Shown in pieces: positions 1 to 33,034 of a stretch of DNA of 33,034 bases. Source of the stretch: a virus; the IMG/VR virus record IMGVR_UViG_3300044712_002053, positions 1-33,034 of that record, one strand, 5' to 3'. A program made the translations under genes and the position numbers. Each line of letters begins with the position of its first letter. The first letter of the stretch is position 1. The notes beneath the pieces are model-generated. The model worked only from the letters and a program-made list of their open reading frames with translations, was not told where the DNA came from and searched no databases.

Positions 1-165
1 GTGTCGTCCGGGATGGGTGGCGGTACGAGCGAAATAGCCGGTACCTCGAGCACAGGGGGTAAGGCCGGGGTTGGCGGGAGCGCGCCGACAACCGGCGGCA
101 TGGTGTCCACGGGTGGCACAAGTGCGGTTGACCCGCGCTGCCCCGCGGTGCGCCCAATTGTAAGC
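1..165 (+). pseudogene. Host Gly/Ser/Thr-rich protein, 5' partial, cut by the prophage
   Basis: Frame 1 is open from the first base to a TGA at 166-168. The 55 visible residues are a low-complexity Gly/Ser/Thr linker with repeated GGT, TGG and GGS units, followed by DPRCPAVRPIVS. Such linkers usually tether a secreted or lipid-anchored domain to the membrane, and a Cys-rich domain normally follows. Here the frame stops one cysteine into that domain. The stop coincides with the start of phage-end-like DNA, so I infer that prophage insertion broke the host gene and the phage end supplies the stop. The N-terminus is outside the window and the protein's function cannot be told. It could instead be an intact short C-terminus, in which case the phage end lies slightly further right. 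Confidence 0.55.
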
Positions 166-326
166 TGAAGGGAACCACTTGATCTGGCAGTGCAGGTGAA
201 CCGGGATTTGGCGGGACGAACCGGGACTTTTCCCAGTAATTGACCTGGAAAGTGGCTCTCGAGGCCTCTGCCAAAACAAAGGTCCCTGGCGATGCACTGG
301 CTTCACGACCAAGCATCGACTTTTCG

Positions 327-353
327 AACCCCGAAAAAATGAACGGGGTTTTT
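327..353 (+). terminator. Rho-independent terminator for rightward transcripts
   Basis: AACCCCG (327-333) pairs with CGGGGTT (344-350) across a 10-nt A-rich loop, and the second arm runs into a T-run (349-353). It faces rightward, so it would stop transcripts entering from the broken host gene before they run antisense through the leftward phage operon. Leftward, no U-run follows the stem. Confidence 0.65.
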
Positions 354-373
354 GTGTATTCCCCTACCGGGCC

Positions 374-387
374 GGTTTTCGAAAACC
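374..387. repeat. 14-bp perfect palindrome near the left end
   Basis: GGTTTTCGAAAACC is fully self-complementary. It lies between the terminator and the innermost end repeat, in non-coding DNA. It has no loop, so it is more likely a protein-binding site than a terminator. Its role is unknown. Confidence 0.5.
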
Positions 388-463
388 TCGGCAAATCCGC
401 GAGTCGCCAAATTCCCAGTTCCCTTGATTTGGCAGAGGTTCGTTACGCCGTCGCTGCAAAAAC

Positions 464-748
464 TCAGTAGACCGCGGCTTCGGGAGGGTCGGGTCGAACT
501 GTGGGTTCCGGGTAATTCACAGTTGGGCCAGAGGCGACGTCGAACAGCTTCCGAAGATAGAAGTCGAGCAGGTGAGGAACGTTCACATCGAGTGTCTCGA
601 AGTGAGGAACGAGACCGTAGCCGGAGCAAACAACGCCCCGCTTCGCGTCCGCCATAATTCCCGTCACAAGGTCCGCCAGAATGCCACTGCCAGCGACGTC
701 GCCGCCGAGGCTGACGGTTGTGCCGTCGCGAAGCTTCCAGGGTTCCAC
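464..748 (-). CDS. 94-residue orphan downstream of MuF; possible immunity partner
   Basis: Last gene of the leftward operon, starting at GTG 17 nt after the MuF stop; an in-frame stop two codons upstream makes this the first possible start. It begins MEPWKLRDGTTVSLGGDV and ends in a Pro/Glu-rich tail (PEPTVRPDPPEAAVY). There are no membrane segments or Cys clusters, and I recognise no family. MuF proteins with an added enzymatic C-terminus are sometimes followed by a small immunity gene. This gene has the expected position and size, which is the only support for that role. It could equally be an unrelated accessory gene at the phage end. Confidence 0.6.
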   Translation of the reverse strand: MEPWKLRDGTTVSLGGDVAGSGILADLVTGIMADAKRGVVCSGYGLVPHFETLDVNVPHLLDFYLRKLFDVASGPTVNYPEPTVRPDPPEAAVY

Positions 749-765
749 GTGTCAATCTTGCGCCC

Positions 766-2406
766 TCACCGACCAGCAAGCAAGCCGAGCCCGAAATAAA
801 ACGACTCGGGGTCCTTCGCGAGAATCTCGGCGCCCTTTCCGTCTGCAAGGTAACCGGTGAAAGTTGAAAGGAACTCGCTCGATTCACTCCCCTCGTAAAC
901 CTTACCCACATAGGCGTTCCAATACTTATCTTCGCGGGTGCGCTCCGAGCTCCCGTACCGAAGTCCAGTGACGTCCGAAAGTCGGCGCGCCACTGCCCCC
1001 GCTTCGCGCGCGGATCTGAACGCCTTGGTGGCGCCCAAGATGCTCGGGGTCGAGGTTTCAACCGCGTGAGCCCACTCGTGAACCCACGTGCCAACCCCCG
1101 AATTCGAACCCATGTGTGCCTGAAGACGTTGCGGGATGCAATAGGCGCGGAACGACGGCGAGTTGTGCATGCGCCAACTCATATTCGGGACGCGAACGGG
1201 AGCACCGGTTAGCTTCTCAAACCACTTCGCGGCGGCGTTGAGTTTTTGCCTCGAGGAGTCGCTCTTGAGGCGCGGAACGCTCACCTTATCGCGCGCTTCG
1301 ATGGCTCTCGAGTGCGCCACAAGCAGGCGTGCGCATTCGGCGTCTTCGGCCGAGTTCTTGTAAAGCTTGCCAACCACTTCGGGGCCGTGCTTCGTCATCA
1401 ACTCGAGCGAGCGCGACGCGATATTGAGACCGGGAACACCTGCCTGTTTGAGCTGCTCGACGTGGTTGAGCGCATCTTCCCAGGTGATGTCCTTCGCTTG
1501 CTCCTGCATTGCGCGGCCGTAGCCAACCGCATCGGCGGCGTCGCCGTATTGCGAGCGATATTGTTCAGCCCAATGCTCCGGTGTCTTCGTTGGGTCACTC
1601 GCGGCGGCTGGTGTTGGTGTTGCCGGTGGTGTTTGCGGCGTTCCAGCGGGCGGGATTGGTTTCGTTGTTCCCGTGTTCGGGTCGTACGTTGCCTTGCCTG
1701 GGTTGTAGTCAAAGCCCGGGTCGATGCCTTTCGTCACGAGAATCGTGTCACCGGTGCGCGGATTCACCCAAGGCACCTTGGGAAGCTCGAGATTCTGCGT
1801 CACCGAAAGGCCGTAGCGTGCAAGGTCGCGTTCGTTGAGCGACTCAACCTTGCAGTGACAGTTCCAGCCGTTCATTGGCATGATGTGATCCCATGCCGGG
1901 TCACCAACGGGCAGCACAACGTTGTGCCACTTCTGGTGTTGCGGGCGGTCGTTTGGGTGATGCGTCTTTCCGTGGCGGTGAACGTACCGAAGATACGGGC
2001 GCGTCGCTTTGGTGCGCTCGATGCGTTGCCAGCGGCCCGCCGAGTGAGCTTGCCGAAGGTTCGTGTTGTAAATGGTTTCGAGACGCCGAGGCGTTCCTGT
2101 TGTCACCGTCTTCTTCTCGCCGGTGGCCGGATCCGTCATCTCTTTTTTGCCCCACCAACCCTTATCGTAAAGCGTCGGGATGAGGTTCTTCTGGAAGTCC
2201 CGAAGCGTTGTGCCGTTGGTGATGGCGTCGGCAACGGCCGCGCGGATGTCTTCGAGGATGTCGCGTTGCATTGCCTTCGCAACGGTGAACGCTTGACTGT
2301 GTTGCTGCTGCCAAACATCGAGCCACGAGAACGAAGTCGCGTAGCCCTTCGCGTTGAACCACTTGATGGCTTCCTCGGGTGGTAGCCCGAAAGGGTCAAT
2401 CGGCAT
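766..2406 (-). CDS. F: MuF head morphogenesis protein fused to HEWAH metallopeptidase-like domain
   Basis: A 546-residue protein. Residues about 30-195 form the Phage_Mu_F domain (minor head protein near the portal), ending in the characteristic GWNCHCKV at 180-187. A Pro/Thr/Ala-rich linker (about 245-272) leads to a second region of about 270 residues holding HEWAH at 443-447, a match to the zinc-peptidase motif HExxH, with SSEFLS (Glu511) downstream as a possible third zinc ligand. The C-terminus (DPESFYFGLGLL) resembles ends of phage polyvalent metallopeptidases. MuF proteins often carry such effector domains, which may be injected with the DNA; this role is inferred. ATG start overlaps the portal end by 11 nt. 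It is longer than a plain MuF domain because of the fusion. Confidence 0.88.
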   Translation of the reverse strand: MPIDPFGLPPEEAIKWFNAKGYATSFSWLDVWQQQHSQAFTVAKAMQRDILEDIRAAVADAITNGTTLRDFQKNLIPTLYDKGWWGKKEMTDPATGEKKTVTTGTPRRLETIYNTNLRQAHSAGRWQRIERTKATRPYLRYVHRHGKTHHPNDRPQHQKWHNVVLPVGDPAWDHIMPMNGWNCHCKVESLNERDLARYGLSVTQNLELPKVPWVNPRTGDTILVTKGIDPGFDYNPGKATYDPNTGTTKPIPPAGTPQTPPATPTPAAASDPTKTPEHWAEQYRSQYGDAADAVGYGRAMQEQAKDITWEDALNHVEQLKQAGVPGLNIASRSLELMTKHGPEVVGKLYKNSAEDAECARLLVAHSRAIEARDKVSVPRLKSDSSRQKLNAAAKWFEKLTGAPVRVPNMSWRMHNSPSFRAYCIPQRLQAHMGSNSGVGTWVHEWAHAVETSTPSILGATKAFRSAREAGAVARRLSDVTGLRYGSSERTREDKYWNAYVGKVYEGSESSEFLSTFTGYLADGKGAEILAKDPESFYFGLGLLAGR

Positions 2407-3880
2407 CTACTTCAGCGCCGACCTGTCCCGCGATGTTGGCGGCGAACATCACCCGCGCGAGACTGTCGGTGATGGTCGCCGGTGAGGTTTTGGCGAGCTC
2501 GTCGAGTCGGTTGCGCACGTCTTCGAGGCTCGATGCGCCCTCGACGAATTGCTGAACGGCTTCAACCTGAGGACCGATTACCTTTTCCCATTTGTCACCG
2601 CCAATAAGGTTCTCGATGGCGTTATCAGCTGGGCCGACAAGGGGCTGATTCGGTTCTGCGAACGCCGCTTGCCCAGATGTCTGTTGCGTCGCATCGGGGC
2701 TCGCGCCTTGCGTCTTCGGGTCGATGAAGTCGTAGCCGTCGCCGTATGTCTCTTGAACGCGCTGCGCACTCGGTCTGTAGCCGATGGTGTTGAGTTGCAC
2801 GTCGCGCTCAGCGGCGGCCTTCAGGTCTTCCGATTCGGAGTAGTCGCGCCACACCTTCGGCGTCTTCGCGCCCGGATAATTCCACAGCGTGAGCCATGTT
2901 GCGGGGCCGCGCATGAAGCTTTCGCAGATGAGATCCGCGTAAGTCTTCGATACCATAACCTTCACATCGGCGTGCACATTCGCTTGCGACAATGAAGAAC
3001 CGTTGTCCGTGGTCATTGTCTGACAAAGCACGACTTTCGACACGCAGGCGTCGGCATAGTGGCAGAACTTCTCGTAGTCGTCGCCAGCGCGTGCGAGTGC
3101 TTGTAGGAGCTCGAGAGCTACAGAATTCGGAATTGCAATTGCGCCACCGAGTAAGATGCTCTTCGCAAGGTCGAGCGCCTTCTTGCGCTCGCCGTCGCCG
3201 GCGCCCGAGGGAAACTTTGCAACTGGCGTTGGGCTCGCGAACTTCTCGCCCCAGAGTGCCCAGAAGCGCATCATGTTGCGCTTGAACCACACGGGCCAGT
3301 AGCAGTAGTAACCGAGCCCGAGCGGATACGGGTCGTCATCGTCGTCGCTGTCGGCGCGGAACACCCAAAACTTGTTGGGTGGCATCACGGTGCCCTCGGG
3401 CAAGTCTTTTCGAACGAGACGCAGGGCACCGTTCACATCGAACTTGAAGCGACGAGCCTTGCGCACTTTGATGTCATTGAGAAGGATGTGCTTGCCGTCG
3501 GTTCCGTATAGGCACTCACTGACACCATACCCGCTCCAAACACCCTTGAGCATCTTGCGCGTGATGGCGTCCCAGCTAAGGGCCTCGAGCTGCGCTCGCA
3601 AGTCATCGGCCGCGAGCTTGTCAATCGGCGCGTCGCCTCCGGGCTCGACGTGGGTTTCGCGCGCCGTGATGTCCGTGCGCAGTTGTTTGAACGTCGAGTA
3701 ACACTGGTCGTCGGCGAGCACCTTGTCATAGATGACCAGGTCGCCGCCTTTCGCCTTCAGAATCTCGTCGTTCGCAACCTGAAGTTCTTGCGCGAAGTTG
3801 GCGCCGATGTCCTGAGACGTGACAACTGCAACCTCGTCGAACGTGGGCTTCTCAATGGGGGTCGTCTCGTTGGTTGCCAT
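2396..3880 (-). CDS. Portal protein, DUF935 family (Mu gp29-like)
   Basis: A 494-residue portal subunit, the normal size for the family. Portals form the dodecameric ring through which DNA enters and leaves the capsid. Family hallmarks are visible: the WFKRNMMRFWALWGEKFASP segment in the middle, then a QTMTTDNGSSLSQANVH segment and a C-terminal clip and crown with acidic and Gln-rich stretches. The ATG is preceded by AGGA and sits 7 nt after the upstream stop. It is followed directly by MuF (11-nt overlap), the usual Mu-family order, but on the leftward strand. Confidence 0.93.
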   Translation of the reverse strand: MATNETTPIEKPTFDEVAVVTSQDIGANFAQELQVANDEILKAKGGDLVIYDKVLADDQCYSTFKQLRTDITARETHVEPGGDAPIDKLAADDLRAQLEALSWDAITRKMLKGVWSGYGVSECLYGTDGKHILLNDIKVRKARRFKFDVNGALRLVRKDLPEGTVMPPNKFWVFRADSDDDDDPYPLGLGYYCYWPVWFKRNMMRFWALWGEKFASPTPVAKFPSGAGDGERKKALDLAKSILLGGAIAIPNSVALELLQALARAGDDYEKFCHYADACVSKVVLCQTMTTDNGSSLSQANVHADVKVMVSKTYADLICESFMRGPATWLTLWNYPGAKTPKVWRDYSESEDLKAAAERDVQLNTIGYRPSAQRVQETYGDGYDFIDPKTQGASPDATQQTSGQAAFAEPNQPLVGPADNAIENLIGGDKWEKVIGPQVEAVQQFVEGASSLEDVRNRLDELAKTSPATITDSLARVMFAANIAGQVGAEVDAD

Positions 3881-3887
3881 GGCGGTC

Positions 3888-4529
3888 CTATGCGACGTCG
3901 CCCCAGTCGAACTGCGCTGCCGCTTGTTCGACGATGGCGACCCGTGACTTCATTAGTTTCAGATACACGCTCGCGTCTGCGGTGTAGTAACCGGCGTCGT
4001 GAAGCGCTCGGTTGTATGTCTCGAGATTGCCGGTCATGAGAGCGTTGAGTACGCTCTGGTGCGACTCGAGGTAACTGAGCTGACTGCGCACGCCATCGAA
4101 CAAGTCATCGAACGCCCTGAAGCGCGACCACGGGTGCGGCGGCTTGATGCGCAGCGAGACCATGTTGATCGGGCCCGACTTCGTGGCGCGGACGTACCTG
4201 CTTTTCACGGTCAAGCAATTGGCGAATTCCTTGTATTGGAAAAGCAGCCGCTGATACTGCGCTTCGGTGACTTCTTCGCCGCACTCGAACATCGTGAAGT
4301 CGCCAGTCCAACCGTGCACACCGAGCACGAGGGCCTTGATGTTACCGAGGTTGTAGCAGTGGCACGCGCTGAACCTCTCGCCGACTTCGGCGTTGCAGTG
4401 CACCACCTTGAGCGTTACCGTTGCCCGTGTTGGGTTCACGCCCATCTCTTCCCACACGCGAAGGAATCCGTTGAATAGATCCGCGCACGTGACGGGCGTG
4501 AGCTTGTCGGGCAGCAGTCTTCCGGTCAT
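3888..4529 (-). CDS. Glucosaminidase-like endolysin (muramidase) candidate
   Basis: A 213-residue protein whose pattern matches the Glucosaminidase/FlgJ-type peptidoglycan hydrolase fold. HCNAEVG (44-50) stands where the family has its catalytic Glu (here Glu48), then NLGNIK (60-65), FRAFDDLFDGV (137-147) and the late family signature HDAGYYTAD (177-185) followed by VYLKLMKS. I infer endolysin activity that cuts the glycan backbone at lysis. No signal peptide is seen, so release would need a membrane-permeabilising partner; the membrane protein two genes upstream is the candidate. The ATG was chosen for its GAGGAAG ribosome site and 7-nt spacing from the previous stop; a longer open frame upstream only shadows the neighbour. 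Its position between terminase and portal is unusual. Confidence 0.72.
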   Translation of the reverse strand: MTGRLLPDKLTPVTCADLFNGFLRVWEEMGVNPTRATVTLKVVHCNAEVGERFSACHCYNLGNIKALVLGVHGWTGDFTMFECGEEVTEAQYQRLLFQYKEFANCLTVKSRYVRATKSGPINMVSLRIKPPHPWSRFRAFDDLFDGVRSQLSYLESHQSVLNALMTGNLETYNRALHDAGYYTADASVYLKLMKSRVAIVEQAAAQFDWGDVA

Positions 4530-4536
4530 GGCTTCC

Positions 4537-5616
4537 TCACTCGAACGACCGACGGACCTTGACCGTGGGCACGATTGGGCAGTCGCCATCGAAGTGCAGC
4601 TTTGGCAAGTCGCTCGTTGCAATCCACGCATACCCGCAACCCGTGCCGTCGATGGGCGTGTTCTTGTCAACCTCGGAGGCGATGCACCACCAAACAGGGC
4701 CCCATGATGTGCGCACCCACACGCCGCCACCTTCCACGGGAAGCTTGGCGTCAAAGTCGACGGCGAGCATCTCGTGTCCACCAACGTTTTGTGCCGCTGT
4801 GCCAATCTGAAGACGGCCGTTAGTTCCCGGCGTATACATTGTGGCTCGGAAGTCCACGCCAATCATGCAGGTCGAGCGCGTGAGCCCAGCCTTCAGGTCT
4901 GAAACGGTGTCCGCCGTCGTAAAGCCATCGAGCAGATCCATCTTGACGAGCCACGTCGCAACGCTCGACCCGTAGGTGCCGGTGTCGTTAGCGCCCGTCG
5001 TTGGGTTGAATGCTCGGGGGCACGACTTCGAGGTGCAAGGAACGGCGCAACCGTTATCGATGCACGTGCCGCCTTGATACGCTTCGAGCCCGTAGTTGAA
5101 CCCGTAGAACGCGAGGTCGTTGAACGGCGCCGATGCAATCATCGCGATGCCGGTGAAGCCCGCGCATGCGCCGTAACTCAACTGATTGATGTTGGGCCTG
5201 GGCGCATGTTGCCACGGCCAGCAATCGGTGGTCGCTTCAGGGGTGATCGGGGCACGGTTCGCGGCTCGAAGATGGCGCCCGCTCAGCTTGTGGAACTTCG
5301 CTTGACGTGCGTCCGAAGCCACGAGCGAGTTCGGCGTTGGGCGCTCGGGTTCAAGGCAAACCGATGTGCCTCCGGTCGCGGATGATCCACCCGTCGACGC
5401 GCTGCCGCCTTGGCTGTTCGTGCCACCCGTTGACAATGCGCCGCCGGTTGCGCCGGCGTCGAGCGAAGGCGAGCCGCCGATGCTTCCCGATCCGCCGGTG
5501 CTCCCGATTGGGATGCAGCCGGAGAAAAAACTCGCAACCGCACACGCTCCAAAGATAAACGCCAGCGCGAGGAACGTGGCGGCCGCGAACTTGCCGAAAG
5601 TCTTCAGCCAGTTCAT
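4537..5616 (-). CDS. Papain-like (C1-type) peptidase with lipoprotein-type N-terminus
   Basis: A 359-residue protein. A hydrophobic N-terminus (10-33) ends at FSGC (31-34), a plausible though non-canonical lipobox. Residues 36-85 are a Gly/Ser/Thr linker with GGS/TGG repeats, followed by a papain-like domain: Gln145 six residues before Cys151 in SYGACAGF (oxyanion Gln and nucleophile), GGHEMLAVDFD (His281), then VRTSWG (301-306), where the family normally has NSWG. The usual catalytic Asn is therefore Thr303, which may lower or alter activity. Several extra Cys (185-199) suggest disulphides, fitting export. It overlaps the upstream gene by ATGA and precedes the muramidase, so it may help degrade the envelope at lysis. 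It could also be an accessory gene taken from the host, given the host-style linker. Confidence 0.75.
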   Translation of the reverse strand: MNWLKTFGKFAAATFLALAFIFGACAVASFFSGCIPIGSTGGSGSIGGSPSLDAGATGGALSTGGTNSQGGSASTGGSSATGGTSVCLEPERPTPNSLVASDARQAKFHKLSGRHLRAANRAPITPEATTDCWPWQHAPRPNINQLSYGACAGFTGIAMIASAPFNDLAFYGFNYGLEAYQGGTCIDNGCAVPCTSKSCPRAFNPTTGANDTGTYGSSVATWLVKMDLLDGFTTADTVSDLKAGLTRSTCMIGVDFRATMYTPGTNGRLQIGTAAQNVGGHEMLAVDFDAKLPVEGGGVWVRTSWGPVWWCIASEVDKNTPIDGTGCGYAWIATSDLPKLHFDGDCPIVPTVKVRRSFE

Positions 5617-6146
5617 CGGACAACCCCCAGTTTACGTGCCGCGGCAACCGCTTCGATGCCGGGTGCCGTCACTTGGCGGCTTTCGGCGGGCGTTCGCATG
5701 AAGGGCGCAACGACGTCTGATAGTTCGCAGAGCGCTTCTGCAAAGTCGCCGATATCAACGCCTCGCATTACCGCCTCGGTGCGCACTTCCACGCGCCCCG
5801 CGAGGTCCTTGCTGCAGACCGAGCGCCATTCGTCGAACGCCGACTTCGCCCAGGGCATCGAGCTGCACCCGGTGAGCAAGAAGAGCATTCCAACCGTGCC
5901 GATGATGGCGGCGATTCGTGCGTCGGCGAGGGTCTTCAGGCTCGCGAATATCTTCCAGAAGTCGAGGCCCGTGGCGCGCAGTAGATTCAGCACGAACTGA
6001 AGCTTCGGGTGCGCGAGGCACCAGGTGTCAACGCGGGTCTTGCGTGCGAACAAGAGGGTGATGAAGCCCGCGAGGATGTACCAACAGAGGAACATCGCAA
6101 CGGCTGCCGCATTGCTGCGGATGAGGGTGATGAATTCGTTCGTCAT
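5613..6146 (-). CDS. Membrane protein, candidate holin/spanin-like lysis protein
   Basis: A 177-residue protein with one clear membrane segment at 12-34, a basic amphipathic stretch (35-77), and a second hydrophobic segment (78-93) ending in LTGC (91-94), a good lipobox, followed by a soluble tail. A lipobox this deep cannot act as a normal signal peptide unless translation restarts at Met87 (genomic 5888); the ribosome site there is poor. I do not recognise the family. Position (coupled by ATGA to both terL and the papain-like gene, two genes before the muramidase) suggests a lysis role, holin-like or outer-membrane-linking. This rests on topology and context only. Confidence 0.6.
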   Translation of the reverse strand: MTNEFITLIRSNAAAVAMFLCWYILAGFITLLFARKTRVDTWCLAHPKLQFVLNLLRATGLDFWKIFASLKTLADARIAAIIGTVGMLFLLTGCSSMPWAKSAFDEWRSVCSKDLAGRVEVRTEAVMRGVDIGDFAEALCELSDVVAPFMRTPAESRQVTAPGIEAVAAARKLGVVR

Positions 6147-7717
6147 AGGTTCCAGCTTTCGAGGTTGCCGGCGTCGTTGAACGTGGATTCGTGGAGTTCG
6201 GACGTTGCCGGCGCATCGCCCGAGAGGAATCCGAAGTCACTGGCTTCGAGCGTTGAGCTCGCGAACATCGCAAGGACGGCGGCGATGGCCGTGTCACCGT
6301 GGCGCTTCTCGTCGGCGCTGCCCGTGCGCTCGACCACGCGCGGCACGCCCTTGACCACTTCGATGGTCCGGAAGTCGTCCACGATGTCAGAGTTCGCGGG
6401 AATCGAGAACTTGCCATCCTCGAGCGCGCTCTTGAGTTTCGGCATGTGCTCGCGGTACCAATTCTCCGAGAGCATCACCTGCGCGATAGTGTCCGGGCCG
6501 TAGCGTTGCCTAGCGCGCTCGGCGAGGTACTGACCATTGCCGCGCGCATCGAGAGCCGCGCCGGAGAACTTAGGCAGTCGGTCGCAGATGAAGCAGAGGA
6601 TCTGCTCTTGCTCCCGAAACGGGACGTTGCGCAGTTCGACCACGAACGGTGTGCTGCGCGAGAGGTCCGCCTCGAGGATGAGTGGCCACAGTGCAGTGAG
6701 GTCACCCGAGCGCCCGAAGTCTTCACCGAGATATGAGTGCGTGCCCGAAAGCGACGAAAGCAGCGGACCGAGTGTCTCGTTGCACCAGGCGCCACACTCG
6801 AGAGAGCGAGCGTGATCTCCGACATCAACGAACTTGTCGTCGCAGGTCCAGCGAACCACGGGCGCCGGAGCGCTTCGAGATTCCAGGAGCACCCGGCTGA
6901 AGTACTTCCCGCCGCCGGCGCGCGGAACGCAGTGAAGCTCTTCTTCTGCGGAGTCGCCATAGATGCGGACAATCTCGTCTCGCCACTTCTGCTCGCCCTC
7001 GGCGGTCCACTCGATGCCCCGCACGAGGCACACGCGGCGATAGAGGCCATCCCGAATCGCATCGTCGAACGTGATGCGGAGCACCTTGTAGGGTCGTTTG
7101 CCCGCGCGGCACTCCTGAATCAACTCGTTGAACGGGTTATCGGTGCCATCGTGGGTGCTGATAACGAGCACCTTGCCGCCCCAGATGAGCAGCGCGAATG
7201 CGGCCTTGAGCAGCTCGGTTGGCTCATCGTGGAACGCGAACTCGTCGAGGATGACGTAGCCTTGGCGACCGCGAAGTGACCGTGGTCTCGAGCAAAGGGC
7301 AACAATCTCGAACCCCGAAAGGAACCGGATCCGGAATGCCTGAATCGCACGCTCGGCGCCCTTCTCATCTTGTTCCTTGAACAGAAACTCGGACACCTCG
7401 GACGCCGCTTGTGAGAAGGCCTTGGCCCAGTTGGCGCAGCAGTCGATGAACTCCCGCGTCATGTCGAGGTTGTAGCCGATGTAGAGAACGTCCTGCCCGC
7501 CCGACTTCTTCTCAGAGGCCGCGGTGAGTACCGCTTCGGCGCCGATGCCCCAGGTCGCGCCGATGCGGCGTGACTTCTCGACGACAACAACCTGATTGTT
7601 CGCGGTCGCTTCGAACAAATCCTTCTGATACTGAAGGAAGATGTCCGGGTGCATGTGCTCGGACGATGCGGTTTGCTTATGCTCCCGCCACTGCTTGTCG
7701 GTGACAGGTGCGGTCAT
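6143..7717 (-). CDS. terL: Large terminase subunit, ATPase-nuclease (Mu gp28-like)
   Basis: A 524-residue packaging motor. The ATPase half has a Walker A-like EKSRRIGAT (47-55), Walker B YVILDE (154-159) and a coupling motif VISTHDG (185-191). The RNase H-like nuclease half has the three expected acids: Asp333 in GEDFGRSGD, Asp390 in ALDARGNG and Asp475 in KRHGDTA. Length is normal for Mu-family TerL. It docks on the portal and cuts phage DNA during headful packaging. ATG start overlaps the small-terminase stop (ATGA), and the downstream membrane gene overlaps its own end. Confidence 0.95.
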   Translation of the reverse strand: MTAPVTDKQWREHKQTASSEHMHPDIFLQYQKDLFEATANNQVVVVEKSRRIGATWGIGAEAVLTAASEKKSGGQDVLYIGYNLDMTREFIDCCANWAKAFSQAASEVSEFLFKEQDEKGAERAIQAFRIRFLSGFEIVALCSRPRSLRGRQGYVILDEFAFHDEPTELLKAAFALLIWGGKVLVISTHDGTDNPFNELIQECRAGKRPYKVLRITFDDAIRDGLYRRVCLVRGIEWTAEGEQKWRDEIVRIYGDSAEEELHCVPRAGGGKYFSRVLLESRSAPAPVVRWTCDDKFVDVGDHARSLECGAWCNETLGPLLSSLSGTHSYLGEDFGRSGDLTALWPLILEADLSRSTPFVVELRNVPFREQEQILCFICDRLPKFSGAALDARGNGQYLAERARQRYGPDTIAQVMLSENWYREHMPKLKSALEDGKFSIPANSDIVDDFRTIEVVKGVPRVVERTGSADEKRHGDTAIAAVLAMFASSTLEASDFGFLSGDAPATSELHESTFNDAGNLESWNL

Positions 7718-8250
7718 TCGCGCTTCCCGATGCCGAGGATGCGTTCCTTGATGGTCTCGACGGTCTCAGCCGAAAGCCCTTGCTTCTGCACCACGTCGTC
7801 CACGGCCTGGGCGGCTTCGCGCGCGACCTGCTCGCGCAGCTTCCAGCGCATCTCGACGTTTGACTTCGATGCAACCTGCAAGTCCTTGACGGCTTTCGCG
7901 AGGTCACTCACCGACTTTGCGTCGATGTCGCCCGAGTCGGCAAGTTGCATGCGGGCCTTGAGCAGCAGTGCGTGCATGCTCTCGACGAGCATCTGCGTCG
8001 CATTGCCGTCGATGTCGTCCTTGAGTTCGCGGCCAACGGCGCGAGCCATCTCGCGAGTCAGTCGGATGTCTTCCGTCATCCGCTCGAAGTCCTGCGAATA
8101 TCGATGCACCGACGACTTGGACACTTCTGCGCCGAGCGTGCGCATGTGGTCGGTGATTTGTACGATGGTGAACTTGCCGTCGCTCAATAACCTATCGAGC
8201 TCGTGACGCAGCTCGTCGGGTAGCTTTCGGATGTTTGAGCGTGGTGCCAT
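7714..8250 (-). CDS. Small terminase subunit, DUF3486 (Mu gp27-like)
   Basis: A 178-residue DNA-recognition subunit that would load TerL at the phage packaging site. The N-terminus shows the DUF3486 pattern: IRKLPDELRHELDRLL, then an HTH-like section with SKSSVHRYSQDFE (about 44-56). The rest is helical and likely mediates oligomerisation. It is separated from the upstream gp26-like gene by 28 bp containing overlapping CACGTG and CAACGTG motifs, and coupled to terL by ATGA. Clear family match and normal length. Confidence 0.9.
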   Translation of the reverse strand: MAPRSNIRKLPDELRHELDRLLSDGKFTIVQITDHMRTLGAEVSKSSVHRYSQDFERMTEDIRLTREMARAVGRELKDDIDGNATQMLVESMHALLLKARMQLADSGDIDAKSVSDLAKAVKDLQVASKSNVEMRWKLREQVAREAAQAVDDVVQKQGLSAETVETIKERILGIGKRE

Positions 8251-8278
8251 CGTTTCACGTGCAACGTGTTATCAACAA

Positions 8279-8590
8279 TTAGATTGCGTTGTCGGGGCTT
8301 GGTCGTTGAATGCCGGGCACAGTGACGCGCCCCTTTGCGACATCAGCACCGCGAGGTGTGAGTTGTGCGACGACCATCAACTTCTTATCGCCAACGTCGC
8401 GCGTTGTGATGACGCCTTGTTCTTCGAGCCACGCGAGGTCCGTGCGAATCTTGTCGCGGCTCTCGGCGAAGCCGAATTGCTCGAGAGCCATCTGAAGCAC
8501 GCTCTCGTTGGTCTGGTATTCCGCTTGCCCTTCGAGTAGACGCAGGATGCAGATTCGGCGGGATTGGGCGACGGTTTCCGAGTAACTCAT
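8279..8590 (-). CDS. Winged-helix phage protein, Mu gp26-like (VpaChn25_0724 family)
   Basis: A 103-residue protein with the pattern of this small Mu-phage family: RRICILRLLEGQAEYQTNES at the start, SRDKIRTDLAWLEEQGVIT in the middle (winged-helix recognition helix and wing) and a final RGADVAKGRVTVPGIQRPSP. Members always sit between DUF2730 and the DUF3486 terminase, as here; the biochemical role is unknown. The ATG at 8590 was chosen because it overlaps the upstream stop (ATGA); a longer frame upstream is a shadow of DUF2730. Confidence 0.85.
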   Translation of the reverse strand: MSYSETVAQSRRICILRLLEGQAEYQTNESVLQMALEQFGFAESRDKIRTDLAWLEEQGVITTRDVGDKKLMVVAQLTPRGADVAKGRVTVPGIQRPSPDNAI

Positions 8591-8916
8591 TTGTTGTCCC
8601 TCATCCACTGATCCATACGGTCCACGATGTTGCTCATGCGGTTGAGCCAGGCGTCGAAGTTCTTCGTGCGTTCGTTGAGCACGGCGACGTCCGATCTCAA
8701 TGTCTCGAATGTCTGACACTGCGAGTCGCACGGCATCGAGTCGATGCGCTGCTGCAGAAGCGCAATCTTCTGCTCTTGCATTGCGTCGGCAACTTCGAGT
8801 GCTTTTACCCGACTAGTGCGCGCCGCTTCGCGATTGATGCGCCAGGTATAAACGGCGAGCCCAATCGTGAACACGATCTGAATCGCCTGGAGCCATCCGA
8901 GGAACTCTGGCTTCAT
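8587..8916 (-). CDS. DUF2730 family membrane-anchored protein (Mu gp25-like)
   Basis: A 109-residue protein with one N-terminal membrane helix (about 8-25, LQAIQIVFTIGLAVYTWRI) and a long coiled-coil tail (about 35-105) with a Cys pair (PCDSQC). This is the DUF2730 layout of Mu-like phages, found just ahead of the terminase genes. Function is unknown. It is the first gene of the leftward packaging operon, and the 98-bp gap before it holds the dyads proposed as the activator site. Confidence 0.82.
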   Translation of the reverse strand: MKPEFLGWLQAIQIVFTIGLAVYTWRINREAARTSRVKALEVADAMQEQKIALLQQRIDSMPCDSQCQTFETLRSDVAVLNERTKNFDAWLNRMSNIVDRMDQWMRDNK

Positions 8917-8942
8917 GAAACAAAGACCCTGTTGCCGCGCGA

Positions 8943-8961
8943 CATCGTGAGTCGTACGATG
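8943..8961 (-). promoter_or_regulatory. CATCGT/ACGATG dyad upstream of the packaging operon
   Basis: CATCGT (8943-8948) and ACGATG (8956-8961) are exact inverted repeats separated by 7 bp, with a nested TCGTACGA palindrome (8952-8959). It lies between the 21-bp palindrome and the DUF2730 start, where the promoter core should be. No good -10 hexamer is seen, which is common for activator-dependent phage promoters. The same hexamers, in the opposite order, recur at 18479-18510. Confidence 0.45.
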
Positions 8962-8982
8962 CCAGTACAGGGCCTCGGCATA

Positions 8983-9003
8983 TGGGAGGAACAGTTCCTG
9001 CCA
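8983..9003. promoter_or_regulatory. 21-bp palindrome, copy C, after mor: candidate activator site
   Basis: Read leftward, arms TGGCAGGAA and TTCCTCCCA flank a CTG centre at 8993. Seventeen of 21 positions match the copy at 32358-32378. It lies 12 bp downstream of the mor stop and 67 bp upstream of the DUF2730 start. That is where Mu has its Mor-dependent middle promoter, relative to mor. Confidence 0.6.
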
Positions 9004-9014
9004 ATGCGCGACGG

Positions 9015-9431
9015 TCAGAAGAGGCTGATCTGCTTGTCGCCGTCGAGACCCGAGAGGATGATCTTGACGTATCGCGTTGTCACGCCCGCTTGTAGCGCAA
9101 TTGCCCGGTGCGACATCTTGCCGTCTTCAGCGAGCTCGAGGATTAGCCGCTTCTTCAAACGCTGATGCGAGCCACGGGGCAGTTCGATGCGGCGGCCACC
9201 GAGTGCTTTGCAGAGCTTGCGCCATGCATCCTCGCCGATGACTTTAGCCCACGGGTTGAAAAGGCCCGCGCGGGTCTTGAGTTTCGGGATGTAGTAACCG
9301 GACACTCCGCCGTATTGCTCGACGAGCTTGATGGTGAGCTCGGTCCCGATGATGTTCGCAATCTGCACCATCCCCTCGGGCCAATCTTTGGTGTCCGGAT
9401 CCATTGAGAGTACTTGGGGGGTGTTGTTCAT
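9015..9431 (-). CDS. mor: Mor/C-family transcriptional activator
   Basis: A 138-residue protein matching the Mor family: an N-terminal dimerisation region (WPEGMVQIANIIGTELTIKL, then a GGVSGYYIPK beta-strand segment) and a C-terminal HTH (about 105-130, MSHRAIALQAGVTTRYVKII). In Mu, Mor is made from the early operon and activates the middle promoter, and its paralogue C activates late promoters; both bind inverted repeats upstream of weak -10 boxes. Only one family member is visible here. It is the last early gene, coupled by ATGA to the gene before it, and followed within 12 bp by the palindrome proposed as its binding site. Confidence 0.9.
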   Translation of the reverse strand: MNNTPQVLSMDPDTKDWPEGMVQIANIIGTELTIKLVEQYGGVSGYYIPKLKTRAGLFNPWAKVIGEDAWRKLCKALGGRRIELPRGSHQRLKKRLILELAEDGKMSHRAIALQAGVTTRYVKIILSGLDGDKQISLF

Positions 9432-9613
9432 GAGTGTTTCTCAATCTTCTCACTGACGGCGTCGTAGACGGTGCAGCACACATCGAAGGCGCCCTCGTTC
9501 GTTTCTATGGTGCTTGGCTCATAGTGGAATTCGGGCATCTCCCATTCTTCGTGGCACGACTCGCAGCATTGAGTGCTGAGTCCGAAAACTCGCTTCGCGT
9601 CCTTGCAGTTCAT
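9428..9613 (-). CDS. Small Cys-rich protein, 61 residues
   Basis: The 61-residue product has CC-x2-C (QCCESC, 16-21) and a later CC (DVCC), suggesting a small metal-binding or disulphide fold with an acidic tail. No family recognised. The ATG at 9613 was chosen because it overlaps the stop of the preceding small membrane gene by ATGA; its own end overlaps mor in the same way. The unbroken coupling argues that it is real despite its size. Confidence 0.65.
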   Translation of the reverse strand: MNCKDAKRVFGLSTQCCESCHEEWEMPEFHYEPSTIETNEGAFDVCCTVYDAVSEKIEKHS

Positions 9614-9747
9614 CGGAGCGACCCCACGAGTCCAACGATGGCGCTCAGGATAAAGTAGACGCTCGACCAGCGCCCAGAGACTCGCAGCGCTCCAAGCAGA
9701 AGCCATAGTGACGTGAATTGGAACGGGTCGAGGTGCACGAACCTCAC
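9610..9747 (-). CDS. Small membrane protein, 45 residues
   Basis: GTG start overlapping the gemA stop (GTGA), and stop overlapping the next ATG. The 45 residues form two hydrophobic stretches (about 13-20, SLWLLLGAL, and 29-42, VYFILSAIVGLVGS) around RVSGRW. It could be a small membrane-active or regulatory peptide. No family recognised. Confidence 0.6.
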   Translation of the reverse strand: MRFVHLDPFQFTSLWLLLGALRVSGRWSSVYFILSAIVGLVGSLR

Positions 9748-10160
9748 GGCGTCCCTCGATTCCGCCACGCCTTGAGCCCTTCGATGACCTGCGACGCCTG
9801 CGCGGGCTTGAGCCATTCCGGATCCGTCACACCCGTCATTCGCACCACGAACGCTCGGAGCGCCGTTCGCTGCTCGGCGTGGCCCTCAACGCGCACGAGC
9901 CCGTCCTTGCACATCTGATTCCAGAGTGCCCATATCTTGCGAACGCGGGGCGACTTGCTCAGGGGCTTGCGTCCCTTCGGTTTCGGCGTCCAGCCGAGGC
10001 GCTTGAATTCGCCGAGCAGCTCGTCGAGTTGTCGTTCGGTGCACTCGCCGGCGCTCGGGTGTCCGGTGACACGCTGGACGATGTCGCGATACGTCTCTTC
10101 GTCGAGGCCGAGGTCCTTTTTGGCGATGTGCACCTTCGCGAGATGTTTGACCGGCTTCAT
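9744..10160 (-). CDS. gemA: GemA-like protein (Mu gp16 family, DUF1018)
   Basis: A 138-residue protein with the family start VKHLAKVHIAKKDLGLDEETY and a TERQLDELLGEFKRLGW segment (about 44-60), then a basic helical C-terminus (RKIWALWNQMCKDG). In Mu, GemA is an early protein reported to modulate host gene expression and DNA supercoiling. It is commonly encoded just upstream of mor, as here with two small genes between. ATG start overlaps the sigma-like gene by ATGA. Confidence 0.88.
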   Translation of the reverse strand: MKPVKHLAKVHIAKKDLGLDEETYRDIVQRVTGHPSAGECTERQLDELLGEFKRLGWTPKPKGRKPLSKSPRVRKIWALWNQMCKDGLVRVEGHAEQRTALRAFVVRMTGVTDPEWLKPAQASQVIEGLKAWRNRGTP

Positions 10161-10537
10161 TCGAGTACTCCGCGGAATTGGGCGAGCTTCGCGAGTGCCC
10201 GTTCTTCAATCTGACGAGCGCGCTCGGGGCTGATGCCAAGCGCTTCGGCGACGACTTCGAGCGTTTGCGGCCCGCCGTCGGCGAGGTCGAGTGCGCACGA
10301 TTGATTCAGCTTGGTAACGTCGCCGCCCGAGAACCCGGCGCGCAACGATTCACGATGGTGGTCGGCGTACAGGTGCCACTGGCAACTCGCATAGGGACAC
10401 GGTCGAGGAACGTCCGCGCACTCGGCGCGTGTTTTCGGGCGCCCGTCGTTCTCGAGCACGACGAGGTGAAGTTGTTTCGGTGCGGCAATGCGGGCGAACG
10501 TGCGCGCGCGGCCGTAGTCGTGCGCGGGTGCGGTCAT
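10157..10537 (-). CDS. Sigma-70 region 4-like HTH protein
   Basis: A 126-residue protein. The middle has CPYASCQWHLY, a Cys pair typical of a known phage family of sigma-like proteins, then SCALDLADGGPQTLEVVAEALGISPERARQIEERALAKL (split here: SCALDLADGG, then the HTH at about 90-120). The HTH closely resembles the -35-binding helix of sigma region 4. The other sigma regions are missing, so it probably acts as a DNA-binding regulator or co-activator rather than a full sigma factor. ATG 10537 was picked because it overlaps the upstream stop (ATGA). Confidence 0.78.
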   Translation of the reverse strand: MTAPAHDYGRARTFARIAAPKQLHLVVLENDGRPKTRAECADVPRPCPYASCQWHLYADHHRESLRAGFSGGDVTKLNQSCALDLADGGPQTLEVVAEALGISPERARQIEERALAKLAQFRGVLE

Positions 10538-10770
10538 AGGAGTCGAGTCCCCATGCAAGTCGGGCAGCACACCTTCAGCGTGTCGGGGTTGTTCGTCTGG
10601 CTGCTGCACGTTGCCCAGTTCTTCGGGGCGAGCAGCCAGCTGAGGGGCTTGCCGTCAATGACGGTTGCGACGATGACGAAGATGCCGAGCCGCCCGCATG
10701 CAACGCAGGCGCTCGGGTGGTCTTGTTGGGATATCTCGTGGATGGGTTTGTGTTCAATCGCGGCATTCAC
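10534..10770 (-). CDS. Zinc-ribbon-like protein, 78 residues
   Basis: CVAC (22-25) and a later CCPTC (68-72) form a likely zinc ribbon around a hydrophobic core. No family recognised. GTG start; an ATG two codons upstream lies in another frame. It overlaps the previous gene by 17 nt and the sigma-like gene by ATGA. Confidence 0.62.
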   Translation of the reverse strand: MNAAIEHKPIHEISQQDHPSACVACGRLGIFVIVATVIDGKPLSWLLAPKNWATCSSQTNNPDTLKVCCPTCMGTRLL

Positions 10771-11275
10771 GGCGGTGCCTTTCGAGCGGGGTCATGGTGG
10801 CTTCACGGGCTTCGTTCACCTCGTCCACGAGCCACTGCTCGAAGTCGGCGGTGAAGAGTTTGCGGAATTGATGCAGCACCTCTTGAAGTACTCCGAGGCG
10901 CGCCAGGATGCGGCGGCGTTCGCGGGACCGTATACGCTCGGGAAGGTCCTTGACTGGAACGCCGCGCTTCAATGCGCGAGCGCGCTTGCGGTTCCCGGAG
11001 TTTCGGCTTTGGCAGAATGCGCAGCGCGTCTGCCCGGGAACCGCGGGGTCGCTGCAGTCGCGGCACTTGCCAGCGGCAACGGCCTCGTTGCGGCGCACGT
11101 TGTTCGCCTGAAGTCGTTCCTTGTATTGTCGGTACGCTGCACCAACGGCTTCGGATGCGGTCTCGGCGGGAACAAAAAAGATGTTCTTCTCGGGCGCCTC
11201 GAAGTGCGCACGGCTCACCTCGTCGCACTTGAGCAGCATGCCCGCTCGGTCGAGTTCGACGCGGAAGTACTTCAT
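10754..11275 (-). CDS. Early protein with central zinc ribbon, 173 residues
   Basis: The start at 11275 has one of the best ribosome sites in the operon (AAAGGAG, 9 nt upstream). Residues 1-65 are mixed, with a conserved-looking FEAPEKNIFFV stretch. Residues about 72-90 hold CRDC...CAFC, a four-Cys zinc ribbon seen in many small phage regulators. A strongly basic segment follows (RKRARALKRG, then RIRSRERRR), and an acidic helical tail ends the protein. The pattern suggests nucleic-acid binding. No specific family or function recognised. Confidence 0.7.
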   Translation of the reverse strand: MKYFRVELDRAGMLLKCDEVSRAHFEAPEKNIFFVPAETASEAVGAAYRQYKERLQANNVRRNEAVAAGKCRDCSDPAVPGQTRCAFCQSRNSGNRKRARALKRGVPVKDLPERIRSRERRRILARLGVLQEVLHQFRKLFTADFEQWLVDEVNEAREATMTPLERHRRECRD

Positions 11276-11546
11276 GGGCGAAGCTCCTTTGCGGCGGCGC
11301 GCACTTCGCGCTCGACTTGCTCGGGCACTTCGAAAAGTCCACGCTGGCCGCGGCACAGTATCGGGCGAGGTAGTTGCTTCGGGTTCTCGAGCAGGTAACC
11401 GAACGGCCCCGCGAACCACGGGCTATCAGGATCCGCCGTGGAAGCGAAACCGCCTCGGGCCAAGGCCATCGGCTATTGATGACATTGTTCCCGAGGTTGA
11501 ATATCGACCACGCCAACGGTTGCCGGTGCGAGAGCGCGAGCATCAC
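11272..11546 (-). pseudogene. Decayed ASCH-domain gene (internal deletion with frame change)
   Basis: A GTG at 11546 overlaps the previous stop (GTGA) and opens with LALSHRQPLAWSIF...NSRW, the N-terminal signature of ASCH proteins (ALSIRQPWAW...ENRxW). That frame then becomes nonsense. A second frame, from 11469, reads ARGGFASTADPDSPWFAGPFGYLLE...CRGQRGLFEVPE (both runs abbreviated), matching the ASCH C-terminal half. The middle of the domain, including the usual RGxxxIHA segment, is missing, and the frames differ by one base. I infer a deletion that was not a multiple of three. ASCH domains are RNA-binding-like folds. The 65-residue second half could still be translated but has no good ribosome site. 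Confidence 0.62.
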
Positions 11547-11872
11547 GACGCATCAACCTCCTGAGTCTCGCCGAAAGCTTCGCTGCGTGCCTTCGGATCC
11601 ATGGGCGCAAGCTCGGCGCCGATGGCGGAATAACCACACTTGTCAATCCAGCTGTCGGGGTGCCCTGGGTTCTCGATGATGCGTGCGGTCTTGAGCGCAT
11701 CGAGACAGAGCGCGACCTGCCAGGGCTCGACGCGGTTGGCGAGAATTACCGACCAGAGGCGCGCAACCGTGCCCATGCCAGCCTTCGGCGTGCCGTAGGA
11801 TCCGCGGCGACCTTCCACAATGACTAGGGCGCGTTTGAGCACCGCGGCGGCTATCGTTTGAATCTTAGGCAT
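11543..11872 (-). CDS. DUF6378 domain protein
   Basis: A 109-residue protein matching DUF6378 of phages: GSYGTPKAGMGTVARLWSVI early on, then a helix pair with ALKTARIIENPGHPDSWIDK and CGYSAIGAEL. The family is found in phage early regions; its biochemical role is not known to me, although its all-helical acidic layout is loosely like MazG-type proteins. ATG 11872 lies inside the end of the previous gene (22-nt overlap). Confidence 0.75.
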   Translation of the reverse strand: MPKIQTIAAAVLKRALVIVEGRRGSYGTPKAGMGTVARLWSVILANRVEPWQVALCLDALKTARIIENPGHPDSWIDKCGYSAIGAELAPMDPKARSEAFGETQEVDAS

Positions 11873-12129
11873 TGTTGTTCCGGTTGCATCATCTCGGCAT
11901 GGATCCGACAGAGGTCGAACGTGTCTTCGCCGTTTTGGCGACTCGTTGCGCAGGCTGCGCACAGCGGGCGGCTGCAGGTCTTCCCGGAGCGTGAGCCCTT
12001 GAGCGGGAAGTCGCAGAGCCTGCTCGATGGCTTCGAACACTCCGCGCAGGGTCGTCGCCGTGACCGCGGCGTACAGATAATCGCCGAAAACTTTCCGTCG
12101 GGGCTCCGTATGAACTCGCATGCCATCAC
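11851..12129 (-). CDS. Cys-rich small protein, 92 residues
   Basis: Residues 28-60 hold CAEC, CDFP, CSRP and CAAC spaced like two zinc knuckles, and another Cys/His pair follows (LCRIHAEM). The N-terminus (MACEFIRSPDGKFSAIICTPRSRRRPC) is basic. A metal-binding, possibly nucleic-acid-binding protein is likely; no family recognised. The start overlaps the previous stop by ATGA. A second ATG directly follows the first. Confidence 0.65.
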   Translation of the reverse strand: MMACEFIRSPDGKFSAIICTPRSRRRPCAECSKPSSRLCDFPLKGSRSGKTCSRPLCAACATSRQNGEDTFDLCRIHAEMMQPEQQCLRFKR

Positions 12130-12332
12130 GCCGCCCCTTTCGTCTCGCGATACGGGCGGCGGTACTTCATCGAGAGGGCGCGCATCTCACTCAAAAGCGC
12201 GATGCGATCCGCGGGGTCACGGTCGGCTACGAGTGCAACGACGCCGCCGGCGAGCGCGACTGCCGCCGGGCTCGGTTGTTCGCGGCCCTCAATGCACGCC
12301 GCGAGCTCGCGGGTGAGCTCAGTGGGGCTCAT
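12126..12332 (-). CDS. Hypothetical early protein, 68 residues
   Basis: A short, mostly helical Ala-rich protein (SPAAVALAGGVVALVADRD) with a basic C-terminus (KYRRPYRETKGAA). No motif recognised. Support comes from its ATGA coupling to the next gene and 14-nt overlap with the previous one. Confidence 0.6.
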   Translation of the reverse strand: MSPTELTRELAACIEGREQPSPAAVALAGGVVALVADRDPADRIALLSEMRALSMKYRRPYRETKGAA

Positions 12333-12582
12333 GTCGAACCTCTTCGAACTGCACGCACTCGTTCTCGAGTTGGTGAACGGCCGACTTCAGCATGAAGAGC
12401 GCGAGCTTGCGCTCGACGCCCTTGCCCATCGCCAGGTTCATCTGGCTAGTTAGGAGGTCGATGGATCCATCGGCGGCGGGTCGCGGGTCGAGTTGCACCA
12501 TCACAATGGCGTGCCTCTCGTATGCGAGCGCCAGGCTGATAGCGGCGCTGGCTGCGCGGCTCAGGTCTTCCTTGGAACTCAT
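12319..12582 (-). CDS. Hypothetical early protein, 87 residues
   Basis: Predicted helical protein with an Ala-rich N-terminal helix (SRAASAAISLALAYERHAI) and a second helix MGKGVERKLALFMLKSAVHQ. Acidic C-terminus. No family recognised. ATG overlaps the stop of the upstream zinc-finger gene by ATGA. Confidence 0.62.
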   Translation of the reverse strand: MSSKEDLSRAASAAISLALAYERHAIVMVQLDPRPAADGSIDLLTSQMNLAMGKGVERKLALFMLKSAVHQLENECVQFEEVRHEPH

Positions 12583-12824
12583 GATCGGGGCTTTCGGTGG
12601 CTGGCTGCGTTGGGGCAGGTCGCGAAGTGCGACGTGTGCTTCGGGGCGTTATGCTCGCGGCACGCGAATGCGAATGCGCCCGAGTCATCGACGGGAATCG
12701 CGAGGCCGCCGGGGCTAATGAAGAACTTGCCGTTGTCGGACGGCTCGGCGTCGAGCGGCGTCTTGTTGCCCGCGTTGGTGATGGCGAACGTGATACGCGC
12801 GCCGCAACTCTTACAGGCTGCCAT
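12579..12824 (-). CDS. Small zinc-finger-like phage protein, 81 residues
   Basis: Opens MAACKSCGARITFAIT (first zinc knuckle CKSC) and ends CREHNAPKHTSHFATCPNA, giving further Cys and His ligands. A 'TPLDAEP' segment in between is typical of a common phage family in which this opening is followed by GK.MPVD. Function unknown. Start overlaps the upstream stop as TAATG. Confidence 0.72.
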   Translation of the reverse strand: MAACKSCGARITFAITNAGNKTPLDAEPSDNGKFFISPGGLAIPVDDSGAFAFACREHNAPKHTSHFATCPNAASHRKPRS

Positions 12825-13351
12825 TAGAACTTCGGCTCCGAGTTGGGGTTGGTCTTGAGTGCCGCGAACTTCGCGCTGACTTGCTCGAGAAGGTCGCAGC
12901 CGTGGGCGCCGCAGATGCGGTATGCGATGAGCACGCTCATGGCGGCGTGCTCGAGAACGGCGTCCGAGTCGCCTTTGATGGCGGCGATATGAATCTCGTT
13001 GGCTTCACGAGCCATGCGCCCGGCGAGGTTGACCGTTGCGAGAGGCGGCCCGTACGAGTTGGCCCAGACGTTTACCTGGTCTTGTTCGCTCGGTTCGGTG
13101 GCGCAGCGTTCTTCGAGCTGCTCGGCAACCGCGATGAGTTCTTCAGAGATGTCGTAAGGGCCAATCGCAGCAGCGCGCTCTCGAAGTAGCCGCGCGCATT
13201 GCTTGCGGATCTGGCGATGCGGGTGAACGACCACGTCCGTATCGGTGAGCACTTCCGCGAGTTCTTGCGGTGTGACACCAAGGCGACCAGCGGCGGTTGC
13301 GCACTCGTTAGTGTTGGCAATTCGGCGAGCAAGGTTAGGGAATACGCACAT
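12824..13351 (-). CDS. Helical early protein, 175 residues, distant MazG-like pattern
   Basis: Residues 1-35 look like a small HTH (ATAAGRLGVTPQELAEVL). The C-terminal half has MAREANEIHIAAIKGDSDAV followed by EHAAMSVLIAYRICGAHGCD and a final AKFAALKTN, which resembles the helix layout of MazG-type NTP pyrophosphohydrolases. The conserved metal-binding ExxD is not intact (EHAA), so enzymatic activity is doubtful. The ATG lies 3 nt after the DUF3164 stop with a GGAG site. Confidence 0.55.
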   Translation of the reverse strand: MCVFPNLARRIANTNECATAAGRLGVTPQELAEVLTDTDVVVHPHRQIRKQCARLLRERAAAIGPYDISEELIAVAEQLEERCATEPSEQDQVNVWANSYGPPLATVNLAGRMAREANEIHIAAIKGDSDAVLEHAAMSVLIAYRICGAHGCDLLEQVSAKFAALKTNPNSEPKF

Positions 13352-13354
13352 GGA

Positions 13355-13972
13355 TCATACTCCTGCCGCATCGAGGGAGATGAGGCGATATTGGTCGGAC
13401 TGTCCGACGCGTTCGTAAATTCGGATGTAAGTTTTTGAACCCGCACTCTGGATAGAGTCGGAGATGGCGCGCATGGCTTCGAGCCACTTGGTCCCCGTTA
13501 TCTCGAGGCGCCGAAGACCGAGAACGCGGGACGTCGATATCTTGCCTTCCTTCGAGACCTGGAAAGCGTCCTGTACAAGTACTCGAATCTCATCACGACT
13601 TCCGGCGGCCCAAGTCGTGATGCATTCGTCAATGAGCGCCTTTGCAACCTGCAGGCGCTCGTCGAATACGATGTGCTCCTGAATCTGCCGCACGACCTTG
13701 AACCGGCCGTCGAACGAAACAAGGGTCACGTTGCCCTTGTGGCCTCCTAGGTTCGCGCCGTATTGCTCGGCGGAGAGCTGCACGAACGCGTCGATGTCTC
13801 CGAGCGCCGCTGCTTTGAACTTCGAGATGGCGTCGCTCACGACTTGGGCGCGCTGGACGATGTGCTCGACGAGCTCGTGCCGGGCGAGGTCAATGGGCTT
13901 GATGAGGCTAATCGGGACGAATCGTCCCATCGCGTCATACATGCCTTCGTCTTGTGGGGTTGGTGCGTTCAT
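13355..13972 (-). CDS. DUF3164 family protein
   Basis: A 205-residue protein with the family pattern: GRFVPISLIKPIDLARHELV near the start, GGHKGNVTLVSFDGRFKV mid-protein, and a C-terminal LRRLEITGTKWLEAMRAI with SKTYIRIYERVG. It is widespread in Mu-like early regions downstream of B. Function is unknown to me. The ATG overlaps the stop of the upstream 52-residue gene (ATGA). Confidence 0.88.
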   Translation of the reverse strand: MNAPTPQDEGMYDAMGRFVPISLIKPIDLARHELVEHIVQRAQVVSDAISKFKAAALGDIDAFVQLSAEQYGANLGGHKGNVTLVSFDGRFKVVRQIQEHIVFDERLQVAKALIDECITTWAAGSRDEIRVLVQDAFQVSKEGKISTSRVLGLRRLEITGTKWLEAMRAISDSIQSAGSKTYIRIYERVGQSDQYRLISLDAAGV

Positions 13973-14127
13973 GCTGCTCTCGATTCGGGTGCGGGTTCGA
14001 TGTCTTCTTCGGGCTCGGCGACCGCGAGCACGCCAATTGATGTGCACGGCTCGCGGTCGGGTATGTCGATGATGTCAAAACCAAAGTAAGCGAGCGCTAG
14101 AAGGCGGTGTGCGTTCGAGTACTTCAT
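13969..14127 (-). CDS. Small acidic protein, 52 residues
   Basis: Reads MKYSNAHRLLALAYFGFDII then a Pro/Glu-rich acidic tail (AEPEEDIEPAPESRAA). ATG overlaps the stop of the previous 33-residue gene, and its own TGA overlaps the DUF3164 ATG. Both joints are ATGA, which supports a real gene. Function unknown. Confidence 0.6.
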   Translation of the reverse strand: MKYSNAHRLLALAYFGFDIIDIPDREPCTSIGVLAVAEPEEDIEPAPESRAA

Positions 14128-14225
14128 CGGTCGATGCCCTTCCGCGCTTCGATGATGCAGCCTACGATGAAGAGCGCGACTATCAGCGCCACCGGAACCG
14201 CAACTTCTAGAAACTCTTTCAACAC
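14124..14225 (-). CDS. 33-residue single-span membrane peptide
   Basis: GTG (or the next codon, TTG) preceded by GAGGAGG at ideal spacing. The product is one membrane helix (VAVPVALIVALFIVGCII, about residues 8-25) followed by EARKGIDR. It is placed between B's downstream gene and the 52-residue gene and ends in an ATGA overlap. The strong ribosome site makes it convincing despite its size. Confidence 0.62.
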   Translation of the reverse strand: MLKEFLEVAVPVALIVALFIVGCIIEARKGIDR

Positions 14226-14235
14226 TGTATCCTCC

Positions 14236-14517
14236 TCACGCACTCTCAACGCAGCCCGCCAAGACGAGGACCGCTTCGGCTAAGTCTTTCGACGCGAGCG
14301 TCGATGACGTATCCGAAAGCACCCACCGTGCCTTTGTCACAGCGCGCTCAACGTATTCGCTCGTTGCCTTCGTCGAGGCTGCATCGAGTGACACTTCAAG
14401 CGCGTTAGCTTCGCCAGACAGGCGCATCAGCGCGTTGCCAAGGTTGGTCGGGGTGGCGACGAGCTCGCCACTCTGAATGCCCCGTGCGGGCTCGGCGAGC
14501 TGCGTTGAGACGTTCAC
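14236..14517 (-). CDS. Hypothetical early protein, 93 residues
   Basis: GTG start overlapping the stop of B (GTGA). Largely helical, Ala/Ser/Thr-rich (ANALEVSLDAASTKATSEYV), with no recognisable motif. The coupling to B suggests co-expression with the transposition genes. Confidence 0.62.
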   Translation of the reverse strand: MNVSTQLAEPARGIQSGELVATPTNLGNALMRLSGEANALEVSLDAASTKATSEYVERAVTKARWVLSDTSSTLASKDLAEAVLVLAGCVESA

Positions 14518-15509
14518 GGCGCAATCTCCGATCCGAGGTTCTTCGCAGCGAAACGGATCTGCTTTAGCGTGACCTTATTGACGTCGTCTTCGGCGGCCGC
14601 AATCGCAAGCCGTAACACCTTTGTTACGCTGCGAAGTGCGCCCGGACGGGCGGCGATGCGCATCAAGTACTCGATTGAAGCCTTGTCCTTCAGGCCCCAC
14701 TTCTCGAGCAGCTGCAGGACGTCCTGACAGACCGGCTTCATCGCGTAGATCTGAGCGCCCACTCGGCTGAATAGCTGCGCGTAGTGCGCAGAGCGCGAGC
14801 CGCCGCTCATGCGCTCATAGATGACCGGGTTGCCGAGCAGCGCGACGCCAACTTCCACCTCGTCGTGTATCGAGCGCAGGGTGTTCAGCGCGTTCAGGCC
14901 GAGCTCCTGCGCCTCGTCCACAATCAAGAACGGGCTCTTGAGTGACTTCAGTCGGTTGCGGATGGTCCTCGATATGGTGCGACTTCCTCCGACGCAGTCC
15001 TCGAGGCCAACCGCGCGAGCGAGTTCTTCGAGCATCGGGTGCACGCCCGAGACTTCAGGCGAGCCGACCATCACGAAGACGTTCGAATGTTCGGATTGGT
15101 AATGCTTGATAGTGCTCGTCTTGCCGACGCCGGCGCCGCCGTACACGCACCCGAGGTCATTGTACGCGTGGCAGTACACGAGCAGGTCGAGGATGCGCTT
15201 GCTCGTGGGCGTCTGAGTGTACTGCGGAACCTGAATAGATCCGCTGATGGGGGCCGATGACTCGAACGATTCGGGGTCCAGCCAAGCGCGAATCTTTTCT
15301 ACGGTCTCAACCGAGGTCTCGCTGGTTTCGTTCAGCCAGTGTGTGAGGCTGCTCTTGCTAACCCCGATCTCTTTCGCGGCGTTGGCGTACGAGAGCTTCT
15401 GCGTAGCGAGTTCTGTTTGCACCCGAGCGCGAAGTTCGTCGGCTTCCCCTGCGTTGAACTTCTCGGGTCGAATGACGTTGGACGATGAGGTCTCAGTGTT
15501 CTCTGGCAT
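14514..15509 (-). CDS. B: Transposition protein B, HTH plus AAA ATPase
   Basis: A 331-residue protein: N-terminal Xre-like HTH (about 40-62, NAAKEIGVSKSSLTHWLN), then an AAA/ExeA-like ATPase with Walker A GGAGVGKTS (124-132), Walker B FLIVDEAQ (194-201) and a LLGNP sensor segment (about 228). Mu B binds target DNA in an ATP-dependent way, activates the transposase and enforces target immunity. This protein has the same domain order. ATG 15509 is preferred over an in-frame TTG 12 bp upstream, because the GGAG site overlaps that TTG and is well placed for the ATG. Confidence 0.93.
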   Translation of the reverse strand: MPENTETSSSNVIRPEKFNAGEADELRARVQTELATQKLSYANAAKEIGVSKSSLTHWLNETSETSVETVEKIRAWLDPESFESSAPISGSIQVPQYTQTPTSKRILDLLVYCHAYNDLGCVYGGAGVGKTSTIKHYQSEHSNVFVMVGSPEVSGVHPMLEELARAVGLEDCVGGSRTISRTIRNRLKSLKSPFLIVDEAQELGLNALNTLRSIHDEVEVGVALLGNPVIYERMSGGSRSAHYAQLFSRVGAQIYAMKPVCQDVLQLLEKWGLKDKASIEYLMRIAARPGALRSVTKVLRLAIAAAEDDVNKVTLKQIRFAAKNLGSEIAP

Positions 15510-15528
15510 TATGTACTCCAATCACTGT

Positions 15529-15548
15529 GCGCAGCGCCTGTGCTGCGC
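15529..15548 (-). repeat. Hairpin between transposase A and B genes
   Basis: GCGCAGC (15529-15535) and GCTGCGC (15542-15548) form a 7-bp stem with a 6-nt loop in the 49-bp gap between A and B. No T-run follows. It may set the A:B ratio by mRNA processing or attenuation. Confidence 0.45.
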
Positions 15549-15558
15549 GCGTTCCCAA

Positions 15559-17259
15559 TTAGGCGAGCTTGGCTTTGAGTCGCCGAGCTGCCACGGATCC
15601 GATTGCCGCAAACGTGGCGGCGTCTTCTTCGTCGCGGTCGAGTTCGTCTTTCGACTGCGCGATGAGAGTCTCTGGTGTCTTGCCTTTGCCGAACTCGGGT
15701 CGAACGACCTTGGTTTCGGGAAGTGCAACTTCGCCGTGCTTGGCGGCGAGCGCTTCGATATGCATCGCACCGACTTGGTCAACCTCGAGCGCGCCGAGGT
15801 CTTTCGTTGCCTTGCGCACGGCCTTGGTCCAGGCCCGGCGCTTACGGTTATGCTCGCGGGCGGCGTCTGCATCGGCGAAGCCCACGGCTTCGCTGCATTC
15901 CGCAAAGCCGATATAGCGCCCCTTGATGTCGTACACGTAAACGCCGTTCTGTACGCGCTCGGGGTCGAACCGCACAACGACGTTCTTGCCGTGAAGGCCT
16001 GCAATCTCGGGACACCAAAACGCGTTGCCGAGCAAGTGAATGCCGCCCTGGCGCACCTTGAGACCTTCGGCCGCGAGTAGCAGCAAGCGACGATGTTCTT
16101 CCGTCACCTTGCGCACGGGCGACGCGGCATAGGAAGCCTCGAAGGCCTGGTCGAACGAGAGCTCGCCATGGCAAGCGGCGTTGCGGCGACCGACGCGCGC
16201 ATTATGGTCGCGTATCTCGAGCTCGACGACGCGGAGGAAGTCCGCGAGCGGAATGCTGCGCGTGCCGTAGTTGCTCGGCTTGGTGAGTGGTGAGTTGCCC
16301 GTGTATGCGCCGCTGAATGAAGGGTGGCGCGCTATCGTCTCGCAGAGGTCCTTGAAGCAGCGCTCGATGGGTTTGGCCTGGCCGTGATACGGCGTAACCC
16401 AGTGCACCGTTACTCCGAGCAAGTTGAGTATTCCGGCGGGCTCTTCCGGTTGAATCTTGAAGCGGAACCGGTGCGCCATCTGCCCGGTCATCCACTTGCT
16501 CGCGAAGCCTCGCCCGTTGTCGAGGTAGCAGTGCTCCGGGATTCCGTAGTTTTGGCAGAGGTCGCTGAAGGCAAGCCGAATGGCGGACGCGTTCTCGGTG
16601 CGATCTACTCGCCACGAGACAATCTTGCCGCTCATCAAGTCCTGGAACACGACGGCCATCGGGCGAGCAATCTCGCCGTCGGGCCAGCGAACTTGCACGT
16701 CCCAGCGATGACCGTCCGCGTTGACGGCTTCCAGCGCGTGGAATTGGGTGCGCTCACGGCGTTGTGCGGGGTAATGCGCCTCGAGAGCGTCGCCGCCACG
16801 GCGCCGCAGTATCTCCGATTCGACCGAAACCTCACGACGAAGACGCAGGCGCATCGCCTTCTCGGATCCAATCGCCCAGCCCTTGAGCGTTGCAACGTCG
16901 AGCGTGCGCCGGTAGGCGTCACGGAACGAGGGCTGTTCGGGCCTGAGGTACGCGCCAAGCAAGAACCGCCACGCTTCATCGCTGCATTCGGTGTCAGCGG
17001 GGCGACCGTGCCAGTTCGGCAGCAATATAGTGGCCCACTCGGTGCGCGACGAGCCGCGCACCATCGAACGCCAGCGAGCAATCGAGCGCTCGCTCTCACC
17101 ACACGCCTGCGCGGCTTCCCGTATCGCGGTGGAAGTCGAAACCCCGGTGCTAATGAGTCGCTCAACAAGAACCACTGCGGCAACTCGTGTTGCTGCGATG
17201 GCCCGGTGGCGCTCTGGCGCGGAGTCGAGTTCAACCGTGATCGGGTCGCCGTCGGTCAT
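15559..17259 (-). CDS. A: Mu-type DDE transposase A
   Basis: A 566-residue transposase. An N-terminal HTH region (about 36-66, GVSTSTAIREAAQACGESER) likely contacts end repeats. The RNase H-like core carries Asp182 (VNADGHRWDV), Asp247 (CYLDNGRGF) and Glu299 (KPIERCFK) as the DDE triad. A Mu-transposase C-terminal beta domain follows (about 400-460), then a basic linker and acidic tail that would contact B. It joins phage ends to new target DNA for integration and replicative transposition. Shorter than Mu A (663 residues), mostly at the N-terminus, which suggests that it lacks a separate enhancer-binding domain. ATG overlaps the ner stop (ATGA). Confidence 0.95.
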   Translation of the reverse strand: MTDGDPITVELDSAPERHRAIAATRVAAVVLVERLISTGVSTSTAIREAAQACGESERSIARWRSMVRGSSRTEWATILLPNWHGRPADTECSDEAWRFLLGAYLRPEQPSFRDAYRRTLDVATLKGWAIGSEKAMRLRLRREVSVESEILRRRGGDALEAHYPAQRRERTQFHALEAVNADGHRWDVQVRWPDGEIARPMAVVFQDLMSGKIVSWRVDRTENASAIRLAFSDLCQNYGIPEHCYLDNGRGFASKWMTGQMAHRFRFKIQPEEPAGILNLLGVTVHWVTPYHGQAKPIERCFKDLCETIARHPSFSGAYTGNSPLTKPSNYGTRSIPLADFLRVVELEIRDHNARVGRRNAACHGELSFDQAFEASYAASPVRKVTEEHRRLLLLAAEGLKVRQGGIHLLGNAFWCPEIAGLHGKNVVVRFDPERVQNGVYVYDIKGRYIGFAECSEAVGFADADAAREHNRKRRAWTKAVRKATKDLGALEVDQVGAMHIEALAAKHGEVALPETKVVRPEFGKGKTPETLIAQSKDELDRDEEDAATFAAIGSVAARRLKAKLA

Positions 17260-17561
17260 GGCTTGCGACTCCGTGTGCGGCTTTTCGAACGACCGGCGAC
17301 CAAGGATCTGCCCTTCGCGTCGTAGCGCTCTGGCCAGAGCTCTTGTGGTTTCACACTCAGGAACCGTGCAATCAGTCGCTCAATCCGTGGGTACGGAGTG
17401 CGCAGCGCGTGTCGGATGGCGCTGTCCGAGTAGCCCCAGCTACGACATAGGTCTGCCATCGTAGTCCCGCGCATCCGGATGGCCGCTTTGATTTGTTCAG
17501 GGTGCCAACTTCGACCCTGAACGCTTGAGCTCTGTTGTCTATCACTCTGACCTGCGGTCAT
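17256..17561 (-). CDS. ner: Ner/Nlp-family DNA-binding regulator
   Basis: A 101-residue protein with the Ner pattern: WHPEQIKAAIRMRGTTMADL, an HTH with CRSWGYSDSAIRHAL, then PYPRIERLIARFLSVKPQEL and WPERY (about 19-80). In Mu, Ner is the first early product; it dampens the early and repressor promoters during lytic growth. A basic tail (SKSRTRSRKP) extends beyond the usual length. First gene of the leftward operon, about 17 nt downstream of the predicted transcript start. Confidence 0.93.
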   Translation of the reverse strand: MTAGQSDRQQSSSVQGRSWHPEQIKAAIRMRGTTMADLCRSWGYSDSAIRHALRTPYPRIERLIARFLSVKPQELWPERYDAKGRSLVAGRSKSRTRSRKP

Positions 17562-17564
17562 ATT

Positions 17565-17632
17565 GAATTCTCACGTTTCGACAGTGCCCGATACTGCGTG
17601 CATTTAAATGCCCCGTCAAGGGAATTCTAACG
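17565..17632. promoter_or_regulatory. Operator direct repeats in the divergent control region
   Basis: GAATTCTCACG (17565-17575) and GAATTCTAACG (17622-17632) are 11-bp direct repeats with one mismatch, starting 57 bp apart, one just before each divergent gene. They flank the early promoter and its palindrome. They are likely binding sites for Ner or the repressor. Confidence 0.55.
17591..17619 (-). promoter_or_regulatory. Predicted early promoter with a 12-bp palindromic operator in its spacer
   Basis: On the leftward strand TTGACG (17614-17619) is a near-perfect -35. A 17-bp spacer leads to CAGTAT (17591-17596), a weak -10. The spacer contains the perfect palindrome GCATTTAAATGC (17600-17611). 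A protein bound there would block polymerase directly. The transcript would start around 17583-17578, shortly before ner. Confidence 0.6.
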
Positions 17633-17636
17633 CCCG

Positions 17637-18170
17637 ATGTCAAACAAATCTTCCCTTCGTGATCTGAGCGACGCAGAGCGCAACGAACTCGCGTCGAGGC
17701 TCAGGCAGATGGTGGAAGCAATCGGGACTCAGCCGGAGGCTGCAGATATTGCAGGAGTCTCACTGAGACAGCTCAAGCAATACCTTGCGGGAGACGCTGC
17801 GCCTTCGATGTTGGCGATGGGGGCACTTGCCGCTGCAACCGGATTCAGTATCGACTGGTTGGTCTCTGGCCTTGGAAACAAGATGCGTTCCGCTCGCTCG
17901 AACGTGGGTCAGAAAGACGCCGCTTTGGAAAGCGGTATCGGAATGCGCGAGACACTCGCCCAGATCCGAGAGGTGAAAGATCTGTTCAACAAGCTTGGGG
18001 TTCGCGTCGTCACCAACGAAGAAGAAGACGAGGTCATCAGCGGCATGCTCGATGTTCTCGACGATGCTGGCGTGCCCGAGGCTCATCACTTGGTGGTTCT
18101 GAGAGTTGTGGCAGCCGCCTTGAGACGGGTTCTCGAGGCGCGTGCTATTAATGACACTGCCACCCATTGA
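17637..18170 (+). CDS. Divergent Xre-type repressor candidate
   Basis: A 177-residue protein with an N-terminal HTH (about 30-75: TQPEAADIAGVSLRQLKQYL then MGALAAATGFSIDWLVSG) and a helical C-terminal half likely used for oligomerisation. There is no S24/LexA peptidase domain, so SOS self-cleavage is not expected. Divergent from ner across a 75-bp operator region, it takes the position of the Mu immunity repressor c. The ATG has only a weak site (AAGGG about 15 nt upstream). Confidence 0.82.
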   Translation: MSNKSSLRDLSDAERNELASRLRQMVEAIGTQPEAADIAGVSLRQLKQYLAGDAAPSMLAMGALAAATGFSIDWLVSGLGNKMRSARSNVGQKDAALESGIGMRETLAQIREVKDLFNKLGVRVVTNEEEDEVISGMLDVLDDAGVPEAHHLVVLRVVAAALRRVLEARAINDTATH

Positions 18171-18603
18171 CTGGACCGCGGTTCGGGAACCCGCAGAATG
18201 CCATTCAGACGGCGGAGCGACGCCGGGTGCGCTGTCACGGGCGTCGCCGGGGTCAAAAAGCGTTCCCCACCGGCTTCCCACCGACCTAGTTCGCGTCTCG
18301 GTTGTTCAGTGGGTGGCGCGATCTGACCCTTTGGGGTGTTCAGTGTCCAAAATCGGTGTCGGCCCATTATCCAGCCACGTGTCCGAGTCGTTTTGAGGGT
18401 CACAAGGGCGGCTCACGGCGAGCGCCCGATCTTAAATGGACACACACCAGCGCCTATGGACTCACTGTCACGAGCGTTACGATGTTCCATCGAGTGTTCC
18501 ATCGCATCGTGACGACTTCGCTCAAGTGAGCAGTGGTATTGGTGAGCAACGTTGCAGAGTGCACGCGGCACACGGGGTGCAACGCATCTCGCAGAGGTGA
18601 CAC
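18171..18603. promoter_or_regulatory. 433-bp gene-free region with TGTTC repeats
   Basis: No credible gene. It holds GGTTC-GG-GAACC just after the repressor stop (a short dyad without T-run), TGTTCAGTG twice (18303-18311 and 18337-18345, 34 bp apart), and TGTTCCATCG twice (18483-18492 and 18495-18504, one helical turn plus 2 bp apart). The second pair is enclosed by ACGATG (18479-18484) and CATCGT (18505-18510). Repeats on one face of the helix suggest regulator binding upstream of the lipoprotein gene. The 21-bp palindrome of the late regulon is absent. Confidence 0.5.
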
Positions 18604-19074
18604 ATGTCTAAGTTCTTCATGTTCGTGTTGGTTGCTCTTTCATTGGTTGGCTGCGCGGGCGTCAGTGAGCAGTCGGTTGTCCAGAGCGACGCGGCGCCCA
18701 CTGCGCCAGTCGTAACGGAAGACGCGGGCTCGCATCCGGTTGCACGCACGTGGTCGTTGCTCTCGCGCAAGTGCACCGCTGATGCAATCCCGTCAACCAA
18801 TTGCACCGAGTGGACGTCCGAAGCCATTCCTGACGTCAACTACGTTACGAACCTCGACGCGACGTTCGGTGCGTGGCAAGCGTGGATGCACGGCATGACG
18901 CACGACGGCGGCCAAGACCAGGTGACACTCTGGTTCCAGCGCTCGGGCGACGCCGATTACGTCTGGGTAACTGCGACGTGTGCTCGCGAGGACTCCGAGC
19001 AAACGAACCTCCTTTTCGACACGGCCGCTGGCGTTTACTTCGAGGTTTCGGTGCTATGCTCGGTGAGCCAATGA
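18604..19074 (+). CDS. Phage-encoded lipoprotein, 156 residues
   Basis: A classical lipoprotein signal: basic N-terminus, hydrophobic core and lipobox LVGC (14-17). A Ser/Thr/Ala/Pro spacer (about 18-45) leads to a compact domain with four Cys (KCTADAIPSTNCTEW; TCARED; VLCSVS) and several Trp, fitting a disulphide-bonded periplasmic domain. No family recognised. A good ribosome site (AGAGGTGA) precedes the ATG. Located between the repressor and the first late gene, with its own long upstream region, it is a candidate lysogenic-conversion or superinfection-exclusion gene. That role is inferred from context. Confidence 0.72.
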   Translation: MSKFFMFVLVALSLVGCAGVSEQSVVQSDAAPTAPVVTEDAGSHPVARTWSLLSRKCTADAIPSTNCTEWTSEAIPDVNYVTNLDATFGAWQAWMHGMTHDGGQDQVTLWFQRSGDADYVWVTATCAREDSEQTNLLFDTAAGVYFEVSVLCSVSQ

Positions 19075-19538
19075 GAATCCTGCGCCAAACCCCCGAGGTC
19101 GTTGAGTTGGTTCACGAAGGCTCGTGTTTCAGCGTCACTGCTGCGCAATGGGAACGAATGAAGGCGCTCGCTGGGCGTTCTACGCTGTCGATGTTGGATA
19201 TTGTGAAGCAGCTGCGGCTCGGGAATATTGGAATTCCCGAGCTTGGGATTGAGCTTGAGCTCACTAGGCTCGAGAACTGCTTCCCGCCACCGGAGAAGAT
19301 GCCACCGTTTCCCGAGGTGATGGGTCCCCAATCGTGCGAAGTATGTCGCTACTCGGGATTCGACCGGATCTCGTTCTACCGTAACGTCATCGTTCGCGAC
19401 CGACCGGTCCGAGTTTTGGTGGAGGGTTACTTTAGTCAGTGTACCCGTTGTCGACAGTTGTACGAGTATAGGGACACGGCTTGGGTCGAGCTTAGTCAGC
19501 TCGAAGTGGACAACCTGAAGCTGACATGTGAGACGTGA
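19071..19538 (+). CDS. Zinc-ribbon accessory protein, 155 residues
   Basis: The start overlaps the lipoprotein stop by ATGA, so the two are one unit. The N-terminal half is helical with Leu-rich stretches (MLDIVKQLRLGNIGIPELGI). The C-terminal third has CEVC (89-92) and CTRC (124-127) around a beta-rich segment, giving a four-Cys zinc ribbon. No family recognised. It contains a 10-bp perfect inverted repeat in its coding sequence (19217-19242). Confidence 0.65.
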   Translation: MRILRQTPEVVELVHEGSCFSVTAAQWERMKALAGRSTLSMLDIVKQLRLGNIGIPELGIELELTRLENCFPPPEKMPPFPEVMGPQSCEVCRYSGFDRISFYRNVIVRDRPVRVLVEGYFSQCTRCRQLYEYRDTAWVELSQLEVDNLKLTCET

Positions 19539-19597
19539 TCCTTGCTTTATCCTGGTCGGTCGTGGCAACGTGCGCGCATACGTGTGGGGTGAGTCGT

Positions 19598-19618
19598 TGG
19601 CGGGAACACTTCCCGCCA
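19598..19618. promoter_or_regulatory. 21-bp palindrome, copy A, before the protease gene
   Basis: Arms TGGCGGGAA and TTCCCGCCA with a CAC centre. It is the exact reverse complement of the copy at 32358-32378 and close to the one at 8983-9003. No T-run follows on either strand, so it is unlikely to be a terminator. It lies 38 bp before the protease ATG, where Mu has its late promoter for gene I. The gap 19539-19655 holds nothing else clear. Confidence 0.6.
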
Positions 19619-19655
19619 GGTGATTCGGTGTGCAGCTGGCAAGGTGGCGTCACCG

Positions 19656-20852
19656 ATGAACGCCATCGAGATATTCAAGCCCGGTCGCCACACCTCAATG
19701 AAAGGGGAATCCCTCGAGTTTTCTGCGGCCGATTGTGCGGCGTCTGCGAAGGCGTACGATCCTGCGAAGCATGAAGCCCCGATTGTCATCGGACATCCGA
19801 GCGCCGACGCTCCTGCGTACGGTTGGGTCAAGAGCCTCGCCTTTGCTGAAGGTTCAATGCGAGCCGAGCCCGACCAAATCGATGCGGCGTTTGCCGAAGC
19901 GGTTGGCGCGGGGCGCTACAAGAAGGTTTCGGCATCGTTTTACACTCCGAAGTCAGCGGCCAATCCGGTGCCGGGTGTGTACTACCTGCGTCACGTGGGG
20001 TTCCTTGGTGCGCAACCGCCCTCAGTGAAGGGTCTGCGCCAAGTGGAATTCGCGGGTGGCGACGAGGATGCGGTCACCGTTGAATTCGGTGACTTCAACG
20101 ACATGACGGTCGCGTCGCTGTTTCGCAGCTTGCGCGATTGGGTGATTGGCAAATTCGGAACGGAAGAGGCGGACAAGGCCTTGCCGCCCTGGAATGTCAA
20201 TTCCGCTCAAGAGACGGCGGCGCAGATTGACGCCCCTCTCGCAACAGATTCGAGTTACTCGGAAGGGACCGAGGAGACAGTAGCGACGGCGACAAGTGGG
20301 GCTTCGCCGGAGGTTGCACCGAATCTCCAATCACCGGTGCAACCTTCGGCTGAAGTTTCGCCACCCACGCCGGAGCCTGCGCCCGCAAGCTCCGAGCCTA
20401 CGGAACCACCAGATCCGAAGGCAGAGGAACTCAAGCGCAAGGAAGCCGCGCTCGCCGAGCGTGAGCGCGTGCTGAACGAGCGCGAGAACAAGGCGAAGCT
20501 CGACGGGCACGCGGCGTTCCTCGAAGGACTCGTGCGCGAGGGTCGTCCGCTCCCGTGCGACCAGAGTGTTATCGTGAACTTCATGCGCCTGCTCGACGGC
20601 GAACAGGCTGATACTGTGAGCTTCGGCGAGGGCGAGACGCGAACGCCTCTCGAGCTGTTCAAGTCCGAGCTGCTCGCGAAGTTCCCGAAGACAGTTGACT
20701 TCACCGAGCGCAGCAATGGCGGCGGCTCGGATGATGAAGATGATCCCGAGGTCATCGCAACGAAAGCCGTGGCGTTCCAAGAGGAACAGCGCAAGGCGGG
20801 CATCGTTGTCACAACCTCGGATGCAGTTACCCACGTTAGAGGAGTGAAGTAG
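19656..20852 (+). CDS. I: Capsid maturation protease with C-terminal scaffold (Mu gpI-like)
   Basis: A 398-residue protein. Residues 1-140 are the phage protease domain, with His47 in PIVIGHPSADAPAYGWVK and Ser92/Ser94 in YKKVSASFYTP, then LRHVGFLGAQPPSVKGL. A Pro/Ser/Thr/Glu linker (about 190-255) leads to a charged coiled coil (about 255-290, KRKEAALAERERVLNERENK) and a C-terminal tail. The layout is that of proteases that also scaffold the prohead and then cleave themselves. ATG 19656 was chosen because AAGGTGG precedes it; a GTG 36 bp upstream is open too but overlaps the control region. Confidence 0.87.
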   Translation: MNAIEIFKPGRHTSMKGESLEFSAADCAASAKAYDPAKHEAPIVIGHPSADAPAYGWVKSLAFAEGSMRAEPDQIDAAFAEAVGAGRYKKVSASFYTPKSAANPVPGVYYLRHVGFLGAQPPSVKGLRQVEFAGGDEDAVTVEFGDFNDMTVASLFRSLRDWVIGKFGTEEADKALPPWNVNSAQETAAQIDAPLATDSSYSEGTEETVATATSGASPEVAPNLQSPVQPSAEVSPPTPEPAPASSEPTEPPDPKAEELKRKEAALAERERVLNERENKAKLDGHAAFLEGLVREGRPLPCDQSVIVNFMRLLDGEQADTVSFGEGETRTPLELFKSELLAKFPKTVDFTERSNGGGSDDEDDPEVIATKAVAFQEEQRKAGIVVTTSDAVTHVRGVK

Positions 20853-20854
20853 AC

Positions 20855-21586
20855 ATGCGTGATTACAAGTTGCTCGTTATTCCGGCTCTCTTCTTGACGG
20901 CCGTAACCGCGTATCACATCGTGCAAGAGACTGGCACCGATGGGCAAGTCGCTCTCGCGACTGCTGCGAGCCAGAAACTGTGCGGCGTAACCACGAATCT
21001 CGACTTTGCTGCGGGCGAAACGGGCGACATCTGCAAAGGCGGCATTGCTCCGGTCATCTTCGGCGGCGCGGTTGCTGCCGGCGACCCGCTCACATCTGAC
21101 GGCACCGGGCGAGCCATCAAGGCTGTCGAGGGTGACTATGTGATCGGAGTTGCGCAAGAGAAGGGCGTGGCCGGCACCATTGGTTCCGTGCTCATTACTC
21201 CGGTTGCGAAACTTGCGGGCGCTGGTGTTGCGGCTCTCGTTGCTGCAGGGCTCGGCGCCGGCGTCGATGTAGACCATGCGGACGCGACTCCGAAGACGGT
21301 ACTAGCGGCTCACGCGACCAAGGACCGCGCACTGCTCGTTATTGCGACTTGCACCGAGTCACTTGCGGGCAACGATGCGCCCACGTTCAAGCTCGGCTGG
21401 GACGTAAGCCTCGAAGGTATCTTCGCCGCTGCGACTCTTGCAGGTGGCACCGCTGGAACAGTGAAGGCTTCCGCCGGAGTGCTCCCGGCAACGAAGGCCC
21501 TGATTGCGACGCTCGCAACGGGCGGCACAACGACCAACGACGCAGGTGCTTACAACTTCGTCGTGCTCGCGCTGCCAACGACATAA
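20855..21586 (+). CDS. DUF2190 capsid cement/decoration protein
   Basis: A 243-residue protein. The first 110 residues match DUF2190, small beta-rich proteins found next to phage capsid genes and thought to stabilise the shell: GVTTNLDFAAGETGDICKGG and AAGDPLTSDGTGRAIKAV. The C-terminal 130 residues are an extra Ala/Thr-rich region. ATG sits 2 nt after the protease stop with a GAGG site. Confidence 0.82.
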   Translation: MRDYKLLVIPALFLTAVTAYHIVQETGTDGQVALATAASQKLCGVTTNLDFAAGETGDICKGGIAPVIFGGAVAAGDPLTSDGTGRAIKAVEGDYVIGVAQEKGVAGTIGSVLITPVAKLAGAGVAALVAAGLGAGVDVDHADATPKTVLAAHATKDRALLVIATCTESLAGNDAPTFKLGWDVSLEGIFAAATLAGGTAGTVKASAGVLPATKALIATLATGGTTTNDAGAYNFVVLALPTT

Positions 21587-21605
21587 TCGCAACACGATGA
21601 CGTCT

Positions 21606-21636
21606 AGCCCCGCACTGGCGAAAGCCGGCCGGGGCT
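21606..21636 (+). repeat. Hairpin 1 upstream of the major capsid gene
   Basis: AGCCCCG (21606-21612) pairs with CGGGGCT (21630-21636), and an inner GGC-GAAA-GCC carries a stable GNRA-type loop. It sits just after the DUF2190 stop. No T-run follows directly, so termination is doubtful; a role in mRNA stability or processing is possible. Confidence 0.5.
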
Positions 21637-21700
21637 TGGGCGGTTGAGGCGGGCGTCAAGCTCGCCGCAGGCTACCAAAAAAAACGAGATGAATCGGGTT

Positions 21701-21725
21701 TGGTGGCCGCTCGTAACGGCCACCA
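21701..21725 (+). repeat. Hairpin 2 upstream of the major capsid gene
   Basis: TGGTGGCCG (21701-21709) pairs perfectly with CGGCCACCA (21717-21725) across a 7-nt loop. It ends 26 bp before the capsid ATG and leaves the ribosome site free. A run of eight A's (about 21676-21683) separates it from hairpin 1. Confidence 0.5.
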
Positions 21726-21751
21726 CCCAACCAATTCTCTGACGAGGACCT

Positions 21752-22693
21752 ATGAAGACCGCATTTGCACAAGACCCGGAGCTCACCGCAATCGCGATTG
21801 CTTACAAGAACCCGGACGTGTCACTCATCGCCGATAGCGTGTCGCCGAGGTTCCCTGTCGGCGCGACCAAATTCAGCTGGACCAGCTACAACGACAAAGA
21901 GACGCTCTTCACGATTCCCGAGACGCGTGTTGGTCCTACCTCGAAGATGAATCGTGTGCAGCTGAAGGGCGCGCGCACCACGGCCGAGACCTACGACAAC
22001 GGTCTCGAGATTCCGCTCTCGTACTACGACGTCAACGGCCAGAGTGGCCCCGATGCTCGACGCACGGCGACTGAAGCGCTTGCCTCGTGGATTGGCCTTC
22101 GGCGTGAGTACGATGTTGCGTCCAAGGTGTTCAATGCCGCGACCTACGCCGCCGCGAACAAGACGCAGCTCAGCACCGCGGATCAGTTCCAGACGACGGC
22201 AACGAGTCACCCGCTCAAGACCATCGGCAACGCACTGCGCAAGATGCTCGTGCGTGGCAACGTCGCGGTGTTCGGTGACTGCGCGTGGTTCTTCCTGCGT
22301 CAGCATCCCGATATCGTGAAGGCGGTGCACGGCAATGCGGGCGACAGCGGAATGGTGACGCGTCAACAGGTCGCGGACTTGCTCGAGGTGCAAGAGGTGC
22401 TTGTTGGCACCGCGTGGCTCAATACGGCGAAGCCCGGAGAGACCGTCACTATGACTCGCGTATGGGGCCCTCACGTCGCGTTGCTTTACCGCGACCAACA
22501 GGCGGCTCGCATCGGTGGCATCACGTTCGCGGCAACGGCGCAATACGGAACCAAGGTGGCGGGCTCGTATCAAGACCCCGAGATTGGCCTCCGAGGCGGC
22601 GAAGTCATGAAGGCTGGCGAGAGTATCTGCGACCTCGTTGTTGCCGCTGACTGCGGATACTTCATCGAAGACGCGGCGGTTGAACCCGCCTAA
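21752..22693 (+). CDS. Major capsid protein
   Basis: A 313-residue capsid subunit of the type found in many Mu-like phages of proteobacteria rather than Mu gpT itself. Visible hallmarks: LIADSVSPRFPVGATKFSW near the start, PETRVGPTSKMNRVQ, then WIGLRREYDVASKVFNA, RQQVADLLEVQEVLVGTAW and the C-terminal DPEIGLRGGEVMKAGESI. It would assemble as an HK97-fold shell. It stands alone between two gaps with stable hairpins (165 bp before, 114 bp after), fitting a need for high, separately tuned expression. Ribosome site GAGG. Confidence 0.92.
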   Translation: MKTAFAQDPELTAIAIAYKNPDVSLIADSVSPRFPVGATKFSWTSYNDKETLFTIPETRVGPTSKMNRVQLKGARTTAETYDNGLEIPLSYYDVNGQSGPDARRTATEALASWIGLRREYDVASKVFNAATYAAANKTQLSTADQFQTTATSHPLKTIGNALRKMLVRGNVAVFGDCAWFFLRQHPDIVKAVHGNAGDSGMVTRQQVADLLEVQEVLVGTAWLNTAKPGETVTMTRVWGPHVALLYRDQQAARIGGITFAATAQYGTKVAGSYQDPEIGLRGGEVMKAGESICDLVVAADCGYFIEDAAVEPA

Positions 22694-22717
22694 GAGTTTG
22701 AAAGTCCGTAAGGACCT

Positions 22718-22761
22718 CGCGCGGCTCCAAGTGCACGACGCACGCGGACCAAAGCCGCGCG
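22718..22761 (+). repeat. Stem-loop downstream of the major capsid gene
   Basis: CGCGCGGCT (22718-22726) pairs perfectly with AGCCGCGCG (22753-22761). An inner GTGC/GCAC stem (22731-22743) nests in the loop. A small GTCC-GTAA-GGAC hairpin lies just before (about 22704-22715) and ACAGT/ACTGT (22775-22788) just after. Without a T-run it may be an attenuator or RNase barrier that keeps capsid mRNA abundant. Confidence 0.5.
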
Positions 22762-22807
22762 GGGCAGGACACCAACAGTTTTCACTGTATGAGTCGAGGT
22801 GCATCCG

Positions 22808-23197
22808 ATGGCTGAATCAGACGAGGCGGAGTTCGAAGTGAAGAGTCACATCACCTACAAGGGTGAAGGTCTCGCTATCGGAACCAAGAGACAACTCGAG
22901 CGAGCGCTAGTTCGTCAGGCCATTGCGAAAGGGTACGTTGTTGAGACTAAAGGCGGGAAGACAACGATTCGAAAGCCCGAGCAGCTCGTTTCGGCTCAGC
23001 CAGTTCAAGAGCAGTCGAATCCCGATCTGAACACCGTCACCGCGCAAGAGAGTGAGCAGTTCGAAGACTCCGACGGTGACGAAGAAGACGCCGCCGAGGG
23101 CGACGAAGACGAAAGTGCCGAGCCGGAGCAATCCGCACCCGGCTCACAAGAGCAGAAACCGAGAAATCGAAAGAAGCGAAAGAACAGAGGCAAGTAA
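22808..23197 (+). CDS. Head protein, Mu gp35 position (HI1506-like)
   Basis: A 129-residue protein. The N-terminal 50 residues (ITYKGEGLAIGTKRQLERAL, then AKGYVVE) resemble the fold of small proteins found at this place in Mu-like phages. The middle is strongly acidic (DSDGDEEDAAEGDEDESAEP) and the end strongly basic (RNRKKRKNRGK). A charge split like this suggests an interaction or packaging role. ATG 22808 has GAGGTG at good spacing; a GTG three codons upstream overlaps that site. Confidence 0.65.
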   Translation: MAESDEAEFEVKSHITYKGEGLAIGTKRQLERALVRQAIAKGYVVETKGGKTTIRKPEQLVSAQPVQEQSNPDLNTVTAQESEQFEDSDGDEEDAAEGDEDESAEPEQSAPGSQEQKPRNRKKRKNRGK

Positions 23198-23200
23198 CCC

Positions 23201-23599
23201 GTGACTGTAACCGTCGCACAACTCCGAGAGCGCATCGACGAGACGATTCTTGTCCAACTGACGGATCCGAATAATTCCGCAGTGGACGAGAAGAAGCTCG
23301 AACATGCCCTTGCGGACGCGGCGGGACAGATTGCCGGTTACACGTTCACGCTCGCAGCCTCCGATATCCCGCCCGAAGCGACGCTCGACGCCTATCAGAC
23401 GTCGCTTGCGTTGTACGCGCTCGCGGGCAATCGACCCGGCACTGAGTTCGATTCGATTCGGGCACGGGCGAAGATGGCCATCGACTATCTCGATGGTCTC
23501 TCGAAGCGAGCATCCGTGGGTATCGACGTCGAATCGAGCGGCACGGCACAAATCTCCGACACGGACCTTAACCTTTTTAGCAAAGGAAGTCCGTCGTGA
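23201..23599 (+). CDS. DUF1320 family head-tail protein (Mu gp36-like)
   Basis: A 132-residue helical protein matching DUF1320: VAQLRERIDETILVQLTDPN, a middle DAAGQIAGYTFT, then YALAGNRPGTEFDSIRARAK and a C-terminal SKRASVGIDVE. Members act as head-completion or adaptor proteins between portal and tail. GTG start just after the previous stop, AGAGG site upstream; ends in a GTGA overlap with the next gene. Confidence 0.88.
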   Translation: MTVTVAQLRERIDETILVQLTDPNNSAVDEKKLEHALADAAGQIAGYTFTLAASDIPPEATLDAYQTSLALYALAGNRPGTEFDSIRARAKMAIDYLDGLSKRASVGIDVESSGTAQISDTDLNLFSKGSPS

Positions 23600-24042
23600 C
23601 GGTGCAGCTCAACGTCGATGTCCGAAACACCGCGAGCGCGGGCCTTCGGCAGCTCATGCTGAAGACGGGCAGCATCACCGAATGCCTTGATGACATCGGG
23701 ATGTCGCTCGAGACGTCCACGCATCGGCGCTTCGAGGACCAGCAAGACCCGCAGGGCAACGCGTGGAAGGAACATTCAGAAGCGACGATTGCCATCCGTG
23801 GCGAGGGCGCGCCAATTCTGCGCGACAAGGTTGACCTTTACGATTCGATTAGCCATTCGGTCCAGGGCTCGAAAGTGCTCGTCGGTGCAAACCGAGTTTA
23901 TGCACGAATTCAGCAACTGGGCGGCGAGGCTGGACGAATAGGCGCACGAGTGACGATACCAGCGCGCCCATACCTTGGCATTTCGAACGATGACGAGCGC
24001 GAGATTGGCGCCATCGTTCAAGACCATCTGGGGCTGCAATGA
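23596..24042 (+). CDS. G: Virion morphogenesis protein (Mu gpG-like)
   Basis: A 148-residue protein of the phage virion morphogenesis family (tail completion type). Visible pattern: TECLDDIGMSLETSTHRRF followed by DQQDPQGNAWKEHS, then ILRDKVDLYDSI, a beta segment VLVGANRVYARIQQLGG and the C-terminal RPYLGISNDDE. GTG start. Coupled on both sides (GTGA, ATGA). Confidence 0.9.
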   Translation: MTVQLNVDVRNTASAGLRQLMLKTGSITECLDDIGMSLETSTHRRFEDQQDPQGNAWKEHSEATIAIRGEGAPILRDKVDLYDSISHSVQGSKVLVGANRVYARIQQLGGEAGRIGARVTIPARPYLGISNDDEREIGAIVQDHLGLQ

Positions 24043-24554
24043 ACACCGAAGGCCTCGTCAACGAAGTCATCGCGCTGCTCAATGCGGCACTCACGGCTCC
24101 GAAGATTATCAGCAAGCCTTGGTCGAGCGACCCGAAAGAGAAGCCTGCGGTGCTCGGTGGCGTTGCTGAGATTTGGGTTGCATACGACGGCTCGCAATTC
24201 AAGGACCCGAGCGCCATTGATGGCGTGACTCAAGACCGCACGCGGCGGCTTGCTGTTGCGCTGTTCGCCAAGAAGCTGAACGGCAACCGCGGAGCGGCGG
24301 CACTCATTGATGCCATCCAAGAAGTCGTGCACGGACACCGTCCAAGCGACGGCGGACCGCTGCTCTGCATGAGTGATTCGTACGTTGGGTTCGACAACGG
24401 GGTTTGGCAATACAGCCTCATCTTCCGCACGACGAGCCCGAAGATTGCGCTCGAGACCCCGAGTGGCCTCGGAAACACCGTCATGGGCCCAGCGCTTCGG
24501 CGCGTGACTCTCGATGATGACGTCGGTGGTGACACCGAGCTGGAGTTGTCCTAA
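24039..24554 (+). CDS. DUF1834 family tail protein (Mu gp37-like)
   Basis: A 171-residue protein with the DUF1834 layout: a short N-terminal helix pair, LAVALFAKKLNGNRGAAALI in the middle and a C-terminal beta region. It is thought to help terminate the tail or join it to the head. Position between G and DUF2635 matches Mu exactly. Confidence 0.82.
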   Translation: MNTEGLVNEVIALLNAALTAPKIISKPWSSDPKEKPAVLGGVAEIWVAYDGSQFKDPSAIDGVTQDRTRRLAVALFAKKLNGNRGAAALIDAIQEVVHGHRPSDGGPLLCMSDSYVGFDNGVWQYSLIFRTTSPKIALETPSGLGNTVMGPALRRVTLDDDVGGDTELELS

Positions 24555-24781
24555 TGGCTGATAAGAAGTACCTGTATTCGGGTCCCGTTTCATGCGCCAC
24601 CATCAAGGTGGACGGCAAGGACGTCGACGTTCAACTCAACCCAGGTGCAACGGTGACGTTGCCCGATGACCATCCGTGGGTGCAGGCGCTCGTGTCGCGA
24701 GGTCGCCTCACCGAGCCGCCGACACCTCCGAAGGCAGAGGCGCCGAAGACCACGAAACCTGAAAAGGGAGCGAATCAATGA
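24554..24781 (+). CDS. DUF2635 small tail protein (Mu gp38-like)
   Basis: A 75-residue protein; start overlaps the previous stop as TAATG. The pattern VQLNPGATVTLPDDHPWVQA, followed by SRGRLTEPPTPPKAEAPKT, fits DUF2635, a small protein always found just before the sheath gene. Function unknown. Confidence 0.82.
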   Translation: MADKKYLYSGPVSCATIKVDGKDVDVQLNPGATVTLPDDHPWVQALVSRGRLTEPPTPPKAEAPKTTKPEKGANQ

Positions 24782-26208
24782 CCAACTTTTTGCACGGCGT
24801 CGAGACCATCGAGAACACCAGCGGAACCAAGCCCGTCAAGGGCGTGAAGTCGTCCGTGATTGGGCTCGTTGGCACCGCGCCGACTCATCACGTGCTCGCG
24901 GCGAACCGCACCAAGGACACGCTCGTGCTTTGCACGTCAGACGTGGACGATGCGAAGTACTTCGGCCCCGATGTTTCCGGATACACCATCCCGGCGGCGC
25001 TGAAGGACATTCGCGCGCAGGGTGCGGGCATCGTCATCGTAGTCAACACGTTCGACCCGACCACGAACAAGACGACGGTTGCTGCAGCTGATCTCGCCAT
25101 CGCATCGGGCAAGATTGCGCTCACGCATGCGGACGTCATCAACTGCACGGTGAAGGCCGCCGGCGGCGCTGGCGCGGCCCTCGTCGAGGGTACCGATTAC
25201 AGCATCGACAAGGTGAAGGGAATCATCACGGTGCTCGCAGGCGGCGCGCTCGCCGCTGCAGCTCAAGCGAACGTTGGTTACGACTACGGCAACCCCGCGG
25301 CAGTGCTCGCGGCGGGCATCGTCGGCACAACGAGTGTCGGCGGGGTGCGCTCGGGCATGCAGGCTTGGCTTGATGCGCCGACGCGCTTCGGGTTCGCTCC
25401 GAAGATTCTCATCGCTCCGGGATATTCCAACTCTGCGACGGTTGTCGCGGCTCTCGGAGTACTCGCGCAGAAGACCAAGCTTCGGGCGATCTACTTCTTC
25501 GATGCGCCCGTCGGAACCACAGTTTCGACCGCCATCTCTGGGCGCGGTCCTTCAGGAACCATCAACTTCAATGTCGGCGACACGCGCGGCGTTCCGTGCT
25601 TCCCGTTCGTTGACCGTGGAGTGTCCGACCTTCGGCCGCTCTCGGGTTACGCCGCCGGCGTCACTGCTGCGACGGACAACGACAAGGGCTTCTGGTACTC
25701 GCCGTCGAACAAGGTCATCAAGGGCATCACGGGGCTTGAGATTCCGATCACGGCGGGCATCAACAATCCGGACGCAGAGGCCAACCTCCTGAACGGCGCG
25801 GGCATCGTTACGGTGTTCAATGCCTTCGGAACTGGATTCCGTCTGTGGGGCAACCGCTCGAGTGCCTTCCCGGGTTCGAGCGACATCATGACGTTCATCT
25901 CGTCGCAGCGCGTCAAGGATCAGATTGACGAATCGCTCGAGATGGCGATGCTCGATTACGCTGACCAGCCCATAACGCAGGTCGTCATCGACGCGGTGCT
26001 CGATGCGGGCAATTCGTACATGCGGGTGCTCGCGGGTCGCGGCGCGGTTCCAAAGGGTTCGCACATTGCGTTCACGCCCGCGAAGAACCCCCCGAGCGAG
26101 CTCGCGCTTGGGCACGCAACGTTCGACGTCGTGTACTGCCCGACGCCTCCGCTCGAGAGGACGACGTTCGAGAGCTTCATTGACATCAACCTCCTGAAGG
26201 TAGGCTGA
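24778..26208 (+). CDS. L: Contractile tail sheath protein (Mu gpL-like)
   Basis: A 476-residue sheath subunit, normal for the family. The N-terminal section begins FLHGVETIENTSGTKPVKGV and VIGLVGTAP. A variable surface domain lies at about 60-170. The C-terminal domain has LWGNRSSAF (about 360), RVKDQIDESLEMAML and a final LERTTFESFIDINLLKVG. This fold drives sheath contraction. ATGA overlap with the DUF2635 gene. Shows that this is a contractile-tailed (myo-type) phage. Confidence 0.95.
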   Translation: MTNFLHGVETIENTSGTKPVKGVKSSVIGLVGTAPTHHVLAANRTKDTLVLCTSDVDDAKYFGPDVSGYTIPAALKDIRAQGAGIVIVVNTFDPTTNKTTVAAADLAIASGKIALTHADVINCTVKAAGGAGAALVEGTDYSIDKVKGIITVLAGGALAAAAQANVGYDYGNPAAVLAAGIVGTTSVGGVRSGMQAWLDAPTRFGFAPKILIAPGYSNSATVVAALGVLAQKTKLRAIYFFDAPVGTTVSTAISGRGPSGTINFNVGDTRGVPCFPFVDRGVSDLRPLSGYAAGVTAATDNDKGFWYSPSNKVIKGITGLEIPITAGINNPDAEANLLNGAGIVTVFNAFGTGFRLWGNRSSAFPGSSDIMTFISSQRVKDQIDESLEMAMLDYADQPITQVVIDAVLDAGNSYMRVLAGRGAVPKGSHIAFTPAKNPPSELALGHATFDVVYCPTPPLERTTFESFIDINLLKVG

Positions 26209-26210
26209 AC

Positions 26211-26735
26211 ATGGGAATCGCAATCAACAAGGTTTTCAACGCCAACGTCTATCTTGACGGAACCAACGACCTTATGGGTCGCGCAGCTGAGATAAAACTG
26301 CCCGAGCTCGCTGCCAAGATGGCAGAGCACAGTGCCGTTGGTATGGTTGGTACTCTCGAACTGCCAACGGGCCTCGACAAGATGTCGATGACGTTCAAGT
26401 GGGCGGGGTTCTATCCTGAAGTCGTCAAGGCGCAGATGAACCCGTTCGGTGCGCACAAGTTTCAGATCCGGTGCAACCTCGAAACGTACGACGCTTCAGG
26501 GCGCGCAGCTCAAGTGCCTCTCGTTATCCTCGTGACAGCGAGCTCGAAGAAAGCGGCGCTCGGAACCGTCAAGGCTCAAGAGTCGCTCAACAGCGATGAT
26601 GAATGGTCAGTAACGTACATCAAAGTCACTTCAAACGGTGAAGAACTCGTGGAAGTGGACGTGTATCAGAACATCTGGAAAGTCGGCGGCGTCGACGTCC
26701 TCGAAACCTATCGAGCCAACGTTAGTGGCGGCTGA
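26211..26735 (+). CDS. M: Tail tube protein (Mu gpM-like)
   Basis: A 174-residue tube subunit. Pattern: INKVFNANVYLDGTNDLMGR, then KLPELAAKMAEHSAVGMVGT, GLDKMSMTFKWAGFYPEV and a final VWKVGGVDVLETYR-like end (IWKVGGVDVLETYRAN). It follows the sheath by 2 nt, the usual order. Confidence 0.92.
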   Translation: MGIAINKVFNANVYLDGTNDLMGRAAEIKLPELAAKMAEHSAVGMVGTLELPTGLDKMSMTFKWAGFYPEVVKAQMNPFGAHKFQIRCNLETYDASGRAAQVPLVILVTASSKKAALGTVKAQESLNSDDEWSVTYIKVTSNGEELVEVDVYQNIWKVGGVDVLETYRANVSGG

Positions 26736-26773
26736 GATTTGTCCACAGGTCGAACTTCTTACTAAGAGGCAAT

Positions 26774-27109
26774 ATGTCCGTGCTTGAGTCACCCAACGTC
26801 GCGCTCAATGAAGCGGCGCGTCAACAAGGCGTCCTTCCCGACGGTTCGTTCGAGCTGCCATCCGGCAAAGTTTGCCGGATGCGAGCAGGCAAAGGCAAAG
26901 ATATCGTCCAAGCGAGCCGAGTACTCGGAACCGAAGCGAGCAATCCGATGGCTCTCGTGCTTGCTGTCGCCGCGCAGAAGTGCACTATCGACGGCCAACC
27001 GGTCACGTATGAGGAGCTTCTCGAGCTCGACGACGAGGACTGTTGGCAGATTATCTCGAGGGCGCAAAAGGGAAAAGCCTTGTCACCGCCGACCACCTCG
27101 CCCAGCTAA
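26774..27109 (+). CDS. Tail assembly chaperone, zero-frame product (Mu gp41-like)
   Basis: A 111-residue protein: SPNVALNEAARQQGVLPDGS and ELPSGKVCRMRAGKGKDIVQ, then a helical region with GQPVTYEELLELDDEDCWQI. This small protein, together with its frameshifted longer form, would coat the tape measure during tail assembly. AAGAGG precedes the ATG. The last ten codons after the slip site are likely non-conserved. Confidence 0.85.
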   Translation: MSVLESPNVALNEAARQQGVLPDGSFELPSGKVCRMRAGKGKDIVQASRVLGTEASNPMALVLAVAAQKCTIDGQPVTYEELLELDDEDCWQIISRAQKGKALSPPTTSPS

Positions 27110-27237
27110 AGGCCGAGGGTTATCTGACGGCAACAGAGATTGCCGAAATGGATGAATTCGACCTGCTGTGTGAGGTCGAGGAATTCGGGCGGTACATCGA
27201 CCGCAAGAATGAGGCGCAGAAGCGCGAGTCACCATGA
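26774..27237 (+). CDS. Tail assembly chaperone, -1 frameshift fusion (154 residues)
   Basis: The heptamer GGGAAAA at 27070-27076 lies in the zero frame as G GGA AAA, the canonical X XXY YYZ -1 slip site. After slipping, translation continues from 27076 as SLVTADHLAQLKAEGYLTAT through to a TGA at 27235-27237 (53 more residues). The extension begins before the zero-frame stop (27107-27109) and ends in an ATGA overlap with the tape-measure gene. Tail genes of many long-tailed phages, including lambda G/GT and Mu, use the same arrangement. The extension has no ribosome site of its own. Confidence 0.85.
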
Positions 27238-29723
27238 ACCTGTTTGAGCTAGCCGTCGTCGTATCAGCAGTGGACCGAGCGACCTCGGTGCTCAACGGCA
27301 TCAGTGGCGCGGTGAAGGGCGCCGCGGGCGCGGCCGAGCAGCTGCGAGCCACTGGTGAACGAGTTGGCATTGCCGGGCAGGCGATAACTCAGTTCAGTCA
27401 GAAAGTCGTAAGTGGGCTGCAGAGCATCATTCAGCCATCGAACGACATTCAGGATTCACTCGCAAAGGTCGAGTCGGTGATGACGCCGATGACCGGGACG
27501 ATGGCTCAGTCGCTCGAGGTCGTAAAGCAGGCGGCTATCGATTGGAGTGATGCCCATTCGGACGCGGCAACGAAGTTCCTCGATACCACCTACATGATGA
27601 TATCGGCGGGCCTGAACCAGACGCAATCAATCGAGGCCACGCGAACCGCGACGCTCGTCGCGAAGGCCACGATGGGCGACAGCACCGAAGCGGCCAACTT
27701 GATTGGCGGCGCCTACAACACCATGGGCGACAAGGCGAAGCCCGCGGCTCAAGAGCTCGGGCGGCTGGGCGACGTCGTCACTAAGACACAGCAACAATTC
27801 CAATTCGCGAACTTCGGGCAGCTTGCCGAAGGCCTGAAGAACTCGACATCGGCCGCGCTCAACACGGGCCTGTCCTTCGAGCAGCTCAATACCGTCATCG
27901 GCACGCTCAACAGCAACCAGCTGCAGGGTGCCGAGGCAGGCACCGCTTTCAAGGCCGCGCTGCTCAACATGAATAAAGCATCGACGGATCTGAAGTTCAG
28001 CATTGCGAAGACCTCGAGCGGTGGCATTGACTTCATCGGAACGCTCGCCAACATCGAAAAGAAGTTCGGTTCGCTCCGGGACATGTCTCCGAAGATGCAG
28101 CAGGCATTCCGAGCGGCTTTCGGTGACGAGGGGTACAACGCGATCTCGCTCTTGCTCGGAAAGTCGGGAGAGCTTCAGAAGAGCCTCGAGCAGGTCACGG
28201 ACTCGACGGGAGCTGCCGCGAAGGCCGCCGCGGTGATGGGCTCGACGGGCAGCGAGCAGACGAAGGTTCTTTCGAATCAGATGATCGGGCTAAAGGACGC
28301 GGTTGCAACGCAGCTCAGGCCCCAGCTCGAGGCGCTTGCGGGCATCGGAGCGAACGCAATCAAGTGGTTGACGGCGTTCGCGAAAGAGCACCCAAACGTT
28401 GTCGCTGTTGCGGGAGCGCTTGCTCTCATCCTCGCGGTGGTCACGGGCATCGCCGGCCCCGTCTTGATGGCGGTCGGTGCATTCCAGATGTATTCGGCGC
28501 AGATGGTCATGGCTGCCGCTGCCAACGCGGCGATGAGCGCTTCGGCTGGCGCCGCCGGCGCGTCCCTCGGAGCTGCAAGCGGTGGCGCCTGGGCGTTCAC
28601 TGCCGCGCTTCTCGCGAACCCCATCACGTGGATTGTCGTTGCCATCGTTGCAGCGGCGGTTCTCATCTACAAATACTGGGGCCCGATAAAGGGGTTCTTC
28701 GTCGGTGTTTGGGATGGCATCAAGGGCGCATGGGGCGCGGTCGTTGGGTTCTTCACGGGCATCTGGGCAAACATCAAGAGCGCGTTTCAGGAGTCGTTCA
28801 TCAAAGGCGTCATCACGGTGCTGAGTTACATCACCATCGTTGGAATCTTCATTCGAATCTTCGCCGCAGTGTGGCCCTGGCTCAAGGCGCTCGGTCCGAA
28901 GTTCCTGAGTGCGCTTGCTGACGTTGGGCTCGCCTTCGTTTCGTTCTTCCTGGCACTGCCCCAGAACATCATGGCGGGGCTCGGGATGCTCGGTTCACTT
29001 GCGCTCGCGGCGCTTAGTGGACTCGGTAGCATCGTGATGTCCGCTCTCTCGGGCATTGGCGCCGCGCTCATGGCGTTCTTCGGGCAAGGTATTCGCAACG
29101 ACCTTGGTGCCATCTGGGTTGCCATTCAGTCGTTCGTCTCGGGGTTCTCGCTTTACGACGCGGGCGTGAAGATTCTCTCGACGCTCACGAATGGCATCAA
29201 GGCCATGGCGATGATGCCCGTTGATGCGATGAAGTCGGTTGTCCAGCGCGTGCGCAACCTCCTTCCGTTCTCGCCGGCGAAGGACGGGCCACTTCGGGAT
29301 CTGCATCGCATTCGCCTCGTCGAGACGATTGCGCAGACCGTGAGGGCCGCGCCGCTTGTGAGCGCACTCAGTACCGCAACTGCGGCGGCCGTCGCTGCAG
29401 TTCCCACGGCCGCAATGGTTGCGCCGGTTTCGGCGCAGGCGGCTAAGGCGCCGTCGGTGCCCTCGATGTCGATTCAAACGACTCCGGCGCCAACGGTTGC
29501 ACCTCTCGCTGCAATTGGTCCCGCGCGCAAACCGCCGGGCGGCGGTGCTGATGCGGGCGGCGCGGGTGGTGATGGCGCGGTGCAAGTACACTTCCACATT
29601 GCGGGCAGTGCGGACGCGAGCACCGTCGCTCAACTCGACGAGTGGGCCAAGCGCAACGGCCCCTTGCTGCATCGCATCGTGAAGACCCAACAAGAGCGCG
29701 ACAAGAGGAGCGACTTCGGATGA
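27234..29723 (+). CDS. Tail tape-measure protein
   Basis: An 829-residue protein. The N-terminal half is the TP901-type tape-measure domain (about 60-350), including LGRLGDVVTKTQQQFQFANF and FRAAFGDEGYNAISLL. Several hydrophobic stretches follow (about 390-415, 462-485, 520-545, 560-620), as expected for a protein that crosses the host membrane on injection. An Ala/Pro-rich segment (about 690-780) and a Gly-rich linker precede a short C-terminal domain. No lysozyme or peptidase motif was seen. Its length sets tail length. Confidence 0.92.
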   Translation: MNLFELAVVVSAVDRATSVLNGISGAVKGAAGAAEQLRATGERVGIAGQAITQFSQKVVSGLQSIIQPSNDIQDSLAKVESVMTPMTGTMAQSLEVVKQAAIDWSDAHSDAATKFLDTTYMMISAGLNQTQSIEATRTATLVAKATMGDSTEAANLIGGAYNTMGDKAKPAAQELGRLGDVVTKTQQQFQFANFGQLAEGLKNSTSAALNTGLSFEQLNTVIGTLNSNQLQGAEAGTAFKAALLNMNKASTDLKFSIAKTSSGGIDFIGTLANIEKKFGSLRDMSPKMQQAFRAAFGDEGYNAISLLLGKSGELQKSLEQVTDSTGAAAKAAAVMGSTGSEQTKVLSNQMIGLKDAVATQLRPQLEALAGIGANAIKWLTAFAKEHPNVVAVAGALALILAVVTGIAGPVLMAVGAFQMYSAQMVMAAAANAAMSASAGAAGASLGAASGGAWAFTAALLANPITWIVVAIVAAAVLIYKYWGPIKGFFVGVWDGIKGAWGAVVGFFTGIWANIKSAFQESFIKGVITVLSYITIVGIFIRIFAAVWPWLKALGPKFLSALADVGLAFVSFFLALPQNIMAGLGMLGSLALAALSGLGSIVMSALSGIGAALMAFFGQGIRNDLGAIWVAIQSFVSGFSLYDAGVKILSTLTNGIKAMAMMPVDAMKSVVQRVRNLLPFSPAKDGPLRDLHRIRLVETIAQTVRAAPLVSALSTATAAAVAAVPTAAMVAPVSAQAAKAPSVPSMSIQTTPAPTVAPLAAIGPARKPPGGGADAGGAGGDGAVQVHFHIAGSADASTVAQLDEWAKRNGPLLHRIVKTQQERDKRSDFG

Positions 29724-30232
29724 GCGTCCTTCTCTACCTCGGCGACGTCCGGTTGAATCACCTCGCGGTGACGGACATGCCCTACACGCGAGTGTGGGAA
29801 TACGCCGCGCACAAGGTCATCGAGGGCATTCCAGTGCTGCAGTTGACCGGGCGCGATTCGGACACCTACGCGCTCAATGTTCGTGTGCATCCGGACCTCG
29901 GCGTACCAGCCCGCATCATCGACAAGCTGAAGGAATCTGGCGACTCGGGCGAAGTGATGGTGCTGCAAACTTCGCGAGGCGAGCAGCTCGGTTCGTACGT
30001 GCTGACGTCGCTTCGCGTGAGGCGCACTTGGACGACAGGCGACGGCGTTATATTGATGGCGGACCTCTCGCTTGAGTTGCACGAGCATCCGCCCGTTGAT
30101 ATCGAGTTCGACGCCAACAGTGGCATCGCCATCTCGGGCGCGAACACGCCAGCGACGGCCACGCCCGAAGATATCGACGATAGCGGCAACCCGGCGGACG
30201 TTCCGCTTAGCAAGATTGTGAGGGCCGGGTGA
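29720..30232 (+). CDS. U: Tail protein U (P2 gpU-like)
   Basis: A 170-residue protein: VLLYLGDVRLNHLAVTDM, then IEGIPVLQLTGRDSDTYALN and LVRRTWTT-like beta strands, the P2 gpU pattern (tail completion). The C-terminal 55 residues (NTPATATPEDIDDSGNPADV) are an acidic extension. ATG overlaps the tape-measure stop (ATGA). Mu has unrelated proteins (N, P) at this place, so the hub region here is P2-like. Confidence 0.87.
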   Translation: MSVLLYLGDVRLNHLAVTDMPYTRVWEYAAHKVIEGIPVLQLTGRDSDTYALNVRVHPDLGVPARIIDKLKESGDSGEVMVLQTSRGEQLGSYVLTSLRVRRTWTTGDGVILMADLSLELHEHPPVDIEFDANSGIAISGANTPATATPEDIDDSGNPADVPLSKIVRAG

Positions 30233-30444
30233 TGCAATACGTCGAGTACGTCACCAAGGAAGGCGACCGCTGGGACCAGATTGCCCTCATTCATTACGGC
30301 AACGCGTACGACTATGAGCGCATCATAATCGCGAACCCAACGGCACCGATAACGCCAACGTTGCCGGGTGGCATCAAGCTCGCCATCCCGGTGATTGAAC
30401 GTCAGACGGCGAACAGTTCTCTTTTGCCACCCTGGAAGCGGTAA
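30232..30444 (+). CDS. X: Tail protein X with LysM-like fold (P2 gpX-like)
   Basis: A 70-residue protein: EYVTKEGDRWDQIALIHYGN, then IIIANPTAPITPTLPGGIKL, a LysM-type repeat as in P2 gpX. It links the tail hub and may contact peptidoglycan. The start is one base inside the U stop (TGATG), and its stop overlaps D (TAATG). Confidence 0.9.
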   Translation: MQYVEYVTKEGDRWDQIALIHYGNAYDYERIIIANPTAPITPTLPGGIKLAIPVIERQTANSSLLPPWKR

Positions 30445-31712
30445 TGGCTCAGGCAGCGAAACCCATCTGGCTCATCTCGTACGAGGACAAGAACGTCTCG
30501 CTCGATATTGCCAACATGGTGACGGACATCACCTACACCGATTACCTGCAAGGCAAGAGTGACGAGCTCGAGTTGACGGTCGAGGATGCGGGTGGCCTTT
30601 GGCGCAGTGGCTGGTACCCTTCGCAGGGCGACCGATTCGACGTAAAGATTGGTTACCCGAATCAACCGATGCTCGGGTGCGGGCGCTTCGAGGTGGACGA
30701 GATACAGCTGCAAGGGCCACCCGATGCGCTGCGCATTCGCGGGCTCGCTGCGGGCAACAGCTCGCCGCTTCGCACCGCGCGCTGGAATGCGTTCGAGGGG
30801 CTCAGCATCGACGGCATTGTTGGCAAGGTGGCTTCGGGCTACGGGTACAAGGTCATTGGCGACTTCAAGACCGGAACGCTCAAACGCGTCACGCAACAAA
30901 ACGAGTCGGATCTTGCGTTCCTGAAGCGGCTTGCGGAAGAGAACGGCTTCATCTTCTCGTTGCGCGGCGACTCCCTCGTCTTCATGCCGCTGCTCGACAT
31001 TGAGAAGGCCAAGCCCATCCTCACGCTCGACCGAACCCAGCTCGATGGCTACGACTTCTCAGATAAGGCGCAGGCGACGTATGTTGCGTGCGAGTGGACG
31101 TTCGACGACCCCGAGACTGGCAAGCACGTGACGGTGCGCGTCGAGGCTGAGAACGTGCGCCCGCGCGGCGGCGCGAGCAATCTCACGCCGGGGTTGCCAT
31201 CGACCATCATTAGCCAAGACCGAAACTCGCGCGGCGACCAGGTGCGCGACTGGCAGCGATTCCTTCAGGGGCAAGGACTTTACTCGGCTTCAATCGATGG
31301 CATCTTCGGGCCCATCACCGACCGCGGGACGCGAGCGTTTCAGCGGGCGCGCAAGATTCAGGTTGATGGCGATGTCGGCCCTGAAACGTATGGTCAAGCG
31401 TCGCAGCTTGGCTTTGTCTCGAGCAGTGGTGACGCAGGATCGGGCGGCTCAGGCGATGTGCTGCGAAAGACAGGCCGCTGCGAGAGCGTTGCCGATGCTG
31501 AAACGAAGGCGGCGGCAGCGCTTCGGCAAGCCAACCGCCTGAAGGTAAAGGGAACCATCTCAATTCCCGGCAACCAGAACGTCGTTGCGGGCGCGAAGAT
31601 TACTCTCACGAACATGCTCCGCATGAGCGGGCTCTATACGGTCGACAAGTCGGTGCACCACATGACTCGGTCGGGTGGTTACGACACCAGAGCGGACGTG
31701 GCCTATGTATAA
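30444..31712 (+). CDS. D: Baseplate hub gpD with inserted peptidoglycan-binding domain
   Basis: A 422-residue protein. Residues 1-245 match the P2 gpD/gp27-like hub (WYPSQGDRFDVKIGY; VASGYGYKVIG; ENESDLAFLKRLAEE-like QNESDLAFLKRLAEENGFIF). Residues about 260-325 are a PG_binding_1-type domain (SRGDQVRDWQRFLQGQGLY; GIFGPITDRGTRAFQRARK; VDGDVGPETYG). The hub fold resumes at about 335-422 (LRQANRLKVKGTI; YDTRADVAYV). A wall-binding module here would sit at the tip of the injection device. A Ser/Gly linker (327-338) marks the junction. Plain gpD lacks this insert. Confidence 0.9.
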   Translation: MAQAAKPIWLISYEDKNVSLDIANMVTDITYTDYLQGKSDELELTVEDAGGLWRSGWYPSQGDRFDVKIGYPNQPMLGCGRFEVDEIQLQGPPDALRIRGLAAGNSSPLRTARWNAFEGLSIDGIVGKVASGYGYKVIGDFKTGTLKRVTQQNESDLAFLKRLAEENGFIFSLRGDSLVFMPLLDIEKAKPILTLDRTQLDGYDFSDKAQATYVACEWTFDDPETGKHVTVRVEAENVRPRGGASNLTPGLPSTIISQDRNSRGDQVRDWQRFLQGQGLYSASIDGIFGPITDRGTRAFQRARKIQVDGDVGPETYGQASQLGFVSSSGDAGSGGSGDVLRKTGRCESVADAETKAAAALRQANRLKVKGTISIPGNQNVVAGAKITLTNMLRMSGLYTVDKSVHHMTRSGGYDTRADVAYV

Positions 31713-32355
31713 GACGGGCATTGTGTCGGCGGTGGACGAGAAGACGTGTCGAGCGAGGGTGAAGTTCGCGGCCGAAGGCGGCCTTGAGAGCTACTGGCTG
31801 CAGGTACTGCAGGGCAACACGTTCGCGAACAAGGACAACGGTCTGCCCGACGTCGGCGAGGCGGTTGCGGTCCTGCTCGACGACAAGGGCGAAGCGGGCT
31901 GCGTTCTCGGTGCCTACTACGACGACACGAACAAGCCGCCGAGCCCTAACAAGGACGCGCGCCGGGTGACGTTTAGCGACGGATCCATCGTCGAATACGA
32001 CCGCGTGACACATAAGATGAAAGTGCACTGCGTTGGCGACATCGAAGCCGATGGTGTCAACGTCAAGGTGACGGCATCTGCCGAGGCGAGCGTGCAAGCG
32101 AACACCGTGCACATCACCGGTGCAACCACTGTCACTGGAACAAGTCACCTCGATGGCAATACCAAGGTCGGCGGCGGCTCAAAGCATGCAGCCACCGATG
32201 AAGGCGTGAAGGCTGCGCTCGATACGCTGAAGAACGCCATCTCGAGCGCTCCGACGGTTCCGCAGGACGGCGGCGCAGCATTCAAGGCCGGCATCGTTAG
32301 CGCGCTTGGTGCATGGCCACCGAGCATGGCATCGAGCAATCTCACCACCGACTAA
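31705..32355 (+). CDS. V: Baseplate spike protein V (P2 gpV/Mu gp45-like)
   Basis: A 216-residue protein. The N-terminal OB-fold reads MYKTGIVSAVDEKTCRARVK, then DNGLPDVGEAVAVLLDD and GCVLGAYYDDTNKPP. A beta-helix-like middle has repeated Asp/Val/Thr strands (IEADGVNVKVTASAEASVQA). The C-terminus is helical and Ala-rich. Spikes pierce the outer membrane. ATG 31705 overlaps the D stop by 8 nt. Confidence 0.88.
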   Translation: MYKTGIVSAVDEKTCRARVKFAAEGGLESYWLQVLQGNTFANKDNGLPDVGEAVAVLLDDKGEAGCVLGAYYDDTNKPPSPNKDARRVTFSDGSIVEYDRVTHKMKVHCVGDIEADGVNVKVTASAEASVQANTVHITGATTVTGTSHLDGNTKVGGGSKHAATDEGVKAALDTLKNAISSAPTVPQDGGAAFKAGIVSALGAWPPSMASSNLTTD

Positions 32356-32357
32356 CG

Positions 32358-32378
32358 TGGCGGGAAGTGTTCCCGCCA
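32358..32378. promoter_or_regulatory. 21-bp palindrome, copy B, before baseplate W
   Basis: Arms TGGCGGGAA and TTCCCGCCA with a GTG centre at 32368. Downstream, TATAGT (32400-32405) is a five-of-six -10 box, giving a predicted start near 32411-32412. The palindrome is then centred about 43-44 bp upstream, close to where Mor binds at the Mu middle promoter. Confidence 0.6.
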
Positions 32379-32412
32379 AGGTAACCCTCTCTGGTCAACT
32401 ATAGTAACGCAG

Positions 32413-32781
32413 ATGGCGGCAGCAACAGACATCCGAACTTTGAAGGCGCCGTGGCAAACGCGCCTCGGTGTGTCTGGTGCGGTTGTTCAGGGTGACGCCG
32501 CGCTCGACCAATTCATCCGCGTCGTCATTGGGACGCAGCTTGGCTCGGTGCCTCTGCAGAATGACCTCGGCGTCGATTGGCTCGGCGCTATCGACTTGCC
32601 GTTTGACGACGCCCTGCCGATTATCATCTCGGGAGTCGCCAAGGCGTTTCGTAAGTGGATTGAGCCCCGTGCGAAGTTCGGTCGCGTCGTGCCGGTTCGC
32701 AACGTCGAGCAGCTCACGGCGCAGGTCTACTACTACCCGGCGGGCAGCGATGCCGAGAAGATGGTTGTGGTGGCACCATGA
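32413..32781 (+). CDS. W: Baseplate wedge protein W (gp25-like)
   Basis: A 122-residue protein: GVSGAVVQGDAALDQFIRVV, GTQLGSVPLQNDLGVDW and FRKWIEPRAKFGRV, the gp25/P2 gpW pattern, including the EPR motif. It forms part of the baseplate wedge. No ribosome site is visible before the ATG. The predicted transcript start lies at the ATG itself, so it may be translated from a very short or absent leader. It is the first gene after a 57-bp gap with its own predicted promoter. Confidence 0.87.
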   Translation: MAAATDIRTLKAPWQTRLGVSGAVVQGDAALDQFIRVVIGTQLGSVPLQNDLGVDWLGAIDLPFDDALPIIISGVAKAFRKWIEPRAKFGRVVPVRNVEQLTAQVYYYPAGSDAEKMVVVAP

Positions 32782-33034
32782 GCACGATTGCCGAACCCAA
32801 CTTCATCGAGCGCGACCCGAAGACCATCGAGGCCGAGGTGTTCCAAACATGGGAAGACCTCGGCGGCGAAGCGTTGCAGCCCGGCCAGGTCGAGGCGCTG
32901 TTCCTGAAGACCATCGCGTACCGAGAATCGCTCGTGCGCATTGGGGTGCAGGACGCGGCGAAGATAAACCTTCTTCGCTACACCAAGTACCCCGTCGTCG
33001 ATTACCTGGGCGAGCTGCTGCAGACGCCGAGGCT
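32778..33034 (+). CDS. J: Baseplate protein J, 3' partial
   Basis: Starts at an ATG overlapping the W stop (ATGA) and stays open to the end of the window (85 residues). The visible part, PNFIERDPKTIEAEVFQTWE and ALFLKTIAYRESLVRIGVQD, then a NLLRYTKYPVVDYLGELL segment, is the N-terminus of P2/Mu gp47-like baseplate J. The rest lies outside the window. Confidence 0.88.
   Translation, partial: MSTIAEPNFIERDPKTIEAEVFQTWEDLGGEALQPGQVEALFLKTIAYRESLVRIGVQDAAKINLLRYTKYPVVDYLGELLQTPR

Follow-up and report, generated by a model that had tools for sequence, protein, structure and literature searches.

In Mu-like transposable phages related to the one analysed here, the content of a slot beside the repressor gene varies, and the DNA on both sides of it is conserved. 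In this phage the slot holds a gene for a predicted lipoprotein and a coupled gene for a protein with two CxxC pairs. The best overall explanation, which we favour with moderate confidence, is that the pair is an accessory (moron-type) envelope cassette occupying that slot. That it is an accessory envelope cassette is, taken by itself, highly probable. Analogy with other phages makes its expression in lysogeny rather likely, and points tentatively to exclusion as its most likely function, with a change in the host surface as the alternative. The pair is ordinary in kind, and the recurring slot is the interesting part.

The window, by which we mean the whole stretch of DNA analysed, is an incomplete IMG/VR contig of 33,034 bases from a temperate, Mu-like transposable phage with a divergent layout (Table 1). 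Its minus strand encodes Ner, MuA, a MuB-like ATPase and Mor, then terminase, portal and MuF; its plus strand carries the repressor, the lipoprotein/CxxC pair, gene I, a decorator, the capsid and tail genes, with genes lacking a family match named from a reading of their translations. MuA matched 170 public phage records, all at less than 60% identity and the top-ranked at 44%. In IMG/VR one record, L003, has a MuA that is 72% identical; L003 is the closest relative found. A MuA profile had no match in genome contigs. The gene I product is 60% identical to a protein of L003 and 35% to one of L025. The best 80 of its 570 confirmed relatives were kept, and three of these 80 (L055, L084 and L122) have a recognised repressor.

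Two other minus-strand genes drew attention. One, at 4537-5616 between a gene for a membrane protein (5613-6146) and the portal gene, encodes a putative peptidase (phrog_16701, E = 1.7e-6). The protein has an extended hydrophobic stretch at its N-terminus and a linker rich in Gly and Ser, and this region is perhaps a lysis module. The other, at 10754-11278 in the early region, encodes a protein with two CxxC pairs that by eye resembles the slot protein of L003 and weakly matches a DksA-like PHROG (E = 0.0045).

Table 1 Features of the window discussed in the text
Feature	Coordinates	Strand	Remarks
21-bp palindrome	8983-9003		Three mismatches; before the minus-strand late operon
Mor-family activator	9015-9431	-	PF08765, 26.7 bits (cut-off 24.9); presumed middle/late regulator
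Candidate repressor operators	17598-17635		Half-sites at 17602 and 17624
Repressor (HTH_3)	17637-18170	+	Pfam HTH_3, 28.2 bits (cut-off 23); PHROG repressor families; homologues in L003 and L055
Non-coding gap	18171-18603		433 bp; bounded by the repressor stop (18170) and the lipoprotein start
Lipoprotein, 156 aa	18604-19074	+	Lipobox LVGC at residues 14-17, linker, beta-rich domain at 46-156
CxxC protein, 155 aa	19071-19538	+	C89xxC92...C124xxC127; start overlaps the lipoprotein stop (ATGA)
21-bp palindrome	19598-19618		Exact; in the late leader (19539-19655) before gene I
Mu gene I-like protease/scaffold	19656-20852	+	First late head gene
21-bp palindrome	32358-32378		Exact; before baseplate genes

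The slot in other Mu-like phages

Between the repressor and gene I, L003 has a homologue of the window lipoprotein in the same position (36% identity, 2e-24), and L055 has a gene for an unrelated exported protein (966-1607). In L084 the gene (4475-4918) lies on the opposite strand and encodes a lipoprotein, again unrelated, and L122 is empty. Genes that vary or are absent between the same two neighbours are as expected of a moron, and by description they resemble the regions of genomic plasticity of Pseudomonas Mu-like phages, where small variable genes lie at fixed places (PMC4378225). A repeat of about 75 bp stands on either side of the L003 cassette, one copy before the lipoprotein gene and one before the gene I region (score 32.5, compared with a maximum of 17.5 in 200 shuffles).

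To place these loci in a wider setting, we surveyed 26 loci, of which 18 had a repressor; L008 and L017 end at the repressor, and L005, L012 and L053 could not be read clearly. L052 came in through its annotation, L055, L084, L122, the window, Fc02 and B3 were also included, and near-identical pairs (L014/L018 and L015/L016) were merged. A predicted exported protein lies beside the repressor in 12 of the 18 readable, deduplicated genomes: the window, L003, L004, L014/L018, L020, L021, L050, L051, L052, L055, L084 (counted as a hit although its slot gene faces the other way) and Fc02. The misses were L015/L016, L022, L023 and L024, whose proteins are not predicted to be exported, the empty L122, and B3, whose first gene encodes a membrane protein lacking an N-terminal signal. 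All hits were put through the export rule except Fc02 e4, which was judged by eye and PHROG match, and L014, which is 89% identical to L018. Under the same N-terminal rule, 12 of 95 background genes were called exported (7 of 42 in the window and 5 of 53 in the Microcystis phage, counts that include the slot genes of both). The binomial probability of the slot enrichment is 1.5e-7, or 1.6e-6 with the three unclear genomes taken as misses, and 3e-6 and 3e-5 with the window rate of 7/42 as background; as the relatives are not independent and the slot ORFs and their starts were chosen by eye, these values are a guide only.

The slot proteins are diverse. BLASTP at 1e-3 divides those of the 12 hits into nine groups, with the B3 membrane protein forming a tenth; L004, L020 and L021 share one family, and L015/L016 and L022 share another. 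The proteins of L004, L020 and L021, which belong to phrog_5882 (unknown function), comprise one that looks membrane-anchored and two predicted lipoproteins. In L051 (Thiobacimonas phage vB_ThpS-P1, KT381864), the signal-peptide ORF right after the repressor (2429-3034, minus strand) is unannotated. A small gene overlaps the exported gene by four bases in the window, L003, L018 and L052. Of the papers listed for such phages on the subjects of morons, lipoproteins and exclusion, none describes a general slot in its title or displayed abstract, which does not prove that the literature lacks one.

Expression in lysogeny is suggested by Fc02, a B3-like transposable phage of Pseudomonas. RNA-seq of its lysogen revealed forward transcription over about 1,900 nt, taking in e4, the gene after the repressor, which was called accessory with no function assigned; e4 is the only slot gene among the compared phages with published lysogen transcription, and it is not called a lipoprotein in the sections of that report on which we draw (PMC9936078). 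The gene whose position identifies it, in our reading, as e4 has a translation beginning MDFKVLLGAVMLVSLSVAGC, with a match to phrog_10370 'lipoprotein'. Like the window gene, it is a lipoprotein gene right after the repressor, with divergent early genes, and is accessory among relatives. However, its product has no BLASTP similarity to the window lipoprotein at 1e-3, it has no coupled CxxC gene annotated, and the genes that follow it on the forward arm are for lysis and packaging, functions that the window encodes on its other arm. It also lies only 16 nt from the repressor, compared with 433 bp in the window. Distances are similarly wide in L003 (398 bp) and L055 (277 bp), and run from 0 to 39 nt in L004, L014, L018, L020, L021, L050, L051, L052 and Fc02. 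Thus, co-transcription with the repressor, as seen in Fc02, may not apply to the three phages with a wide gap.

Several phage lipoproteins offer a precedent for exclusion. Ltp of Streptococcus phage TP-J34 is a tested superinfection-exclusion lipoprotein that is transcribed in the prophage (PMC3952083); like the window candidate it is a lipoprotein in the lysogeny module, but its host is Gram-positive and its gene order is different. Cor and mEpimmI Lpp, both from coliphages, are likewise phage-encoded lipoproteins. Exclusion by Lpp has been tested, and the Lpp genes lie in the structural cluster, unlike the window gene beside the repressor (PMC11893012). Cor was the best PHROG hint for the window lipoprotein (E = 0.0075), but the match covers only residues 1-24, the signal peptide, and the profile of the Cor-type exclusion lipoproteins (phrog_1119) has no match over the mature protein. 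The preliminary description had read the pair as a candidate lysogenic-conversion cassette. This reading gains partial, indirect support from the recurrence of predicted exported proteins beside the repressor and from the transcription of e4 in the Fc02 lysogen.

Conversion for the benefit of the host, acting on a surface property, stress or predation rather than on phage exclusion, is a less likely reading that deserves weight. The slot proteins belong to unrelated families, as would be expected if envelope location were their sole common factor, and the predicted fold of the window lipoprotein gives no hint of receptor mimicry. However, the phage lipoproteins tested in the two reports cited above act in exclusion (PMC3952083, PMC11893012), which argues for the exclusion reading.

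Control sequences around the pair

The placement of the pair outside the late regulon, proposed from its lack of the 21-bp palindrome, held up. No copy of this palindrome is expected by chance in the window, and those found precede three operons (described as late from their gene content) at 38 and 35 bp from the start codon on the plus strand and 67 bp on the minus strand. None was found in the gap or before 18604, even with up to three mismatches. In L003 and L055 the late dyad is CCCGTAAGGSTTCGGG, which occupies the same place in the leader alignment as the window palindrome, and no late dyad lies upstream of the slot genes of the window, L003 (both searched with up to three mismatches) or L055 (exact search only). 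The gene I leader alignments of L003 with L055 and of the window with L055 were equalled in 0 of 1,000 shuffles, and that of the window with L003 in 80 of 1,000, which is not significant. A three-mismatch copy of the CCCGTAAGGSTTCGGG dyad lies further along the L003 record, whereas the window palindrome has one three-mismatch match in L003, far from the slot and at chance level. Two viral contigs, L138 and L139, contain the exact 21-bp palindrome pattern, which may be chance.

The pattern RTTYWAAYGCSS occurs exactly at only two places in the 33 kb, 17602 and 17624 in the repressor/Ner region; allowing up to one mismatch raises the count for the window to seven, all of them outside the gap. The motif is also found upstream of the L003 and L055 repressors, and we regard these sites as candidate repressor operators. 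L055 has a further exact copy just after the repressor stop (698), and its slot gene may be repressor-controlled. The window pair appears to lie outside both lytic switches, an arrangement that not every relative shows. In L055 an operator-like palindrome upstream of the repressor (98-113) is repeated just past the repressor stop (694-709), and L084 has one past its repressor stop (4396-4414) that resembles by eye one before the L084 repressor.

These observations bear on whether the pair belongs instead to the lytic phase, as middle or late genes made on induction that would, for example, block secondary adsorption or adjust lysis. We consider this unlikely. The pair does lie directly upstream of the late operon and in line with it, the L003 repeat precedes both the lipoprotein gene and the region before gene I, and an operator-like copy precedes the L055 slot gene. 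However, the slot genes of the window, L003 and L055 have no late dyad upstream, gene I has a conserved leader of its own, and the L084 lipoprotein gene runs against the late genes.

Two other candidate sites were discarded. A sigma-54-like reading of the L003 repeat (TGGCAC-N5-TYGCA, exact twice in L003) was dropped: the two copies are one duplicated segment, and two-mismatch matches in the window are near chance (31, compared with 23.8 expected). The dyad GCATCGT-N7-ACGATG, conserved between mor and the minus-strand late genes and also searched for in L003, was rejected as a Mor site for the slot, the gap holding no copy with up to three mismatches. In both the window (8941-8962, minus strand) and L003 (17276-17297), the interval from the Mor gene to the minus-strand late genes contains a 22-bp dyad, GCATCGTACGACTC(A/G)CGATGTC; it is near-identical in the two phages, whereas the flanking proteins are far more diverged, and by eye it overlaps the start of a tiny leader ORF.

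The gap itself had been described as a 433-bp control region with four TGTTC repeats. The gap exists, and so do the repeats (plus strand, 18303, 18337, 18483 and 18495, with a fifth at 18620 inside the lipoprotein gene). TGTTC reaches four copies in only 4 of 1,000 dinucleotide shuffles of the gap, but some 5-mer does so in 936 of 1,000; once the choice of word is counted the repeats are at chance level, and we rejected them as regulatory evidence. In addition, the first part of the gap (18208-18364) aligns with L055, where the slot gene is unrelated, so the gap is not specific to the pair. Local alignments of this post-repressor block were reached in 0 of 1,000 shuffles for the window and L055, 6 for the window and L003, and 15 for L003 and L055. 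Consensus scans found no plus-strand terminator and no promoter-like site of the sigma-70 type, which may not be that of the host, and in predicted RNA structure neither the gap nor the leader surpassed shuffled sequences. An exception to the folding result is a hairpin before the L003 lipoprotein gene (L003 8670-8790, minus strand; z = -2.97); its 3' arm covers the ribosome-binding region of that gene, and a transcript starting inside the hairpin would escape sequestration.

Alternatively, the gap could be a backbone element and not serve to control the pair. One example would be a strong gyrase site like that of Mu, which is found centrally in the Mu genome, close to genes G and I (PMC10052514). 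The gap sits roughly at mid-contig, separated from the downstream gene I by the pair alone, and the conservation of its first part in L055 is in keeping with such an element. We nevertheless find this doubtful: the contig is incomplete, making its centre approximate, and the repressor-to-slot distance is less than 40 nt in nine other phages. A gyrase site and an accessory cassette can be compatible.

The lipoprotein and its CxxC partner

Both ORFs were found where the preliminary description had placed them, between the repressor and the late genes, overlapping at ATGA and preceded by the 433-bp gap. The lipoprotein begins MSKFFMFVLVALSLVGC-AG, its ATG preceded by the Shine-Dalgarno-like GAGGTGA, and MSKFFMFVLVALSLVGC carries the N-terminal charge, hydrophobic core and cysteine-containing lipobox of bacterial lipoproteins (rule-based signal score, 2.95). 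From these features we infer an exported, lipid-anchored protein. The ORF looks like a real gene because its L003 homologue occupies the same position, and the two proteins have four mature cysteines in common. Its GC3 (0.74) does not stand out in this phage (mean 0.718, s.d. 0.058), and composition therefore shows no sign of recent transfer.

In the predicted structure, the lipoprotein consists mostly of strands, with a pLDDT of about 77 to 92 per ten-residue block from residue 51. Foldseek found no match to it in PDB or BFVD at E <= 0.001, and in a second structural comparison the best Z was 6.4 (7s9y, r.m.s.d. 3.5, 96 residues aligned; secretins tied), which for this model is within the range of unrelated folds. 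Weak profile matches were not accepted: phrog_8801 (0.066), Rz-like spanins (0.18 and 0.22), two PHROG families of unknown function (0.16 and 0.22) and the PG1828 lipoprotein family (0.037). All weak matches begin in the first residues of the protein and stop by residue 64. A spanin reading was dropped, as the modelled beta-rich domain has no long helices. A PDB sequence search with the lipoprotein profile returned 8h2i (E = 9e-19 over the whole chain, with no single stretch passing), which we treated as a multi-stretch artefact, and 7cuj (0.27), which was set aside.

Homologues beyond L003 were scarce. A two-sequence lipoprotein profile recovered only L003 again from viral contigs and nothing from genome contigs, single-sequence scans of viral contigs with each protein of the pair gave no match, and a phage collection yielded no match for query proteins P0002 (the CxxC protein), P0001 and P0004. 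Scans of viral, phage, plasmid and genome contigs used a few short peptide patterns, and absence from them is weak evidence.

The CxxC protein had been called a zinc-ribbon protein. Its two CxxC pairs are consistent with that label, but no family match passes the cut-off (none in PHROGs or NCBIfam, and in Pfam only DUF3258 at E = 0.2) and the structural model is of low confidence (pLDDT 61.7). Foldseek found no match to it in PDB at E <= 0.001, and the second comparison gave a best Z of 4.2 (6irx, r.m.s.d. 2.8, 53 residues aligned), in the range of unrelated folds. Plasmids gave one match at E = 0.9, and the searched sets held no convincing homologue. The L003 lipoprotein gene is likewise followed by a coupled gene (GTGA overlap); its product, 79 residues long and with three CxxC pairs, shows no alignment with the window CxxC protein. 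Thus, a search for the pair in other phages, as had been suggested, recovered the lipoprotein in L003 with a different partner; the two phages agree in position, in coupling and in having a metal-type protein, but not in the family of the partner. No CxxC partner gene was seen in L055, L084 or Fc02, and as judged by these comparisons the CxxC partner is not conserved. That one or both ORFs are simply not expressed is very improbable: the second has no convincing homologue in the sets searched, but the L003 lipoprotein homologue, the good start context and the ordinary codon-position GC all argue against this.

A possible standing position for envelope proteins

In the accessory-cassette explanation, the slot beside the repressor would often be filled with exported proteins in Mu-like phages, and the pair would be one such filling. 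The pair would be transcribed in the lysogen, with the lipoprotein exported and lipid-anchored so that its beta-rich domain faces the periplasm or the cell surface. There it may protect the lysogen by preventing other phages from adsorbing or their DNA from entering, or may alter the surface in some other way. The CxxC protein would be made alongside in the cytoplasm and is probably exchangeable.

A bolder and, as a joint claim, improbable reading is that a standing slot past the repressor serves fast-changing envelope proteins as a general exclusion locus. Such a slot would often include a coupled small cytoplasmic protein, would have conserved flanking DNA and would lie outside both lytic switches; the window pair would then work as two parts, the cytoplasmic protein controlling or sensing the one in the envelope. 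If the slot is general, exclusion factors as yet unrecognised in Mu-like phages could readily be sought there, and a prediction open to experiment would follow for Fc02 e4, for which both lysogen and phage are in hand. Because the proteins of the pair match no family in the searched libraries, any activity found for them would be new.
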